A stretch of DNA of 64,000 nt, from NCBI RefSeq assembly GCF_030814475.1, contig NZ_JAUSVF010000002.1, forward strand, positions 744,001-808,000, written 5' to 3'. Under the pieces are notes generated by a model, which searched no databases, had not been told where the DNA came from, and saw only the letters and a list, made by a program, of their open reading frames with translations. Below, one piece after another: positions 1 to 64,000 of the stretch (its first letter is position 1; each line of letters starts with the position of its first letter). This DNA is from Pararhizobium capsulatum DSM 1112. GTDB taxonomy: Bacteria; Pseudomonadota; Alphaproteobacteria; Rhizobiales; Rhizobiaceae. A program made the position numbers and the translations under genes.

Positions 1-2
1 AA

Positions 3-380
3 TCCCATCGTGCCCGGCTGCGGGTGGAGATCGGGCGCCTTCGCGCTGCCCTTCGTCTGGTTGCTGAGGTTCGCGCCACGAAAGATGGCTTTGCACTTGT
101 TCCTCATGAAAGCCGTCGTATTGCGGTGCTTGCCCCGCCGGTCGAGGAGCAGCATGCCAATGTGCTTGCCCTGCTGGCAGATGGCGAGGCATGGGCCAGT
201 TCGGCCCTGGCGATTGCGCTGGATGCAAGCCCGCGCACGGTCCAGCGCGCCCTCGAACAACTCGCAGCAACCGGAAAGGTGCAGGCCGTCGGTCGTGGAA
301 GGGCCTGCCGGTGGATGACGCCGCCGCTCACCACCTTCCCGACAATCTTGTTACTCCCGGGTCCGCTGCCAGGCGACTAG
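3..380 (+). CDS. C-terminal part of a winged-helix/HTH regulator (5' truncated)
   Basis: The frame is open to the window edge, so only about the last 125 residues are visible; the GTG at 24 is probably internal. The visible part has an Arg/Leu-rich helix (RLRVEIGRLR) followed by a helix-turn-helix-like stretch (ALDASPRTVQRALEQLAATGKV) and the basic segment GRGRACRW, as in winged-helix DNA-binding proteins whose last helix reads DNA. The N-terminal sensor domain lies outside the window, so ligand and targets cannot be inferred. The tail is Pro/Leu-rich. The next gene starts 36 bp downstream on the same strand and may be co-transcribed. Confidence 0.6.
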   Translation, partial: SHRARLRVEIGRLRAALRLVAEVRATKDGFALVPHESRRIAVLAPPVEEQHANVLALLADGEAWASSALAIALDASPRTVQRALEQLAATGKVQAVGRGRACRWMTPPLTTFPTILLLPGPLPGD

Positions 381-416
381 GGTCAAGGGGTGAACCACTC
401 TAACGAGGATCAAGAC

Positions 417-1049
417 ATGAAAAGCTCATTAGCCCAGATCGATCGTGAATATGGCCCCTTTGCGGATACCGAGCAGGTGCATGGGGTCACTTTTGACGGC
501 AGGAATGTCTGGTTCGCCTCCGGCGACAGGATCAACGCGCTCGACCCTGAAAGCGGCGAGACCGTGCGCTCGCTGGAGGTCGCCGCTCACGCAGGCACTG
601 CCTATGATGGCCGGCACCTCTTCCAGATCGCCGAGGACCGCATCCACAAGGTCGACCCCACCTCCGGTCAGGTGCTGGCAACCATCCCCGCCCCAGGCAA
701 TGGCGGCGATTCCGGCCTGACCTGGGCCGAAGGCTCGCTCTGGGTCGGCGAGTATCGCGGCCAGAAAATCCATCAGATCGATCCGGAGACGGGAACTGTC
801 CTGCGCACCATCCAATGCAGCCGCGTCGTCACGGGTGTCACCTGGGTCGATGGTGAACTCTGGCATGGCACCTGGGATGGTGACGAAAGCGACCTGCGTC
901 ACATCGATCCCGAAACCGGAGCCGTGCTTGACAAGATCACCATGCCGCCTGGAACAGGCGTCTCGGGCCTGGAATCAAACGGGGCGGACCTCTTCTACTG
1001 CGGCGGCGGTAAAAGCGGGAAAGTTCGGGCCATTCGCAAACCGAAGTAA
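417..1049 (+). CDS. Vgb/glutamine-cyclotransferase-like beta-propeller protein
   Basis: A 210-residue protein made of repeated blades of about 40-45 residues with the signature (I/L)(H/N)(Q/K/A)(I/V/L)DP(E/T)(S/T)G.V, seen four times (ALDPESGETV, KVDPTSGQVL, QIDPETGTVL, HIDPETGAVL). This pattern is typical of small YncE/Vgb or glutaminyl-cyclase-like propellers. No signal peptide is present, so it is probably cytoplasmic. The ATG at 417 is preceded by GAGGATC at a suitable distance; an upstream GTG at 390 lacks a ribosome site. Catalytic function is not assignable from sequence: virginiamycin B lyases are longer (about 290 residues). It converges with etfA, separated by a hairpin. Confidence 0.7.
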   Translation: MKSSLAQIDREYGPFADTEQVHGVTFDGRNVWFASGDRINALDPESGETVRSLEVAAHAGTAYDGRHLFQIAEDRIHKVDPTSGQVLATIPAPGNGGDSGLTWAEGSLWVGEYRGQKIHQIDPETGTVLRTIQCSRVVTGVTWVDGELWHGTWDGDESDLRHIDPETGAVLDKITMPPGTGVSGLESNGADLFYCGGGKSGKVRAIRKPK

Positions 1050-1055
1050 ACCCAT

Positions 1056-1097
1056 GCCGACAGGACGCGCTATCAGAAGACGGTGCATCCTGTCGGC
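1056..1097. terminator. Inverted repeat between convergent genes
   Basis: Perfect 10-bp arms GCCGACAGGA (1056-1065) and TCCTGTCGGC (1088-1097) around a 22-nt loop, located exactly between the convergent ends of the beta-propeller gene (1049) and etfA (1109). There is no T-run on either side, so it may be a bidirectional 3'-end-stabilising hairpin rather than a canonical Rho-independent terminator. Confidence 0.5.
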
Positions 1098-1108
1098 GAA
1101 TGGCAGTC

Positions 1109-2032
1109 TCACATTGCCTTCTCAAGCTCCGGCAGGATGACGAAGAGATCGCCGACGAGACCGTAGTCAGCGACCTGGAAGATCGGGGCTTCCTCGTCCT
1201 TGTTGATGGCGACGATGACTTTACTGTCCTTCATGCCCGCCAGATGTTGGATCGCGCCGGAGATGCCGCAGGCGATGTAGAGCTGCGGGGCAACCACCTT
1301 GCCGGTCTGCCCGACTTGCCAGTCGTTCGGCGCATAGCCCGCATCGACGGCCGCGCGGGAGGCGCCAACAGCAGCACCGAGCTTGTCGGCAACCGGAAGG
1401 ATCACTTCCTGGAACTTCTCCGACGAACCGAGTGCACGACCACCGGAGATGATGATCTTGGCAGAGGTCAGCTCCGGACGATCCGACGACGACAGCGCAT
1501 CCTTGACGAAGGTCGACAGACCCGGATCGGCAGCCGCCGAGACGCTCTCGACCGAAGCCGAACCACCTTCCGCAGCCGAAGCGAAGGAGGCGGTGCGCAC
1601 GGTGATCACTCGTTTGGCATCGGTGGACTGAACCGTCTGGATGGCGTTGCCGGCATAGATCGGCCGCTTGAAGGTATCGGCCGAGACAACCTCGGTGATC
1701 TCGGAGATCTGGGCGACATCGAGCAGGGCTGCGACGCGCGGCAGCACGTTCTTGCCGACCGAGGTGGCCGCCGAGAGGATCGTGTCGTAACTGCCGGACA
1801 GCGAGACGATCAGCGCTGCGAGCGGTTCCGCCAGATTGTTGGCAAGACCGGCATCGTCAGCAACGAGCACCTTCGCGACGCCCGCAAGCCTGGCGGCCTG
1901 TTCGGCGATTGCCCTGGGGCCGGCCACGAGGATGTGGACGTCGCCGCCAATCTGGGAAGCTGCCGTCAACGCCTTGGCGGTCTGGTCGGACAGGTGGGTG
2001 GTGTCGTGGTCAGCCAGAAGAAGAATGGCCAT
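1109..2032 (-). CDS. etfA: Electron transfer flavoprotein subunit alpha
   Basis: Full-length 307-residue EtfA. The C-terminal FAD domain shows the family signature around [16 protein letters not shown] followed by [17 protein letters not shown]. EtfAB takes electrons from FAD-dependent dehydrogenases (acyl-CoA, dimethylglycine and sarcosine dehydrogenases) and passes them to ETF-ubiquinone oxidoreductase at the membrane. It lies 25 bp downstream of etfB in the same minus-strand unit, after the demethylating dehydrogenase at 2837-5278, which is a plausible direct electron donor. Last gene of that transcription unit; a hairpin at 1056-1097 follows. Confidence 0.95.
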
Positions 2033-2057
2033 GGTGATATCTCCTCAAATCTTCCGG

Positions 2058-2804
2058 TTACAGGACGCCAGCGGTCTTCAGGCTCGAAACGAGCTCGGCG
2101 ACGGACTTCACCTTGACGCCGGCCTTGCGGCCTTCCGGCTCCTCGGTCTTCAGGACCTTCAGGCGTGCCGTCGTGTCGACACCGAAATCAGCCGGTGTCT
2201 TCTTGTCGAGCGGCTTCTTCTTGGCCTTCATGATGTTCGGCAACGACGCATAACGCGGCTCGTTCAGGCGCAGGTCGGTGGTGACCACGGCCGGCAGCTT
2301 GATGTCGATCGTCTGCAGGCCACCATCGACTTCGCGGGTCACGGTTGCCTTGCCATCGGATATCTCGACCTTCGAAGCGAAGGTGCCCTGAGCCCAGCCG
2401 AGCAGTGCCGACAGCATCTGGCCGGTCTGGTTACTATCGTCATCGATCGCCTGCTTGCCGACGATGATCAGGCCCGGCTGCTCAGCCTCGGCCACACCCT
2501 TGACGATCTTGGCCACAGTGAGCGGCTCGACCGCATCATCGGTCTCCACCAGGATGGCCCGGTCGGCACCCATGGCAAGCGCCGTGCGCAGCGTCTCTTC
2601 AGCCTTCGCCGGACCGACCGACACGACGACAACCTCGTCCGCTTTGCCGGCTTCCTTCAGCCGCAAAGCCTCTTCGACCGAAATCTCGTCGAACGGGTTC
2701 ATCGACATCTTCACATTGGCAAGCTCCACACCCGAACCATCCGGCTTCACACGGATCTTCACGTTGTAGTCGACGACACGTTTAACGGTGACCAAGATTT
2801 TCAT
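2058..2804 (-). CDS. etfB: Electron transfer flavoprotein subunit beta
   Basis: 248 residues, the normal EtfB length, beginning [20 protein letters not shown] and containing the AMP-binding/partner-recognition region ([22 protein letters not shown]). EtfB forms the heterodimer with EtfA and holds the structural AMP. The gene begins 32 bp after the dehydrogenase stop and is followed after 25 bp by etfA, so the three genes form one operon transcribed away from the LysR gene. The dedicated position behind a dehydrogenase suggests a pathway-linked copy; whether another etfBA pair exists in the genome cannot be seen here. Confidence 0.95.
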
Positions 2805-2836
2805 TGTTCAGATTTCCCTCTTTTTGGCTTTCCCGG

Positions 2837-5278
2837 TCACATGCGGCCGCGCAGGGCCTGCGGATCGTAGGGAGATTCTTCCAGCACGCGCGCCTTGCGC
2901 ATCTCGCCGAGGATCGTAACCTCCAGTTCCGTTCCCGGCACTCCGAGTTCGGGAGGCAGGAGCGCAAAGGCGACATCATGGCCGAGCGTATAGGCATAGC
3001 TGCCCGAGGTTATGCGACCGACCAGCTTGCCCTCGTGATAGACGCCCTCGTAGATCAGCGAGCTTGCACCATCGACATCAATCGCGATCGTGACGGAACG
3101 CTGTTTGACACCTTCCCGCTGCTGCCGAACGAGCGCCGCCTTACCGATGAAGTCGCCCTTGTCGAGCCGGATGAAACGATCGAGATTGCTTTCCCAGGCC
3201 GTGAGTTCCGGGTTCATATCGCGGTACATGGCGCGATAGGATTTTTCGAGACGCAGCGATTCCAGCGCGTGCAGGCCAATGAGCCTGAGCCCATGGGCTT
3301 CGCCGGCGGCCAGCAGCGCTTCCAGAAGATGCCGCTGGTAGGGAAGCGGATGGTAGAGTTCCCAGCCCAATTCGCCCTCATAGTTGACGCGGAGCAGGCG
3401 GACGTCGCTGGCAAGACCGACCGTGCCGGACTTGACGCCGAACCAGGGGAAGGCCTCGTTGGACAGATCGATTTCAGTCAGCTGCTGCAGCACCTCGCGC
3501 GCCTTGGGGCCGACCAACGTGAAGCAACCACGCTCATTGGTGACGTTGCGAAGCTGGACGCTTCCATCCTTCGGCAGAAGCTTGGAAAGGTCGTCGAAGT
3601 TCCAGCGCTCCGCCCGTGGGGTGGAGATGAGATAGAACGTGCCGTCCTCCAGACGCGAGACTATATATTCAGCCTGCACGCCAGCATTCTTCGTCAGGTG
3701 ATGGCTGAGATTGACGCGACCGACCTTTGGCAGACGATTGGCGAGGATGCCATCGAGCCAAGCCTCCGCACCCGTGCCGGAGACTTCGAACTTGGTCATC
3801 GGCGTCATCTCGACGAGGCCGACAGCGTTGCGCACGGCACGCACTTCCTCGCCGACATAGTGCCCCTTCTGGGTCCAGCGCCAGCTGTATTGGTCCTTCG
3901 CCTCAACACCTTCCGGCGCAAACCAGTTCGGCATTTCCCAGCCGTTCAGCACGCCCCAGACTGCGCCGCGCTGGGTCAGGATATCATAGGAGGGTGCGGT
4001 CTTCTGCGGACGGGCGGCCGGCATGTCCTGGCCGGGATAATGCTGCTCAGCATGGGTGCCCCAGCTTTCGCGCACCTTCTGCCGCGTCCACTCCTTGTTG
4101 GCGTAGTTGCCGAAGCGGCGTGGATCGAGCTCCGACGTATCGAGGCTGTTGGCGCCCTCGACGATGCGCTCGGACAGGTAATAGCCGATGGCGCCGCCCC
4201 AGAGGATGCCGCCGGGTACGCCTTCGGCAATCCAAACGTTCTCCAGCCCCCAGGCCGGGCCGACCAGCGGCAGTTCGTCCGCCGTCATCTGGAAGGGACC
4301 GCGCACGTTCGCCTTTATGCCGACGCGGCCGAGCGCCGGCACGAGTTCCATCGCCCGCTCCCAGTTCCAGGAAACAGAATCGAAATCCTCCTCGAGCAGG
4401 TCGGCACCGAACCATTCCGGCACGCCGTTTTCGGCGAAGAGCTTCAGGTGCTCGGTCTTCTCATAGGGGCCGAACATCAGGCCATCGCCTTCTTCGCGCA
4501 GGTAGCCCTCGAAACCTTCATCGCGCAGGATCGGCATTTCCGGCAGGCCCTGACGCTTGCGCTCCATGACTTCGGGAACAGCATCGGTGATCCAGTATTG
4601 ATGGACGATCGGGATCGCCGGGATTTCGAGGCCAAGCATGGCGCCGGTCTGGCGCGCATAATTGCCAGTTGCCGAAATGATGTGCTCGCAGATGATATCG
4701 CCGTTGTTGGTGATGATCTTCCATTCTCCGCCGGCCAGCCGCTCGAAACCCTTGACCTCCGTGTTGAGGTAGATTTTCGCGCCGCGATCACGCGCGCCCT
4801 TGGCCATGGCCTGGGTCACGTCGGCTGGAGCGATATGGCCATCGTCGGGATGGTAGAGAGCGGCCAGCATCTCCTTGTTGTTTTCCAGGAGTGGCCAGAG
4901 GTCGCGTGCTTCCTGCGGCGTCACCAGCTCCGCGCGGATGCCCTGCACGGCAGCAACGCTCATATAGCTCTTGTATTCATCCAGCCGGTCGCGCGTGTTG
5001 GCGATGCGCAACTGGCCGCATTTGTGCCAGCCGACATGCTGCCCGGTTTCCGCTTCCAGCCCCTCGTAGATCTCGATCGTCTTGGAGATCATCCGGCCGA
5101 TATTGATGCTGCGGGCATAGGACGGAATGAGGCCGGCGGCATGCCAGGTTGACCCAGCCGTCAGCTGCGTGCGCTCCAGAAGGGCGACATCGGTCCAGCC
5201 GCGCTTGGTAAGACCGTAGAGAATGGCGGCGCCGACACAACCACCGCCGATGACGACGGCGCGAGCATGAGTTTGCAT
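2837..5278 (-). CDS. Dimethylglycine/sarcosine dehydrogenase-like FAD enzyme with GcvT domain
   Basis: 813 residues. N-terminal DAO fold with dinucleotide motif GGGCVGAAIL (residues 11-20) and AGSTWHAAGL (41-50); in characterised dimethylglycine and sarcosine dehydrogenases the His here is the site of covalent FAD attachment. The C-terminal half (about 430-813) is a GcvT-type tetrahydrofolate aminomethyltransferase domain that accepts the methyl-derived one-carbon unit. The expected reaction is oxidative N-demethylation of an N-methyl amino acid, reducing ETF, with 5,10-methylene-THF formed. etfBA follow in the operon and PurU is encoded nearby. Exact substrate (dimethylglycine, sarcosine or another N-methyl amino acid) is not determinable from sequence. 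Confidence 0.88.
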   Translation of the reverse strand: MQTHARAVVIGGGCVGAAILYGLTKRGWTDVALLERTQLTAGSTWHAAGLIPSYARSINIGRMISKTIEIYEGLEAETGQHVGWHKCGQLRIANTRDRLDEYKSYMSVAAVQGIRAELVTPQEARDLWPLLENNKEMLAALYHPDDGHIAPADVTQAMAKGARDRGAKIYLNTEVKGFERLAGGEWKIITNNGDIICEHIISATGNYARQTGAMLGLEIPAIPIVHQYWITDAVPEVMERKRQGLPEMPILRDEGFEGYLREEGDGLMFGPYEKTEHLKLFAENGVPEWFGADLLEEDFDSVSWNWERAMELVPALGRVGIKANVRGPFQMTADELPLVGPAWGLENVWIAEGVPGGILWGGAIGYYLSERIVEGANSLDTSELDPRRFGNYANKEWTRQKVRESWGTHAEQHYPGQDMPAARPQKTAPSYDILTQRGAVWGVLNGWEMPNWFAPEGVEAKDQYSWRWTQKGHYVGEEVRAVRNAVGLVEMTPMTKFEVSGTGAEAWLDGILANRLPKVGRVNLSHHLTKNAGVQAEYIVSRLEDGTFYLISTPRAERWNFDDLSKLLPKDGSVQLRNVTNERGCFTLVGPKAREVLQQLTEIDLSNEAFPWFGVKSGTVGLASDVRLLRVNYEGELGWELYHPLPYQRHLLEALLAAGEAHGLRLIGLHALESLRLEKSYRAMYRDMNPELTAWESNLDRFIRLDKGDFIGKAALVRQQREGVKQRSVTIAIDVDGASSLIYEGVYHEGKLVGRITSGSYAYTLGHDVAFALLPPELGVPGTELEVTILGEMRKARVLEESPYDPQALRGRM

Positions 5279-5358
5279 GAAAAGGTTCCCTCGAATTGGT
5301 TTGTCCCGACCCTACAAACGCCGGCCATCATTGTAATCTTGCTAAAAATTGTTGAGGG

Positions 5359-5377
5359 GCATAACCTGAGATTATGC
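5359..5377. promoter_or_regulatory. LysR-type box overlapping the regulator start codon
   Basis: GCATAA-CCTGAGA-TTATGC is a perfect 6-bp inverted repeat with a 7-bp spacer, the ATAA-N7-TTAT geometry (T-N11-A) expected for LysR-type regulators. It lies in the divergent intergenic region between the dehydrogenase (start 5278) and the LysR gene, and its right arm contains the ATG (5374-5376), which fits autorepression. AACCTGAGATTATGC recurs with 14/15 identity at 13891-13905. Confidence 0.7.
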
Positions 5378-6321
5378 ATCGACTTCGTTCTCTCGTCCCG
5401 TCCGCCAACTATCTGTTTTGCTTTGAAGCGGCCGCCCGGCGGCGCAGTTTCACCGCTGCCGCCCAGGAGCTGAATGTCAGCCAGCCGGCCGTCAGCAAGA
5501 CTATCCGGCTTCTGGAAGAGGCGACAGGGCTCAAGCTTTTCCGCCGCGATCATACGCGACTGGAACTCACCGCCGAGGGACTTCGGCTCTACAAGGAAGT
5601 GCAGGAGGCGTTCGACCATCTGCACATGGTGATCTCATCGCTGCAGAAGAAGCATTCAAACGACATCGTCCGTGTCTCGTTTTCCTCTTCCTTCGTTCAG
5701 CTCTGGCTCCTGCCTCGCCTGAAGGACTTCAAGGCGCGCCATCCCGACGTTTCTCTTCGCATCGAGGAGAGCAGCCGCGATGACCAGGATCTGATAGAGG
5801 AGGATATCGACCTCTCGGCCCGGCTTGGTAAAGGCCGCTGGCCGGGTATTCACGCCTGGCACTTCGTCACGGAAGAGGTACTGCCGGTCTGCAGCCCTGA
5901 ATATCTCGCCGAACACGGCCCGATCACCGAGCCCATACAGCTGCTGGAGCATACGCTTTTGAGCTTCGAGGAGCGCCACCGGTCGCGGGTGGACTGGCGC
6001 GAGTGGCTGGAGCGCAATGCCGTACCGGTGGCCCGGCTGAAGCAGGATTTCGTATTTACCGACGCGCTCGGTTCGATCGAGGCCGCCGTCCTCGGCCAGG
6101 GTATTGCACTGGGCTGGAAGCATCTGGTGCATGATTACCTGACGTCAGGCAAACTGGTGGTGCCGCTCTCGACCATCTACCGTTCGGGAAGTGCAATCCA
6201 TGTGGTCATGCCGGCCCTTCGCCCGCCAAAGCGTGGCACGGAACTCTTTCGCGACTGGCTGCTGGAACAGGGAGCCGATGCCGAACTCCCCACCGATAGC
6301 GGCAAGTCGGCTCATTCCTAG
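5374..6321 (+). CDS. LysR-family transcriptional regulator (GcvA-like)
   Basis: 315 residues, standard LTTR length. N-terminal winged HTH (about 9-68: FEAAARRRSFTAAAQELNVS then QPAVSKTIRLLEEATG) and a C-terminal periplasmic-binding-like effector domain starting near residue 95. The sequence resembles the GcvA/AmpR subgroup. It is divergent from the dehydrogenase-etfBA operon with a palindromic LTTR box covering its own start codon, and a near copy of that box sits upstream of the amino-acid ABC operon, so it probably controls both arms of the N-methyl amino acid locus. Effector unknown. The ATG at 5374 aligns with the usual LTTR N-terminus. Confidence 0.9.
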   Translation: MHRLRSLVPSANYLFCFEAAARRRSFTAAAQELNVSQPAVSKTIRLLEEATGLKLFRRDHTRLELTAEGLRLYKEVQEAFDHLHMVISSLQKKHSNDIVRVSFSSSFVQLWLLPRLKDFKARHPDVSLRIEESSRDDQDLIEEDIDLSARLGKGRWPGIHAWHFVTEEVLPVCSPEYLAEHGPITEPIQLLEHTLLSFEERHRSRVDWREWLERNAVPVARLKQDFVFTDALGSIEAAVLGQGIALGWKHLVHDYLTSGKLVVPLSTIYRSGSAIHVVMPALRPPKRGTELFRDWLLEQGADAELPTDSGKSAHS

Positions 6322-6368
6322 AATTTGTTAGGGAAAAGTGGAAACCGGTTTTCCCTGACAAACTCTAG
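6318..6368. repeat. Palindromic dispersed repeat at convergent gene ends
   Basis: A 51-bp imperfect palindrome: CTAGAATTTGTTAGGGAAAA pairs with TTTTCCCTGACAAACTCTAG around GTGGAAACCGG. It contains the stop codon of the LysR gene (6319-6321) and of the FAD oxidoreductase (6365-6367, complement), so it can fold in both transcripts and probably acts as a bidirectional terminator. The right-hand sequence recurs at 57265-57298, showing that it is a dispersed family member; I recognise this kind of element as common in Rhizobiaceae. Confidence 0.75.
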
Positions 6369-7648
6369 AACCGTTCCCCTGCAAAATGTGCCACCTGCGC
6401 GCCGGCCTCGTAATAGATTTCCTTGAAGGCGCGGAAGGACGGCTCGCTCGGGTCGGTCAGCGGCAATGGCAAGTCGGCCTCGCTGATTTCGCCCAGCACC
6501 AGGCGCGCCAATGTGCGACCAAAGACGGTGCCCGGCGCGATGCCGCGACCGTTATAGCCGGAGAAGCCGACCACATTCTGCGCAAACCGATGAAAACGCG
6601 GCAGCGCGTTGTCGGTCATTCCGATCTTTCCATACCACTCGCATTCGAACTCGACGGAGCCCAGCTGTGGAAAAAGCCGGGCGAGCGCGCGGCGCGCCCA
6701 GCTGCGGTGCACGGCAAGCCCGGTATTACGCAACGCGCCGACGCTGCCGAACACGAGACGCCCCGCCTGATCCATGCGGAAGGAAGAAAGGATTTCCTTG
6801 GTATCCCAGACACCTTCCCGTCCCGGCAGGATGGACGAGAGCAGGTGCGCCGGCAACGGCCGGGTCGCAAGATTGAAATAGGGCAGATGCACCTGCTCGC
6901 GCCGCACGCTTTCCCAGGGACCAGTGCTATAGGCATCGGTCGACACGATCACCCAGGGCGCCGTCACCGAGCCGCGATCGGTCCTGATTTTCCATACCGT
7001 GCCCGATGGCTCGCTTGCGACAACGCGCGACCCGGTGTGGACGACAGCTCCGGCCTTGATCGCAGCGTGAGCCAGACCGCGCACGTAAGCCAGCGGTTGC
7101 AGCGTTCCAGCACGCATATCAAGTAGAGATCCGGCATAGGCGGAACTGCCGATGCGCGCCGCTGTCTGCGACGCGTCGAGAAGCGTAACCGGTGCGCCAC
7201 GCTTCTGCCACTGGTTGGCGCGATCGGTGATCTCCTTCAGACCCGCCTCGCCCACGGCACAATGAAGCGTACCCTTGCGCTCCAGTTCGCACGCGATCCC
7301 GTGTTTTTCGATGAGTTCCATCACGAGGCTGGGCGCGTTGCCCAGCAGGTCGAGAAGCCGTTCGCCGTGGATATCACCCAACTCACCGGGCAGATCGTCG
7401 GGCATCACCCACATGCCGGCATTGATGAGACCGACATTGCGACCCGCACCGCCAAACCCGATCTCGTTACCTTCCAGAACGACAACGTTGCGGCCGGCTT
7501 CCGCCAGGTGCAGAGCGGACGAGAGACCGGTAAAACCGCCACCGACAATGACGACATCCGCCGTCACCTCGCCTGCAAGCGCACTGGTCCGGGGCGGTTC
7601 CGGCGCGGTCTTTTCCCAAAGTCCATGGGAACGGGGATCATTGAGCAT
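6365..7648 (-). CDS. FAD-dependent oxidoreductase (DadA/PuuB-type amino-acid or amine oxidase)
   Basis: 427 residues from the ATG at 7648, which is preceded on the minus strand by AGGAAG seven bases away; a longer reading frame upstream is poorly supported. FAD-binding motif GGGFTGLSSALHLAEAGRNV (36-55) and the C-terminal G-Y-N/S-G-R-G-I-A-P-G motif typical of DAO-fold deaminating oxidases. Substrate class is amino acids or amines. It is the last gene of the minus-strand run that begins with the amino-acid ABC transporter, so the imported compound or a product of it is the likely substrate. Confidence 0.85.
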   Translation of the reverse strand: MLNDPRSHGLWEKTAPEPPRTSALAGEVTADVVIVGGGFTGLSSALHLAEAGRNVVVLEGNEIGFGGAGRNVGLINAGMWVMPDDLPGELGDIHGERLLDLLGNAPSLVMELIEKHGIACELERKGTLHCAVGEAGLKEITDRANQWQKRGAPVTLLDASQTAARIGSSAYAGSLLDMRAGTLQPLAYVRGLAHAAIKAGAVVHTGSRVVASEPSGTVWKIRTDRGSVTAPWVIVSTDAYSTGPWESVRREQVHLPYFNLATRPLPAHLLSSILPGREGVWDTKEILSSFRMDQAGRLVFGSVGALRNTGLAVHRSWARRALARLFPQLGSVEFECEWYGKIGMTDNALPRFHRFAQNVVGFSGYNGRGIAPGTVFGRTLARLVLGEISEADLPLPLTDPSEPSFRAFKEIYYEAGAQVAHFAGERF

Positions 7649-7771
7649 CGTCGTCTTCCTAATGCGGGCGGCTGCACGTGTTTTGCTGCCCTTTTTCCTT
7701 CTCTGTAGCGCGCTTTTCAAGACTTCGCGAAGCAAAACATGCTCACTCTTGCAAAGCCCGCCATGCAATTG

Positions 7772-8671
7772 TCACTGCGCAAAGATGACCGTGCGATGAC
7801 CGTTGAGCATCACGCGGTTTTCCAGATGCAACCGCACCGCCCGTGCCAGGACGCGGCTTTCGATATCCCGGCCGGTCGCCACGAAATCCTCCGCACCCAT
7901 GGAATGGGTCACACGTTCCGTCTCCTGCTCAATGATCGGGCCTTCGTCGAGATCCGGCGTGACGTAATGCGCCGTCGCACCAATCAGCTTGACGCCACGC
8001 TCATGAGCCTGGTGGTAGGGTTTGGCGCCCTTGAAAGACGGCAGGAAGGAATGGTGGATGTTGATTATTTTTCCGTAGAGACGCGTGGAAAGATTGTCGG
8101 ACAGAACCTGCATGTAACGTGCCAGGATAACGAGATCGGCCTGCGTTTCACGGACAAGCTGCAGGAGTTTTTCTTCCTGCTCGGCCTTGTTGTCCTTCGT
8201 CACCTTCCAGCAATGATAGGGAATGTTCTCATAGCTCGCCGTGGCGGCACTATCTTCGTGGTTAGAGACGACCGCGACCACCTCGGCATTCAACCGGCCG
8301 ACGCGGATCTGATAGAGCAGATGCAGCATCGCGTGATCGAACCGGGAGACCATGATTATAAGCCTTGGGCGACGTGCTGCATCGTGAACGGAAAGACGCA
8401 TGCCAAAGCGCTCCATGGCCGGCTTCAACGCTCGCTCGATATCCGCTGTCACGACACCACCCGGTGCTGAAAAGGCGATGCGCATGAAAAACCGGTTGCT
8501 TGCGACATCCCGGTATTGAGCGCTTTCGCCGATGTTTCCGCCCATTGCCGCAAGTTCCGTGGTCACGGCCGCAACGATGCCCGGGCCGTCGTCGCAGGAT
8601 AAGGTCAGCACAAAGGCAGTGGGCGCAGCTGTGGTTTCGCCAAGCATAGCGGGTGCGGGCATCAGGGTCAT
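7772..8671 (-). CDS. purU: Formyltetrahydrofolate deformylase
   Basis: 299 residues. N-terminal ACT domain (about 18-100, FVLTLSCDDGPGIVAAVTTE) followed by a formyltransferase-fold catalytic domain with NIHHSFLPSFKGAKPYHQA and the catalytic segment GATAHYVTPDLDEGPIIEQE, which carries the His and Asp of PurU. It hydrolyses 10-formyl-THF to THF and formate. In rhizobial and actinobacterial demethylation clusters PurU recycles the THF loaded by GcvT-domain dehydrogenases, which fits the demethylating enzyme at 2837-5278. It lies 46 bp after the aldo-keto reductase gene. Confidence 0.93.
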   Translation of the reverse strand: MTLMPAPAMLGETTAAPTAFVLTLSCDDGPGIVAAVTTELAAMGGNIGESAQYRDVASNRFFMRIAFSAPGGVVTADIERALKPAMERFGMRLSVHDAARRPRLIIMVSRFDHAMLHLLYQIRVGRLNAEVVAVVSNHEDSAATASYENIPYHCWKVTKDNKAEQEEKLLQLVRETQADLVILARYMQVLSDNLSTRLYGKIINIHHSFLPSFKGAKPYHQAHERGVKLIGATAHYVTPDLDEGPIIEQETERVTHSMGAEDFVATGRDIESRVLARAVRLHLENRVMLNGHRTVIFAQ

Positions 8672-8717
8672 GCCTCAGTTCCTTTCAAAAAATTGGTTCG
8701 CTTATGGGGAACGCCGG

Positions 8718-9857
8718 TCAGACTTTCGGCTTCGTCTGGCCGAAAACATAATCCGTGACCTTCGGCAAAAAGGTTTCGGGATTGTAGCCGCGCGGCTTGT
8801 CGCCGACGGCAACACCGGCATTCAGGATTCCGGCCTGGTAGTCGTCTGCAAAGAGCGCGTAAGGGTACGGCATCTCGATGGCGCTGGCGGTATCCAGCTC
8901 CACCCTGCTCTCCGCCGGGATCAGGAAATCAAGCGCGGCGAGATTGTCTTCGAGCTGTTCCACGCGGCTTGCGCCGACGATCGCGGCCGCGATGCCCGGT
9001 CTGTTGACGGCCCAGTTGAGCGCGACCTGCGCCATGCTGCGCCCGAGATCCGTAGCAACCTTCTCAAGTGCGGCAACGATGCGCACATTGCGTTCCGTAA
9101 AGAGACCGAGGCCACCCCCGGACGAATCGAGCGAAAGCCGGCCCTGCGCCGTATTCTTGGCACTGTATTTTCCGGAAAGCAGCCCCATCGCCAGAGGGCT
9201 CCAGGCTGTTATGCCCAGCCCAAGGGTCTGCGCCAAAGGCACGAATTCAGGCTCGATACTGCGCTCGACTAGCGAATAGGGAAGCTGCAGGCTGACCGGC
9301 TGGGTGAGCGCATGCGCCTCTGCCCAGGTCTGGGCACGGGCTGCATACCAGCCGGGGACATCGGAAAGCCCGACATAGCGGATCTTGCCGGCACGCACGA
9401 GATCATCCAGCGTGCGTATCACTTCCTCCGCCGGGGTCATCCGGTCCCAGGTGTGGAGGAGGTAGAGGTCAATATAGTCCGTCTTCAGACGCTTCAGCGA
9501 GGCATCGACCGCACGCATGATGTTCTTGCGCCCGTTGCCCCCGCCATTCGGATTTCCAGGGGAGAGGCTGTTGGAGAATTTGGTGGCGATGACCAGCTGG
9601 TCGCGCAATCCCTTCTCCGAAACGAATTCCCCGACAAGGCTTTCGCTGAGGCCGCCAGCGTAGGAATCGGCCGTATCGATGAAGTTGCCGCCGGCTGTGA
9701 CATAACGATCGAAGATCGCGCGAGCGGACGCCTCGTCAGATCCCCAGGTTCCGCCGATACCGCGGATACCTCCGTTCCCGAATGTCATGGTTCCCAGCGC
9801 CAGCCGGCTGACACGCAGGCCGGACCGGCCGAGAAGATAGTAGTGATCGAGAGACAT
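8718..9857 (-). CDS. Aldo/keto reductase
   Basis: 379 residues from the ATG at 9857 (reading on from MSLDHYYLLGRSGLRVSRLA). TIM-barrel AKR with the catalytic tetrad visible: Asp61/Asp64 in NFIDTADSYA, Tyr66, Lys93 in IATKFSN and His135 in LLHTWDRM. NADPH-binding end of the barrel shows GASRVEQLEDNLAA. Longer than a minimal AKR because of a C-terminal extension of about 50 residues. Embedded in the amino-acid transport/one-carbon operon, it may reduce an aldehyde intermediate; substrate cannot be deduced. Confidence 0.85.
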   Translation of the reverse strand: MSLDHYYLLGRSGLRVSRLALGTMTFGNGGIRGIGGTWGSDEASARAIFDRYVTAGGNFIDTADSYAGGLSESLVGEFVSEKGLRDQLVIATKFSNSLSPGNPNGGGNGRKNIMRAVDASLKRLKTDYIDLYLLHTWDRMTPAEEVIRTLDDLVRAGKIRYVGLSDVPGWYAARAQTWAEAHALTQPVSLQLPYSLVERSIEPEFVPLAQTLGLGITAWSPLAMGLLSGKYSAKNTAQGRLSLDSSGGGLGLFTERNVRIVAALEKVATDLGRSMAQVALNWAVNRPGIAAAIVGASRVEQLEDNLAALDFLIPAESRVELDTASAIEMPYPYALFADDYQAGILNAGVAVGDKPRGYNPETFLPKVTDYVFGQTKPKV

Positions 9858-9898
9858 GGGCGATCCTGTCAGAAACCCGGGTGATTGCCGGTCTACGA

Positions 9899-10633
9899 CT
9901 ACATGCGACCGCGGTATGCGCGACGGGCGGTAGCCTGCTGCACGTAGTCGATCATGGTGATGAAATCGAAAACGGGTCTGCCCGTCGCTGCCTGCACCGC
10001 GTGAGCATAGGGCGGAAGATCGCTGCATTCCAAGAGTATGGAGCGAACCTCGGGATGTTCTTCCACCAATCGGCGCGCAACTTCGGTCACCTCACGCTCG
10101 ATGGCGGAAGAATCGAGCGTGCCTTTTTCCTCGAGGATTGCCTCGCGAAATTCCGTCTGGCCTTCCATGCCGGCAATCGCCAGCGGGACAGTGCCTGGCA
10201 CCCTGCAAGCCTCGAAATGCCGGGCAGTCAGCCGCGATGCATTGGCCGTGATGATGCCGACGCTGCCGCCGGTCAACGCATGCATGAACGGGATTTGCAT
10301 AAGACTTGAAAGGAAGACGGGAATGTCGACGGCTGCGGCCACTTCCTCCTGGAAATAGGCCATGAAACCACAGGCGCCCGTGATGGCCTTGACGCCGCGG
10401 TTCCGGAGTTCCACAGCGGCCTCAACGAACATGTCCTTCAAAGCCGGATCGCGCTGGTTCAGCAGGCGATCGATGGATGCGCCCCGCACTTCCTGGAAAC
10501 GGACGGGGTAATCATAGGTCGTGGCGTTACCGACATTTCCCGGAACGCAAGGGTAGGCCGCGTCGAGAATGAGGACGCCGATCTGTTCGCCATACCACGA
10601 CTGGGTTTTGCGCGTGACCGTGTAGACAGTCAT
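9899..10633 (-). CDS. Aspartate/glutamate racemase family protein
   Basis: 244 residues. Two catalytic-type cysteines are placed as in the Asp/Glu/hydantoin racemase fold: Cys88 in ITGACGFM and Cys203 in LLECSDLPPY. Members of this superfamily racemise amino acids or hydantoins, or isomerise maleate. It is preceded by GGAG before the ATG and sits between the ABC substrate-binding gene and the aldo-keto reductase. In this context it may convert the imported amino-acid derivative to the stereoisomer used by the downstream FAD oxidase; that is inference. Confidence 0.75.
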   Translation of the reverse strand: MTVYTVTRKTQSWYGEQIGVLILDAAYPCVPGNVGNATTYDYPVRFQEVRGASIDRLLNQRDPALKDMFVEAAVELRNRGVKAITGACGFMAYFQEEVAAAVDIPVFLSSLMQIPFMHALTGGSVGIITANASRLTARHFEACRVPGTVPLAIAGMEGQTEFREAILEEKGTLDSSAIEREVTEVARRLVEEHPEVRSILLECSDLPPYAHAVQAATGRPVFDFITMIDYVQQATARRAYRGRM

Positions 10634-10700
10634 CGTTTTTGTCTCCGATATTCGATGTCAGGAAAGTGCGGGGGAAGTCGCCCTCCCCCGGATGCAATGG

Positions 10701-11540
10701 CTATTCGACGAGACGCGGAGCGCCCGTCTCGCCGGCGGTACCATCAAGGCCATAGGACTTGAGGATGGTAACGATCGTACCGTCCGCATGCATCTCGTTG
10801 ATTGCGGCATCGAGTGCGACACCCAGCTCCGTGGCGTTTGTGGCGTAAGGGAATGCAGCCTGGGCGGCTTCCTTCGTTGCCTTCACCCGTTCGTCGGATG
10901 CCGCAACATTGACCTTAACATCTTTCAGCGCACCCTTCTGCGCTGCAACGACACCCGTCGAATAACCGTCAACGGCGACGTCGATGCGGCCGGAGAAGAG
11001 GTCCTGCTGCATGTTGACCGAGTTCGGATAAAGCTTCAGGGACGAACCCAGGAGGGTCTTGAGATCGGCGACCCAAAGATAGCCCTGAACGGTGCCGACC
11101 TGCTTGCCTTCGAGATCGGCAACCGTCGTGAAGCCGTCCTTCGAATAGATTGCCATCTGGTCGGTATAGAGCGGAGCGGAAAGGCTCATGACCTTTGCGC
11201 GCTCGGCGGTGCGGTACCAGTCGCCCGTGGTGATATCCGCCTGGCCTGAAAGCACATACTGGATCGCGGCAGCAGGATCGACGGCAACGGCCTTGACCTT
11301 CAGGCATTCCCGCTTTGCAAATTCCGCGGCGATATCACCATCGATACCCTTCATGTTGCCACTGTCGTCAATGAACGAATGCGGCACATAGGTCGTAACC
11401 GCCACGGTCAGCGTGCCGGGTTCGATGGTCGTGAACTGATGCTTTGGCGTGCAATCCTGCGCGGCAGCGATCTGTGCCGATAGCAGTACGCCTGCGATGC
11501 CGGAAAGAAGGAGCTGGGTCGTGATCTTCACTGGGGGCAT
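10701..11540 (-). CDS. Amino-acid ABC transporter substrate-binding protein (family 3)
   Basis: 279 residues from the ATG at 11540, with AAGGAT upstream; the start gives a clean signal peptide (MPPVKITTQLLLSGIAGVLL then SAQIAAAQ). The mature protein has the SBP_bac_3 fold, with the hinge/ligand signature GDIAAEFAKRECLKVKAVAV and DITTGDWYRTAERAKVMSLS. It acts in the periplasm, delivering a polar or modified amino acid to the permeases encoded upstream. Position as fourth gene of the ABC set, after ATPase and two permeases, is slightly unusual because the binding protein is often first. Confidence 0.9.
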   Translation of the reverse strand: MPPVKITTQLLLSGIAGVLLSAQIAAAQDCTPKHQFTTIEPGTLTVAVTTYVPHSFIDDSGNMKGIDGDIAAEFAKRECLKVKAVAVDPAAAIQYVLSGQADITTGDWYRTAERAKVMSLSAPLYTDQMAIYSKDGFTTVADLEGKQVGTVQGYLWVADLKTLLGSSLKLYPNSVNMQQDLFSGRIDVAVDGYSTGVVAAQKGALKDVKVNVAASDERVKATKEAAQAAFPYATNATELGVALDAAINEMHADGTIVTILKSYGLDGTAGETGAPRLVE

Positions 11541-11565
11541 GCCGGTATCCTTTTCAGACTGGGGT

Positions 11566-12228
11566 TCAACGTTGCGCATAGAGACCGGCGCGTTTCTCGA
11601 CGTGGTTGACGAGCAGTGCGGCGGGAATGGAGATGCAGGCGTAGAGGACGCCGGCACACAGCAGTGCCGGAAAGTAGCGGAAGGTGGTCGAGCCGATTTC
11701 ATAGGCGCGGCTGACCAACTCCGGCAGGGCGATGGTGAAGCACAGCGACGTGCCCTGGAAAATCAGGATCGAGAAGCCGAGCAGTGCCGGCAGCGCAACC
11801 CGCAGGCCTTGCGGCAGGAGCACGTACCGCAATTCGTCGAGGCGATTGAGGCCGAGCGCGATGGCAGCTTCGCGCTGGCCATGAGCGATCGATTGCAGGC
11901 TGGCGCGGATGATCTCGCTCGTATAGGCGCCGGTGTTCCAGGCAAGCGCAATCACGGCGGCTGCAAAGGAGCCGATCGTCAACCCGGTGCTCGGCAATCC
12001 GAAATAGATGAACTGCAGCAAGACGAGAGCGGGCGCGCCGCGTCCGACCTCGACCAGGAAAAGGCTCAATCCCCGCACCGAACGCTTGCGCGCCAGAACA
12101 CCCAGCGCCAGGAGAAGGCCGAAAGGAATGCCGAACAGGAGGCTGAGCGCCGTGACCTGCAGACTGATCGACAACCCGCCGAGAAGCTCGGGCAGCCAGG
12201 TCCAGATTTCATCAAAGCTTGGAAGCAT
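11566..12228 (-). CDS. Amino-acid ABC transporter permease (HisM/GlnP type)
   Basis: 220 residues with about five hydrophobic segments and the inner-membrane component loop EAAIALGLNRLDELRYVLLP followed by QGLRVALPALLG, the EAA motif that docks onto the ATPase. It overlaps the preceding permease gene by one base (12228), indicating translational coupling, and the substrate-binding gene begins 25 bp further on. Forms the membrane channel with the 12228-12872 permease. Confidence 0.92.
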   Translation of the reverse strand: MLPSFDEIWTWLPELLGGLSISLQVTALSLLFGIPFGLLLALGVLARKRSVRGLSLFLVEVGRGAPALVLLQFIYFGLPSTGLTIGSFAAAVIALAWNTGAYTSEIIRASLQSIAHGQREAAIALGLNRLDELRYVLLPQGLRVALPALLGFSILIFQGTSLCFTIALPELVSRAYEIGSTTFRYFPALLCAGVLYACISIPAALLVNHVEKRAGLYAQR

Positions 12229-12872
12229 CAGCGCGCCACCTTTGCCTGGAGATAGCCATCCGCGACCCGCGAGAGCCAGGCGATGGGTAGGCTCAAGAGC
12301 ACATAGAACAGGCCCACCATCGCGAAGACCTCAAGGCCGCGGAAGGTCATCTGCGACAGCTGATTTCCTTGAAAGGCGAGCTCGGTTACACCGATCGTCG
12401 AGGCCACGGCGGTTTCCTTCATCAAGCCGATGAGATAGCTCGCCGCCGATGGCAAGGCGACGCGGAATGCCTGCGGCGCCACGATGTCGGTAACCGTCCA
12501 GAAGCGTCCGAGATCAAGCGCAGCAGATGCTTCCCACTGGCCGAAGTGGATCGACGAGAGAGCGCCGCGATAGATCTCTGCCATATTGGCCGCTGCGATC
12601 AGCCCAAGGCCGGCCAGCGCGGCGTTGAACGGGCTGATCGGCAGAAGTGTCATGCCGACCCCGAAAAAGATGATGAAAAGCCACAGAATGGGCGGGATGG
12701 CGCGAATGATCTGGATCAGCGTCATGGCCAGAAAGCGCACCGGCGCAAGGCGGCTCTGACGCGCGACAAGCAACGGCACGCCGAGAATGGCACCGATGAT
12801 GAAAGCGCCAGCCGTCAAGGCAACCGTCCAGCCCAGGCCACGCAGGATGGGCAAGAGATCCGCGACACTCAT
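12228..12872 (-). CDS. Amino-acid ABC transporter permease (HisQ/GlnP type)
   Basis: 214 residues, polytopic, with the EAA-like loop WEASAALDLGRFWTVTDIVA followed by PQAFRVALPSAASYLIGLMK. Its start overlaps the ATPase stop by four bases (ATGA-type coupling). With the neighbouring permease and ATPase it forms a polar amino-acid uptake importer in the inner membrane. The N-terminus begins MSVADLLPILRGLGWTVALT, as usual for this family. Confidence 0.92.
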   Translation of the reverse strand: MSVADLLPILRGLGWTVALTAGAFIIGAILGVPLLVARQSRLAPVRFLAMTLIQIIRAIPPILWLFIIFFGVGMTLLPISPFNAALAGLGLIAAANMAEIYRGALSSIHFGQWEASAALDLGRFWTVTDIVAPQAFRVALPSAASYLIGLMKETAVASTIGVTELAFQGNQLSQMTFRGLEVFAMVGLFYVLLSLPIAWLSRVADGYLQAKVAR

Positions 12873-13633
12873 CGGTCGTGCACCGCCCGGAGAAAGCGTC
12901 GGGTGCGTTCCTGCTGGGGATTGCGCATCACCTCGGCCGACGGCCCCTTTTCGACGATATGCCCATCCGCCATGATCATCACGGTGTCCGAGACGTTCTC
13001 GGCAAAACCCATTTCGTGCGTCACGACGATCATCGTCATACCGCTCTCGGCAAGCTCGCGCATGACGGCAAGCACTTCGAGGCCGAGTTCGGGATCAAGC
13101 GCCGATGTCGGCTCGTCGAACAGCATGACTTCCGGATCGAGCGCCAAGGCTCTGGCAATCGCGATGCGCTGTTGCTGGCCGCCTGAACAACGGACAGGAA
13201 ATTGTCCGGCCTTGTCGGCAAGCCCGACGCGGGTCAGAAGCTGCATGGAACGCTCATCGGCTTCCCTGCGGCTGCGTCCCAGGACACGCTCCTGCGCAAG
13301 GCTGACATTGCGCAGAACCGACATATGCGGAAAGAGATTGAAGGACTGGAAGACCATGCCGACCCGTCGGCGCAATCCGGACAGCTCTGCACGCTCCACG
13401 GGCTTCGTCGCATCAATCGTCGTGGTGCCAATGGTGACCGATCCGCCGTCCGGTGGCTCGAGATAGTTGATACAGCGAAGAAGCGTGCTCTTGCCCGATC
13501 CGCTCGGGCCGATGATGGCGAGCACCTCGCCCGATTTGACCTCGAGATCGATGCGGTCGAGAACCGTGTGCGTACCGTAGTGCTTGCTGAGCGCCTTCAG
13601 GCTGATCAACGTGTTGCCAGCTGTCAACGTCAT
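12869..13633 (-). CDS. Amino-acid ABC transporter ATP-binding protein (GlnQ/HisP type)
   Basis: 254 residues from the ATG at 13633; an upstream alternative would add 33 residues without homology-like sequence. Walker A GPSGSGKST (42-50), Q-loop VFQSFNLFPHM, signature SGGQQQRIAIARAL, Walker B VMLFDEPTSALDP and the switch His in VVTHEMGFA are all intact. First gene of the eight-gene minus-strand run 13633 to 6365. A sequence matching the LTTR box at 5359-5377 lies at 13891-13905, about 260 bp upstream of the start. Confidence 0.93.
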   Translation of the reverse strand: MTLTAGNTLISLKALSKHYGTHTVLDRIDLEVKSGEVLAIIGPSGSGKSTLLRCINYLEPPDGGSVTIGTTTIDATKPVERAELSGLRRRVGMVFQSFNLFPHMSVLRNVSLAQERVLGRSRREADERSMQLLTRVGLADKAGQFPVRCSGGQQQRIAIARALALDPEVMLFDEPTSALDPELGLEVLAVMRELAESGMTMIVVTHEMGFAENVSDTVMIMADGHIVEKGPSAEVMRNPQQERTRRFLRAVHDR

Positions 13634-13890
13634 TGCGCGCGGCGCTCCGCCTTGGCTGGAATGCGTTTTGCCCGCCCCTCCGAGATACAATACGGCACCG
13701 TCCATATCATCAAGACCCCCATGCAGGCACAATCACGCTGCGCAATCGCGAGCGGGTTGCAGAATTTGCCTTCTTTGTGTTTGCGTGAGCCGCCGAGATT
13801 TCCCGGACACGGCCTCGTTCCCTTTTTATTGTCATAAGTTCTAACACTTGGGAGCGTGGTGGGCAGGGTGAAAAAACTAGGCCCCCACCA

Positions 13891-13905
13891 AACCTGAGGT
13901 TATGC
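13891..13905. promoter_or_regulatory. Second copy of the LysR-type box
   Basis: AACCTGAGGTTATGC differs by one base from AACCTGAGATTATGC at 5363-5377. On the minus strand it reads GCATAACCTCAGGTT and lies upstream of the amino-acid ABC operon. One half-site is intact and the other is degenerate, as often in LTTR activation sites. This is the sequence link suggesting that the LysR protein controls the ABC operon. Confidence 0.6.
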
Positions 13906-14010
13906 CAAATTCGGGAACCCGACCTTCCCAACTGAAACGATCTTCTTGTTTTTTGGAAATCTCGGGCAACGAGGGCCTTCATGGTGGAGGCCGTGTTCCG
14001 GCTAAATCCA

Positions 14011-14055
14011 CACAAAAACTCTCCCGCAACCGGCCAGCGCCCGTTCGCGGGAGAG
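14011..14055 (-). terminator. Rho-independent terminator of the SDR gene
   Basis: On the minus strand CTCTCCCGC (14055-14047) pairs perfectly with GCGGGAGAG (14027-14019) and is followed by TTTTTGTG, placed 18 bp after the SDR stop codon. Confidence 0.85.
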
Positions 14056-14072
14056 CTACTATTGCAAGAATA

Positions 14073-15065
14073 TCAGGCAGCGATCGCCGCAGCTTCCGGG
14101 AAGCGTTCGCCGACCAGTTCCTCGCTTTTTGCCCAGAGTGCCTTGGCATGTTGCGGGTCGAGCGCATAGGAGCGCACCCCTTCGCTCACGGGGTTGATAA
14201 GGCCGTCCGTGACCTTGGAAACATGGCAATTTTCGCAGTACCGGCCACCGACTTCATCGGCCGCTGCGACAACGCCGGCCCAGACGGAGGTTGCCGCACC
14301 TTGTGGAATGGGCTTCCACTGATAGGCGGGCAGGCCTTCGGTAGCCAGTTCCGCATTGATCCGCACCAGCATGCCGTCGAGCACGTCCTCGCCGATATGA
14401 CGGCCAAGTTCCGTGCGGATGCCGCCGGGGTGCAAGGCGGTTGCCCGCACGCCCCTGCCTTTGTGGCGACGATCGAACTCGACGGCGAACAGGATATTGG
14501 CGGTCTTCGAGCGGCCATAGGCCTGCATCGGTTCATAGGGCGTGCGTTCGAAATTCGGATCATCCAGATCGACATCCGAGAAACGGTGGCCCGAGGAGGC
14601 GACGTTCACCAGCCTGCCGCCTGGCGCGATCAGCGATGCGATGCGGTTGATGAAGACGAAATGGCCGAGATGGTTGGTGCCGAACTGGGTTTCGAAACCA
14701 TCCGTCGTATGGCCAAAGGGGGCGGCCATGACGCCGGCATTGGCGATCACCAGATCGAAAGGCCTGCCATCGGCGACCAATCCATCCGCTGCAGCGCGCA
14801 CGCTGGCAAGCGAGGCAAGGTCCAGCTCGATAAGGTCGAGCCCGCCACCGTTCTTCGCTTGTTCCCGAACCACGGCGGTCGCAGCTTGCGCCTTCGCAAG
14901 ATCCCGGGCGGCGCCGACGACACTTGCTCCATGAGCCGCGAGTGCGCGCGCGGTCTCCACGCCGAGGCCGGCCGAGACGCCGGTGACCAGAACCCGCTTG
15001 CCGCTGAGATCGATGCCTGCCAGCACGTCGTCCGTCGTCGAAGTCGCTCCAAAATGTCCAGTCAT
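14073..15065 (-). CDS. Short-chain dehydrogenase/reductase (retinol-dehydrogenase/WWOX-like)
   Basis: 330 residues from the ATG at 15065, which has GGGAG six bases upstream. Rossmann motif TGVSAGLG (28-35), NAGVMA and the catalytic pair YGRSK (Tyr-x-x-x-Lys) are intact, along with the NNAG-equivalent region. The length and the region after YxxxK resemble the light-dependent protochlorophyllide reductase/retinol dehydrogenase-like SDRs. It is divergent from a TetR-family gene with a strong palindromic operator in between, so it is probably the target repressed by that regulator. Substrate unknown. Confidence 0.88.
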   Translation of the reverse strand: MTGHFGATSTTDDVLAGIDLSGKRVLVTGVSAGLGVETARALAAHGASVVGAARDLAKAQAATAVVREQAKNGGGLDLIELDLASLASVRAAADGLVADGRPFDLVIANAGVMAAPFGHTTDGFETQFGTNHLGHFVFINRIASLIAPGGRLVNVASSGHRFSDVDLDDPNFERTPYEPMQAYGRSKTANILFAVEFDRRHKGRGVRATALHPGGIRTELGRHIGEDVLDGMLVRINAELATEGLPAYQWKPIPQGAATSVWAGVVAAADEVGGRYCENCHVSKVTDGLINPVSEGVRSYALDPQHAKALWAKSEELVGERFPEAAAIAA

Positions 15066-15233
15066 GATAATCTCCCAAAGCATGTCGCGCAAAAGTGCTT
15101 AGCGGTTTTGCGAAAGAGACATGCGTAAAAACAAAGACCTAAAGCGTAAAAGCGAATCTGAAGATCGCGGCACGCTTTAGATCATGGACGCATCTTCCCG
15201 GGCGGCAGGCGCTTGCCCGCCACCCTCGAATGG

Positions 15234-15283
15234 AATAAAAGGAGGATGCCTCCACATAAATACGGAGGCATCCTCCGTTTATC
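15234..15283. promoter_or_regulatory. Double palindromic operator of the TetR/SDR pair
   Basis: Two 13-bp elements, GGAGGATGCCTCC (15241-15253) and GGAGGCATCCTCC (15264-15276), are each GGAGG-N3-CCTCC palindromes and are exact reverse complements of each other around ACATAAATAC. The outer flanks extend the arms to about 19 bp with one mismatch. Centres are 23 bp apart, near two helical turns, fitting two TetR dimers. Located 17-58 bp before the TetR start. Confidence 0.8.
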
Positions 15284-15299
15284 AAGAGGCGTTTGCGAC

Positions 15300-15881
15300 G
15301 TGTCTGAAAAAATAACGCGTGCTGCCGCGCGAAAGCCGCGCGCCGATGCGGAACGAAACCGTCTTCTCCTGCTCGATGTCGCAAAGACGATTTTCGCGGA
15401 AAAGGGCTCGCAGGCCAGTCTTGAGGAAATTGCCCGACGGGCGGGGGTCGGCATCGGCACGCTCTACCGGCATTTTCCGACCCGCGACGCCTTGATCGAA
15501 GCCGTTTATCACAACGAAAGCGAACAGCTTGCCAGGGCTGCCCGAACGCTTGCCGAAACAGAACCGCCCGTTGAGGCGCTGCGACAGTGGATGCTGCTCT
15601 TCATCGAGTACATGGCTACGAAACACGGCATGTACGAAGCCCTGAATTCGCTCGCCGGCGGAACATCGGAACTCTTTGCCGGCACTGCCGCCCGGACGAA
15701 GGAAGCCATTGATCTTTTGGTCGGCCGCACGGTCGAAAGCGGCGAGATCGAAATCGACATTGATCCGCTCGATCTCCTGCGTGCACTGGCCGGCGTTTCG
15801 AATATCAGCGCCGGCCCGAACTGGCGGCAATCCGCCCGCAGCCTCGTCGATATCCTGATTGCCGGCTTGCGCAGAAAATAG
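15300..15881 (+). CDS. TetR/AcrR-family transcriptional regulator
   Basis: 193 residues from a GTG at 15300 with AGAGG upstream; an earlier TTG would place the operator inside the coding sequence. N-terminal TetR HTH (about 17-62) with FAEKGSQASLEEIARRAGVG and IGTLYRHFPTRDALIEAVY, the classic TetR recognition helix. The C-terminal domain resembles the TetR_C SbtR-like group (EALRQWMLLFIEYMATKHGM). Divergent from the SDR gene; likely represses both genes through the palindromes at 15234-15283. Ligand unknown. Confidence 0.92.
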   Translation: MSEKITRAAARKPRADAERNRLLLLDVAKTIFAEKGSQASLEEIARRAGVGIGTLYRHFPTRDALIEAVYHNESEQLARAARTLAETEPPVEALRQWMLLFIEYMATKHGMYEALNSLAGGTSELFAGTAARTKEAIDLLVGRTVESGEIEIDIDPLDLLRALAGVSNISAGPNWRQSARSLVDILIAGLRRK

Positions 15882-15890
15882 CACTCCCGA

Positions 15891-15982
15891 CGTCAACCTC
15901 GAGCCTCGAGCCGAGGATCTCAGGCTGCCCTCATGAAAGGCTGAACGATGCTCGGGTCAAACCCAAGCATGACGAAGAGGGG
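15891..15982. repeat. RIME-like two-palindrome intergenic element, copy A
   Basis: Two hairpins in tandem: CCTCGAGCCTCGAGCCGAGG (15897-15916) and GATGCTCGGGTCAAACCCAAGC (roughly 15947-15968), framed by GTCA and TGACG. The arrangement (CCTCG...CGAGG, then GCTCGGGTC...AAGCATGACG) matches the Rhizobium-specific intergenic mosaic elements and copy B at 34675-34770. It lies between the convergent TetR and siderophore-interacting genes. Confidence 0.65.
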
Positions 15983-15998
15983 AATTCCCGTTCGAAGA

Positions 15999-16775
15999 TC
16001 AGTCTTCGAATTTTTCGGTCGTATCCGCCTTGCCGCTCACCCAGTAACCGGCGGCGCGAAGCCAGGCGAGCGGATGCTTGCGCTCTTCGACGAGGTAGCT
16101 ACGGATCGCCCGTGTCACTGCACCTTCGGCAGCAACCCAGACGAAAGTGCGCGGCTCGATCGCGATATCGCGCAGTCTTTCGATGAAAACGGCGGCATCG
16201 GACGGGTCCTTGCGATGAACCCAATGGCTCGTCACATCAGCCTTCGTATCAAAGACCTGCTCATCCTCGACACCCGGAATACCGACCAGGCTCGTCACCG
16301 GCGTGCCCGCTGCCATTTCCTCGATGCGGCGGCCGATGGATGGAAGCGCTGTTTCATCGCCGATCAGCAGCCAGGAGCGGATCGGCCCGCTGATGACGAG
16401 AGATCCGCGCGGACCGCCGATCTGGATTTCGTCGCCCACCCGGGCATCAAGAGCCCATCGGGTCGCCGGGCCGGCATCGTGCACGGCAAAATCGAGGACC
16501 AGCGTTCGGTTTGCCGTATCGAAGTGTCGCGGCGTGTAGTCGCGCATCGCGGTTCCACCGACGCCGTCCGGCACGAAAATCTTAACGTGATCGCCTGCGG
16601 ACAAGGACGTAAAATCCGCCAGATCCTCACCCCCGAGCGCAATGCGGATCATGTTCGGCGTCAGCCGCTCGGTTGACACAACCGTCAACTGGCGCCGCTT
16701 CAACTCATGGCGAAAACGCTCAAGACGCGGGAGATCGCCCGTGGGATCAACTTGACTACCCTGCATAACATTCAT
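15999..16775 (-). CDS. Siderophore-interacting protein (ferric-siderophore reductase, FAD-binding)
   Basis: 258 residues from the ATG at 16775 (AAGGAA upstream); another ATG lies nine bases in. SIP family: N-terminal FAD-binding barrel with RDYTPRHFD (RxYT motif) at about 90-100, and a C-terminal SIP domain with WLLIGDETALPSIGRRIE and FVWVAAEGAVTRAIRSYL, then the ending RAAGYWVSGKADTTEKFED-like tail typical of ViuB/YqjH. It reduces ferric siderophores in the cytoplasm. Divergent from the ArsR gene with AT-rich palindromes in the shared 253-bp region. No iron-box could be assigned with confidence. Confidence 0.9.
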   Translation of the reverse strand: MNVMQGSQVDPTGDLPRLERFRHELKRRQLTVVSTERLTPNMIRIALGGEDLADFTSLSAGDHVKIFVPDGVGGTAMRDYTPRHFDTANRTLVLDFAVHDAGPATRWALDARVGDEIQIGGPRGSLVISGPIRSWLLIGDETALPSIGRRIEEMAAGTPVTSLVGIPGVEDEQVFDTKADVTSHWVHRKDPSDAAVFIERLRDIAIEPRTFVWVAAEGAVTRAIRSYLVEERKHPLAWLRAAGYWVSGKADTTEKFED

Positions 16776-16860
16776 CTGCAAATTCCTTCTGCGGATTTGC
16801 CGCCGTGGACAGACGTCATCGACCCGCTCTATAAACATTACTATAAAACTCATATATTTT

Positions 16861-16889
16861 CCGATATATCGAAAATCAAGATATATCGG
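16861..16889. promoter_or_regulatory. Perfect palindrome CCGATATATC-N9-GATATATCGG
   Basis: Ten-base arms (16861-16870 and 16880-16889) with a nine-base spacer GAAAATCAA, located between the siderophore-interacting gene and the ArsR gene. It contains TATC-N9-GATA, the core shared with sites at 16982, 17781 and 18034. It may serve the SIP promoter, the ArsR protein, or both. Confidence 0.65.
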
Positions 16890-16980
16890 AATTATTTGTT
16901 GCACGTTCTCGTGAACGACGTCGGCGTGGTTTCATCCGACCATCCCGCGCATATCCCTTCTTCCTCAATAAGCATTGATC

Positions 16981-16999
16981 GTATCAAAATTTCTGATAC
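16981..16999. promoter_or_regulatory. ArsR operator candidate upstream of its own gene
   Basis: GTATCAAAATTTCTGATAC is a 19-bp near-perfect palindrome (one mismatched pair) ending 30 bp before the ArsR start codon; core TATC-N9-GATA. Position implies autoregulation. Confidence 0.7.
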
Positions 17000-17028
17000 A
17001 CATCCGATATCGCATCCGGGGAGGAACC

Positions 17029-17949
17029 ATGAGTACGCGATTTCTGATGATCGGCCCGGAGGATGGCAAGGAAGTGCTGAAGTGCCTGGCGGCCCCGGCG
17101 CGGCTGTCCATGCTGGAGCTTCTGCATGCCCGCGGACCGCTCAATGTCAACGATATCGCCGAAGCGCTGGACCTGCCGCAATCGACGACCTCCACCCATC
17201 TGAATTTGCTTGAAGAAGCAGGCCTGATCCGCACCGAGGTCTCCAAGGCGCGCAAGGGCAGCCAGAAGGTCTGCCACGCCGTGCACGAGGAAATCGTGCT
17301 CTCCTTCGCAAGCCCGGCCAAGACCGCCCAGGAGGTGATCGAGGTCGCCATGCCGGTCGGTCTCTATAGCGGCTACGAGGTCGCCGCCCCCTGCGGCATG
17401 TGCTCGCGTGACGGTATCATCGGCTATCTAGACAGCCCTGACACCTTCCTTACCCCCGACCGCATGAAGGCAGGTTTACTTTGGTTTACAAGGGGATATG
17501 TCGAATACCAGTTTCCCAACAACGCCCGTATCAAGGGCGCCGAGGTAAAGGAACTGGAAATCGCATTGGAGCTTTCCTCAGAAGTTCCCGGCACCTCCGA
17601 CAACTGGCCGTCCGACATCACGCTCTCGATAAACGGCCACGGCATCGGCGCCTGGACCTCCCCCGGTGACTTCGGCGACCGTCGTGGGAAATACACCCCG
17701 GACTGGTGGAAGCTTCGTGGCAGCCAGTATGGTGTGCTCAAATATTTTCGTGTGACCGACACCGGCACGTTTATCGACGGAATCAGGATTTCTGATACGA
17801 GCCTTGCCGATCTTAGCCTGCTCGAACACCGCTCGATCAGACTGCGCATCGAAGTGCCGGAAACAGCTGAACATCCCGGCGGAATCAACATTTTCGGCCG
17901 TGGCTTCGGCAATTACGATCAGGATATCGTCCTGCGCCTCCACACCTGA
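17029..17949 (+). CDS. ArsR-type regulator with a long C-terminal domain, arabinoside operon
   Basis: 306 residues from the ATG at 17029 (GGGGAGGA upstream). Residues about 10-90 are an ArsR winged helix (LKCLAAPARLSMLELLHARG, then DLPQSTTSTHLNLLEEAGLI). The remaining 200 residues form a beta-rich, Trp- and Asp-rich domain containing PCGMC and several aromatic positions (YTPDWWKLRGSQYG), unlike metal-sensing ArsR proteins, which end near 110 residues. The jelly-roll-like composition suggests a carbohydrate sensor, but this is inference. Directly upstream of the GH51 gene (116 bp); operator-like palindromes lie before the gene, inside its 3' part and before the GH51 gene. Confidence 0.85.
   Translation: MSTRFLMIGPEDGKEVLKCLAAPARLSMLELLHARGPLNVNDIAEALDLPQSTTSTHLNLLEEAGLIRTEVSKARKGSQKVCHAVHEEIVLSFASPAKTAQEVIEVAMPVGLYSGYEVAAPCGMCSRDGIIGYLDSPDTFLTPDRMKAGLLWFTRGYVEYQFPNNARIKGAEVKELEIALELSSEVPGTSDNWPSDITLSINGHGIGAWTSPGDFGDRRGKYTPDWWKLRGSQYGVLKYFRVTDTGTFIDGIRISDTSLADLSLLEHRSIRLRIEVPETAEHPGGINIFGRGFGNYDQDIVLRLHT
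17780..17798. promoter_or_regulatory. Intragenic operator-like copy inside the ArsR gene
   Basis: GAATCAGGATTTCTGATAC matches the 16981 palindrome consensus at 17 of 19 positions (core AATC-N9-GATA). It lies in coding sequence about 270 bp before the GH51 start, a position suited to looping or a roadblock. Could be coincidental because it is constrained by coding. Confidence 0.4.
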
Positions 17950-18031
17950 GTATCCCCATTCCTGAAGTCGATTGCCTCAAAACCGGGTTGACCGCGGATC
18001 AATCGCGTGTATTGTACCCGACAAAAGGATA

Positions 18032-18052
18032 TATATCTGATTTTCAGATATA
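18032..18052. promoter_or_regulatory. Operator candidate of the arabinofuranosidase operon
   Basis: TATATCTGA-TTT-TCAGATATA, a perfect 9-bp inverted repeat with a 3-bp spacer, immediately before the ribosome site (GGGAGG) of the GH51 gene at 18066. It again contains TATC-N9-GATA. Well placed to block transcription or translation initiation of the operon. Confidence 0.7.
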
Positions 18053-18065
18053 CAGGGAGGTAAGC

Positions 18066-19574
18066 ATGCGCGCAGCCGGCACCGTTCACAGCGGTTTCGT
18101 TATCGGTACTATTGATCCACGCCTTTACGGCTCTTTCGTCGAGCATCTCGGCCGCGCCGTCTATTCGGGCATCTACGAGCCGGATCATCCGACCGCCGAC
18201 AAGAACGGCATGCGCCAGGACGTCATCGACCTCGTTCGCGAAGCCGATGTTCCGATCGTACGCTATCCCGGTGGCAATTTTGTATCAGCCTATAACTGGG
18301 AAGACGGCATCGGCCCGCAGGAAGAGCGCCCCGTGCGCCTCGACCTCGCATGGCACAGCTCAGAGAGCAACCATGTCGGCATCCACGAATTCGCCGATTG
18401 GGCTGAAGCCGCCAACACTGACATGATGCTCGCCGTCAATCTCGGCTCGCGCGGCCTGGATTCGGCCCGCGCCTTCCTCGAATACGTCAATCATCCCGGC
18501 GGCAGCTACTGGTCGGATCTTCGCCGCAAGAACGGCCGCGAAGAGCCCTGGAACGTCAAGATGTGGTGCCTCGGCAACGAGATGGACGGCCCGTGGCAGA
18601 TCGGCCAGAAGACGGCGGAAGAATACGGCCGCATCGCCTTCGAGACTGCCAAGGCCATGCGCGCCTTCGACAAGTCGATCGAACTGGTCGTCTGCGGCTC
18701 GTCGTCGCCGAAGATGCCGACCTATCCGGCCTGGGAGGCGACCGTTCTCGACTACACTTACGATTCCATCGACTACATCAGCCTGCACATGTATTTCGAC
18801 AATCATGCCGATAACACGGCTGATTATCTGGCCCAGAACGCCCGCCTCGACGATTACATCGCCACCATCGCCGGCGTCATCACCTATACCAAGGCCAAGA
18901 AGCGCTCGAAGAAGGATGTCTATATCTCCTTCGACGAATGGAACGTCTGGTATCACTCCCGCGAAGCCGACCGGAAGGTTCTGGAAGGCAATGACGGCTG
19001 GCCGCATGCCCCGGCACTTCTCGAAGACATCTATAACTTTGAAGACGTCCTTCAGGTCGGCTGCATCCTCAACACCTTCATCCGCCGTTCGGATGTGGTG
19101 AAGGTCGGTTGCCTCGCGCAGCTCGTGAACGTCATCGCCCCGATCATGACCGTTCCGGGTGGCCCGGCCTGGCGCCAGACGACGTTCTACCCTTACGCCT
19201 ACGCCTCCCAGTATGGTCGCGGCACGGCGCTGAACCTGTCGCTGGATGGCCCGAGCTATTCCACCGACTTCGCCGAAAACGTCTCCTATCTCGACGTTTC
19301 CGCCGTCGTCACCGAGACCGACGGCGCGCTCACCTTCTTCATCGTCAACCGCCACCAGACGGAAGCGATCGATCTCGATCTCTCCCTCGAAGGCTTTGGC
19401 GACCGCAAGGTTATCATGGACAAGGTCATGGAAGGTCACGACCTCCGTGCCGTCAACGGGCCCGGGGCCGAAACGATCGAGCCGCGCGATGGTTCGGGCG
19501 CATCGGTCACCGACAGCCATCTCGTCGCCGCCATCGCGCCGCTGAGTTACCGGATGATCCGGCTCGGCGCATAA
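18066..19574 (+). CDS. Alpha-L-arabinofuranosidase, GH51
   Basis: 502 residues from the ATG at 18066 (GGGAGGTAAGC upstream), the same length as the well-studied bacterial GH51 enzymes. Acid/base Glu172 lies in WCLGNEMDG and the nucleophile Glu291 in ISFDEWNVWY, close to the spacing known for this family. (beta/alpha)8 barrel followed by a C-terminal beta domain. There is no signal peptide, so it acts in the cytoplasm on imported arabino-oligosaccharides, releasing L-arabinose. The CUT1 ABC transporter genes follow directly, with the ATPase 26 bp downstream. Confidence 0.95.
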   Translation: MRAAGTVHSGFVIGTIDPRLYGSFVEHLGRAVYSGIYEPDHPTADKNGMRQDVIDLVREADVPIVRYPGGNFVSAYNWEDGIGPQEERPVRLDLAWHSSESNHVGIHEFADWAEAANTDMMLAVNLGSRGLDSARAFLEYVNHPGGSYWSDLRRKNGREEPWNVKMWCLGNEMDGPWQIGQKTAEEYGRIAFETAKAMRAFDKSIELVVCGSSSPKMPTYPAWEATVLDYTYDSIDYISLHMYFDNHADNTADYLAQNARLDDYIATIAGVITYTKAKKRSKKDVYISFDEWNVWYHSREADRKVLEGNDGWPHAPALLEDIYNFEDVLQVGCILNTFIRRSDVVKVGCLAQLVNVIAPIMTVPGGPAWRQTTFYPYAYASQYGRGTALNLSLDGPSYSTDFAENVSYLDVSAVVTETDGALTFFIVNRHQTEAIDLDLSLEGFGDRKVIMDKVMEGHDLRAVNGPGAETIEPRDGSGASVTDSHLVAAIAPLSYRMIRLGA

Positions 19575-19600
19575 GACGGCAACGACGGGGAGGAGAAACC

Positions 19601-20698
<1,098 letters not shown>

Positions 20699-20699
20699 C

Positions 20700-21581
20700 A
20701 TGGCCGAGAGCTATCGCCGCAGCCAGTGGAGCAACGGCCTTTTCGTTCTCCCGTATCTATGCTTCTTCGTCGTGCTGCTGGTCTTCCCGCTTATCTGGGG
20801 CATCTGGCTGAGCCTCCACAAGGTCGATCTCTTCGGCCCCGGCCGCTTCGTCGGCCTCGGCAACTATGCCCGCGTTCTGGCCGATCCGGTCTTCCTGCAG
20901 GCGCTGCGCAATTCCGTCATCTTCGTGCTGGTCAGCGTTCCCTCACTGGTGGTGCTCGGCCTGTTTCTTGCGCTGGCACTGAACAAGACGACACGAACAA
21001 CGTCATTCCTGCGCGGACTGTTCTTCTCGTCTTCAGTTCTTTCGGTAACGATCGTAACGCTGATCTGGCGTTTCGTCTTCATTCCCGGCGATGGCCTGCT
21101 GGCGGTGTTTTCCGAACAGTTCGGGATAGAGCCGGTCAACTTCCTCTCGACAAGCGGCTGGTCGCTGTTTTCGGTCGGCGTCGCCACCGTCTGGTGGTGC
21201 CTCGGGCTGCCGATGATGCTGTTTCTCGCCGCTTTGCAGCAGATCCCGAATGATCTCTACGAAGCAGCAGCGCTCGACAATGCCAGCCCCTGGCGTGTTC
21301 TGGTCCGCGTCACCCTGCCCTCGATTGCCCGCACGATCATGCTGGTCACGATCATCCAGATCGTCATGCAGTTCCAGCTGTTCGGCCAAGCTCAGATCAT
21401 GACCAATGGCGGACCGAACGGCACGTCCCGTCCGCTCGTCATGTACATCTACGAAGTGGGCTTCGTCCGCTGGGATGTCGGCAAGGCCGCAGCAGCTTCC
21501 GAGTTCCTGTTCCTCATCATTCTCGTGGCGGCGATGGCTCAATATGTGGTCTCGACCCGCAAGTCGGAGGCCTCCGAATGA
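20700..21581 (+). CDS. Sugar ABC transporter permease (MalF/UgpA type)
   Basis: 293 residues, six predicted membrane segments, starting MAESYRRSQWSNGLFVLPYL. The EAA loop reads DLYEAAALDNASPWRVLVRV followed by TLPSIARTIM. Pairs with the downstream MalG-type permease; its stop overlaps the next start (ATGA). Imports the GH51 substrate, probably arabino-oligosaccharides. Confidence 0.93.
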   Translation: MAESYRRSQWSNGLFVLPYLCFFVVLLVFPLIWGIWLSLHKVDLFGPGRFVGLGNYARVLADPVFLQALRNSVIFVLVSVPSLVVLGLFLALALNKTTRTTSFLRGLFFSSSVLSVTIVTLIWRFVFIPGDGLLAVFSEQFGIEPVNFLSTSGWSLFSVGVATVWWCLGLPMMLFLAALQQIPNDLYEAAALDNASPWRVLVRVTLPSIARTIMLVTIIQIVMQFQLFGQAQIMTNGGPNGTSRPLVMYIYEVGFVRWDVGKAAAASEFLFLIILVAAMAQYVVSTRKSEASE

Positions 21582-22429
21582 GCACCGATCAAACAACCTA
21601 CCGTCCCGAAGCCCTGACCGGCAACCGTACGCTGCTGACGATCGCCATCATTCTCTCGATCGTGATGATGGCACCCGTCGCCTGGCTCGTCGGCCTGTCG
21701 ATCAAGGACAACAAGGAGCTGATGCTCGGAACGGAATCCGTATTCGAGTTCCCCTACACGCTCGTCAACTACCTCAACATCATCTACTCGTCGCAGGCCT
21801 TCGGCTGGTTCTTCAACAGTCTGGTCGTGGCGATCGGCCAGACGGCCGGGGTTCTCATCCTGTCGTCGCTTGCCGGTTATGCCTTTGCCCGCCTCGAGTT
21901 TCCGTTCCGCAAGACGATCTTCGTTATCGTGCTCTTTGGTCTTGCCGTGCCGGAACAGGCGGTCATCATCGCCCGCCACCAGATGTTCAACTGGTTCGGC
22001 CTGCACAACTCCTATATCGGCCTGATCCTGCCGGATCTGTCGGCCGCCTTCGGCGTCTTCCTGATGACCCAGTTCTTCAAGGCGATCCCGAAGGAAATCG
22101 ACGAAGCCGCGTTGCTGGACAATGCCTCGCCGCTGCGCATCTTCTGGAAGGTGCTCCTGCCACTGACGCTGCCGGCCCAGGCAACGCTTGGCATCTTCAC
22201 CTTCCTGCATGCCTGGAACGACTACTGGTGGCCGCTGATCTCCGCGACGAAAAAGGAGATGTTCACGCTCACAATCGGCATTGCCTCATCCCAGACCAAC
22301 TTCGCCCAGAGCGAAGGGCTTGGTTTCCTCAGCGCCCAGGCGGTCTTTGCCAGCCTGCCGGTTCTGATCGTCTACGTGATTTTCCAGCGCCATATCGTCA
22401 CCGCGGTTTCGGGTGGTGCTGTGAAGTGA
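21578..22429 (+). CDS. Sugar ABC transporter permease (MalG/UgpE type)
   Basis: 283 residues with six hydrophobic segments and the EAA loop EIDEAALLDNASPLRIFWKV then LLPLTLPAQATLGI. Translationally coupled to the preceding permease by a 4-bp overlap. Followed by a hairpin and the substrate-binding protein gene. Confidence 0.93.
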   Translation: MSTDQTTYRPEALTGNRTLLTIAIILSIVMMAPVAWLVGLSIKDNKELMLGTESVFEFPYTLVNYLNIIYSSQAFGWFFNSLVVAIGQTAGVLILSSLAGYAFARLEFPFRKTIFVIVLFGLAVPEQAVIIARHQMFNWFGLHNSYIGLILPDLSAAFGVFLMTQFFKAIPKEIDEAALLDNASPLRIFWKVLLPLTLPAQATLGIFTFLHAWNDYWWPLISATKKEMFTLTIGIASSQTNFAQSEGLGFLSAQAVFASLPVLIVYVIFQRHIVTAVSGGAVK

Positions 22430-22432
22430 CTG

Positions 22433-22464
22433 CTGCTGCGGCCGGGAGGGATTGGCCACAGCAG
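22433..22464 (+). other. Intercistronic hairpin before the binding-protein gene
   Basis: CTGCTGCGGCC (22433-22443) pairs with GGCCACAGCAG (22454-22464) with one mismatch. Lies between permease and binding-protein genes; such stems can uncouple binding-protein expression by protecting the downstream or blocking the upstream mRNA. Confidence 0.45.
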
Positions 22465-22509
22465 GTTTCAACCAGGGGCTAGGAGCCCCTTCAAAGGGAG
22501 AGATATACC

Positions 22510-23820
22510 ATGAGACGTTTTCTACTCAGCACCGCAGCCCTGATTGCGCTGACCTGCGCCACCTCGGCGCACGCCCAGACGAAGATCGAGCTGCAGCGCT
22601 TCTTCGGCGCCTGTGACGCCGATTACGGTTCCGTCACCGACGTGTCCAAGGCCGTCGGCGAATGCGGCATCATCACCTCGCTGGTCAACAAGTTCGAGGC
22701 TGACAATCCGGATATCGACGTCAACGTCACCACTGTCGAATGGCCGGGCTACGACCAGCTCAACGCCCAGATGGCGTCTGGCGCCGCACCGGACGTCGTG
22801 TCGATGCACTATTCCGCGATCTCCGACTACCAGTCGCGCGGCCTGATCGATCCGGTCGATGACGTTCTGGCGGCCCAGGGCATCTCGCCCGACAGCTTCA
22901 CCGATGCTGCCCGCGGTGGCGTCACCAAGGAAGGCAAGCTCTACGGCCTGCCCTTCGACAACTGGACCATGCTCTTCCACGTCAACCTGAACCTGATGAA
23001 GGAAGCTGGCCTCGTCAACGCTGACGGCACGCCGATCCTGCCGAAGTCCGTCGATGAACTGATTGCCCAGGGCAAGCAGTTCAAGGAAAAGACCGGCAAG
23101 CCGTATCTCGTCCAGATCCTTGCCAACGAAACTGCTGCCTACGCCCGTATTCTCTACACGATGCTGCAGCAGCAGAAGTCGGACTTCTTCGCCGATCCGA
23201 CCAAGATCGTGCTCAACACGCCGGAAGCCAAGAACGTCGTCGAACTGATGAAGAAGATCAAGGACGAAGGCCTGACCACCACCGGTCTCGACTATGCGGC
23301 AGCTGTCACAGCCTTCACCAATGGCGATGGTGGCATCGCCGTCAACGGCACCTGGCTGATCGGCGATTTCGTCGCCCAGTCGGAGAAGCACGGCACCGCC
23401 CTTTCCAAGGGCTACACCGTCTATCCGGTCCCGCAGCTCTATCCGGGCCAGGACAGCACCTATGCCGATGGACACAGCTGGGTCATGCCGCACAAGGATC
23501 GTACGCCGGAACAGACGGAAGCCATCGGCAAGCTCTTCAAGTTCCTGGCTGACAACGACTACGAATGGGCCCGCACCGGTCACCTGCCGGCCGTCAAGGC
23601 CGTCTTCGACAAGCCAGAATTCAAGGCGCTGCCGCATCGTGAAAACATCGCGGAGATCGCCCAGACCGGCCGCTCGCTGCCGGGCGCCGTCCAGCGCCAG
23701 TTTGCCATCCAGGACATCATCGGCGAAGAAGTCGGCGCAGCTGTGAATGGCGACAAGACAGTCGATGAAGCCCTGACCAGCGCGGAAAGCCGCATCAACG
23801 ACCTGCTCGCCAATATCTAA
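22510..23820 (+). CDS. Sugar ABC transporter substrate-binding protein (family 1)
   Basis: 436 residues with a clear signal peptide (MRRFLLSTAALIALTCATSA, cleaved after AHA). The mature protein is an SBP_bac_1 oligosaccharide-binding fold with DVVSMHYSAISDYQSRGLID and a C-terminal lobe rich in aromatic positions. AAGGGAGAG precedes the ATG. It is last in the operon rather than first. Predicted ligand, from GH51 and ArsR context, is an arabinose-containing oligosaccharide. Confidence 0.92.
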   Translation: MRRFLLSTAALIALTCATSAHAQTKIELQRFFGACDADYGSVTDVSKAVGECGIITSLVNKFEADNPDIDVNVTTVEWPGYDQLNAQMASGAAPDVVSMHYSAISDYQSRGLIDPVDDVLAAQGISPDSFTDAARGGVTKEGKLYGLPFDNWTMLFHVNLNLMKEAGLVNADGTPILPKSVDELIAQGKQFKEKTGKPYLVQILANETAAYARILYTMLQQQKSDFFADPTKIVLNTPEAKNVVELMKKIKDEGLTTTGLDYAAAVTAFTNGDGGIAVNGTWLIGDFVAQSEKHGTALSKGYTVYPVPQLYPGQDSTYADGHSWVMPHKDRTPEQTEAIGKLFKFLADNDYEWARTGHLPAVKAVFDKPEFKALPHRENIAEIAQTGRSLPGAVQRQFAIQDIIGEEVGAAVNGDKTVDEALTSAESRINDLLANI

Positions 23821-23846
23821 TTAGGCGACAAACAACCTCCCAGAGT

Positions 23847-23886
23847 GGGGCGTGGGGACTTCGGTCTCCGCGCCCCGATTTGTTTT
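23847..23886 (+). terminator. Rho-independent terminator of the arabinoside operon
   Basis: GGGGCG-T-GGGGAC and GTCTCC-G-CGCCCC form a 12-bp stem closed by a C(TTCG)G tetraloop, then GATTTGTTTTG. It separates the operon from the convergent GntR gene. Confidence 0.85.
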
Positions 23887-23981
23887 GATGACTTCGCGCG
23901 TAACTTCGAGACAAGGGCGGCGTGCAAAAACTCACCGCGCAGCCACGCCGTGAGCGTATCCGCTGGGTGAGTATCCAGACT

Positions 23982-24671
23982 TTAAAGAGAATCCCGCACC
24001 CGATCCCATGCATTGAAGAGATGCCGGCCGAGAACCTCCGAAAGCCGATCCTTGTCGCGGGCTTCCAGTGCCGTAATCATCTCTTCATGCTCGGCAACCG
24101 CGGCCGACCATTTTTCCGGACCTTCGTGGCCGATGAACCGGATGCGCTTCAGCCGGGTCTGCAGCATGATGTGGATATCCGCGAGCGAAGCGTTTTGTGA
24201 CAGGCGCACGATCGCCGTGTGGATATCCTGGTTGAGCTTGTAATATTGCAGCCGGTCGCCGGCCCGGTAGCGGTCGATCATTTCATCGTGGAGAGCACGC
24301 ACATGGGCGATCTCGTTGTCGCTCGCGACCTCGCAGGCGAGCTTGCCCGCCAGTTCCTCCAGCGTGCGCAGCACCGTCAGCATATCCCTGACATCCTTGG
24401 CGCTGAAACGCTTGACCACCGCGCCGCGGCTCGGAACGAGTTCCACCAGCCCCTCGCTCGCCAGATATTTGATCGCCTCCCGCAACGGCGTGCGGGAAAC
24501 GCCGAGCTGTTCGCCGAGCTGGCCTTCATGCAGGCGGGTGCCGGGCTCCAGCTCCCCCTCGATGATCATGTCGCGCAGATGGTTGACGAGCGTGTCGTGC
24601 AACGCGGTGCGCCGGATCGGTCCGTGACCGGAACCTTCGGGACGGCGTTGCAAAGTTGAAGTCTCGTCCAT
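23982..24671 (-). CDS. GntR-family regulator, FCD subfamily
   Basis: 229 residues. N-terminal GntR winged helix (about 22-88): VNHLRDMIIEGELEPGTRLH then LGVSRTPLREAIKYLASEGL, followed by an all-helical FCD ligand domain with metal/ligand residues of the type Asp...His...His (RALHDEMIDRYRAG, HTAIVRLSQN, VAEHEEMITAL). Divergent from the pdxA-tctCBA-dhaKL operon, which it probably represses; FCD regulators usually sense a carboxylic acid, which fits a sugar-acid substrate. The 172-bp intergenic region contains CTGCAT-N19-ATGCAG. Confidence 0.92.
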   Translation of the reverse strand: MDETSTLQRRPEGSGHGPIRRTALHDTLVNHLRDMIIEGELEPGTRLHEGQLGEQLGVSRTPLREAIKYLASEGLVELVPSRGAVVKRFSAKDVRDMLTVLRTLEELAGKLACEVASDNEIAHVRALHDEMIDRYRAGDRLQYYKLNQDIHTAIVRLSQNASLADIHIMLQTRLKRIRFIGHEGPEKWSAAVAEHEEMITALEARDKDRLSEVLGRHLFNAWDRVRDSL

Positions 24672-24759
24672 GTTGAAAAACCTGTTCCTTCCCCATCCGT
24701 GCTGAATCGCCCGGTTGACGAACCATGACCTTTGACGGATTTAGGGTCAACAAAAAATG

Positions 24760-24790
24760 CTGCATACAGAATACAAAAGACTTGATGCAG
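24760..24790. promoter_or_regulatory. Inverted repeat in the GntR/pdxA divergent region
   Basis: CTGCAT (24760-24765) and ATGCAG (24785-24790) flank an AT-rich 19-bp segment containing ATACAGAATACAA. It is the only clear symmetry in the region and lies 54 bp before the pdxA start. Assigning it to the GntR protein is inference. Confidence 0.4.
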
Positions 24791-24843
24791 AATTTTGAAT
24801 GGCGTATGACAGCTCCCAAGACAGGAAGCGGAGGACTTTCACC

Positions 24844-25875
24844 ATGACCCAGAGCGCCAACGACGTGCGCCCCGTAATCGCGCTCGCCATGGGCGACCCG
24901 GCCGGCATCAGCCCTGAGCTGACGGCCCGTCTTCTCTCGATGGATGACATCAGCGACACCGCGCATCTCGTCGTGATCGGCGATCGTCGCATCCTCGACG
25001 AAGGGGCTGCCTGCGCCGGTCTGGAACTGGATCTCGCATCGGCTTCGCTTGAGAATTTCGAACGTACTGGCACCAGCCGCCACGTCTTCATCGATCTCGG
25101 CCATCTCGATCCGGCCGACGTCCAGCGCGGCGAGGCAACGCTTGCTGGCGGCACGTTCGCCACCCGCAATTTTCGCGCGGCGCTCGAGCTTGCAAACGCC
25201 GGTCGAACCCAGGCCGTCTGCTTCACGCCGTTCAACAAGCAGGCGATGCGCTTTGCCTATCCGGGCTACGACGACGAAATTCGTTTCGTGGCCGACGTGA
25301 TCGGCTTCACCGGCAAGGTTCGTGAATTCAACGTTCTGGAAAAAGTCTGGAACGCCCGCGTTTCCTCTCATATCCCGCTGAAGGACGTGGCCGCGCATCT
25401 CTCGGTCGATGGCATCCTTGCGGAAATCGAGCTGACCCGTCAGTGCCTGATCGCTGCCGGCCACGCCAATCCGCGCATCGCGGTTGCGGGCCTCAACCCA
25501 CATGCCGGCGATGGCGGCAGCTTCGGCATGGAAGAGATCGATATCATCGAGCCCGCCGTGCAGTTCGCCCGCCAGCGCGGCTGGGAGGTCGAAGGTCCGT
25601 TCCCAGCGGACACGGTGTTCCTGCGCGCGCTGAAGGAAGGCTATCACGCCGTCCTCACCATGTATCACGACCAGGGCCAGATCGCGATGAAGCTCATGGG
25701 CTTCGACAAGGGCGTGACGATGATGGGCGGCCTGCCCTTCGCGCTCTGCACGCCTGCCCACGGCACCGCCTATGACATTGCTGGCAAGGGCATCGCCGAT
25801 GCCGGCGCCAGCCGCGAGGCCATCCTGCTCGCAGCCCGCATGGCCAAAAGGAGCGCTGCCCAGGCCGCGGCCTGA
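24844..25875 (+). CDS. PdxA-family dehydrogenase, catabolic paralogue
   Basis: 343 residues from the ATG at 24844 (GGAGG upstream). PdxA fold motifs: GDPAGISPEL, metal-site His in SSHIPLKDV, MYHDQGQIAMKL and CTPAHGTAYDIAGKGIADAG; NPHAGDGGSFGMEEI matches the family. PdxA makes pyridoxine precursors, but paralogues (PdxA2) oxidatively decarboxylate 4-phospho-D-threonate or -erythronate to dihydroxyacetone phosphate. The operon here (acid transporter, kinase, isomerase) supports the catabolic role, NAD-dependent, in the cytoplasm. No DUF1537 kinase, the usual partner of PdxA2, is present; a DhaK-DhaL kinase takes that place. Confidence 0.85.
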   Translation: MTQSANDVRPVIALAMGDPAGISPELTARLLSMDDISDTAHLVVIGDRRILDEGAACAGLELDLASASLENFERTGTSRHVFIDLGHLDPADVQRGEATLAGGTFATRNFRAALELANAGRTQAVCFTPFNKQAMRFAYPGYDDEIRFVADVIGFTGKVREFNVLEKVWNARVSSHIPLKDVAAHLSVDGILAEIELTRQCLIAAGHANPRIAVAGLNPHAGDGGSFGMEEIDIIEPAVQFARQRGWEVEGPFPADTVFLRALKEGYHAVLTMYHDQGQIAMKLMGFDKGVTMMGGLPFALCTPAHGTAYDIAGKGIADAGASREAILLAARMAKRSAAQAAA

Positions 25876-25945
25876 ATTCCATCGATTTCTGTCGCTACCG
25901 GCATGGCGGAGGGCCATGCCGTTCATTCAAAACGGAGGAGTGAAA

Positions 25946-26935
25946 ATGAAAAACTCAGTTTCCATCGCATGCATCATGGCAGCCGCATTCGGCTTTGCCG
26001 CCCCGGCCATGGCTTTCGAGCCGGATCGCCCAGTCGAATTCGTCGTCACCGCCGGCCCCGGCGGCGGCACGGATATCTTCGCCCGCACGATCCAGTCGAT
26101 CATCGGCAAGTACGAGCTGATGAAGGCCCCGGTCGTCGTCACCAACAAGGGCAGCGCCGGTGGCGCCGAGGGCTTCGTCTACGCGGCCGGCTACAATGGC
26201 GATGCCTACAAGCTCGCCTTCGGCACCAACAACGCCTATCTCCTGCCGATCCGCGCCAAGGTTCCTTACAAGTCGGAAGACCTGACCCCGGTCGCTTCGC
26301 TCGCCGCTGATGAATTCATCCTGTGGGTCAACGGCAAGTCCGAATTCAAGACTGCAGCGGATTTCGTCGCCAAGGCCAAGGAATCGGCTGACATGAAGGT
26401 TGGCGGCAGCCAGTCGAAGGACGTCGACCAGATCCTCACCTCGATGATCAATGACGCGACCGGCAGCAAGCTCGGCTACATCCCCTTCAAGAGCGGCGGT
26501 GAAGCAGCCGTGCAGCTGGCCGGCGAACACATCGCCGCCAACGTCAACAACCCGAGCGAAAACCTCGGCCAGTGGCAGGCCAGCATGGTCAAACCGCTCT
26601 GCGTCTTCAAGTCGGAGAAGCTTAAGAACGACGCCAAGGTCGCCGGCGATCAGGGCTGGAGCGATATTCCGACCTGCAAGGATAGCGGCATCGCCATCGA
26701 GAGCTACTCCATGCCGCGCACCGTCTGGCTGCCGGCCGGCGTCGACCAGGACGTCGTTGATTTCTACGCTGGCGTCCTGAAGAAGGTCTCTGAGACGCCG
26801 GAATGGGCGAAATACCTCGCCGACACCTCGCAGTCAGCAAACTTCATGAACGGACCGCAGTTGACGGACTTCATCAAGAAGGACCAGGCTTCGGTTTCGG
26901 AAGTTTTGAAGCGCGAAGGTTGGCTCGCAAACTGA
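25946..26935 (+). CDS. tctC: Tripartite tricarboxylate transporter substrate-binding protein
   Basis: 329 residues from the ATG at 25946, with ACGGAGGAG upstream. Signal peptide MKNSVSIACIMAAAFGFAAP ending AMA, then the Bug-family opening EPDRPVEFVVTAGPGGGTDI. Bug proteins bind carboxylates in the periplasm. Ligand is probably the acid handled by PdxA and the kinase. Followed by a perfect stem-loop at 26956-26978 before tctB, a common means to raise binding-protein expression above the membrane subunits. Confidence 0.92.
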   Translation: MKNSVSIACIMAAAFGFAAPAMAFEPDRPVEFVVTAGPGGGTDIFARTIQSIIGKYELMKAPVVVTNKGSAGGAEGFVYAAGYNGDAYKLAFGTNNAYLLPIRAKVPYKSEDLTPVASLAADEFILWVNGKSEFKTAADFVAKAKESADMKVGGSQSKDVDQILTSMINDATGSKLGYIPFKSGGEAAVQLAGEHIAANVNNPSENLGQWQASMVKPLCVFKSEKLKNDAKVAGDQGWSDIPTCKDSGIAIESYSMPRTVWLPAGVDQDVVDFYAGVLKKVSETPEWAKYLADTSQSANFMNGPQLTDFIKKDQASVSEVLKREGWLAN

Positions 26936-26955
26936 ACCTCCTCCCAAGGTTCTTC

Positions 26956-26978
26956 GCGGGCGCCATGACGGCGCCCGC
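26956..26978 (+). other. Intercistronic stem-loop between tctC and tctB
   Basis: GCGGGCGCC-ATGAC-GGCGCCCGC, a perfect 9-bp GC stem with a 5-nt loop, 21 bp after the tctC stop. No T-run follows, so it is more likely a 3'-protecting or partially attenuating element than a full terminator. Confidence 0.6.
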
Positions 26979-27002
26979 TTCCCCATCGGAAAGGTTTGAG
27001 CG

Positions 27003-27503
27003 ATGAGCGAGAGCAGCAACAAGGGCGTGTCCCGGTTCTCCATGGAAATTGCCATAGCGCTTCTGACCGGCGCCTTCGGCGTCGCCGTCTGCTTCGGTTC
27101 GCGCGAGGCCGGCATGGGCTGGACGGAAATGGGGCCGGATGCGGGTTATTTCCCCTTCTATATCGGCCTGCTGATCATTCTTGGCAGTCTCGCCAATCTC
27201 GTCAGCGCTTTCGTCAAGCATCGCGGCAGCGGCGCCATTTTCGTCGAAACGGAACGCTTCAAGGCCGTCCTCACGTTCTTCCTGCCGCTTCTTGCTTTTG
27301 CGGCGGTCTCCACCTTCCTCGGCCTCTATATCGGCACGGCATTTTACATCGCCGGCGCGATGACGCTGCAGGGCAAATACAAGTGGTGGATCGGCCTGCC
27401 AAGCGGCATCGCCGTCTCGGCGCTCTTCTTCGTCATCTTTGAAATCGGCTTCAAGGTTCCGCTCCTGAAAGGCCCGGTCGAGGCGTGGTTCGGGATTTAC
27501 TGA
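27003..27503 (+). CDS. tctB: Tripartite tricarboxylate transporter small membrane subunit
   Basis: 166 residues, four hydrophobic segments, with the TctB pattern MGPDAGYFPFYIGLLIILGS near residues 40-60. It is the small inner-membrane component that associates with TctA. Poorly conserved family, but the C-B-A gene order and topology make the assignment firm. Confidence 0.92.
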   Translation: MSESSNKGVSRFSMEIAIALLTGAFGVAVCFGSREAGMGWTEMGPDAGYFPFYIGLLIILGSLANLVSAFVKHRGSGAIFVETERFKAVLTFFLPLLAFAAVSTFLGLYIGTAFYIAGAMTLQGKYKWWIGLPSGIAVSALFFVIFEIGFKVPLLKGPVEAWFGIY

Positions 27504-27528
27504 TCCCGCCCGGCTTCAAGTCTTTAAA

Positions 27529-27568
27529 GCGGGATGCCGGAAGGTGTGCGCGGTCTCCGGCATCCCGC
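27529..27568 (+). other. Strong stem-loop between tctB and tctA
   Basis: GCGGGATGCCGGA (27529-27541) and TCCGGCATCCCGC (27556-27568) form a perfect 13-bp stem with a 14-nt loop. A second small inverted repeat CGTGATG/CATCACG (27589-27613) lies just before the tctA ribosome site. Without a T-run these look like mRNA-stability or translation-level elements rather than a terminator, as the operon continues. Confidence 0.55.
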
Positions 27569-27629
27569 GTCGAAACAAAGGGTTAGAACGTGATGGTTCG
27601 AAGAAACATCACGCTCCGGGAGGAAAGAC

Positions 27630-29180
27630 ATGGAAAATATAGGTCTCCTGATGGACGGCTTCGGCCATATCCTCAGCTTCAACCACATTCTTCTGATGAT
27701 GCTCGGTGTGACGCTCGGCATTCTCGTCGGCGTGCTCCCGGGTCTCGGCGCCCCGAACGGTGTTTCGCTGCTTCTACCACTCACCTTCTCGATGGACCCG
27801 ATCTCGGCGATCATTCTCTTGTCGTGTATGTATTGGGGCGCGCTCTTCGGCGGCTCGACGACGTCGATCCTCTTCAACATTCCGGGTGAACCCTCGTCCG
27901 TCGCCACGACCTTCGACGGCTACCCCATGGCAAAGTCTGGCCAGGCAAGCCGGGCACTGACGCTCGCCTTCGTATCCGCCGGTATCGGCGCACTGGCCGG
28001 CGTCGTCATGATCACCCTGCTTTCCGGCTGGGTCGCGAACTTCGCGCTGCGCTTTTCGTCGCCCGAATATTTCGCCGTCTACTTCCTCGCCTTTGCGAGC
28101 TTCATCTCCATGGGCGCGCAATCGCCGTTCAAGACGCTGGTCTCGATGATGATTGGCTTTGCACTGGCGTCCGTCGGCATGGACACCATCTCCGGCAACC
28201 TTCGCCTGACCTTCGATATTCCCGAACTGATCAAGGGCGTCTCCTTCCTGATCGCCGTCATGGGCCTGTTCGGCATCGGCGAACTGTTGCTCACGACCGA
28301 GGAGGGGCTTCGCTTTGAAGGCATCAAGGCGCGGGTCAAGCTGTCCGAAATCGGCCGCACGTTGCTGGAGATGCCGCGCTACTGGTTCACCATCCTGCGC
28401 TCGACGATCATCGGTATCTGGATGGGCATCACGCCCGCCGGCCCGACCGCCGCATCCTTCATGAGCTATGGCGTCGCCAGCCGCTCGGCCCGTGACAAAT
28501 CGATGTTCGGCAAGGGTGACCCACGCGGCATCGTCGCACCCGAAACGGCCGACCACTCCGCCGGCACCTCGGCGCTGTTGCCAATGCTGGCGCTTGGCGT
28601 GCCCGGCTCGGCGACCGCAGCCGTGATGATGGGCGGCCTGATGATCTGGGGGCTTACCCCCGGCCCGACGCTGTTCACCGATCGTCCGGATTTCGTCTGG
28701 GGCCTGATCGCCTCCATGTATCTCGGCAACATCGTCGCCGTGATCCTGGTACTCGCCACCGTGCCGCTTTACGCCTCCATCCTGCGCGTGCCGTTCTCGA
28801 TCATCGGCCCGATCATCGTCGCCGTGATCTTCTCAGGCGCCTATCAGGTGGCCAACAGCATTACCGATATTTGGCTGGTGATCGCCTTCGGCGTACTGGG
28901 TTACGTCTTCAAGAAGCTCGATTATCCCCTGGCGCCGCTGGTTCTCGCCATGGTGCTCGGCGACAAGGCCGAGGATGCGTTCCGGCAGTCGATGCTGATG
29001 TCGAACGGCACGCTATCGATCTTCTGGTCGAACTGGCTCGTCGGCGGCCTGATGCTGCTCGGCCTGGCGCTGCTGCTGTCACCGGCTCTGCTTTGGATCA
29101 TCGGGCGCGTTCGTGGCCACAAGGTCGAGATTGTACCGGCCGTGCCGGATAACGTCCGCGACGGCAAGACAGCGGCCTGA
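27630..29180 (+). CDS. tctA: Tripartite tricarboxylate transporter large permease
   Basis: 516 residues, about 12 membrane segments. TctA signature loops are present: GVLPGLGAPNGVSLLLPLTF, then GALFGGSTTSILFNIPGEPS and later TADHSAGTSALLPMLALGVP-like sequence, the two symmetric halves with P-G-rich re-entrant motifs. Secondary, ion-gradient-driven carboxylate importer working with TctC. RBS GGGAGG precedes the ATG. Confidence 0.94.
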   Translation: MENIGLLMDGFGHILSFNHILLMMLGVTLGILVGVLPGLGAPNGVSLLLPLTFSMDPISAIILLSCMYWGALFGGSTTSILFNIPGEPSSVATTFDGYPMAKSGQASRALTLAFVSAGIGALAGVVMITLLSGWVANFALRFSSPEYFAVYFLAFASFISMGAQSPFKTLVSMMIGFALASVGMDTISGNLRLTFDIPELIKGVSFLIAVMGLFGIGELLLTTEEGLRFEGIKARVKLSEIGRTLLEMPRYWFTILRSTIIGIWMGITPAGPTAASFMSYGVASRSARDKSMFGKGDPRGIVAPETADHSAGTSALLPMLALGVPGSATAAVMMGGLMIWGLTPGPTLFTDRPDFVWGLIASMYLGNIVAVILVLATVPLYASILRVPFSIIGPIIVAVIFSGAYQVANSITDIWLVIAFGVLGYVFKKLDYPLAPLVLAMVLGDKAEDAFRQSMLMSNGTLSIFWSNWLVGGLMLLGLALLLSPALLWIIGRVRGHKVEIVPAVPDNVRDGKTAA

Positions 29181-29222
29181 CAGCCGCTGCCCATCCCAAC
29201 CAATTTCTGCAAGGAAAGACCC

Positions 29223-30176
29223 ATGACAGCCGAACCGCGTCGATGGAACAGGGACAACTGGCCGATTGCGGCCGCGATGATCCAGTATCCGAACATTTTG
29301 GCCGATGGCCGCTCCGTGCAGGATCAGTCTGTCGAGGAATGGGCGGAAACGCTGGCTGACGTGGTGGATGCCGGCTTCACCGAGCTTGACCCAACGGATA
29401 GCTGGCTGCGGCTTGCCGATCTCGCTCCGCTGCGGCTCAATGCCTTCATGGAACTGGTACACTCCCTCGGCCTGACGATTCCCGCGATCTCCACCTCCCG
29501 CCGTAGCGTGATTGATGCCAGACACGGCGATGAATATCTCGCCTATTGCCACCGCGTCATCGACACGGCCAAGGACATCGGCGCAGGCTCGGTCTCCTTC
29601 GGCTTTTTCGAACCGCTGACGGAGGCGCAGAAAAAGGCCCTGTGGTTCTGGACCGTGGACGGGGCTAAAAACCCGGATGATCCAGAAATCTGGAACAAGG
29701 CCGTGCGGCGCATCCGCAAGCTTGGCCGCCACGCCGAAGAGCTCGGCATCGAGGTTTCGCTTGAGATGTACGAGGATACCTACCTTGGCACGGCGGAAAG
29801 TTCCGTTCGGTTCGTCGAGCAGGTCGACTTGCCCAATGTCGGCATCAATGCCGATCTCGGCAACCTGATCCGTCTGCACCGCCCGATGGAGCACTGGCAG
29901 GAGATGATGGCCAAGGTCGCGCCCTACGCCAAATACTGGCACGTCAAGAATTACACCCGCACCGAAGATCCGGCCTCCGGGGTCATCGTCACCCATCCGG
30001 CGCCACTGGAATCCGGCATCATCAATTATCGCGCCGCCATCCGCATGGCGCTGGCGCATGGGTTTTCGAGCCCGTTTCTTTGTGAACATTATGGTGGCGA
30101 CGGGCTTTCCGTCTGCGCTTCGAACCGAGATTATCTGAGGCGCATCCTGCCTCGCGACCAAGGACATCAGCCATGA
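29223..30176 (+). CDS. Sugar-phosphate isomerase/epimerase family TIM-barrel protein
   Basis: 317 residues of the xylose-isomerase-like AP-endonuclease-2 fold. Likely divalent-metal ligands can be placed at Glu in VSLEMYEDTY, Asp in VGINADLGN, His in KYWHVKNY and Glu in FLCEHYGGDG. Such proteins isomerise or epimerise ketoses, keto acids or inositol derivatives. Located between the acid transporter and the kinase, with a 4-bp overlap onto the kinase gene, so it almost certainly acts in the same pathway, probably rearranging the imported acid or its oxidised form before phosphorylation. The substrate is not assignable. Confidence 0.8.
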   Translation: MTAEPRRWNRDNWPIAAAMIQYPNILADGRSVQDQSVEEWAETLADVVDAGFTELDPTDSWLRLADLAPLRLNAFMELVHSLGLTIPAISTSRRSVIDARHGDEYLAYCHRVIDTAKDIGAGSVSFGFFEPLTEAQKKALWFWTVDGAKNPDDPEIWNKAVRRIRKLGRHAEELGIEVSLEMYEDTYLGTAESSVRFVEQVDLPNVGINADLGNLIRLHRPMEHWQEMMAKVAPYAKYWHVKNYTRTEDPASGVIVTHPAPLESGIINYRAAIRMALAHGFSSPFLCEHYGGDGLSVCASNRDYLRRILPRDQGHQP

Positions 30177-31882
30177 CCACGATCTTCGACGCCCCGGAGG
30201 AATTCGCAACCACCGCTTTGGCCGGCTTTGCCGCGATCTACAGCCGCTATGTCCGGCTGGTGAAGGGCGGCGTGGTTCGTGCAACCAAGGTGCCGAAGGG
30301 AAAGGTTTCCGTAGTTATCGGCGGCGGCTCCGGCCATTACCCCGCTTTTGCCGGCTATGTCGGACCGGGCCTTGCGGATGCGGCTGTCGCCGGTGACGTC
30401 TTCGCCTCACCCTCGACGGCTGCCGTCGCACGCGTCTGCCGCCTTGCGGATCAGGGCGGCGGTATCCTTCTCGGCTTCGGCAATTATGCCGGCGACGTCC
30501 TGAATTTCGGCGTTGCCGCCGAGCGCCTGCATGCTGAAGGCATTGATGTGCGCATCGTCCCGGTAACCGATGATGTGGCGAGCGCACCGGCTGAAACCGC
30601 TGCGAAGCGGCGCGGTATTGCCGGCGACCTCGTGGTCTTCAAGATCGCCGGTGCGGCAGCCGAAGCCGGCATGGACCTTGATGAGGTCGAGCGCCTGACC
30701 CGCTATGCCAACGACCGCACCGTGTCTTTCGGCGTCGCGTTCAAGGGCTGCACGCTTCCCGGCGCTGCCGATCCGCTGTTTAGCGTGCCGAAGGGCCAGA
30801 TGGCGCTTGGCCTCGGCATCCATGGCGAGCCCGGCATCAGCGAGGAAGATATCGTCTCCGCCACCGATCTCGCCACCCTTCTGACCGACAAGCTCCTGGC
30901 CGAACGTCCGGCCGGAACCAACCGCGTCGGCGCCGTGCTGAACGGCCTGGGCGCGACCAAGTACGAAGAGCTGTTCGTGCTCTGGACGGAGGTTGCCGCG
31001 CGACTGAAGGATGCAGGCCTTGATGTCGTCTTCCCGGAAGCCGGCGAGTTCGTCACCAGCCTCGACATGCAGGGATGCTCACTGACACTGCTCTGGCTGG
31101 ACGACGAACTGGAACAGCTCTGGACCGCCGCCTGCGATACGCCGGTGCTGCGCCGGGGCGCGACGTTTACGACCGAGCCGGCAACCGACGCGCTGGACGA
31201 TACCGAAGGCAAGCTCACCTTCGCCGCCGCCTCCGACGCGTCGAAGGTCGAGGGAAAATGCATCGCCGGCATCGTGGAGAAGATTGCCCAGACGCTGAAA
31301 GGTGCGGAAGAAGAACTCGGCCGCATCGATGCCATTGCCGGCGACGGTGATCATGGCCAGGGCATGCGCCGCGGCTCTGCTGCAGCGCTCGACGCCGCCA
31401 ATACCGCCGTGGCTGCCGGTGCGGGAGCTGCAAGCGTGCTGGCCGTTGCTGGTGACGCCTGGGCCGATCGCGCCGGCGGAACATCCGGTGCCATCTGGGG
31501 TCTACTGCTACGTTCCTGGAGCAATGCACTGAGCGATACCGATGCCATCGAGACGGATGCCGTGGTCAAGGGTGCTCGTCTCGCGCTTGAGGGCGTCACC
31601 CGTCTCGGCCGTGCTCGCCTCGGCGACAAGACGCTCGTCGATGCACTCGTGCCCTTCGTCGAAGCGCTGGAGAAGAACACCGCATCCGGCAAGTCCCTCG
31701 TTGATTCCTGGGCCGCCGCTGCCGCTGCCGCACAATCGGCCGCCGATGCAACCGCGTCTCTCACGCCCAAACTCGGCCGTGCCCGGCCGCTTGCCGAAAA
31801 GAGCATCGGCCACCCGGATGCCGGCGCGATCTCGCTGGCGCTCGTTGCCAAAGTTGCTGGCGAAACCATCGCCGCAAACTGA
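30173..31882 (+). CDS. Fused DhaK-DhaL-type kinase, dihydroxyacetone-kinase family
   Basis: 569 residues. DhaK domain (about 1-325): His55 in GGGSGHYPAFAGYVG, Asp108 in NYAGDVLNF and His217 in GIHGEPG correspond to His56, Asp109 and His218 of E. coli DhaK; His217 is the residue that binds the carbonyl covalently. DhaL domain (about 355-569) has the Mg-ATP motif GDGDHGQGM (390-398). The usual HEP of the first motif is HYP here and the following His is Phe, suggesting a substrate other than dihydroxyacetone, for example a C4 keto sugar or acid. Linker is a Thr/Asp-rich stretch. Last gene of the operon; hairpin follows. Confidence 0.85.
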   Translation: MTTIFDAPEEFATTALAGFAAIYSRYVRLVKGGVVRATKVPKGKVSVVIGGGSGHYPAFAGYVGPGLADAAVAGDVFASPSTAAVARVCRLADQGGGILLGFGNYAGDVLNFGVAAERLHAEGIDVRIVPVTDDVASAPAETAAKRRGIAGDLVVFKIAGAAAEAGMDLDEVERLTRYANDRTVSFGVAFKGCTLPGAADPLFSVPKGQMALGLGIHGEPGISEEDIVSATDLATLLTDKLLAERPAGTNRVGAVLNGLGATKYEELFVLWTEVAARLKDAGLDVVFPEAGEFVTSLDMQGCSLTLLWLDDELEQLWTAACDTPVLRRGATFTTEPATDALDDTEGKLTFAAASDASKVEGKCIAGIVEKIAQTLKGAEEELGRIDAIAGDGDHGQGMRRGSAAALDAANTAVAAGAGAASVLAVAGDAWADRAGGTSGAIWGLLLRSWSNALSDTDAIETDAVVKGARLALEGVTRLGRARLGDKTLVDALVPFVEALEKNTASGKSLVDSWAAAAAAAQSAADATASLTPKLGRARPLAEKSIGHPDAGAISLALVAKVAGETIAAN

Positions 31883-31904
31883 GGCTTATGGCCAGACATC
31901 TGCT

Positions 31905-31935
31905 GCGCCGCGCGAGGTAATGCCACGCGCGGCGC
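31905..31935 (+). terminator. Terminator-like hairpin after the kinase gene
   Basis: GCGCCGCGCG and CGCGCGGCGC, a perfect 10-bp stem with an 11-nt loop, followed by TTTCGTTTGT. A good stem with an interrupted T-run, 22 bp after the stop codon. Confidence 0.7.
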
Positions 31936-32083
31936 TTTCGTTTGTGCAGCGAGCAGGCCCCGCCGACTGAAAACGCTTCCTTGGCCTCCGCTTGAGAAAA
32001 CCCGCCGGCTTGGCTATAAGCCCTAGATCTCAGCAAGATACCCGTGATCATCTCACGCTCCCGCCGACCGGACTGATCTCCAG

Positions 32084-32095
32084 GTAAAAATTTAC
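32084..32095. promoter_or_regulatory. LacI-type operator candidate 1
   Basis: GTAAAAATTTAC (GTAAA-N2-TTTAC) lies 67 bp before the LacI-family start codon. It matches ATAAATATTTAC at 33236-33247 at 10 of 12 positions. Autoregulation is implied. Confidence 0.55.
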
Positions 32096-32161
32096 TGAAA
32101 TATGTTCCCGAAAAGGGAGTGTTGTGGCATTCTCTGCACAAAATAAAGACGGAAAATCGGG

Positions 32162-33208
32162 ATGGTGACGATCAAGGAAATTGCCAAGGCCGTCGGCGTG
32201 TCGCCGGCCACGGTGTCGCGGGTTCTGAATTATGACCCGGCGCTTTCCATTTCACCCGTCAAACGTCAGGCCATCATTGAGACGGCGGAAGCGCTGAACT
32301 ACGAGACCCCGCGCAACCGCAACAAGACCAATGGCCAGCCCGCATCAAGCCTGCTGACCAAGCTCGTCATCGTGCATTTTCTCGAACCGTCCGACGAAAT
32401 CGCCGATCCTTATTATATCGGCGTCCGGCTCGGCATCGAAAATCGCTGTCGCGATCTGAGGACCGAGATCGTCAAGGTCTTCCACTCCGACGCCCTGCCC
32501 GAAGCCTCGCTTCTGGAGGACGCTTCGGGCGTGATCGTCATTGGCAAACATTCCGATAACGAGATCGAGTGGTTGGCGAACCATACCCGCCAGCTGGTCT
32601 TTGCCGATTTCGACCCCAAGGACGATAGGCTCGACAGCGTCTTTGCCGATGTCGGCCTGGCGACGCAGAAGATCCTCGAAAGCCTGAGAACCGGCGGTTA
32701 CAAGCGGATAGGCTTCATCGGCAGCCACGAGAACCTGAACGGCACCGTGCAGCAATTCGCCGAACGTCGCTGCGTCGCGTATATCGACTGGCAAAAGAGG
32801 CATGAAAGCTTTGATCCGGCATTGCTGGCGCTCTCGGACTGCTCCTCCGGACAAAGCCTTCGGCTCGATACCGGCTATCGGCTGGCCTGCGATCTGCTGG
32901 CGCTGCCGGAGCGGCCGGACGTCATCATCACCTCAAACGACAACATGGCGATCGGCACCTACCGGGCGATCCGCGAGTTCGGCCTCGCCATTCCTGACGA
33001 TATCGCCGTGATCTCTTTCAACGACATCCCCGTCGCCCAGTTTCTCACGCCACCGCTGACGACCGTTCGCATTCATGGCGAGCATATCGGCGAAGTGGCC
33101 GTCGATCTGCTGCTGGAGCGGCTTTCAGGCCGCCCCTATGGCAAGCAGGTGCGCATCGCAACCGAGCTGATCTGGCGCGACAGCTGCCGCAACCCGCTGG
33201 AATCCTGA
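32162..33208 (+). CDS. LacI-family transcriptional regulator
   Basis: 348 residues. N-terminal LacI HTH (MVTIKEIAKAVGVSPATVSR then VLNYDPALSIS), hinge, and a periplasmic-binding-like effector domain with the family features DVIITSNDNMAIGTYRAIRE and PDDIAVISFNDIPVAQF. It resembles the EbgR-like branch that controls beta-galactosidase genes. Immediately upstream of the CUT1 transporter/GH2 operon on the same strand, with matching palindromes before its own gene and before the operon; it is therefore the likely local repressor, induced by the imported sugar. Confidence 0.93.
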   Translation: MVTIKEIAKAVGVSPATVSRVLNYDPALSISPVKRQAIIETAEALNYETPRNRNKTNGQPASSLLTKLVIVHFLEPSDEIADPYYIGVRLGIENRCRDLRTEIVKVFHSDALPEASLLEDASGVIVIGKHSDNEIEWLANHTRQLVFADFDPKDDRLDSVFADVGLATQKILESLRTGGYKRIGFIGSHENLNGTVQQFAERRCVAYIDWQKRHESFDPALLALSDCSSGQSLRLDTGYRLACDLLALPERPDVIITSNDNMAIGTYRAIREFGLAIPDDIAVISFNDIPVAQFLTPPLTTVRIHGEHIGEVAVDLLLERLSGRPYGKQVRIATELIWRDSCRNPLES

Positions 33209-33235
33209 GACTTTCCAGATTCCTTTCGCAGTGCG

Positions 33236-33247
33236 ATAAATATTTAC
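33236..33247. promoter_or_regulatory. LacI-type operator candidate 2
   Basis: ATAAATATTTAC contains the perfect palindrome TAAATATTTA and lies 95 bp before the binding-protein start, 28 bp after the regulator stop. Shared pattern with site 1: (G/A)TAAA-N2-TTTAC. Confidence 0.55.
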
Positions 33248-33341
33248 TAAATTTCTGTTGCGTCGCCTTCCGTTTTGGGTAAATCTTGCGCAGCCGGCTG
33301 GGAGGAGACCAGGCTGGCGCCAATTTCCTTGGGAGGAAACC

Positions 33342-34610
33342 ATGTATCGCAAGTCCATCCTGTCGCGCTTCACCGCGGCCGCTCTCGGCGGCGCAAGCCT
33401 GTTTGCATCGACCGCCGCTTTCGCCGGCGAAATCACCGTCTGGTGCTGGGACCCGAACTTCAACGTCGCCATCATGAAGGAAGCCGGCGAGCGCTACACC
33501 GCCAAGCATCCTGAAACCACGTTCAACATCGTTGATTTCGCCAAGGCCGACGTCGAGCAGAAGCTGCAGACGGCACTGTCTTCGGGCACCACCGATGCCC
33601 TGCCAGATATCGTGCTGATCGAAGATTACGGCGCGCAGAAATACCTCCAGTCCTTCCCCGGCGCCTTTGCCGAGCTTTCCAGCAAGATCGATTTCTCGGG
33701 CTTTGCGCCTTACAAGGTGCAGCTAATGACCATGGACGGCGCCGTCTACGGCATGCCGTTCGATTCCGGTGTCACCGGCCTCTATTATCGCAAGGACTAT
33801 CTCGAGCAGGCCGGCTTCAAGCCGGAAGACATGCAGGACCTGACCTGGGACCGCTACATCGAGATCGGCAAGGCCGTCGAAGAAAAGACCGGCAAGAAGA
33901 TGCTGGGTCTCGACGTCAACGATGCAGGCTTCATCCGCATCCTGATGCAGTCCGCAGGCGGCTGGTACTTCGACAAGGACAACAACCTGTCGGTCAACGG
34001 CAATCCGGCGCTGAAGGCGGCGCTTGAAACCGAACAGAAGATCCTTCAGGCGGGCATCTACAAGCCGGCAGCAGGATGGACCGAATGGGTCGGAACCTTC
34101 ACCTCGGGTGACGTCGCAAGCGTGACCACCGGCGTCTGGATCACCGGCACCGTCAAGGCGCAGGCCGACCAGGCCGGCAAGTGGGGCGTGGCTCCCATTC
34201 CGAAGCTCAATGTCGAAGGCGCAGGCCACGCCTCCAACCTCGGCGGTTCCAGCTGGTACGTCACCGCAGGCTCTGCCGAGAAGGACGAGGCAATCGACTT
34301 CCTGAATGAAGTCTATGCCAAGGATGTCGATTTCTATCAGAAGATCCTGACCGAGCGCGGTGCCGTCGGCTCGCTTCTAGCCGCTCGCACCGGTGCGGCC
34401 TATTCCGAAGCCGACGCCTTCTTCGGCGGCGAAAAGGTCTGGCAGAACTTCTCCGACTGGCTCGCGAAGGTTCCCGCTGTGAACTACGGCGTCTTCACCA
34501 ACGAGGTGGACACTGCAGTCACGGCAAACCTTCCGGCACTCGGCGAAGGCAAGCCTGTCGATGATGTCCTCAAGGCAATCGACAGCCAGGCCCAGGGCCA
34601 GATCCAGTAA
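33342..34610 (+). CDS. Sugar ABC transporter substrate-binding protein (family 1)
   Basis: 422 residues from the ATG at 33342 (GGGAGG upstream). Signal peptide MYRKSILSRFTAAALGGASL, cleavage near AFAGE. Family 1 extracellular solute-binding protein with TVWCWDPNFNVAIMKEAGER at the mature N-terminus and a lobe hinge at MPFDSGVTGLYYRKDYLEQA. First structural gene of the GH2 operon, followed by a RIME-like element and two permeases. Probable ligand: an oligosaccharide with a beta-galactoside or related bond cleaved by the GH2 enzyme. Confidence 0.92.
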   Translation: MYRKSILSRFTAAALGGASLFASTAAFAGEITVWCWDPNFNVAIMKEAGERYTAKHPETTFNIVDFAKADVEQKLQTALSSGTTDALPDIVLIEDYGAQKYLQSFPGAFAELSSKIDFSGFAPYKVQLMTMDGAVYGMPFDSGVTGLYYRKDYLEQAGFKPEDMQDLTWDRYIEIGKAVEEKTGKKMLGLDVNDAGFIRILMQSAGGWYFDKDNNLSVNGNPALKAALETEQKILQAGIYKPAAGWTEWVGTFTSGDVASVTTGVWITGTVKAQADQAGKWGVAPIPKLNVEGAGHASNLGGSSWYVTAGSAEKDEAIDFLNEVYAKDVDFYQKILTERGAVGSLLAARTGAAYSEADAFFGGEKVWQNFSDWLAKVPAVNYGVFTNEVDTAVTANLPALGEGKPVDDVLKAIDSQAQGQIQ

Positions 34611-34674
34611 TCTGATATTGAGGCAAGCGGGAAACCGCCTGCTGCATTTATCGACACGCCTCACCGCACATTCG

Positions 34675-34770
34675 TTGTCATCCTCGGCCTTGAGCCGAGG
34701 ATCCGTCAGCCTCTCGCTACATCGGGAGCCTGATGGATGGTCGGGTCAGGCCGACCATGACGGAGGAGGC
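34675..34770. repeat. RIME-like two-palindrome element, copy B
   Basis: CCTCGGCCTTGAGCCGAGG (34682-34700) and GGTCGGGTCAGGCCGACC (34738-34755) are two hairpins in the spacing of copy A (15891-15982), framed by GTCATCCTCGG and CATGACGGAGGAGG. It sits inside an operon, between binding-protein and permease genes, where it could limit permease expression or stabilise the upstream mRNA. Confidence 0.7.
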
Positions 34771-34813
34771 GTTGGACGCGCGTAGACAACAGCCCTTGCA
34801 CAAAGGTTCATTC

Positions 34814-35710
34814 ATGGCAGCCGGCAGAACAGGTGGATTGAAGCGCTACTACAATCTGAACGGCTGGCTTTTCATTGCCCCGGCGATCGCGCTGATCTCA
34901 ATCTTTCTCGTCTATCCGATCTTCCGTTCGCTCTATCTGTCCTTCTTCACCGGCAAGGGCATGATGATGAAGTTCGGCGGCACCGCCAATGTCATCCGTC
35001 TCTGGAACGATCCAGTCTTCTTTCAAGCACTGAAGAACACCGTCACCTTCTTCGTGGTGCAGGTGCCGATCATGATCCTGCTGGCGCTTATGCTGGCATC
35101 GGTGCTCAACAATGACCGGCTGAAATTCATCGGCTTCTTCCGCACGGCGATCTTCCTGCCCTGCGTTGCCTCGCTGGTTGCCTATTCCGTGCTGTTCAAG
35201 AGCATGTTTTCCGTCGATGGCGTCGTCAATCAGGCGCTGATGGCGATCGGTCTGGTCGGTTCGCCGATCGGCTGGCTGACGGAACCCTTTTGGGCCAAGC
35301 TGCTGGTGATCCTCGCCATCACATGGCGCTGGACCGGTTACAACATGATCTTCTATCTCGCAGCCCTGCAGAACATCGACAAATCGATCTACGAAGCCGC
35401 AAGGATCGATGGCGTTCCGGCCTGGGCACGCTTCTTCTACATCACCATTCCGATGTTAAAGCCGGTGATCCTCTTCACCACCATCATCTCGACCATCGGC
35501 ACGATCCAGCTGTTCGACGAGGTCTATAACCTGACGGAAGGTCGCGGCAGCCCGGCCAATTCGACGCTGACGCTCTCGCTCTACATCTACAATCTGACCT
35601 TCCGCTTCATGCCAAGTTTCGGCTACGCGGCCACCCTGTCCTACGTCGTAGTGCTTATGGTGGCGCTGTTCTCGTTCCTTCAATTCTATGCCGTGAGGGA
35701 CCGGTCATGA
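34814..35710 (+). CDS. Sugar ABC transporter permease (MalF/UgpA type)
   Basis: 298 residues from the ATG at 34814 (AAAGG upstream); upstream starts would place translation inside the RIME-like repeat. Six hydrophobic segments, EAA loop SIYEAARIDGVPAWARFFYI then TIPMLKPVILF. Its stop overlaps the next permease start by four bases. Second gene of the GH2-associated importer. Confidence 0.92.
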   Translation: MAAGRTGGLKRYYNLNGWLFIAPAIALISIFLVYPIFRSLYLSFFTGKGMMMKFGGTANVIRLWNDPVFFQALKNTVTFFVVQVPIMILLALMLASVLNNDRLKFIGFFRTAIFLPCVASLVAYSVLFKSMFSVDGVVNQALMAIGLVGSPIGWLTEPFWAKLLVILAITWRWTGYNMIFYLAALQNIDKSIYEAARIDGVPAWARFFYITIPMLKPVILFTTIISTIGTIQLFDEVYNLTEGRGSPANSTLTLSLYIYNLTFRFMPSFGYAATLSYVVVLMVALFSFLQFYAVRDRS

Positions 35711-36522
35711 ACCTTTCCCGCCTCTTCAGCACCGGCCTGCAATATGCGTTTCTCGGCATTGCCGCATTCCTCTCGCTGTTTCCGTTCGTCTGGATGGTCA
35801 TCAGCTCGACCAACACATCGATCGATATCATCGGCGGAAAGACGAGCCTGGGTGCCGCCTTCGCAACCAATGTCGCGCACTTCTTCACCCAGGTCGACGT
35901 GCCGCTGGTGTTCTGGAATTCGGCCAAGGTCGCGATCTCGGCGACCGTGCTCACCATCGTCGTTTCGTCGCTCGCCGGTTATGGTTTCGAGATGTTCAAG
36001 TCCAAGGCGCGCGACCGCATCTATTCGCTCGTGCTCCTGACGCTGATGGTGCCCTTTGCGGCATTGATGATCCCGCTGTTCATGATGATGGCAAAGTCCG
36101 GGCTCATCAACACCCATATCGCCATCATGCTGCCGACCATCGCCTCCGCCTTCATCATCTTCTACTTCCGCCAGTCGACCAAGGCCTTCCCGACCGAGCT
36201 TCGCGACGCCGCCAAGGTGGATGGCCTGAAGGAATGGCAGATCTTCCTCTACATCTACGTTCCCGTCATGCGCTCCACTTATGCCGCAGCGCTGGTCATT
36301 GTCTTCATGACCAACTGGAACAACTATCTCTGGCCGCTGATCGTGCTGCAATCCAACGACACCAAGACGATCACCCTCGTCGTCTCGTCGCTCGCCTCGG
36401 CCTATTACCCGGATTACGGCGTGGTGATGATCGGCACCATTCTCGCCACGCTCCCCACGCTCCTCGTCTTCTTCGTTATGCAGCGCCAGTTCGTGCAGGG
36501 CATGCTGGGCTCAGTGAAATAG
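35707..36522 (+). CDS. Sugar ABC transporter permease (MalG/UgpE type)
   Basis: 271 residues, six membrane segments, EAA loop ELRDAAKVDGLKEWQIFLYI followed by YVPVMRSTYAA. ATGA coupling with the upstream permease; the GH2 gene starts nine bases after its stop. Forms the importer channel with the preceding gene product. Confidence 0.93.
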   Translation: MNLSRLFSTGLQYAFLGIAAFLSLFPFVWMVISSTNTSIDIIGGKTSLGAAFATNVAHFFTQVDVPLVFWNSAKVAISATVLTIVVSSLAGYGFEMFKSKARDRIYSLVLLTLMVPFAALMIPLFMMMAKSGLINTHIAIMLPTIASAFIIFYFRQSTKAFPTELRDAAKVDGLKEWQIFLYIYVPVMRSTYAAALVIVFMTNWNNYLWPLIVLQSNDTKTITLVVSSLASAYYPDYGVVMIGTILATLPTLLVFFVMQRQFVQGMLGSVK

Positions 36523-36531
36523 GAAATTCCC

Positions 36532-38778
36532 ATGCGCATTACCGAGAGTTTCAACGGAAACTGGATCTTCAGCCACGGCTTCGAACGTGCAAGCGTCAAC
36601 AGCCTGCGGTCCGGCGAAGCCGTGCGCCTGCCCCATAGCGCGATCGAACTGCCGTACAACTATTTCGACGAGACCGAATACCAGAAGCCGTTCACCTACC
36701 AGAAACACTTCGACTGGCAGCCGGAATTCGAAGGCCGCGAAGTCTCCCTCATCTTCGATGCGGCGATGGCCGACAGCGTCGTCTATCTGAACGGCGAGGA
36801 GATCATCGCCCACAAGGATGGCTACACGCCCTTCGAAGCACGTCTCACGCCGCATCTGCAGCGCGGCGAGAACCTGATCACCGTCAATATCGATGGTTCG
36901 GAAAATCCGGAAATCCCGCCCTTTGGCGGTCAGATCGACTATCTCTGCTATGCCGGCATCTATCGCGATGTCTGGCTGAAGGTCACAAGCCCCATCTCGA
37001 TTGCCAATGTGAAGATCGAGACCCCGGATGCACTGGCGGAAAAGAAGACCGTCACCGCGCGTGTCTTCTTCGCCAATCCGCAGGGGCTTGCCATCTCCGG
37101 TACATTGGCCGCCAAGATCCGCAAGCCGGGTGGCGGCGACGTCGGTTCGGCAACGGTTTCGGTCGAAGGCAACGAAGCCTTCTTCACCTTCTCCGACCTC
37201 ACTGGCATAGAGCTCTGGGATATCGACAACCCCGCCCTCTACGCCCTGTCGCTGAAGCTCGAAACGGAACACGGCGAAGACGTGCTTACCCATCGTTTCG
37301 GCTTCCGTACCGCGGAATTCACGCCGGACGGCTTCCTGCTCAATGGCAAGCCCCTGAAGCTGCGCGGCCTCAACCGCCATCAGGCCTGGCCGCACACTGG
37401 CTACGCCATGGGCCGGCGCGCGCAGGAGAAGGATGCGGATATCCTGAAGCACGAACTGGCCTGCAACATCGTGCGTACGTCGCATTATCCGCAGTCGAAA
37501 TGGTTCCTAGACCGCTGCGACGAGATCGGCCTGCTCTGCTTTGAGGAAATTCCCGGCTGGCAGCATATCGGAGGCGAAGCCTGGCAGCGGGAATCGATCG
37601 AAAACGTCCGCCGCATGATCGAGCGCGACTGGAACCATCCCTCGATCATCATCTGGGGTGTGCGCATCAACGAAAGCCAGGACAACCACGCCTTCTACGC
37701 CGAGACCAACCGCCTCGCCCGCGAGCTCGACAGCACCCGCCAGACCGGCGGCGTGCGCTTCATCACCAATTCCGAGATGCTCGAAGACGTCTACACGATG
37801 AACGACTTCATCCTCGGCCAGGAGGAAATGCCGGGCAACAATCGCGGCCGCGTCGTGTTGCGCGACCGGGTGGAGACAACCGGGATCACCAAGCCGATCC
37901 CCTACATGATCACTGAATACAACGGCCACATGTATCCGACCAAGCGCTTCGACCAGGAGCAGCGTCAGGCCGAGCATGTGACCCGCCATCTTCTGATCCT
38001 CAATGCGGTGGCTGGAGACAGCAATATTTCCGGCTCCACCGGTTGGTGCATGTTCGACTACAACACGCACAAGGATTTCGGTTCCGGCGACCGCATCTGC
38101 TATCACGGCGTGCTCGACATGTACCGCATTCCCAAGCTCGCGGCTTACGCTTATGCCTCGCAGGGCGATACCAAGGACAATGTCGTGCTGCAGCCGGTGA
38201 CCTTCTGGGCGCGCGGCGAGCGCAACATCGGCGGCGTGCTGCCGCTGATCGTGCTGACCAATTGCGACTATATCGACGTGAAGTTCGGCGAATGGGCACC
38301 AAAACGCATCTATCCGGACAAGGAAAACTATCCGCACCTTCCCCATCCGCCGGTCGTGCTCGACCTGCGCACGGTGACGCCGGAGGAATTCGGCACCTGG
38401 GGCCGCGTCTGGCGCGAAGGCACGATCACGGGTTACGTCAATGGCGAGGCGGTCAAGTCGATCACCATGCCGGCAGATCCGGTTCCGACCACGCTGGAAG
38501 TCACGCCGGATGATACGACCTTGCGCAGCGGTGAAAAGGATGCGACCCGCGTCGTGGTGCGCGCGCTCGACCAGTGCGGCAACCTCCTGCCCTTCTTCGA
38601 GGAACCGGTATCGCTGATCCTGGAAGGACCAGGCCGCATCATCGGACCAAGTGAGCATACGCTGAAGGGTGGCGCGACCGGCTTCTGGATCGAGGCTGGA
38701 GACGAAGCGGGCAAGCTTAGCTTGACCGTCAAGAGCCGCCGCTTCGACACCCAGACCGTCACCTTCACGATCAACTGA
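36532..38778 (+). CDS. Glycoside hydrolase family 2 enzyme, beta-galactosidase-like
   Basis: 748 residues with the GH2 order: sugar-binding jelly roll (1-160), Ig-like domain (about 165-270), TIM barrel (about 275-570) and C-terminal Ig-like domains. Candidate acid/base Glu381 lies in WGVRINESQD and nucleophile Glu462 in YMITEYNGH. There is no signal peptide, so the enzyme cleaves imported oligosaccharide in the cytoplasm. Shorter than LacZ and lacking its small subunit. Specificity within GH2 (galactosidase, glucuronidase or other) cannot be fixed; LacI and transporter context points to a beta-linked oligosaccharide. Located between the permeases and the ATPase gene. Confidence 0.9.
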   Translation: MRITESFNGNWIFSHGFERASVNSLRSGEAVRLPHSAIELPYNYFDETEYQKPFTYQKHFDWQPEFEGREVSLIFDAAMADSVVYLNGEEIIAHKDGYTPFEARLTPHLQRGENLITVNIDGSENPEIPPFGGQIDYLCYAGIYRDVWLKVTSPISIANVKIETPDALAEKKTVTARVFFANPQGLAISGTLAAKIRKPGGGDVGSATVSVEGNEAFFTFSDLTGIELWDIDNPALYALSLKLETEHGEDVLTHRFGFRTAEFTPDGFLLNGKPLKLRGLNRHQAWPHTGYAMGRRAQEKDADILKHELACNIVRTSHYPQSKWFLDRCDEIGLLCFEEIPGWQHIGGEAWQRESIENVRRMIERDWNHPSIIIWGVRINESQDNHAFYAETNRLARELDSTRQTGGVRFITNSEMLEDVYTMNDFILGQEEMPGNNRGRVVLRDRVETTGITKPIPYMITEYNGHMYPTKRFDQEQRQAEHVTRHLLILNAVAGDSNISGSTGWCMFDYNTHKDFGSGDRICYHGVLDMYRIPKLAAYAYASQGDTKDNVVLQPVTFWARGERNIGGVLPLIVLTNCDYIDVKFGEWAPKRIYPDKENYPHLPHPPVVLDLRTVTPEEFGTWGRVWREGTITGYVNGEAVKSITMPADPVPTTLEVTPDDTTLRSGEKDATRVVVRALDQCGNLLPFFEEPVSLILEGPGRIIGPSEHTLKGGATGFWIEAGDEAGKLSLTVKSRRFDTQTVTFTIN

Positions 38779-38787
38779 GATACACCC

Positions 38788-39876
38788 ATGACCGATGTCC
38801 GCCTGACCGACATACGCAAGAGATTTGGCGCGCTGGAAATCATCAAGGGCGTCGATCTCTCCATCGATACCGGCGAGTTCGTGGTCTTCGTAGGCCCCTC
38901 CGGCTGCGGGAAATCGACGCTTCTGAGGATGATCGCCGGGCTCGAGGACATCACCTCCGGCGAACTCACCATCGGTGGCAAGGTGATGAACGATGTCGAT
39001 CCGTCCAAACGCGGCATCGCCATGGTGTTCCAGTCCTATGCGCTTTATCCGCACATGACCGTGCGGGAAAACATGGGCTTTGCCCTGCGCTTTGCCGGCG
39101 CCGCCAGGGAAGAGGTCGACGCCCGGGTCAACGAGGCTGCCCGTATCCTCGAACTTGGGCCGCTGATGGATCGAAAACCCAAGGCGCTTTCCGGCGGTCA
39201 ACGCCAGCGGGTGGCGATCGGCCGCGCCATCGTGCGCGACCCTGATGTCTTCCTCTTCGACGAACCCTTGTCCAACCTCGATGCCGAACTGCGCGTCCAC
39301 ATGCGCGTCGAGATCGCCAAGTTGCACAAGACGCTGAAATCGACGGTCATCTACGTGACCCACGATCAGGTCGAAGCCATGACGCTCGCCGACAAGATCG
39401 TCGTGCTGCGCGCAGGGGTGGTCGAGCAGGTCGGTGCGCCGCTCGATCTTTATGATGACCCTGCCAACATGTTCGTCGCCGGCTTCATCGGCTCGCCGCG
39501 AATGAATTTCCTTAAGGCGCGCGTCGTGTCTATTGGTGATGGTAAGGTGCGGCTTGCGCTTCTCAACCAGCCCGAGGTCCAGCTCGATCTCGCGATCACG
39601 TCAACCGCAATCCATGTCAGCGACGATGTGAGCCTCGGCATCAGGCCGGAACATTTCCGCGCCGCAGGCGAAGGCGACGCCGACATGGTGGTCGATATCG
39701 ACGTTGCCGAACATCTCGGCAATACGAGCTATGTCTATGCGCACGTCTCGTCGGAAGAGCGGATCATCATCGAGCGCGAGGATTCGCGTGCTGTTGCCAA
39801 TCGCGACAAGCTCACCGTCGGGCTCTCCGTGACGAGCTCCTTCCTCTTCGACAAGGATGGGGTCCGTATTCGCTGA
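38788..39876 (+). CDS. Sugar ABC transporter ATP-binding protein (UgpC/MsmK type)
   Basis: 362 residues. Walker A GPSGCGKST, Q-loop VFQSYALYPHMTV, signature LSGGQRQRVAIGRAIV, Walker B VFLFDEPLSNLDA and the VTHDQVEAMTLADKIV switch region are intact, followed by a TOBE-type regulatory domain. Starts nine bases after the GH2 stop and closes the operon; a bidirectional terminator follows at 39931. Closely similar to the ATPase at 19601-20698. Confidence 0.95.
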   Translation: MTDVRLTDIRKRFGALEIIKGVDLSIDTGEFVVFVGPSGCGKSTLLRMIAGLEDITSGELTIGGKVMNDVDPSKRGIAMVFQSYALYPHMTVRENMGFALRFAGAAREEVDARVNEAARILELGPLMDRKPKALSGGQRQRVAIGRAIVRDPDVFLFDEPLSNLDAELRVHMRVEIAKLHKTLKSTVIYVTHDQVEAMTLADKIVVLRAGVVEQVGAPLDLYDDPANMFVAGFIGSPRMNFLKARVVSIGDGKVRLALLNQPEVQLDLAITSTAIHVSDDVSLGIRPEHFRAAGEGDADMVVDIDVAEHLGNTSYVYAHVSSEERIIIEREDSRAVANRDKLTVGLSVTSSFLFDKDGVRIR

Positions 39877-39930
39877 AGAGGGTTTTGCCCCACGTGGCAC
39901 TTCTCGATCGCCGACCATTCCCTGAGAATG

Positions 39931-39967
39931 AAAAAGCCGGGCGCACAAAACACCCGGCTGCTTTTTA
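39931..39967. terminator. Bidirectional Rho-independent terminator
   Basis: AGCCGGG (39935-39941) and CCCGGCT (39953-39959) with T-runs on both strands (CTTTTTAT on plus, CTTTTTC on minus). It ends the GH2 operon on the plus strand and the giant repeat gene on the minus strand. Confidence 0.9.
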
Positions 39968-39984
39968 TACGTCGATGATATCGA

Positions 39985-42900
39985 CTAGACCGACTGATAG
40001 GCCGAGATGATGGCGCCGATCTGATCTGCGTTCAATGCTTCTATCTGGGTCTGGGTAATGGCCTGCAGCTGTGCGCTGGTCAGATGCCGGATATCGTCGG
40101 TTGAAAGCCCAGCCAGCGCCGCGGTGGAAATTGCCGCGATATCGCCTGTCGAGAACGTCAGAAGGTCTTCGGTGGCGAGAGCCGCGATCTGTGCCGACGT
40201 CATGCCGGCAACCTGTGTCGGGGTCAGGGCCTCGACCTGCTCCGTCGTCAAGGCGCTGATCTGCGCCGTCGTCAGGCCGATGATCGCCTTCGCGCCCAGC
40301 GAGGCGACCTGACTGGTCGACAATGCCGCGATGTTGGCGGTGCCCAGTGCCGCAAGCTGGATGGCATTCAGCGCGCCGATCTGCTCCGTCGTCAAGCTGC
40401 CGATCTGGCCCGAGGTCAGCGCCTTGACCTGATTGTAGTTGAGCGCTGCAATCTGGGTGGTTTTCAGCGCCGCCAGCTGGCTGGAGCTGAGAGCGACCAT
40501 GTTTCCAGTAGAAAGGCCGGAAATCGCAGCGGCGCTGATCGCCGCGATATCGTCGGTGGAGAAGGTGGCGATATCTTCAGTGCCGAAGGCCGCTATCTGG
40601 GTCGAGCTGAGTGAACCGACCTGCGTCGGCGTCAAAGCTTCCACCTGGCCCGTAGTCAGGGCATTGAGCTGTGCCGTCATCAAACCGGAGATCGCCTTGG
40701 TGCCAAAAGCGGCAATCTGGTCCGTTGTCAGTGCGCTGATCGTTCCCGTCGAAAGACCGGCAGCACCGGCAGCACTCAGCGCACCGATCTGCGTCGTAGA
40801 AAGGGACGCGAGCTGTGCCGTCGTCAGCGCGCCGATCTGGGTGGGCGATAGGACTGCCACCTGACCTGTCGCAAGCGCGGCCAGTTGGGCCGGGCTCAAG
40901 GTCTCCACATTCGCGGCCGAAAGACCGACAAGAGCTGCCGCGGTAATCGCCGCGATATCATCGGTCGAGAATTTGGCAAGCCCTTCGGTGTTCAGCGCAC
41001 CGATCTGCGAGGACGACAGACCCGCGATTTGTGTCGAGCTCAGCGCCTCGGCCTGCCCGCTCGACAGGACGCCGATCTGGCTCGTCGTCAGGCCGGCAAT
41101 CGCCTTGGTGCTGAGCGCGGCGATCTGATCCGTCGAGAAGGCAACGATGCCACCGCTGGCGAATGCTGCGATCTGCGCCGAACCCAGGGCTGCGATCTTG
41201 TCGGTGCTGAGCGATGCAATCTGCCCCGTGGTCAGGGCAGCAATCTGGCTGGAGCCGAACGCAGCGACCTGCGTTGCAGTCAGTGCAGCGATCTTGTCGG
41301 GATCCAGAGTAACGATGGTATCCGCCGAAAGGCCGGCAAGCGCCGTCGTGCTGATGGCGGCGATCTCTTCGTCTGTGAACGTCGCAAGATCGGCGCTGTC
41401 CAGGGCGGCCAGCTGGGCAGAGCCCATCACGGCGATCTGGGCCGTTGAAAGCACGTCGATCTGGCTCGTCGACAACGCATCGATCTGCGCGGATGACAGG
41501 CCGGGAATGGCCTTGGTGCTGACCGCCGAAATCTGATCGACTGAGAGGGCGGCCAAATTGGCGGTAGACAGGCCCGAAAGGGCCGAGGAACTCAGCGCCG
41601 CAATCTGATCCGTACTCAAGCCGGCCAGTTGTGCAGAGGTCAGCGCGCCGGCCTGCGTGGACGAAAGCATTGCCATCTGTGCCGCGGTCAGGGCCGTGAC
41701 CTGTTCCGCCGTCAGGGCCGCGAGATTGTCTGAAGACAGGCCGGCGATCGCCGATGTGCTGATGGCGGCGATGTCATCAAGCGAGAACGTTGCCAGGTCC
41801 TCGGAACTCAGGGTGGCGATCTGGCTGGAGGTCAAAACGCCGACCAGCGTGGAGGTCAGTGCCTCCGCCTGTGCGGTGGACAGAAGCCCAACCTGCGTCG
41901 TCGTCAACCCGCCAATTGCTTTCGTGGTCAGGGAAGCGATCTGATCGGCCGTGAGGCCGGCAATACTGCCTGTCGCCAGGGCCGAAACCTGGGTTGCCGA
42001 CAAGGCGGCAATCTGCGCGGTCGTCAGCGCCGCAATCTGGGTCGAGGAAAGAACCTCGACCTGATCTGCAGAAAGGGCCGCAATCTGGGTTGTCTTCAAG
42101 AGAGCCGTCTGATCCGGTGTCAGGGCTGCAATATTGCCGGTGGAAAGGCCCTTGATGGCGGCGGCACTGATGGCCGCGATCTCGTCATCCGAGAAGGTGG
42201 CCAGCGCTCCCGTGCTGAGCGCACCGATCTGCGCAGAGCCGAGAAGCCCCACCTGCGCCGTCGTCAGCACTTCGACCTGCGCGGTGGTCAGGCTCGCGAC
42301 CTGGGTGGTTGTCAGGCCAGCGATGGCCTTGGTATTCAGAGCCGCAATCTGGTCTGTCGAAAGGGCCGCGATGCTGTCGCTCGACAGAACCTTGACCTGC
42401 GCCGAGCCGAGCGCCGCAATCTGATCGGTGCCGAGAGCCGCGATCTGTGCCGACGTCAGGGCCGCGATCTGCGTCGTCTTCAAGGCTGCAATCTGCGTCG
42501 CCGTGAAAGCGGCCGCCTGCGTGGAGCTAAGCGCTGCGATATTGTCGGTGGAAAGCCCGGAAACGGCCATAGAGCTCAAGGCCGCGATCTCTTCTTCCGA
42601 AAGAGTGGCGAGCGCTTCGCTGGTCAGGGCCGCAACCTGGGGGGCGCTGAGCTTGGATATCTGGACTGTCGTCAGGGCCTCGACCTGCGCGGTGGTTAAC
42701 GCTGCGACCTGCGTCGAGCTCAATCCCGCGAGCGCCTTGGTGCTCAGCGCCGCGATCTGATCTACCGAGAGCGCCGCAATGCTGTCGCTGGAAAGCGCCC
42801 TCAGCTGCGCCGAGCTCAGGACAGCAATTTGGCCGGTGCTCAAAGCCGTAATCTGCGCGGAAGTCAGGGCCGCAATCTGCGTCGTCTTCAAGGCGCTGAT

Positions 42901-44640
42901 CTGCGTCGTCTTCAGAGCGCCCGTATGATCGGAGCTCAGCGCCGCAACATTCGCTGTCGAAAGCCCGGCCACGGCCGTAGCCGTGATCGCCGCAATCTCG
43001 TTTTCGGTGAAGGTTGCAAGATCCGCCGTACTGAAGGCGGCGATCTGCGTCGAGTTAAGGTTTGCTATCTGGGTATAGCTCAACGCCTCGACCTGCGCAG
43101 TGGAGAGCGCATCGATCTGGCCGGATGTCAAACCCACCACGGCTTTTGCGTTCAAGGCAGCAATATGATCGGCCGAAAAGGCGGCCACGCTTTCAGTGGA
43201 AAGCGCCTTGAGCTGCGTCGAGTTGAGAGCCGCGACCTGCACCGTGGACAGGGCAGCAATCTGTGCCGTGGTCAGCGCTGCAACCTGGCTCGTTTTCAGG
43301 GCCGCGACCTGGCTGGTTTTCAGGGCCACCAACTGTTCGCTGCTAAGCGCTGCGATGCTCGACGAGGACAGGCCGGAGATGGCGGACGAACTGATTGCCG
43401 CGATATCGGCAGTCGAGAATGTTGCGAGATCAGCCGAGCTCAAGGCGGCGAGCTGGGTGGCGTTCATCGCACCGACCAGCACCGAAGTCAGAGCCTCGGC
43501 CTGTGCGGTCGAGAGGACGCTAATCTGCTCGGACGTCAAACCGGGAACCGCGCGCGTGCTGATGGCCGCAACCTGGCTGGTCGAAAGAGTTGCGATGTTC
43601 CCGGTGGAAAGCGCTTTCACTTGTGCCGCGTTCAACATCCCGATCTGCGCTGTCGTCAGAGCCGCAATCTGGTCGGTGGTCAAGGCGGCAATCTGGACAG
43701 ATTTCAGGGCCGCAAGCTGGGCCGTCTTGAGGACGGCCATCTGTGCCGTGCTCAAGACGGCCATGCTGGCTGACGACAGACCCGCAATCGCCGACGCGCT
43801 GATGGCTGCAATATCGGCCGTCGAGAAGGTCGCGAGGTCTGCAGAACTCAGCGCCGCGATCTGGGCGGAACTCATGGCGCCGACGAGCGTCGAGGACAGG
43901 GCCTCGGCTTGCTCCGTCGAAAGCGCCACGACCTGTGCAGTGGTCAGCCCCGGGATGGCCTTCGAGTTCAGGGCCGCGATCTGGTCAGTGGACAGCGCTG
44001 CGATGGTTGCGGTCGAAAGCGCCTTGATCTGCGCGGAGGTGAGGGCGGCGATCTGCGTCGTCGTCAACGCCGCAATCTGGCCGGATGTCAACGCGGCGAC
44101 CTGGACAGTCTTCAGGGCGGCGATCTGGTTGGTTCGGAGCGCTGCCGTCTGCTCGGAGCTGAGAACCCCGATATTGGCGGTGGAAAGGCCGGCAAAGGCG
44201 GCCGGCTTCAGGGCCGCGATTTCCGCCGTCGTAAAGGTCACGATCTCATCGGTTGACAGCGTTGCAAGCTGCGACGAGGTGAGCGCTGCAACCTGCGCCG
44301 TGTTCAGGGCTTCAATCTGGGTGGAATCCAGGGCACCAATCTGGCTGGTTTTAAGGGCGGCCACCTGGCCGGTTGCAAGACTGCTGATCTTGTCCGTCGT
44401 CAAAAGCAGCAGCTGATCGAGGTTCAATCCGACAATAGATGCTGGTGCGATCGCGCCGACCTGTGCGGTCGAGAAGGCTGCGAAATCTTCTGTTTCAAGG
44501 GCACCGATCTGGCCGGATGAAAGGGCCTTAACCTGCGTCGTGGATAGCGCCGCGATGTCTTCCGTCGTCCAGGCGGCAATTGCCGCTGTTGACAGAGACC
44601 TGATCTGGCTGACGCTCAGCGAAGGGATGGTCGAGGTCAT
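39985..44640 (-). CDS. Giant octapeptide-repeat protein, 193 tandem octads
   Basis: 1551 residues = 7 + 193 x 8 with no break in register. The consensus octad is L-[ST]-[ST]-x-Q-[IV]-x-A (for example LTTAQIAA). Every 17 octads (136 residues, 408 bp) a landmark recurs, F-S-x-x-D/E-I-A-A then I-S-x-x-A-I-x-G; it appears at octads 17, 34, 51 and so on to 187, eleven times. A second Gly-ended octad (for example LNSKAIPG) falls ten octads after each landmark glycine, giving 10+7 periodicity. No signal peptide, membrane segment or Cys; very rich in Ala, Ser, Thr, Leu, Ile and Gln. C-terminus is IISAYQSV. AAGGG precedes the ATG. Function unknown: surface, secreted or structural roles are all possible. 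Confidence 0.9.
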   Translation of the reverse strand: MTSTIPSLSVSQIRSLSTAAIAAWTTEDIAALSTTQVKALSSGQIGALETEDFAAFSTAQVGAIAPASIVGLNLDQLLLLTTDKISSLATGQVAALKTSQIGALDSTQIEALNTAQVAALTSSQLATLSTDEIVTFTTAEIAALKPAAFAGLSTANIGVLSSEQTAALRTNQIAALKTVQVAALTSGQIAALTTTQIAALTSAQIKALSTATIAALSTDQIAALNSKAIPGLTTAQVVALSTEQAEALSSTLVGAMSSAQIAALSSADLATFSTADIAAISASAIAGLSSASMAVLSTAQMAVLKTAQLAALKSVQIAALTTDQIAALTTAQIGMLNAAQVKALSTGNIATLSTSQVAAISTRAVPGLTSEQISVLSTAQAEALTSVLVGAMNATQLAALSSADLATFSTADIAAISSSAISGLSSSSIAALSSEQLVALKTSQVAALKTSQVAALTTAQIAALSTVQVAALNSTQLKALSTESVAAFSADHIAALNAKAVVGLTSGQIDALSTAQVEALSYTQIANLNSTQIAAFSTADLATFTENEIAAITATAVAGLSTANVAALSSDHTGALKTTQISALKTTQIAALTSAQITALSTGQIAVLSSAQLRALSSDSIAALSVDQIAALSTKALAGLSSTQVAALTTAQVEALTTVQISKLSAPQVAALTSEALATLSEEEIAALSSMAVSGLSTDNIAALSSTQAAAFTATQIAALKTTQIAALTSAQIAALGTDQIAALGSAQVKVLSSDSIAALSTDQIAALNTKAIAGLTTTQVASLTTAQVEVLTTAQVGLLGSAQIGALSTGALATFSDDEIAAISAAAIKGLSTGNIAALTPDQTALLKTTQIAALSADQVEVLSSTQIAALTTAQIAALSATQVSALATGSIAGLTADQIASLTTKAIGGLTTTQVGLLSTAQAEALTSTLVGVLTSSQIATLSSEDLATFSLDDIAAISTSAIAGLSSDNLAALTAEQVTALTAAQMAMLSSTQAGALTSAQLAGLSTDQIAALSSSALSGLSTANLAALSVDQISAVSTKAIPGLSSAQIDALSTSQIDVLSTAQIAVMGSAQLAALDSADLATFTDEEIAAISTTALAGLSADTIVTLDPDKIAALTATQVAAFGSSQIAALTTGQIASLSTDKIAALGSAQIAAFASGGIVAFSTDQIAALSTKAIAGLTTSQIGVLSSGQAEALSSTQIAGLSSSQIGALNTEGLAKFSTDDIAAITAAALVGLSAANVETLSPAQLAALATGQVAVLSPTQIGALTTAQLASLSTTQIGALSAAGAAGLSTGTISALTTDQIAAFGTKAISGLMTAQLNALTTGQVEALTPTQVGSLSSTQIAAFGTEDIATFSTDDIAAISAAAISGLSTGNMVALSSSQLAALKTTQIAALNYNQVKALTSGQIGSLTTEQIGALNAIQLAALGTANIAALSTSQVASLGAKAIIGLTTAQISALTTEQVEALTPTQVAGMTSAQIAALATEDLLTFSTGDIAAISTAALAGLSTDDIRHLTSAQLQAITQTQIEALNADQIGAIISAYQSV

Positions 44641-44919
44641 AAACGAAGCCCTTTGGTATTATTCCGTTGATTAAAAAACGCGTACGGCAATCTTCACGCT
44701 GCAACGGTCATCCGAAGGGTTTTCGAGACCCCCCATGCCCATCGATGGCAACCGTCACCGGCTGTCTCCATCGCGGCAAAAAGGAGAATCGGCACTCCAG
44801 CTTCCTCGCGCAGCGTGCCATACATGCGCGAGCAGGCTTGCCCCAGGCTTTCAGGGACACGTTTGGCGGGCAGGAATTTCCCCGCACTTCAGCGAAGGTG
44901 AAAATCTCGACCTGAAAAT
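44641..44919 (-). promoter_or_regulatory. Upstream region of the repeat-protein gene
   Basis: 279 bp between the repeat gene start and the end of the PuuB-like gene, both on the minus strand. On the minus strand, AT-rich sequence with a run of T and AATAATACC lies just before the ribosome site and probably holds the promoter. No gene or strong symmetry is seen in the rest. Confidence 0.4.
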
Positions 44920-46209
44920 CTAGCGACGCTTTTCGCGCCGCTGGAAATACCACATGCCGATAGCAAGGGCCTGATTGCCAAGGAACCGACCGACGGGCAA
45001 CCGCCAATGGCGGGCGCTTGCGAATATATCCAGCTGGCGCGGATCGCCGGTCAGCGCGGACGCCATGATTTCGCCTACGATATGGGAGGTGGCAACACCA
45101 TGGCCGGAATAGCCCTGGGCATAGAAGACATTGTCGGCGATGCGGCCGAGTTGGGGAATGCGATTGATGGTAATCCCATCCTGACCCTGCCAGGCAAAAT
45201 CGATGCCGATACCCTTGAGTTGCGGAAAGGTCTTTTCGATTGCGGGACGCAAGGCATCCTTGAGGTTCGCCGTCTCCCGGCCGGTGTAATTCGTGCCGCT
45301 GCCGAACAAAAGCCGGCGATCTGCGGTCAGCCGATAATAATCGAGCACGAAGCGGGTGTCGTAAACGGCCAGGTCCTGCGGGTTGATATCCTGAACCATC
45401 GCTTCAGAAAGCGGTTCCGTCGTCACGATGCCGAGGGTGGCGGGAAAGAGCAGCCCGCTGAGTTTGGCGCGCGCCAGCCTGTGAGATGCGTTGCCGGCCA
45501 GCAACACCCTTTCGGCATGAACGCTACCGCCGTCGGTGACCAGCTCGACACGCCGGCCATGCCTGATTTCATTGACCTTGGTACCAGTGAAGATGCGAGC
45601 GCCGAGACTGCGGGCTGCATCGGCTTCGCCAAGGCAGAGATTGAGCGAATGCACATGCATGTTGCGGCGGTTGATCAGGCCAGCGGCATAGATATCGGTG
45701 CCGATCACGTCGCGCACGGCCGTGCCATACACCATCTCGACGTCGTCGCCCGTGCCATGGGCGCGGGCGGCACGATAGGTCTGTTCGAGCTCGGCAACGT
45801 GAGAGGATTTGAAGGCGGCATGCATATGGCCGAACTTCAGGTCACAGCGAATGGCATATTTTTCGACGCGGCGGCGAATGATGTCGTGCCCTCGCCAACG
45901 CAGATTCCAGACAAAATCCTCTGCCCCGTCGCCCAACACACGGCGGAACTGACGGAGCATGGCCTGATCACCCGACAGCGAGCCGGTGATCTGCCCGCCA
46001 TTGCGGCTAGAGGCACCCCAGCCAATCAGATTGGCTTCCAGCAGCGCGACGGAAACACCCTTCTCTGCCAGTTCCAGAGCCGTCGCAACACCAGTGAACC
46101 CGCCACCGATGACAGCGACATCTACCTCCAGGCGGCCATTAAGCCGGCCAAAAGGCTCAGGCTGGTTGGCCGTTGCGGCATAATAGGACTGGCAATAGGG
46201 TTCGGCCAT
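44920..46209 (-). CDS. PuuB-like FAD-dependent amine oxidase
   Basis: 429 residues. FAD motif VAVIGGGFTGVATALELAEK near residues 31-50, the segment GWGASSRNGGQI with the usual Arg-Asn-Gly-Gly pattern, and a C-terminal GYSGHGVATSHIVG. This matches gamma-glutamylputrescine oxidase (PuuB) and relatives, which oxidise an amine to an aldehyde. It follows a PuuA-like glutamine-synthetase homologue by 37 bp, the arrangement of the gamma-glutamylated polyamine route. PuuC and PuuD are not in the window, so the pathway is incomplete here. Confidence 0.85.
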   Translation of the reverse strand: MAEPYCQSYYAATANQPEPFGRLNGRLEVDVAVIGGGFTGVATALELAEKGVSVALLEANLIGWGASSRNGGQITGSLSGDQAMLRQFRRVLGDGAEDFVWNLRWRGHDIIRRRVEKYAIRCDLKFGHMHAAFKSSHVAELEQTYRAARAHGTGDDVEMVYGTAVRDVIGTDIYAAGLINRRNMHVHSLNLCLGEADAARSLGARIFTGTKVNEIRHGRRVELVTDGGSVHAERVLLAGNASHRLARAKLSGLLFPATLGIVTTEPLSEAMVQDINPQDLAVYDTRFVLDYYRLTADRRLLFGSGTNYTGRETANLKDALRPAIEKTFPQLKGIGIDFAWQGQDGITINRIPQLGRIADNVFYAQGYSGHGVATSHIVGEIMASALTGDPRQLDIFASARHWRLPVGRFLGNQALAIGMWYFQRREKRR

Positions 46210-46246
46210 TGAAGCGCTTTCCTGATCGAATCTGGAACGTGAAAGG

Positions 46247-47611
46247 TCAGACGCTGACGCGATAGGTCGAAATCTCGAAATCCGTCACCCGCGCGGCAAA
46301 GACATCCTGCTCCTGCTGCTTACAGGCAGCAAAGCAGGACACGAATTCCGGATGCAGGATCCGGGCCGTGCTTTCGGCCGCTTCGAAGCGTTCCAGCGCT
46401 TGGCGCCAGTCCTTTGCCAGGGTCGGCAGGGCAAGCTCGTGTGAGTTTGTGCCGACGGGCGCTGGCGGCGTGAGCTTGCGCACGATGCCATCCAGTGCAC
46501 CACCCAGGATGGCCGAAAACACGAGGAAGGGATTGGCATCGGCACTAGCCACGCGATGTTCGATGCGCCGAGCGGCATGGGGGCCTGCGGGAATGCGAAG
46601 GGCCGCCGTGCGGTTTTCATACCCCCAGCCAACGGTGGTTGGCGCCAGTCCACCGGGGCAGAGCCGACGATAGGAATTGAGATGCGGAGCGAAGACCAGC
46701 GTCATGTCGGCCATGCTATCGAGCAGGCCGGCGACGGCAGCGAGCATGATGTCCGAACCCTTTTCCGTACCGTCGTCGAAGACGTTGCGCCCTTCACTGT
46801 CCAGCATGGAAAAATGCACGTGCAATCCGTTGCCGGCATAGCTCGGATAGGGTTTAGCCATGAAGCAGGCGAGATAGCCATGTCGGCGCGCAACATTCCG
46901 GATGATATGCTTGAAATAAAGCGTGTCTTCCGCCGCCTTCAGTGCATCCGGCTGGTGCATGAGATTGAATTCGAACTGGCGCGGCGCACCCTCGGCGATC
47001 GCCGCATCCACGGTGATGCCGCAAGCCGCCGCCATGACATAGACCTCATCGAGGAACGGCCCGACTTCCGCCAGTTCTTCCAGCGAATAGATGTTGTCGA
47101 TATGCCGCGGCGGGCTGCCCGGACTGCCATGGGCGGGTGAAGGCTGATCCTCATTCGGGTCGAGCAGAAAGAACTCGACCTCTGCCGCGACCACAGGCGT
47201 CAGGCCGACTTTACGATAGCGCTCAAGCACGTCGACCAGCAGATGACGTCCGTCAGCGAAATAGGGAGCGCCGCCTTCCTTCCTCATCCACATCGGCAGG
47301 ACAGGTCCGCCGAGCCCGAGGTCAAGAACACCCCTTCCCGTCGCCTCGCAGATACCGTCGAGATCGCCACGCTCAAGCGTCAGCTTCGTGCCCGCAACAT
47401 CCGTTCCCCAGATATCGACGCCGATCGAGGACAGCGGCATGCGGATGCCATCCTTCTGCAGCTTGTCGAGCTTGGAAGCCGCCACCCGTTTTCCGCGGAA
47501 AATACCGTTCATATCGGTGATCGCCGCGTAGGCGTAAGCAGCTGGAGATTGCTCGGACACGGAAGAAGAAGCCGGGTTTTCGTGAGACGACAGGCGGGAT
47601 GGTCCGTTCAT
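46247..47611 (-). CDS. Glutamine-synthetase family ligase, PuuA-like
   Basis: 454 residues from the ATG at 47611. GS type fold: N-terminal beta-grasp (AAITDMNGIFRGKRV), then catalytic motifs NGLHVHFSMLD and GGLAPTTVGWGYENRTAALR. It lacks the GSI adenylylation context and resembles gamma-glutamylputrescine synthetase (PuuA) or related gamma-glutamyl-amine ligases, which attach glutamate to an amine using ATP. Paired with the PuuB-like oxidase. Divergent from the Hyi-like gene across 337 bp containing an AT-rich palindrome. Confidence 0.85.
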   Translation of the reverse strand: MNGPSRLSSHENPASSSVSEQSPAAYAYAAITDMNGIFRGKRVAASKLDKLQKDGIRMPLSSIGVDIWGTDVAGTKLTLERGDLDGICEATGRGVLDLGLGGPVLPMWMRKEGGAPYFADGRHLLVDVLERYRKVGLTPVVAAEVEFFLLDPNEDQPSPAHGSPGSPPRHIDNIYSLEELAEVGPFLDEVYVMAAACGITVDAAIAEGAPRQFEFNLMHQPDALKAAEDTLYFKHIIRNVARRHGYLACFMAKPYPSYAGNGLHVHFSMLDSEGRNVFDDGTEKGSDIMLAAVAGLLDSMADMTLVFAPHLNSYRRLCPGGLAPTTVGWGYENRTAALRIPAGPHAARRIEHRVASADANPFLVFSAILGGALDGIVRKLTPPAPVGTNSHELALPTLAKDWRQALERFEAAESTARILHPEFVSCFAACKQQEQDVFAARVTDFEISTYRVSV

Positions 47612-47948
47612 TTGGCAGCGCTCCACGGGCTTGTGACGGCCCACGTTCGAACGCGTGATCGATGGGGCGAAGCGGTAGTGACGAACGCTTGCGGATCCCG
47701 GTGGACTTTGGCGCTATCTCATCATTCGCTGACCTTTGGTCAAGACGGCTGCGCAGTGACCGCCATTTCAACAGGGGACAATCACGCCTGCTGGCCGCCA
47801 GCGCCCGCGTATCGCGTCCTGAAAATGAAACAAAAATTCTATTTTTATAGTCAATGAAATATAATTTGCATAATATCACGTCTCTTAATAGGCTCGTCCA
47901 GCCTGCCCTCGATTGCAATAATATCCCTTGCTTCCAACGGAACCCGCC
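47612..47948. promoter_or_regulatory. Divergent promoter region, 337 bp
   Basis: No gene. The right half (47820-47890) is strongly AT-rich against the surroundings, with AAAAAT-TCT-ATTTTT at 47832-47846 and TATAATTTGCATAATAT further on, which would suit promoters in either direction. Confidence 0.5.
47832..47846. promoter_or_regulatory. AT-rich palindrome AAAAAT-TCT-ATTTTT
   Basis: Perfect 6-bp inverted repeat with a 3-bp spacer in the divergent region of the PuuA-like and Hyi-like genes. An operator of an unlinked regulator is possible; AT-rich symmetry may also be chance. Confidence 0.4.
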
Positions 47949-48743
47949 ATGAGCGCATCCTCCCCCTTCACGCTTGCCGCCTGCGCGGAAATGCTCTTCC
48001 GTTCCCTGCCCGTGCTCGACCGCGTCAAGCGCATCACCGAGCTCGGCTTCCAGGTCGAACTCTGGGATTGGACGAAGCATAATATTGACGCGCTCGCGAA
48101 ATCCGGAGCAACGTTCTCGTCCATGACCGGTTACATCGCGGGCACGCTTGCCGATGATGCAGGCGCAGATGAACTGCTCGCCACCGCGCGCCAGTCCATT
48201 CCCGTTGCGAAGAAGCTAAATTGCCTGCGGCTCAATCTCCATGGGACGGGGCTGGATGGGCAGGGTCTGCCAATCGTCAAGTCGGAGGGCGTGACAGGCG
48301 CCATGTGGCTCAAGGCACGCGACACGCTCAACCGCATCGCCGATCTTGGCGAGCAGGAGGGTGTGACCTTCGTGCTCGAAAATCTCAACGAGGCCGTCGA
48401 TCATCCGAAGACGCCGTTTGCCAAGGCCGACGATACGATCAGCCTCGTCGCCGCCGTGAACCGACCGTCGTTGAAGCTGAACCTCGACCTTTATCACGCG
48501 CAGATCGGCGAGGGGAATCTGATTGAACTTTGCCGACGGGCCCTGCCCCATATTGGCGAGATACAGGTCGCCGATGTGCCGGGGCGGATGGAGCCGGGTA
48601 CCGGTGAGATCAACTATCCGGCCATCGCCCGAGCGCTTGTCGATATGGGCTATCGCGGCACAATCGGCCTCGAAGCCTGGCCCTCCGGCGACGATGAACT
48701 GGCGTTGCACCGCTTCCGCGAGGCCTTCAGCGTCTCCGTGTGA
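47949..48743 (+). CDS. Hydroxypyruvate isomerase family TIM-barrel protein
   Basis: 264 residues from the ATG at 47949 (weak CGGAAC upstream). Family signature GEIQVADVPGRMEPGTGEIN near the C-terminus and FVLENLNEAVDHP carry the Glu and metal-binding residues of Hyi/OtnI-type isomerases; KLNLDLYHAQIGEGNL is also typical. It interconverts hydroxypyruvate and tartronate semialdehyde or, in OtnI-like members, a 2-oxo-tetronate. No glyoxylate carboligase or reductase neighbours are present, so the pathway is unclear. Confidence 0.85.
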   Translation: MSASSPFTLAACAEMLFRSLPVLDRVKRITELGFQVELWDWTKHNIDALAKSGATFSSMTGYIAGTLADDAGADELLATARQSIPVAKKLNCLRLNLHGTGLDGQGLPIVKSEGVTGAMWLKARDTLNRIADLGEQEGVTFVLENLNEAVDHPKTPFAKADDTISLVAAVNRPSLKLNLDLYHAQIGEGNLIELCRRALPHIGEIQVADVPGRMEPGTGEINYPAIARALVDMGYRGTIGLEAWPSGDDELALHRFREAFSVSV

Positions 48744-48907
48744 CACACAATTTTTCCATACCGCAGATCGAAGCATCGCGGCGGAAAAACCGCGAATTCG
48801 CTAAATTTTGAACGTCTTGGATAGCAAAATCGCGATGAGTCCCGGCCTATTCCTGCCATCTCGAATGTGCAGGTTCTCTGCTCATGGCATGGACTGGGCC
48901 TTTATTG

Positions 48908-49054
48908 ATGACGATTCGCTTGCGTGGACTGATTGTTGCCGTGCTCTTCTCCGCGGCCTGCTGGGCAGGGATCATAGGCGCGGCACAGAGCCTCCTGAAA
49001 GGTTCTCATCAGCTGGAAGCGAATTCGCAATTCGACGGCAGCGAAGACGTCTGA
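48908..49054 (+). CDS. Small predicted membrane or exported protein
   Basis: 48 residues: a basic N-terminus (MTIRLRGL), one hydrophobic segment (IVAVLFSAACWAGIIGAA) and a polar acidic tail ending GSEDV. An in-frame ATG at 48884 would give 56 residues. Ribosome sites are weak for both. Topology of a single-pass membrane peptide or a signal peptide-bearing small protein. No family recognised. It lies alone in the 396-bp gap between the Hyi-like gene and the 72-residue gene. Confidence 0.45.
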   Translation: MTIRLRGLIVAVLFSAACWAGIIGAAQSLLKGSHQLEANSQFDGSEDV

Positions 49055-49139
49055 ACTCCGATAATCTCCGCTCGAATGGATTGAGCGATTTCTCCCCGCA
49101 CGATAAGCCAGCACCTGCGCAGTGAAGCGGGAACGATCA

Positions 49140-49358
49140 ATGGCTGAGAACGACGAAAATATGATCGCCCTCATCAAGGCGATGGCGGACAGTCCAAAGC
49201 GCGACAATAGCGCCTACCACAAGGCCATGTCCGAAGCGCGCCGGGCCTTTGACGAAGCCGAACTGACCCTCGGTGGTCCGGTCAAGCTGAAAACCAGAAC
49301 GAAAATCAAGGCCAACGGCAACTACGTCGTTCAATGGACCTTCAAGCGCGCCACCTGA
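49140..49358 (+). CDS. Small conserved-looking hypothetical protein
   Basis: 72 residues, soluble, starting MAENDENMIALIKAMADSPK. An N-terminal helical half (to about 42) is followed by a basic beta-hairpin-like end (KLKTRTKIKANGNYVVQWTF). GGGAAC precedes the ATG; a GTG 18 bp earlier is less likely. Codon use matches neighbouring genes. No function recognised. It stands between two unrelated groups with 177 bp to the next gene. Confidence 0.6.
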   Translation: MAENDENMIALIKAMADSPKRDNSAYHKAMSEARRAFDEAELTLGGPVKLKTRTKIKANGNYVVQWTFKRAT

Positions 49359-49534
49359 CAGAAGTTGGCAGACCTCCAAAATCCAGCCGATCTCGCGAAA
49401 TCCTTCCATGAAACGCCATTGCGACATGCCTTTGTCGCATGATGTCGTGCGGATATGACGGTTTGCGGGCGCCCCAACTTTATATACGCTGCGTGCGCAT
49501 TCCCCGACTGGGAGCGGGCGGCGAGAGAGAGAGA

Positions 49535-50569
49535 ATGATGAGCCAGACATTGACGATTGAAGCGCTGCAGGAGCGCGTCGAAACAATTTTTCGCAAGAGC
49601 GGGCTGAATGCCATCCAGGCCGGAGCGCTGTCGCGCGTAATCGTGGCCGGCGAACGCGATGCCTGCAAATCCCACGGCATCTACCGCATCGAAGGTGCAT
49701 TGCGCACCGTGAAGGCTGGCAAGGTCAATCCCGACGCGGTACCGGAACTTGTTGATCAGAAAGCGTCGTCTATCATCAAGGTCGATGCTAAGGGCGGCTT
49801 TGCCAATCCTGCGTTCGAACTGGGCGTTGATGCGCTTGCAGAGCGGGCACGCTCGAACGGCCTTGCGGCGCTCGTCATCAATGACTGCACGCATTTTTCT
49901 GCGCTTTGGCCGGAAGTCGAGGCGGTAACGGATCGCGGTCTGGCCGCCCTCGTCATGTGCCCGAGCTATGCCACGGTCGCGCCGACGGGCGGTACCAAGC
50001 CGCTGCTCGGCACCAACCCATTCGCCTTCGGCTGGCCGCGTTCCGGCGGTTCTCCCTACGTCTTCGACTTCGCAACCTCGGTTGCCGCCCGCGGTGAGAT
50101 CGAGCTGCATCGCCGCGCAGGAAAGCAGTTGCCGGAAGGGTGGGCAATCGACGCGGATGGCCAACCGACGACGGAGCCTGAAGCGGCGCTTACCGGCGCT
50201 ATGCTGCCATTTGGCGGCCACAAGGGTTCAGCCATTTCCACCATGATTGAACTTCTGGCGGGCATCATGATCGGCGACCTGACTAGCCCGGAAGTGCTCG
50301 ATTACCTCGGCACGACGACGCTCGCGCCGCGCCACGGCGAACTTATTCTCGCCTTTTCTCCCGAGGCCTTCGCCGCCGGCCGGCCCGGCGATCCCTTTGC
50401 CCGTGCCGAGGCACTTTTTGAGGCAATCGCCGGACAGGGCGCCCGTCTGCCCTCCCAGCGCCGCTATGCCGCCCGCGCGATATCGAGGGAAGCCGGCATT
50501 ACGCTTACGGCCGACGAGATCAAGCAGCTCGATCGTCTTGAGGACCTGGGCCTCGGTTCTGTCGCTTGA
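49535..50569 (+). CDS. Ldh/MdhC-family NAD(P)H dehydrogenase, probable pyrroline/piperideine-2-carboxylate reductase
   Basis: 344 residues from ATGATG at 49535 (GAGAGAGA upstream). Malate/L-lactate dehydrogenase type-2 fold with the catalytic His region KSHGIYRIEGAL, NDCTHFSALWPE, the NADPH-binding GGTKPLLGTNPFAFGWPR and PFGGHKGSAISTMIELLAGI. Members with this organisation (DpkA, LhpI) reduce delta1-pyrroline-2-carboxylate or delta1-piperideine-2-carboxylate. The adjacent DapA-like gene resembles the hydroxyproline-pathway deaminase, which fits. Converges with that gene at a terminator. Confidence 0.8.
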   Translation: MMSQTLTIEALQERVETIFRKSGLNAIQAGALSRVIVAGERDACKSHGIYRIEGALRTVKAGKVNPDAVPELVDQKASSIIKVDAKGGFANPAFELGVDALAERARSNGLAALVINDCTHFSALWPEVEAVTDRGLAALVMCPSYATVAPTGGTKPLLGTNPFAFGWPRSGGSPYVFDFATSVAARGEIELHRRAGKQLPEGWAIDADGQPTTEPEAALTGAMLPFGGHKGSAISTMIELLAGIMIGDLTSPEVLDYLGTTTLAPRHGELILAFSPEAFAAGRPGDPFARAEALFEAIAGQGARLPSQRRYAARAISREAGITLTADEIKQLDRLEDLGLGSVA

Positions 50570-50599
50570 GTTCTCTGCGCACGCGACGCCGCAAACGAG

Positions 50600-50631
50600 A
50601 AAGGGCCCCGCGAAGGGCCCTTTTCTTTTTT
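50600..50631. terminator. Bidirectional terminator
   Basis: AAAGGGCCC (50600-50608) and GGGCCCTTT (50615-50623) with a CGCGAA loop, then TCTTTTTT on the plus strand. Lies between the convergent dehydrogenase and DapA-like genes. Confidence 0.9.
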
Positions 50632-50646
50632 CGATAGCGATCCGAC

Positions 50647-51609
50647 TCAGGCCTTGTATTTGGCAACCGCGCCTGGAAGGTTGCTCCAACCCGCGTACCA
50701 GCTGTTGAACAGTTTAAACTGGGTTTCGACATAGCCGCGCTGGCTGTCGGTCAGGGCATCGGTTTCGTAGAAGTGCAGCGTATATTCCGCGTCACCCTTC
50801 AGCACCATCATATGCTTGAAGTAGAGCACGAGATCCGGGCCTTCGTCGAACGAGGAGAGCACCGCAAGCGCCGCTTCCAGTTCCAGCGCCCGCAGGCGTG
50901 CATCGACGTCACCCTGGGCAGCCGCCTGCGACAGGTTGCAGAGATGGATGACTTCCTTTGGCAGCACGTTTCCGATGCCGGTGATGGCGCCGGTTGCGCC
51001 ACAATTGACGAAGCCGTGGAAGACGGCCGTATCGACGCCGATCATCAGCGACACGCCGTCATCGCGGCTGGTGATGTTTTCAGCCGCATAGCGCATGTCG
51101 GCTGGACCGCCGAACTCCTTGAAGCCGACGAGGTTGGAATGCTCGGATCGCAGAGCGAAGAACAGGTCGGCGCGCGTGGCAAAGCCATAATAAGGGCTGT
51201 TGTAGATGACGGCTGGCAGATTGGGAGCCGCCGAAAGGATCGCCTTGAAATGGTTCTTCTGGGCGCCGATCACGGACCCGCGCGACAGGACGCGTGGAAT
51301 GACCATCAGGCCCTGGGCGCCAACCTTCTGGGCGTGCGCCGCGTGTGCAACGGCCGAGGCCGTGTTGACAGCACCCGTACCGACGATCACCGGAATGCCG
51401 GCCTTCACGAGGCGTTCGACACCTTCCATGCGCTGTGCGTCGGTCAGCAACGGCCAGTCGCCCATGGAACCGCAATAGACGACGGCGGACATGCCGTCGG
51501 CGATCAGCTCCTTGCCCTTGCGAACAAGCGCATCGAAATCGGGGCTGCGGTCATCCTTGCAGGGGGTCATCAATGCCGGGATGACGCCGGAAAAAATCTT
51601 CACCTTCAT
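50647..51609 (-). CDS. DapA-family lyase, probable 1-pyrroline-4-hydroxy-2-carboxylate deaminase
   Basis: 320 residues from the ATG at 51609 (AAGGAGC upstream). DHDPS/NAL fold with Schiff-base Lys in LVGFKEFGG and the Tyr of YNSPYYGF. The dihydrodipicolinate GTTGE substrate motif is replaced by CGSMGDW, so it is not DapA. VVYCGSMGDWPLLTDAQRME and the IPRVLSRGS stretch are what I recall for HypD/LhpC-type deaminases of rhizobia and brucellae, which convert the hydroxyproline-derived imine to 2-oxoglutarate semialdehyde. Other hyp genes are absent here. A 28-bp palindrome lies upstream. Confidence 0.7.
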   Translation of the reverse strand: MKVKIFSGVIPALMTPCKDDRSPDFDALVRKGKELIADGMSAVVYCGSMGDWPLLTDAQRMEGVERLVKAGIPVIVGTGAVNTASAVAHAAHAQKVGAQGLMVIPRVLSRGSVIGAQKNHFKAILSAAPNLPAVIYNSPYYGFATRADLFFALRSEHSNLVGFKEFGGPADMRYAAENITSRDDGVSLMIGVDTAVFHGFVNCGATGAITGIGNVLPKEVIHLCNLSQAAAQGDVDARLRALELEAALAVLSSFDEGPDLVLYFKHMMVLKGDAEYTLHFYETDALTDSQRGYVETQFKLFNSWYAGWSNLPGAVAKYKA

Positions 51610-51695
51610 GTCTTGCTCCTTCAAGTCAATGGGTCGGTAAGGTCAGTTCAGGGCGCACCCGTCCTGAGCCTTTGATGACGAGATCATACATATTT

Positions 51696-51723
51696 GTATT
51701 TTATTTGTCGACAAGAAAAATAC
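51696..51723. promoter_or_regulatory. 28-bp operator-like palindrome, GntR type
   Basis: Core TTGTCGACAA (51705-51714) is perfectly symmetric and is flanked by GTATTTT (51696-51702) and AAAATAC (51717-51723), also symmetric; only the two pairs between core and arms mismatch. TTGT-N2-ACAA is a known pattern for FCD GntR operators. It is 87 bp upstream of the DapA-like gene and 7 bp from the stop of the GntR gene. Confidence 0.75.
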
Positions 51724-51729
51724 AAGAAT

Positions 51730-52434
51730 TCAAATCGTCATCTCCAACCTTTCATTGCGCGTGAAGAGGGCCTGTATCTGGCGCACGATCTGTTCGGCAT
51801 GCGCTTTGGCCAACCGGTCGGCGGCCTCTGTATCGCGCGCGGCAATGACGGCGATCATCTCCTCATGCTCATCGACAAACTGCTGCGGAAGCTGGTCCCC
51901 ATAGGACTGGTAATAGAGCCGCAGGATACGGCGTCCCTCGTCCAGCAAGCGGTTGAACAGCCCGATGAAATAAGGATTGCGCCCGGCTTCGGCGATGGCC
52001 GAATGCAGCGCCGCGTTGGTCGCGATCATCGCAAGCGCATCCCTTGCCCTGGCCGCTTCGGCAAACCGGTCTTGATGGGCGCGGATCACTTCCAGATCTT
52101 CAGGCCGATGATACTGCGCCGCAAGCCGCGTCGTAACGCGATACATGAGCACCAGGGCGTCGAAGAAGGTGTGCATGTTCAAGAAATCTATAGTCGATAC
52201 CATGGTGGAGCGATTGGGAAGCGTGTCGATCAGCCCTTCGCCAGCCAGCCGGACAAGTGCCTCGCGAATGGGCGTACGCGACATCTTGAAACGTTCGGCT
52301 AGCTGCACCTCGTCGATCGGGCTTCCCGGCGCCAGCACAAGATCGAGGATCTCGTCGCGCAGGAGATCGTAGACCATCTTGGCGCCGGAGCCGCGTTTGC
52401 GTTCGGGAGCGGAAACAATGTCAGTCTCGGTCAT
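51730..52434 (-). CDS. GntR-family regulator, FCD subfamily
   Basis: 234 residues from the ATG at 52434 (AAGGATT upstream). GntR HTH: VYDLLRDEILDLVLAPGSPI then FKMSRTPIREALVRLAGEGL, followed by a helical FCD domain with conserved His/Asp positions (HQDRFAEAARARD, HSAIAEAGRN, DEHEEMIAVI). Same strand as the DapA-like gene, which starts 120 bp after it; the strong palindrome between them is its likely binding site. Probably regulates that gene and possibly itself. Similar in type to the GntR at 23982-24671. Confidence 0.92.
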   Translation of the reverse strand: MTETDIVSAPERKRGSGAKMVYDLLRDEILDLVLAPGSPIDEVQLAERFKMSRTPIREALVRLAGEGLIDTLPNRSTMVSTIDFLNMHTFFDALVLMYRVTTRLAAQYHRPEDLEVIRAHQDRFAEAARARDALAMIATNAALHSAIAEAGRNPYFIGLFNRLLDEGRRILRLYYQSYGDQLPQQFVDEHEEMIAVIAARDTEAADRLAKAHAEQIVRQIQALFTRNERLEMTI

Positions 52435-52711
52435 CCGGTAATCCTTCTCAGGCCGCGTGCGCGGCTTCCGGCCGGCCAAGGTTCAATTTGACCCGCTGCA
52501 CATGCCTAACCCTGCATTGCCATCTGAAGCAAGCGCCGCAGCGACTGGCACACACGGAGGCTACAACTGGCGGTCGATCCAAAACGGCGTTAAACTGAAC
52601 AACACGGGTTTTGCAAGGCGCGTCTTTGTTTTGTTACGCGACCGCTTTATCTCCGCAGTTCGAGAGAAAATCCACACGTCCTCACAACATACCAGGACAT
52701 GGAGAGTAAGC

Positions 52712-54169
52712 TTGCCAACTGAAACCGAGTTGAAACTGGAATTGATGGCAGATGCGGAGGAGAGGCTGCTTGCCTCCGGCCTCCTTGGCGAACCGACATC
52801 GAGAAAGGAACTGCGCTCCATATACTTCGACACGCCGGACTACCGATTGCGCAAAGCAGGTTTCTCGCTTCGAATTCGCACCAGCGGCGCCAGCCAGATG
52901 CAAACGGTGAAGGCGAGCGGAGCGGCAAGCGCACTGTTCGCACGCGACGAATGGGAGATGCCCATAACCGGCGACAGACCCGTGCTCGACTACACGACGC
53001 CGCTGAAAACCGACCTCGACATCACCGCCGAGGCTCTGTTGGCGCAGTTCTCCGTCGAAGTGTTGCGCCGGACGTGGAATGTCGAGGAGGGGGACACGCG
53101 TATCGAAGTGGCGCTCGATGATGGCCAGATCATCGCGGGCGATCGCCGGTTACCGTTGCGTGAACTGGAACTGGAGCTGAAGGGTGGCGGGGCAAACGGG
53201 TTGTTTGTTTTTGCTCGCAAAATCGATGAGATCGCACCCTTCCGTTTCGGTGTACGCTCGAAGGCAGAGCGTGGATACAGCCTGCGGGAAGAACTGCGGC
53301 CCGCCATAAAATCCGAACCCATCCTGCTCGACCGCCATATGACGGCGGCATCCTCGTTTCAGGCCATGGCTGAAGCCTGTTTCCGGCATTTCCGGCTGAA
53401 CGAGGATCTTTTCCTGCAAAATCGGGATGCATCGTCCCTGCATCAGGCGCGCATAGCGCTGAGGCGGCTTCGTTCCGCATTTTCCATCTACAAGGCGATG
53501 GTTCCGGACGCAGAATCCATTCGCCTGAAAGACGAACTGAAATGGCTTGCAAATACCCTCGGCAAGGCACGCGATATCGATGTGCTGATGGCAAAGCACG
53601 GTAGTGGCGATTTGCACGAGAGGCTGGAGACGGCCCGAAGCGAAGCCTACGAGAGGGTTATAGAGGAAGTACATTCGTCGCGGGCGAGAGCCCTGGCTCT
53701 GGATTTCAACAAATGGCTTCGCTGCGGAGAGTATCTGGAATTGCCGGAAACCGCAGAACTTAGAAACACGCCTGCTGCGGAATTTGCCCTGCAGGCCCTC
53801 GACCGCCAGCGCAGGAAGCTGAAGAAAACGGGACGCTGTCTTGCGGCGATCGGTGACGAACAACGTCATGAGGCTCGCAAGGCTGCGAAGAAGCTTCGCT
53901 ATGCCTGCGAATTCTTCACCTCGCTTTTCTCCGGTGCGCGCGCGCGAAAACGCTACGGGAAGTTCATCGGCCGGATGGAGAAGCTTCAGGACCGGTTGGG
54001 ACTGTTGAATGACCTGGTCATGGCACCGACAGTTTACGAAGCAGCCGGACTGACCGACATTGCAGCGACCCAGAATGGCATCAACGAGGAGGCCAAGGAA
54101 AAACTAATCACAGTATCCCAGCGGGCGCTCGACAAGCTGATTGAGGCCAAGCGCTTCTGGCGCGAGTGA
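52712..54169 (+). CDS. CYTH-CHAD domain protein
   Basis: 485 residues from a TTG at 52712 with GGAGAG six bases upstream; the frame is open further but has no better start. The N-terminus shows the CYTH motif ExExK (E4-T-E-L-K8) that binds Mg-triphosphate; CYTH spans about 1-195, with several Arg/Lys-Glu pairs lining the tunnel. CHAD (about 215-485) has conserved His in SSLHQARIALRRLRSAFSIY and DEQRHEARKAAKKLRYACEF, histidines proposed to bind phosphates or polyphosphate. Cytoplasmic; predicted triphosphatase or polyphosphate-associated protein. Stand-alone gene. Confidence 0.92.
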   Translation: MPTETELKLELMADAEERLLASGLLGEPTSRKELRSIYFDTPDYRLRKAGFSLRIRTSGASQMQTVKASGAASALFARDEWEMPITGDRPVLDYTTPLKTDLDITAEALLAQFSVEVLRRTWNVEEGDTRIEVALDDGQIIAGDRRLPLRELELELKGGGANGLFVFARKIDEIAPFRFGVRSKAERGYSLREELRPAIKSEPILLDRHMTAASSFQAMAEACFRHFRLNEDLFLQNRDASSLHQARIALRRLRSAFSIYKAMVPDAESIRLKDELKWLANTLGKARDIDVLMAKHGSGDLHERLETARSEAYERVIEEVHSSRARALALDFNKWLRCGEYLELPETAELRNTPAAEFALQALDRQRRKLKKTGRCLAAIGDEQRHEARKAAKKLRYACEFFTSLFSGARARKRYGKFIGRMEKLQDRLGLLNDLVMAPTVYEAAGLTDIAATQNGINEEAKEKLITVSQRALDKLIEAKRFWRE

Positions 54170-54385
54170 CGGACCTGTTGCTGCGGGCAAACTGCCCCGC
54201 ACCTGTGTTAAGGGGCTTGGCATGGGACCCGCAGTTATAGCGCCTTGCCTCGCCCCCGGCGTCATGTCACCGGCGGAACATCAAACGCAGTCGCGCTGCA
54301 GCAGATTGTTCCTGCAACGTCGGAACACCAAAAGCCAAGGCAGAATCGTCCGGCGGCGCAGCAACATGCAACGCAGGAGACAATA

Positions 54386-54847
54386 TTGAAACCCTTCAAA
54401 TACGCCGCCGTCTCACCGGCTGACCATGGAACCCCTGCCATGGCCTTCGGAAAACACGTCATCCGCATGATGGCCGCGAACACCGGCGGCAGCCTCGGCA
54501 TGTTGGAGGCGTTCGTGCCACCGGGCGGCGGCCCGCCGCTTCATATCCATGATCGGGAAGACGAGTTCTTCCGTGTGCTATCAGGTCGTTTCGGTTTCTG
54601 GTGCGCCGGAGACTATCTCGAACTTGGCGCCGGAGGCTGCATCGCTCTCCCCCGCGGCGTACCCCACCGCTTCCAGAATGTCGGCAAGGTGGAGGGCCAC
54701 CTGATGGTGGTCGTCATGCCTGGCGGCTTCGAGAGCTTCTTTCCTATCGTGGAACTGGGCAAGCCGCAGACGCCGGAAGAAATTGCTTCGATCGCAGCCG
54801 AATTCGGCCTGACATTCCTTCCGCCGGAAGACCAGAACGCGGCCTGA
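54386..54847 (+). CDS. Cupin-domain protein (quercetinase-like)
   Basis: 153 residues from a TTG at 54386 with AGGAG seven bases upstream. Single cupin barrel: motif 1 PPGGGPPLHIHDREDEFFRV supplies His, His and Glu as metal ligands; motif 2 LPRGVPHRFQNVG supplies the last His. All four ligands are present, so it is probably a metal-binding enzyme or sensor. Substrate unknown. Encoded 88 bp before the arylamine N-acetyltransferase gene. Confidence 0.85.
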   Translation: MKPFKYAAVSPADHGTPAMAFGKHVIRMMAANTGGSLGMLEAFVPPGGGPPLHIHDREDEFFRVLSGRFGFWCAGDYLELGAGGCIALPRGVPHRFQNVGKVEGHLMVVVMPGGFESFFPIVELGKPQTPEEIASIAAEFGLTFLPPEDQNAA

Positions 54848-54934
54848 GCGCAACCCGAAAACCCTTCACACCCCTACCCCGACACCTTCAACGATCCACC
54901 GATCGAAGGACGGTGCACGTCCATGGAGAACCAC

Positions 54935-55756
54935 ATGCAAAAACTTACCCCGCATCAGGTCGACCTCTATCTTGAACGCATCGGCGTCGAACGACCGGAC
55001 AAGCTTGACTTCGCAGCGCTTGCCGCCATTCATCGCGCCCATCTGATGACCTTCACCTGGGAGGCGTTGGATGCCTTCATGGGCTGGCCGTCATCGGTCG
55101 ATCCGCAAACGATATTCACCAAGATGGTGACCCGCAAACGCGGCGGCTGGTGTTTCGAAATGAACGGCCTGCTTGGGGCCGCCCTCGATGGTCTGGGGTT
55201 TCGAGTAACCCGCCTTTGCGGCGGCGTCGACCGGGAAAAGCTTGGTGATGCCGCCATCGGCAACCACCTGACACTCCGCGTCGATCTCGATCGGCCCTAT
55301 TTGGCGGAGGTGGGACTAGCCGACGCCATCGTCGAGCCGGTTCCCATGGCAATCGGTCCGCTCAGCCAGCGCGGTTTCGATTTTTCGATCATGCCGACCC
55401 ACGACAGCTGGTTGCGTTTCTACAACCATCCCCTTGGTCTTGCCCGAAGCTTCGACTTCCGCGCCGATCATCAGGACGAGACCGCACTTGCCGCTGCCCA
55501 GGCCTGGCTGATGCGCGATTCCGGTTCACCCTTCACCGGAACGCTGGCAATCCTGCGCCATACACGGGAGGGTTACGTTTCCCTCCAGAACAACCGTTTT
55601 CGCACGGTCACCGCCGTCGGCGATGTGGAACATCTCATCGAAACCATGGATGAGTTTGCAACCACGCTGTCCGATGTCTTCGCGCTCGACGTGCCACGCC
55701 ACGGCCAGGTCTGGGTAAGGGTGCAGGCCGTCCTGAGCCACAACAAAGCGGCGTAA
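54935..55756 (+). CDS. Arylamine N-acetyltransferase, Cys-His-Glu variant
   Basis: 273 residues from the ATG at 54935 (GGAGAA upstream; another ATG at 54923 adds four residues). Catalytic Cys73 in RGGWCFEMNGLLGA and His111 in IGNHLTLRVDL. The third triad position, Asp in the usual DVGFG, is Glu125 in YLAEVGLAD, one residue closer to the His. Bacterial NATs with Cys-His-Glu are known but rare. Transfers acetyl from acetyl-CoA to arylamines or hydrazines in the cytoplasm. Activity may be altered by the substitution. Confidence 0.88.
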   Translation: MQKLTPHQVDLYLERIGVERPDKLDFAALAAIHRAHLMTFTWEALDAFMGWPSSVDPQTIFTKMVTRKRGGWCFEMNGLLGAALDGLGFRVTRLCGGVDREKLGDAAIGNHLTLRVDLDRPYLAEVGLADAIVEPVPMAIGPLSQRGFDFSIMPTHDSWLRFYNHPLGLARSFDFRADHQDETALAAAQAWLMRDSGSPFTGTLAILRHTREGYVSLQNNRFRTVTAVGDVEHLIETMDEFATTLSDVFALDVPRHGQVWVRVQAVLSHNKAA

Positions 55757-55971
55757 CAGATACGCCGGCGTTCAGGCAGGGAAAGCCGGGCAACGCAAGG
55801 GCTCGGCTTCCTTGTCGGGAATATGACGCCTTACGCATGTCGTTTGCGCAAAACCGCTGAACACTTTTGCGCGACATGCTCCAACATTTTCCCCAGGATT
55901 GTCTTCTCCACTTCCATCGCAACCTGCTTGCGATAAAGTCGCCGGCAGAATCGATAGGCTAGGACAACAGC

Positions 55972-57213
55972 ATGACCCAGATCCCCCGCACCAATTGGTC
56001 AAAGAGTTATCACTACGGGTTTCGCGATTGCCTTATGCCCTTTTCACGTGAGGAATTGCAATCGACTGTCGCCACCGCGTCGCGGTTGAAAGTTCTGGGT
56101 TCGCGCCACTCCTTCAACGCGATTGCCGATGGTGATGTGGCGATTGTGCTGGGGCACATGCCGCTTGATCCTGTCATCGAGGCCGATGGCGGGCAGGTGT
56201 CGATCGCCGGCCACGCGACCTATGGGGACCTTGCTGCATTTCTTGCGAACCACAAGCTGGCGGTACACAATCTCGCGTCCCTGCCGCATATCTCCATCGC
56301 CGGGGCGATCGCGACAGCCACGCACGGCTCGGGTGATGGCAACGGCAATCTGGCAACCGCCGTCAGCGGCCTGGAGATCGTCACGGCCGACGGCAAGCTT
56401 CTCACCACGAAACGCGGCGATCCGGATTTCGACGGCATGGTGGTTCATCTGGGAGCGCTCGGTGTCGTCACGCGGGTGACGCTTGATACCCAGCCCGCCT
56501 TCGAGGTTTCCCAGAGCGTCTACGAAGGTCTGGGATGGGCCGCGCTGCTCGACAATCTCGATGCCATCATGGCGACCGGGTACAGCGTCAGCGTTTTCAC
56601 GGCCTGGGGCGACACCGCAGGTCAGGTCTGGGTAAAGAGCGCCGAACCATCGAAACCCCTGCCCGACGAGATATTCGGCGCCACGCTGGCGGCGGTGAAA
56701 CGACATCCAATCAGCGGCGTCGATCCCGAAAATGCCACGGACCAGCTGGGCGCCCGTGGCCTTTGGTCAGATCGGCTGTCCCATTTCAAAATGGGCTTTA
56801 CGCCGAGCAACGGCGATGAAATCCAGTCGGAATTCCATGTTCCGCGGCACCATGCGGCAGCCGCCATCGAGGCCGTTGCATCCATTCGCAAGAGCTTTGC
56901 CCACCTAGCCCAGGTCGCCGAGTTTCGGACGGTGGCGGCCGACGCTCTTTGGCTCAGCCCGCAATACAAGCGCGACACGCTTTCCATGCATTTCACCTGG
57001 GTCCGCGATCAGGTCGCAGTTGAGACTGCCGTTCGCCTTATCGAAGACGCGCTAGCGCCCTTCGATGCCCTGCCACACTGGGGCAAGGTGTTTTCGCGCA
57101 CGCCGATGGGCGGCCGCTATCCCATGATCGCGCGCTTCAAACAGCTCCGTGAGCGGCTGGACCCGAGCGGAAAATTCTCCAATCCGTGGCTCGAAGACGT
57201 TGTTTTCAGCTAG
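55972..57213 (+). CDS. FAD-linked alditol/aldonolactone oxidase-like protein
   Basis: 413 residues, the length of bacterial alditol and xylitol oxidases. N-terminal PP-loop FAD domain with VLGSRHSFNAIADG; the His of GSRHSF is the site of covalent flavin attachment in alditol oxidase. ATYGDLAAFLANHKLAVHNL and SIAGAIATATHGSGDGNGNL are the remaining FAD-binding segments. The C-terminal domain is the D-arabinono-1,4-lactone oxidase type, ending HWGKVFSRTPMGGRYP. It probably oxidises a polyol or sugar lactone with O2. No obvious operon partners. Confidence 0.87.
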   Translation: MTQIPRTNWSKSYHYGFRDCLMPFSREELQSTVATASRLKVLGSRHSFNAIADGDVAIVLGHMPLDPVIEADGGQVSIAGHATYGDLAAFLANHKLAVHNLASLPHISIAGAIATATHGSGDGNGNLATAVSGLEIVTADGKLLTTKRGDPDFDGMVVHLGALGVVTRVTLDTQPAFEVSQSVYEGLGWAALLDNLDAIMATGYSVSVFTAWGDTAGQVWVKSAEPSKPLPDEIFGATLAAVKRHPISGVDPENATDQLGARGLWSDRLSHFKMGFTPSNGDEIQSEFHVPRHHAAAAIEAVASIRKSFAHLAQVAEFRTVAADALWLSPQYKRDTLSMHFTWVRDQVAVETAVRLIEDALAPFDALPHWGKVFSRTPMGGRYPMIARFKQLRERLDPSGKFSNPWLEDVVFS

Positions 57214-57264
57214 AAGCCACGCAGGCCGGGAGACGTCATGCCCTGGAGGATGTCTTTTCGGAAC

Positions 57265-57298
57265 AACCGGTCCCCACTTTTCCCTGACAAATTCTAGG
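57265..57298. repeat. Half copy of the 6318-6368 palindromic repeat
   Basis: AACAACCGGTCCCCACTTTT followed by CCCTGACAAATTCTAGG matches the complement of the right-hand half of the element at 6318-6368 at nearly all positions. As there, it lies between convergent genes and touches the end of a coding region. Confidence 0.65.
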
Positions 57299-58448
57299 CT
57301 GAGTGAACCGGGGTTTCGCTCAGTTCGCAGACCGCGGTGCCAATCGTCATCGTATTGCCTCGCCAGTCGATGGTTCCGCCAATCCAGCTGCGGACCCAGA
57401 TCAAGGGCATCATCACATCCCTGACGATCATGGCGGGCAGGGACCATCGGGAAAGCCGCCAGCCCTTTGCCGCAGCAAGCGCCATTTCCGGCAGGTAGAT
57501 GGAGGCGGCAATCAGGAGAACCATCGCCGGGAGACCGATGTCTGCCGAAGCAGCGGCGAGAAGCCCGAGAAGCAAAGGCGGAAAGGCGCCTAGAACGATT
57601 TCCGGGGTGAACAAGCCTGGAAACGTCACGCGCCGAAGCCGCGCCCAGCGGCACTGACGCGACCACACGTCATGCATGCTGCGCCGGCCGAGGGGCTGGT
57701 CGAACGGGCAGGATACCAGATGGACGCTCCGGCCAGTCCGGCGCACCAGCTTGGTTGCCGCTGCATCCTCGGCAATCTCGGCGTTGAGCGCCTGAATGCC
57801 GCCGTTTGCGTCCAGCATCGGCTTGTACCAAAGCATGCTCTTGCCCTGGGCGAAGCCGAAACCGATCGCTTCGCCGGCATATTGCCATCGCGCCTGCTGG
57901 GTATTGAGGAACATACACTCGACTTCAGCCCAGAAACCATCCGGACGCGAGCCGATGGGCGTGGAGCAGACCACGCCCGTATTCTTCCGCCAGCCCGCAA
58001 GCAGGTGCTGGACATAATCCGCAGGCATGAGCACATTGGAATCGGCAAGGACGACCCAGTCATGGCGCGCCGCCCGCCAGCCCTTGACGCAATTGTTGAG
58101 CTTCGGATTGGCGCTGATCCGATCGTCTCCGGTAAGGATATGCACCTCCACGAGAGGATGCGCGGCGATCATCTTGCGGATATCCCTGAGAACCGGATCA
58201 TCGACATCCGCAACACAGAAGATCAGTTCATAGTCGGGCCAGTTCAGCTGGAAAGCGGCCTGCAGCGTTTCCGTCGTGAAGTTTTCGATCCCGCGCATCG
58301 GCACGACGATCGAGACTGGCGGGTTACCGGAGATGATCGGCGAAGGCGCATGCTTCGATGTCATTCGCCGGCCGGCGACCACGACGCTCGCCAGGTTGAG
58401 AGCCACGAGAAATCCTGTAGCAAGGCTGAGTGCCATCTCCATGCGCAA
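57294..58448 (-). CDS. GT21-type (ceramide glucosyltransferase-like) glycosyltransferase
   Basis: 384 residues. N-terminal membrane anchor (ALSLATGFLVALNLASVVVA), GT-A domain starting PVSIVVPMRGIENFTTETLQ, acidic motifs FCVADVDDP, VVLADSNVLM and AEIAEDAA, and (Q/R)xxRW as RQCRWARLRR; then two or three C-terminal membrane segments. This order is the GT21 ceramide glucosyltransferase-like family. Rhizobial members (Agrobacterium, Mesorhizobium) are processive lipid glycosyltransferases making glycosylated diacylglycerols, used as surrogate lipids under phosphate limitation. The exact lipid acceptor is inferred only. Confidence 0.85.
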   Translation of the reverse strand: MRMEMALSLATGFLVALNLASVVVAGRRMTSKHAPSPIISGNPPVSIVVPMRGIENFTTETLQAAFQLNWPDYELIFCVADVDDPVLRDIRKMIAAHPLVEVHILTGDDRISANPKLNNCVKGWRAARHDWVVLADSNVLMPADYVQHLLAGWRKNTGVVCSTPIGSRPDGFWAEVECMFLNTQQARWQYAGEAIGFGFAQGKSMLWYKPMLDANGGIQALNAEIAEDAAATKLVRRTGRSVHLVSCPFDQPLGRRSMHDVWSRQCRWARLRRVTFPGLFTPEIVLGAFPPLLLGLLAAASADIGLPAMVLLIAASIYLPEMALAAAKGWRLSRWSLPAMIVRDVMMPLIWVRSWIGGTIDWRGNTMTIGTAVCELSETPVHSA

Positions 58449-58625
58449 TTACTCCAGTCAGGCGCCAATTGCGCCGATTCAGCGCAACAGGCAGCGTTCA
58501 TCCTGTCCGAGAGACACCATTGTCACATGACATCGCGATGACACGAGGGTGGCGCGTGATCGACACGTTCATCTTTTGCAAGGCTTTTTCCAAGGACGTT
58601 TCGACGCGGAGAGCCTGGACCCCGT

Positions 58626-59492
58626 TCATTTCGCGAATTTTCGCGCACCAGCGACGCAAAGGATGACAGCCACCGTCACGGCCAGCATCGACCAGCTTAC
58701 GGACTCGTGCAGCAAGGTTGCCGCCAGCGCCAGACCGAAGAAGGGCTGCAGCAATTGCAGTTGCCCGACGGCGGCAATGCCGCCCTGGGCAAGCCCACGA
58801 TACCAGAAGATGAAACCGATCAGCATGCTGAAGCACGAGACATAGGCCAATCCGATCAGCGCAGGCGTCTCGATCTCCGCGAAGCTGGGGGGCATCGTGT
58901 AAAGCGACACAGCAATCGTCAGCGGCAACGACAGGACAAGCGCCCAGGAAATGACCTGCCAACCGCCAAGCGTCCGCGACAACCGGCCGCCCTCGGCATA
59001 ACCGAGACCGCAGACAACGACAGCCGCCAGCATCAGCATGTCGCCAACAGGCGACGTCGAAATCCCCTGCGTCACGGCAAAGCCAGCAACCAGAACACTG
59101 CCGAGCGCAGAAAAGAACCAGAAGGCCGGCTTTGGCCTTTCACCTCCGCGAAGAACGCCAAACAGCGCTGTTGCAAGCGGCAGGAGGCCAATAAAAACGA
59201 TCGAATGGGCTGATGTCACGTGTTGCAGCGCCAGCGCCGTGAGGAGCGGAAATCCGACGACCACGCCACCTGCGATGACGGCCAAAGACAGGAAATCGCG
59301 GCCTTGAGGACGCTTTTCCCGAAAAACGACCAGCAATGCCAGAGCAAGAATGCCGGCGGTGGCGGCGCGCGCGACGGTCAGGAATACGGGATCGAACTGC
59401 ATGACCGCAACACGGGTCGCAGGCAGCGAGCCGCTGAAGATCACCACACCAACCAAGCCATTCAACAGTCCAGACGTTGTTTTATCCATCAT
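58626..59492 (-). CDS. EamA/DMT-family transporter
   Basis: 288 residues from the ATG at 59492 (GAGGAAG upstream). Ten hydrophobic segments in two homologous EamA halves, starting MDKTTSGLLNGLVGVVIFSG after a second Met. Drug/metabolite exporter family, often for amino acids or related metabolites. Divergent from a MocR-type regulator with a palindrome between them, so its expression and substrate are probably linked to that regulator; MocR/EamA pairs are common. Confidence 0.88.
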   Translation of the reverse strand: MMDKTTSGLLNGLVGVVIFSGSLPATRVAVMQFDPVFLTVARAATAGILALALLVVFREKRPQGRDFLSLAVIAGGVVVGFPLLTALALQHVTSAHSIVFIGLLPLATALFGVLRGGERPKPAFWFFSALGSVLVAGFAVTQGISTSPVGDMLMLAAVVVCGLGYAEGGRLSRTLGGWQVISWALVLSLPLTIAVSLYTMPPSFAEIETPALIGLAYVSCFSMLIGFIFWYRGLAQGGIAAVGQLQLLQPFFGLALAATLLHESVSWSMLAVTVAVILCVAGARKFAK

Positions 59493-59558
59493 CACATCTT
59501 CCTCATGCTTTGCGCCGTTATCTCCGAAGATGGATGGTGGGGCCAGCGACACTCTGAT

Positions 59559-59576
59559 ACAGTTTCGTCAAACTGT
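59559..59576. promoter_or_regulatory. Palindrome in the EamA/MocR divergent region
   Basis: ACAGTTT-CGTC-AAACTGT, a perfect 7-bp inverted repeat with a 4-bp spacer, 22 bp before the MocR start and 66 bp from the transporter start. Likely MocR binding site controlling both genes. Confidence 0.65.
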
Positions 59577-59598
59577 TATGGATGTGGAAGCAGTACAG

Positions 59599-61056
59599 AT
59601 GACCGGGGAAAAGACAGGCGGCGCGACGCGGGTGGTCATGGTGATGGCCACGATCAGGCAAAGGATCGCGGGGCGTAGCCTCACGCCCGGCGCCAAGCTG
59701 CCCTCGGTACGCAGCCTCGCCGCAGCGCTGAAAGTGTCGACGTCGACAGTGGTCGACGCCTATGAGCGGCTTGTCGGCGAAGGCGCCATCCTGTCCAGGC
59801 CCGGATCCGGCTTCTATGTGGCAGGCCAGGCCGCACCCTTTTCGCTCGTTGAAGCTGGTCCCCAGCTGGATCGGGTCGTCGATCCTTTCTGGGTTTCCCG
59901 CCAATCCCTGGAGACGAGCGACGACATCCTGAAACCCGGCTGCGGCTGGCTTCCCTCGGGCTGGCTACCGCAGCAAAGCATGCGTCGCGCCCTTCGGACC
60001 ATGTCGCGGGCGGAAGGACCGGTCCTGGCCGACTACAGTTCACCGCTCGGCCTGCCGTCACTGAGGCAGCTCATTGCGCGGCGCATGGCCGAACGGGGCA
60101 TGGAAGCGTTTCCCGATCAGATCATGCTGACGGAATCGGGCACGCAAGCGATCGACCTCATCTGCCGGTTGCTTCTCGAAGCAGGCGACACAGTTCTCAT
60201 CGACGATCCCTGCTACTTCAATTTTCATGCCCTGCTCCGCGCCCACAGGGCAAAAATCGTCAGCGTGCCTTACACGCCTTCCGGACCCGATATCGAGGTT
60301 CTCGCCCGCGTGCTCGCCGACCATCGCCCGCGCCTCTACATCACGAATTCTGCGATCCACAATCCAACGGGGGCGACGCTCTCACCGGTCGTGGCGCACC
60401 GCGTCCTGAAACTTGCTGATCAATTCGACCTGACGATCGTCGAGGACGATATCTTCGCGGATTTCGAACATGTGCCAGCTCCGCGCCTTGCCGCCTTCGA
60501 CGGATTGACGCGGGTCATCCATATCGGCAGCTTTTCGAAAACCCTGTCGGCCTCCGCACGCTGCGGCTTCGTCGCGGCACGGCCGGAATGGATCGATGGG
60601 CTGACCGATCTCAAGATAGCAACCTCCTTCGCAGGCGGGCGTCTAAGCTCCGAACTGGTTCTGGCGACCTTGAGCGACGGCAGTTACCGCAAGCATGTGG
60701 AAGCGTTGCGCCATAGTCTTGCCCAGGCGATGGCGACGGTTTCGACCCGGTTGAAAGCTCTCGGAATAATTCCCTGGCTTGAACCCCAGGCCGGTATTTT
60801 CCTCTGGTGCAGGTTGCCGGACGATATCGACGCCGCCGATGTCGCGCGTATTGCCCTGGAAAGAAACATCGTGCTGGCCCCAGGAAACGTCTTCAGCCTC
60901 TCCCAATCAGCCAGCAGCTTCATGCGCTTCAACGTTTCGCAAACGCTGGATCCGCATGTGTTCGACGTGCTGGGTGACGCACTGGACACGGTGCGCAAGC
61001 CTGATTTTTCCCAATCGGGTACGCGAGAGGAATTTGCTGCAGCGGGTCGCGGGTAA
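59599..61056 (+). CDS. MocR-type GntR/aminotransferase regulator
   Basis: 485 residues from the ATG at 59599 (GGAAG upstream; ATG at 59578 would overlap less well). N-terminal GntR winged helix with GAKLPSVRSLAAALKVSTST and GEGAILSRPGSGFYVAG, followed by a fold-type I aminotransferase domain with the PLP Lys in IGSFSKTLSASARCGF and the usual NPTGATLSP. MocR proteins use PLP as a sensor cofactor and regulate amino-acid or amine metabolism. Divergent from the EamA transporter; shares the palindrome at 59559-59576. The effector is probably an amino compound. Confidence 0.93.
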   Translation: MTGEKTGGATRVVMVMATIRQRIAGRSLTPGAKLPSVRSLAAALKVSTSTVVDAYERLVGEGAILSRPGSGFYVAGQAAPFSLVEAGPQLDRVVDPFWVSRQSLETSDDILKPGCGWLPSGWLPQQSMRRALRTMSRAEGPVLADYSSPLGLPSLRQLIARRMAERGMEAFPDQIMLTESGTQAIDLICRLLLEAGDTVLIDDPCYFNFHALLRAHRAKIVSVPYTPSGPDIEVLARVLADHRPRLYITNSAIHNPTGATLSPVVAHRVLKLADQFDLTIVEDDIFADFEHVPAPRLAAFDGLTRVIHIGSFSKTLSASARCGFVAARPEWIDGLTDLKIATSFAGGRLSSELVLATLSDGSYRKHVEALRHSLAQAMATVSTRLKALGIIPWLEPQAGIFLWCRLPDDIDAADVARIALERNIVLAPGNVFSLSQSASSFMRFNVSQTLDPHVFDVLGDALDTVRKPDFSQSGTREEFAAAGRG

Positions 61057-61142
61057 ACCGAACCTAACACAATGTATCTGCGTTTCATTCCGTGCCACAC
61101 TGACCGGAGGCACAGCTTTGTCTGTCGCCATCGGGGAGCATT

Positions 61143-62321
61143 ATGGCCAAGAATACGCAACACTGGCTTCGAAAAGAAGGTTCCTCCTCGACGAAAGCGA
61201 GCTTTCCCGAACTGTTCTTTGATCTGGTCTTCGTCTTCGCCCTGATCCAGCTCTCCGAAACGCTGGTGGAAGATTTCACCTTCGGCATTGCGGCGGCGGC
61301 CCTGCTTTTCATCTTCGCGCTCTGGTGGGTCTGGATCCAGACGGCCTGGGTTACAAACCTGCTGGATTCGGAAATCGAGCCGGTCAGGCTGCTGCTGTTT
61401 GGCCTCATGTTTCTTGGCATCGTGCTGGCGATTGCGCTTCCCAAGGCTTTTGCTGACATGGGGCTCGTCTTCGCGCTTGCCTATGCGGCCATGCAGCTCA
61501 GCCGGTCGTTGTTTGCGCTTTATGCCTTCCGCGACACTGACGGTGCGTCGTTCAGGGCTTTTGTCCGGATTACCCTCTGGCTTTCGCTTTCGGCCATCTT
61601 CTGGATCGCGGGTGGACTCTCCGATCCCCACTTGCGCGTCATCTTGTGGATTACCGCCCTTGTCGTCGAGTACATGGGTCCCCTGCTGCGATACTGGGTA
61701 CCCTCAATCGGCGCCTCACCGCCGGAAACGCTCGACATCGATGGTGAGCACCTTGCCGAGCGCTGCGCGCTCTTTGTCATCATCGCGCTTGGCGAGACGA
61801 TCCTGACGACGGGCAAGAACGCATCCACCAATCTGGAAAATGCAGGCACCGCCGCCGTGCTGGCCCTGGCTTTCCTGACAACGGTGCTGATGTGGTGGAT
61901 CTATTTTCACGACGGTCAGGAAAAAGCCGCCGACAAGGCGGAAGCAACCAGCGAACCGCAGGCGACTGCCCAACACCTCTTCATCTACGGACACCTGCCC
62001 ATCGTCGCCGGCATCCTGCTGACGGCCGTCGGTGAGGATTTCACGCTGTCCTATGCCGAAGCAAAAAGCGCTTACAATCATGCCGTCGCCATTCTCGGCG
62101 GTCCGATCCTGTTTCTGGCGGGAACGGCGTGGATGAAGGCTGCGTCGTCGAGGATCATCCCCTATTCTCACGCTGCCGGCATCGCCTTGTTGGCAGCGTC
62201 CGCCCTGCTCGTGCCCTACGCCGCTAATTTCGTGATCCAGGCCGTGGCGACAACGATCCTGCTCCTTGTCGCCCTGTGGGAATATACCGCTCTGAAACGC
62301 CCCTCGCAGGCGCCTCAATAG
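61143..62321 (+). CDS. Low-temperature-requirement A (LtrA) family membrane protein
   Basis: 392 residues, about ten hydrophobic segments. The N-terminus has the LtrA signature FPELFFDLVFVFALIQLSET, and LGETILTTGKNAS lies in the middle as in the family (ALGE). LtrA was named from a cold-sensitive Listeria mutant, but molecular function is unknown. Inner-membrane protein. Converges with the ribulokinase gene with only 6 bp between. Confidence 0.9.
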   Translation: MAKNTQHWLRKEGSSSTKASFPELFFDLVFVFALIQLSETLVEDFTFGIAAAALLFIFALWWVWIQTAWVTNLLDSEIEPVRLLLFGLMFLGIVLAIALPKAFADMGLVFALAYAAMQLSRSLFALYAFRDTDGASFRAFVRITLWLSLSAIFWIAGGLSDPHLRVILWITALVVEYMGPLLRYWVPSIGASPPETLDIDGEHLAERCALFVIIALGETILTTGKNASTNLENAGTAAVLALAFLTTVLMWWIYFHDGQEKAADKAEATSEPQATAQHLFIYGHLPIVAGILLTAVGEDFTLSYAEAKSAYNHAVAILGGPILFLAGTAWMKAASSRIIPYSHAAGIALLAASALLVPYAANFVIQAVATTILLLVALWEYTALKRPSQAPQ

Positions 62322-62327
62322 GTTTCG

Positions 62328-63944
62328 TCAAAGCGCCCGGATTTCCCGGGCGCAGGCCTGGAGGGTCTTGAAGGCCGCATAGCGCTTCGCATGAATGCCG
62401 GCCACGACACCCTCGGCAGGCTGATAGACCTTATCAACTTTGGTGAGCGCCATCATCGCCTGATTTGCATCGCCAAACGCTCCGCCAGCGACGGCACCGA
62501 GGATGGCCGAGCCCAGCAGCACGGGTTCTTCCGCCACAGTTGCAACGACGGGTTTGCCTGAAGCGTCGGCGAGCAGCTGGCGCACCAGATCGTGCTGTCC
62601 CGCGCCGCCACTGATGACAACTTGCTCGACATCAGCCCCGGCACCGGCCTGGGTTTCGATTATCTGGCGCAGGCCGTAGCCGATGCCGCAAAGCCCCGCC
62701 ACATAAAGCGCGACAAGGCTTTCGAAATCGCGCTCCATGCCAAGCCCGACGACGGTCGCGCGAGCGTGGGGGTCGGCGAAGGGTGCGCGATTGCCGAGGA
62801 ATTCGGGGACGACATGCAGGCCTTCCGCCAGCCGCACGACATCTGAGTTGTTGTCCGTGCGCATTGCTGCAGCATCCGCGATGAGAACCGGAAGCGGTAT
62901 ACGCATCTCGGATGCCTTGGATGCAGCATCCGCACTTGCGGGATGAAAAAAGAGAAGCTGGTCGATGGCGGCGCCGGCGGCACTCTGGCCACCCTCGTTG
63001 AGCCACATGCCGGGCACCATGGCAGAATAATAGGGTCCCCAGACGCCGGGCACGAAAACCGGATCGCTCGTGGAGGTCATGGTGCAGGAGGACGTGCCGA
63101 AGACATAGGCAAGGTTCTTTTCCGGCCGGCCGCCAATGCCGACCGTGCCGATACCGCCCGCATGGGCATCGATCATGCCGGCCGCCACGGCGGTTCCCGG
63201 CTTCAGGCCCATAGCCTCTGCCGCAGCCGTGGTGAGCCCCTCACCCAACGGCGTACCGGGTTCGACGATATCAGTGCCGATGCGCGCGAAGGCTTCATCG
63301 ACGAGTTCGTCGAGCCCGATGCCGCGGAAATAGCCAGGGTCCCAGCGCTGTTCATGCGCGAGATACGTCCATTTGCAGGTGACGGTGCAGGTGGAGCGCG
63401 CGAGGTCGCCCGTCGATTTCCAGGTCAGGAAATCGGCGAGATCGAAGAATTGCCATGCCGCGCGGAATATCTGCGGCCGGTTCTCCTTCAGCCACAGGAT
63501 TTTCGGCGTTTCCATTTCCGGCGAGATGCGCCCGCCGACATAACGTAGTACGTCGTGGCCCTGCGCATTGATGCGCTCGGCCTGATCAACGGCGCGATGG
63601 TCCATCCAGACGATGATATCGCGGTTGGCATCTTCGGACGGACCGACGGGGAGCGACTGCCCACCTTCGCCGAGAACCACCAATGAGCAAGTCGCGTCGA
63701 AACCCAGGCCGATGACATCGCCTGCGTTCACTCCGGATGAAGTCACCACCTCGCGCACGATGCTGCAAACGGCATTCCAGATTTCCGAACTCGATTGCTC
63801 GACGATCGAGCCCGCTTCCTTGAACAGCGAGATATCCCGCTTGGCGACAGCCAGCATGCGACCGGAGAGATCGAACAGGCCGGCACGGGCGCTGCCGGTT
63901 CCGACATCGATACCGATGACGTAGCGGGCAGCCTCCGGCGACAT
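62328..63944 (-). CDS. FGGY-family carbohydrate kinase, probable D-ribulokinase
   Basis: 538 residues from the ATG at 63944, with AGGAAC six bases upstream; earlier in-frame starts lack ribosome sites. FGGY fold: phosphate 1 loop YVIGIDVGTGSARAGLFD (8-25) and C-terminal adenosine region VVISGGAGQHDLVRQLLAD. TCSLVV at 85-90 is the motif reported for D-ribulose kinases (human FGGY, yeast YDR109C), which favours D-ribulose over L-ribulose or xylulose. Product D-ribulose-5-phosphate enters the pentose phosphate pathway. The upstream partner genes lie outside the window. Confidence 0.87.
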   Translation of the reverse strand: MSPEAARYVIGIDVGTGSARAGLFDLSGRMLAVAKRDISLFKEAGSIVEQSSSEIWNAVCSIVREVVTSSGVNAGDVIGLGFDATCSLVVLGEGGQSLPVGPSEDANRDIIVWMDHRAVDQAERINAQGHDVLRYVGGRISPEMETPKILWLKENRPQIFRAAWQFFDLADFLTWKSTGDLARSTCTVTCKWTYLAHEQRWDPGYFRGIGLDELVDEAFARIGTDIVEPGTPLGEGLTTAAAEAMGLKPGTAVAAGMIDAHAGGIGTVGIGGRPEKNLAYVFGTSSCTMTSTSDPVFVPGVWGPYYSAMVPGMWLNEGGQSAAGAAIDQLLFFHPASADAASKASEMRIPLPVLIADAAAMRTDNNSDVVRLAEGLHVVPEFLGNRAPFADPHARATVVGLGMERDFESLVALYVAGLCGIGYGLRQIIETQAGAGADVEQVVISGGAGQHDLVRQLLADASGKPVVATVAEEPVLLGSAILGAVAGGAFGDANQAMMALTKVDKVYQPAEGVVAGIHAKRYAAFKTLQACAREIRAL

Positions 63945-64000
63945 GTTCGTTCCTGTGTTCATGGTCTTCGGGCTCTCACTGGACAAGGGAATGCGAGGCA

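Follow-up and report, generated by a model that had tools for sequence, protein, structure and literature searches.

What kind of molecule is a bacterial protein made of hardly anything but octapeptides in one register, and what might the cell use it for? This question is raised by an open reading frame on the reverse strand of the window, i.e., the whole stretch of 64,000 nucleotides from Pararhizobium capsulatum DSM 1112 that we analysed. The frame (positions 39985-44640) encodes 1551 amino acids, and a Viterbi parse recovered, after the leader MTSTIPS, a single block of 193 octads with zero register breaks, in agreement with the preliminary description of this locus, which had given 7 + 193 x 8 residues without insertion or deletion. 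Leucine occupies position 1 in 155 of the 193 octads, glutamine position 5 in 114/193, and isoleucine or valine position 6 in 145/193; serine or threonine is favoured at positions 2 and 3, and alanine at positions 7 and 8. The locus consists of the following parts:

39985..44640, reverse strand: ALTTAQ octapeptide-repeat protein, 1551 aa (PF20080, 963 bits, 65 stretches)
44620..44640, reverse strand: 7-residue leader MTSTIPS, which precedes octad 1
44212..44619, reverse strand: octads 1-17, the N-terminal segment, closing with the first landmark FTTAEIAA
40132..44211, reverse strand: octads 18-187, ten 17-octad (136-residue) super-repeats in a single phase
42988..44211, reverse strand: octads 18-68, the piece modelled with AlphaFold2 (pLDDT 95.9, pTM 0.83)
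39988..40131, reverse strand: octads 188-193, the C-terminal segment, ending in ..QIGAIISAYQSV
39935..39959, reverse strand: terminator-like hairpin, 10 pairs followed by a T run, directly 3' of the stop codon (6 terminator-like sites in the region versus 3.9 in shuffles)

A profile fit places octads 1-17 partly off the super-repeat phase. Both ends of the protein recur elsewhere: a start of the form M[TS][ST]-x-[IV]-x-[ST] right before octad 1 is common to many relatives, and C-terminal endings of the ..A[VI]I.AY.. type, many of them like ..QVAAVIAAYQ.., are recurrent. Judged by eye, the 7-residue leader contains no evident hydrophobic signal segment, and no sigma-70 promoter consensus was found in 39800-44990. 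The protein had no Pfam match at E 1 to the RTX family (PF00353, nonapeptide Ca-binding repeats), as expected from the original remark that an RTX motif is lacking.

The family assignment follows from an hmmscan match to PF20080 (ALTTAQ repeat, ALTTAQ_rpt) at 963 bits, compared to a curated cut-off of 26.4, and the tandem octads with L1, S/T2, Q5 and I/V6 are the hallmark of that family; the earlier statement that no named family has this pattern was thus wrong. No NCBIfam model matched the protein over a cut-off. The matches to CAAP1, Sigma70_r4_2 and LRR_EndoS (above the cut-offs), as well as those to Gp5_trimer_C and DUF4351 (below the cut-offs), were rejected as low-complexity cross-matches, in which no single stretch passed alone. 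Searches of the open-licence PMC literature found nothing naming ALTTAQ, PF20080 or HeliScrew, and neither this protein nor a link between octad repeats and GT41 glycosyltransferases was described there; PF20080 is apparently a named yet unstudied repeat family. The sole solved relative found by sequence at E < 0.001 is PDB 9zem, named HeliScrew4 in the PDB record (E 2.2e-17, 109 residues aligned). It consists of tandem octads of the same kind, but has 120 residues, i.e., less than one 17-octad super-repeat, and its octads are LTPEQIAA-like with a Pro-rich position 3; 9zem was absent among the Foldseek and VIA structure-search matches listed (library to 2026-04-08). At least 287 homologues were found. 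Among the 120 listed, fusions to FHA, RTX, calpain, G8 or Ig-like domains are frequent, and many have a broken register or extra domains, whereas the window protein is built of octads only. This is a known repeat family, and what is new is the pure-octad form, the 3.4-octad regularity across alphaproteobacterial lineages, and the dedicated GT41 enzyme.

A longer period is superimposed on the octads. The landmark octad [FL]-[ST]-x-x-[DE]-I-A-A falls on octads 17, 34, 51, 68, 85, 102, 119, 136, 153, 170 and 187, and nowhere else; the eleven landmarks reported at 17-octad spacing from 17 to 187 were thus recovered, with the proviso that octad 85 has L in place of F. An [IL]-x-x-x-A-hydrophobic-x-G octad comes directly after every landmark, the loosest copy being octad 18 (LKPAAFAG). 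The alternation of Gly-ended octads at 10 and 7, also reported previously, is strict for octads 18-103, and extra Gly octads break it afterwards. Shuffling of octad order (n = 200) gave z = 18.2 for lag 17, 13.2 for lag 51, and 12.5 for lag 34, and pieces offset by whole super-repeats have 51-60% identity to the first piece.

Two copies of the repeat gene are present in the genome of origin, namely, that of the window and one for a 1335-residue paralogue with 166 octads on another contig. The family was detected in 13 of 61 genomes of the nearer set, in 41 of 247 sampled Rhizobiaceae (34 of them strong, with at least 25 matches; the other seven, with just 1-6 matches, were excluded from the strong set), and in 6 of 289 sampled Alphaproteobacteria, including the genome studied here. 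A match spanning at least 80% of the query was found in 57 plasmid and chromid records; a scan of genome contigs returned a single locus, in Agrobacterium rosae, and one scan of viral contigs with six peptide patterns returned no relative. In frames neither masked nor cut by the fetched stretch, octad number ranges from 41 (the start-less frame L043) and 44 (L145) up to 365 (L045), so that the strict length conservation proposed earlier does not extend to relatives. Octad number varies freely among homologues; the 17-octad period is nevertheless present in relatives, the 7/10 spacing persists too, and register and periodicity are largely kept, with one or a few register breaks in several relatives. 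The dN/dS ratio was 0.045-0.247 in nine equal-length pairs of relatives, indicating that such genes are constrained; together with the octad-order shuffles, these ratios rule out chance or drift.

In long runs of octads, the top autocorrelation lags were 17 and its multiples (34, 51), along with 7, 10, 24, 27, 41, 44 and 58. The ratios 7/2, 10/3, 17/5 and 24/7 reveal these lags as near-multiples of 3.4, and a non-17 lag of this kind was among the top six in 66 of 68 runs, the exceptions being L060 and L135. The leading lines of the spectrum, at 0.294, 0.412 and 0.118 per octad, correspond to the first three harmonics of 5/17, aliased. When the peak search was confined to 0.265-0.325, the strongest line lay at 0.292-0.300 per octad in all 68 runs of at least 40 octads, some of which come from close relatives; this analysis omitted L043, L050, L121, L123, L128, L142, L143 and L145 (duplicate or truncated), X-masked proteins and runs of less than 40 octads. 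In four proteins from other alphaproteobacterial families, where the super-repeat measures 24 or 31/62 octads, the spectrum as a whole peaks at 0.29-0.2925. Among 1350 intervals between landmarks defined by glycine and the absence of glutamine, there are 465 of length 7 versus 72 in shuffled sequences, 265 of length 10 versus 43, and 94 of length 17 versus 16.5. Phase skips in a fitted profile equal 7 in 42/84 cases and 10 in 15/84 (57/84 together), counts that are inflated by common N-terminal skips and by profile self-similarity. If the 17 phases of the window protein are arranged by screw angle, the two Gly/no-Gln phases adjoin at 85 and 106 degrees, and the acidic phases cluster from about 212 to 21 degrees, with exceptions; a screw-angle permutation gave p = 0.002 for lag 7, a lag picked once the periodicity was known.

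Forty distant homologues were analysed in the same respect, a subset of the 120 listed that had enough octads in runs of at least 20 and passed a crude redundancy filter. A line at 0.284-0.304 reached z > 3 in 12 of them, versus 1-7 in 21 equal-width bands, which spanned 0.044-0.484 and hardly covered two-octad alternation; the best line fell into the 3.4 band in 4/40 homologues and at 0.48 or above, i.e., two-octad alternation, in 14/40. On sequence evidence, 3.4 octads is the rule for the alphaproteobacterial proteins examined, and the wider family is mixed. A screw with about 3.4 octads to the turn accounts for the spacings of 17, 10 and 7, and about 3.4 octads (27 residues) would then correspond to one physical turn; the 17-octad unit is apparently a short stretch after which such a screw presents the same face again.

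The predicted fold agrees with a repetitive helical structure. In the AlphaFold2 model of octads 18-68, each octad forms one short helix, mostly of 5-6 residues, and position 3 is the helix start. It should be noted that the alignment for this model (A2) consisted of eight staggered pieces of the window protein alone, because alignment A1, with A. rosae pieces, was gapped; a 1199-residue piece that was predicted without an alignment reached a pLDDT of 36.3 and was set aside. Disorder was not seen in the 51-octad prediction, and its pLDDT of 95.9, along with the dN/dS values, supports the idea put forward at the outset, of a continuous solenoid or fibre under selection; we consider it very probable that the window protein is a solenoid. 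Each octad L-[ST]-[ST]-x-Q-[IV]-A-A would contribute one short helix and a turn, with L1 and I/V6, plus A7/A8, building the core, and S/T2 with Q5 presumably resembles a helix-capping box. A Foldseek search with the 51-octad model placed mesothelin in the top rows (E 2.8e-4, TM-score at most 0.45 among the matches listed), and in Foldseek and VIA together mesothelin and ARM-like proteins were weak matches only. Mesothelin is an ARM/HEAT-like solenoid with 24 short helices, nine layers and units of 27-37 residues (PMC10035497); its short helices recall those of the octad model, but it is an animal GPI-anchored protein with irregular repeats, and does not occur among the solved-structure sequence matches of the octad protein.

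The genes next to the repeat point to a possible modification. Clustering of the genes around 30 loci that had been selected solely by the repeat revealed a GT41 gene, mostly of about 680 residues, in 13 loci (one a fragment at the locus edge; the locus of the paralogue from the genome of origin is included). The linked enzyme has a TPR + GT41 (PF13844) architecture and matches human O-GlcNAc transferase (OGT) at E 3e-86, with conservation of a histidine and of the FNxxxKI lysine, which we take to be OGT H498 and K842. HMW1C belongs to the GT41 family as well, and we know of few natural substrates for bacterial TPR-GT41 enzymes. In a tree of 63 GT41 rows, which omitted rows of less than 440 residues (less than 500 for locus-neighbour rows) or less than 200 bits, the linked enzymes fall into a single clade of 15 rows (support 100/100), each of which comes from a genome that bears the repeat; a separate clade of 43 rows comes from genomes with and without the repeat, and one of its rows lies near flagellin-like genes (by eye).

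The linked clade was present in 11/13 repeat-bearing and 0/48 other genomes of the nearer set. Among the 247 Rhizobiaceae, the clade has 24 carriers, every one of them with the repeat, and was seen in 0 of the 206 genomes that lack the repeat (Fisher 1e-22, kinship uncorrected); the scores are bimodal, with 24 genomes at 1103-1334 bits and the next at 467. In the class sample, without the genome of origin, three carriers are all within the five repeat-bearing genomes, compared to 0/283 of the others (796-880 bits, next 460). The nearer, family and class samples overlap, and species are not independent, so that the Fisher value, and the Mann-Whitney value given below, overstate significance. 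No more than 2 kb separates the GT41 gene from a repeat gene in 22 of the 24 Rhizobiaceae carriers; in G217 the distance is 4.5 kb, near a contig end, and in G234 the 20 kb covered contain no repeat gene. Conversely, 10 of the 34 strongly positive Rhizobiaceae genomes do not have the clade. The locus of the window copy has neither a GT41 nor a secretion gene alongside; in this genome the GT41 gene adjoins the paralogue on the other contig. A UDP-galactopyranose mutase gene is a neighbour in 22/64 loci, many of which were chosen around GT41, and in 5/30 repeat-chosen loci, and two class-level loci have a gene resembling NDP-sugar epimerases nearby. The clade is genetically tied to the repeat gene in the manner of an enzyme with a dedicated substrate, the candidate enzyme for the window copy being encoded elsewhere in the genome, and we consider the odds slightly in favour of this GT41 acting on ALTTAQ-family proteins.

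The candidate acceptor was sought among the octad positions. For the 45 proteins whose genomes carry the GT41 clade, the median fraction of Ser/Thr at position 3 was 0.78, versus 0.43 for the nine whose genomes lack it (Mann-Whitney 1.6e-5), and there was no difference at position 2 (0.77, 0.80) or position 4 (0.23, 0.20). This comparison omitted masked proteins, those of less than 90 octads, and L062, L064, L066 and L067 (GT41 status unknown), and retained the near-duplicates L059/L128, L065/L145, L118/L121, L122/L123, L061/L063, L124/L125 and L134/L141. Within genomes, the GT41-adjacent copy exceeded the other copy in position-3 Ser/Thr in 9/9 cases (Wilcoxon 0.004; in G021 by 0.004 only), with no excess at positions 2 or 4. 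The paired set comprises the nine genomes in which both copies were complete or almost so (in G249 the adjacent one is truncated by the limit of the fetched stretch) and lacks the second copies of G066, G124, G143, G165, G234, G251 and G276, which were cut, masked, fragmentary or not fetched. By the C-terminal 60 residues, 8/9 adjacent copies are nearest to another adjacent copy, the ninth being cut; since the adjacent copies are mostly one orthologous lineage, the nine pairs amount to little more than one evolutionary comparison. The excess at position 3 is a hint at the acceptor site that is confounded by phylogeny. In G438 and G519, Ser/Thr occupies 0.95-0.96 of position 3 and 0.86-0.93 of position 4, so that the acceptor in these two could be either position.

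Both G438 and G519, which are alphaproteobacteria of one genus, have a HlyB/HlyD-like pair that separates the repeat gene from the GT41 genes. HlyB is the closest model for the ABC transporter, whose score of 606 bits falls short of the curated cut-off of 725.55; the HlyD-like adaptor passes its own cut-off in G438, and its G519 counterpart shares 75% identity with it along the full length. The same pair was found in none of 59 other loci or two G463 loci by tblastn at E 1e-25. The genome of origin has one full-model HlyB-type match (676 bits, below the cut-off), unlinked to the repeat genes and adjoining, by eye, a HlyD-like gene and another large protein. The pair in G438 and G519 hints that octad proteins are perhaps exported by a type I system.

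The best overall explanation, to which we assign a probability of about 0.5, is that the gene product is an ALTTAQ-family protein folded as a long alpha-helical screw without branches, which would be O-glycosylated by the GT41 enzyme and exported as a sugar-coated fibre. Octads 7, 10 and 17 apart would lie on nearly the same face, and selection would act by face. Judging by linkage, the dedicated TPR-GT41 probably O-glycosylates numerous Ser/Thr residues of these proteins in the cytoplasm, octad position 3 being the likeliest site; the product would then leave the cell, perhaps through type I secretion, to serve as a surface or matrix fibre. It is from sequence comparison and gene order that we infer glycosylation, acceptor position, export route and surface role of octad proteins. 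The exported, position-3-glycosylated fibre, taken as a whole, is a tentative and rather unlikely proposal, and doubtful, too, is its most specific version, in which an alphaproteobacterial screw fibre would carry an OGT-like sugar on at most one Ser/Thr per octad, at position 3, and leave by type I export.

Known systems offer partial parallels. FlmG of Caulobacter is a cytoplasmic TPR + GT-B O-glycosyltransferase with a substrate-recognising N-terminal domain that modifies an exported filament, showing that a cytoplasmic TPR O-glycosyltransferase can act on an exported filament protein (PMC7591256); its substrate is flagellin and its donor pseudaminic acid, whereas the ALTTAQ-linked GT41s have a clade of their own (FlmG was not among the tree rows) and are often beside a UDP-galactopyranose mutase gene. 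In Haemophilus, HMW1C is likewise dedicated to one large exported adhesin, HMW1 (PMC3012730), but the latter is N-linked at sequons and uses two-partner secretion; octad proteins, in contrast, have 0-8 N-x-S/T sequons per protein.

Several other readings have to be weighed against the sugar-coated screw. The protein could be an unglycosylated secreted fibre or spacer, with a GT41 that targets another molecule, such as flagellin or a polysaccharide primer, and is merely co-inherited. Such a situation fits the 10/34 strong repeat genomes without the clade, the flagellin-like genes in 5/64 loci, and the occurrence of the other GT41 clade (43 rows) with and without the repeat; on the other hand, it does not predict that carriers have the repeat in 24/24, 11/11 and 4/4 cases (three overlapping samples), that GT41 is within 2 kb in 22/24, or that Ser/Thr follows GT41 presence at position 3 and not at positions 2 and 4, and we regard it as possible, though improbable. 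A cytoplasmic scaffold or length ruler, never exported, appears less probable still. The window copy, without a neighbouring secretion gene and with no obvious hydrophobic signal by eye in its 7-residue leader, would suit this role, as would the restriction of the L148-like HlyB/HlyD pair, which is in none of the 59 other loci; the domains of exported proteins (filamentous haemagglutinin, RTX, Ig-like) in distant homologues and the HlyB/HlyD-like pair adjoining the repeat gene in two genomes point the other way.

The remaining doubts concern the repeat itself. We consider it similarly unlikely that the 17-octad period is a mere memory of a 136-residue tandem duplication, with no structural cause. 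Duplication does predict the 51-60% identity of super-repeat-shifted pieces, any exact duplication yields spectral harmonics, and the 3.4 line is missing in many distant homologues; however, lags 7 and 10 exist within the unit, lineages that differ in super-repeat length (17, 24 and 31/62 octads) have one spectral maximum in common, and the phase skips are chiefly 7 or 10 (57/84, an inflated count). A functionless neutral expansion of the repeat, for which low-complexity composition and variable octad number might speak, is highly implausible: it is contradicted by dN/dS of 0.045-0.247 in the nine pairs, by long open frames, and by the recurrence of N- and C-terminal segments.

For PF20080, the geometry proposed here is a screw that completes a turn in about 3.4 octads, which covers the spacings 7, 10, 17 and 24; a partner enzyme and a modification site are predicted as well. 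The octad screw is a simple modular scaffold, and the HeliScrew4 entry in the PDB points to existing work on it by other groups. For bacterial TPR-GT41 enzymes, the link proposes a substrate and an acceptor position. If the most specific version given above were true, each molecule would have more than 100 sites, forming a lattice of sugars that winds helically at about 3.4 sites per turn, and the sugar would perhaps be galactofuranose where glf adjoins.

At least two paralogue types can be distinguished among the repeat proteins by the protein start, namely, that of the ALTTAQ octapeptide-repeat protein of the window, and that of L039 (the paralogue locus on another contig of the same genome), each with its relatives. 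The window copy represents the type with a tryptophan at the start, as in IAAWTTEDIAAL, whereas the GT41-adjacent copy, encoded next to the O-GlcNAc-transferase-like enzyme, belongs to the type without it, as in IASLNTEDVAAL. Before the repeat gene of the window, and convergent with it, lie the following genes, identified by eye:

Window 35707-39876, + strand: genes resembling those of sugar ABC transporters, together with a glycosidase-like ORF of 748 residues

Transporter genes related to these are also found at L039. The strand opposite the repeat gene contains long antisense ORFs, the largest of 406 aa, e.g., at window 43196-44416 (+); these are probably a by-product of periodic codons, and not genes.

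Across the 64 repeat-gene loci of the neighbour comparison, a protein of about 417 aa with a PF12248 domain (cluster c2) was present in nine, including L042 and L060, mostly with the GT41 gene to one side of it and the gene for UDP-galactopyranose mutase to the other. Flagellin-like genes, recognized by eye, occur in five of these loci (L058, L132, L134, L135 and L141), and at L058, they are accompanied by a nearby second GT41 that belongs to the other clade. In two alphaproteobacteria of one genus (L148 in G438 and L151 in G519), a second GT41 gene immediately follows the repeat-linked one, and then come HlyD/HlyB-like genes and the repeat gene. This arrangement is a putative compact glycosylation-plus-export cassette. 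The HlyB/HlyD-type pair of the P. capsulatum genome itself is located at L152 (G000 C2:223500-243400). Near it, by eye, are sugar-nucleotide genes and the gene of a protein of 1492 residues with Ig-like repeats.

Among 40 distant homologues, drawn from the 120 listed, the strongest spectral line was a two-octad alternation (0.48-0.495), and not the 3.4-octad line, in 14 cases, including P0054, P0064, P0067, P0014 and P0039. This periodicity in the sequences perhaps reflects a different packing mode.

The control genome of the laboratory species Caulobacter vibrioides contains matches to ALTTAQ and GT41 alike, the latter at the family level. Caulobacter vibrioides could be usable as a model species.
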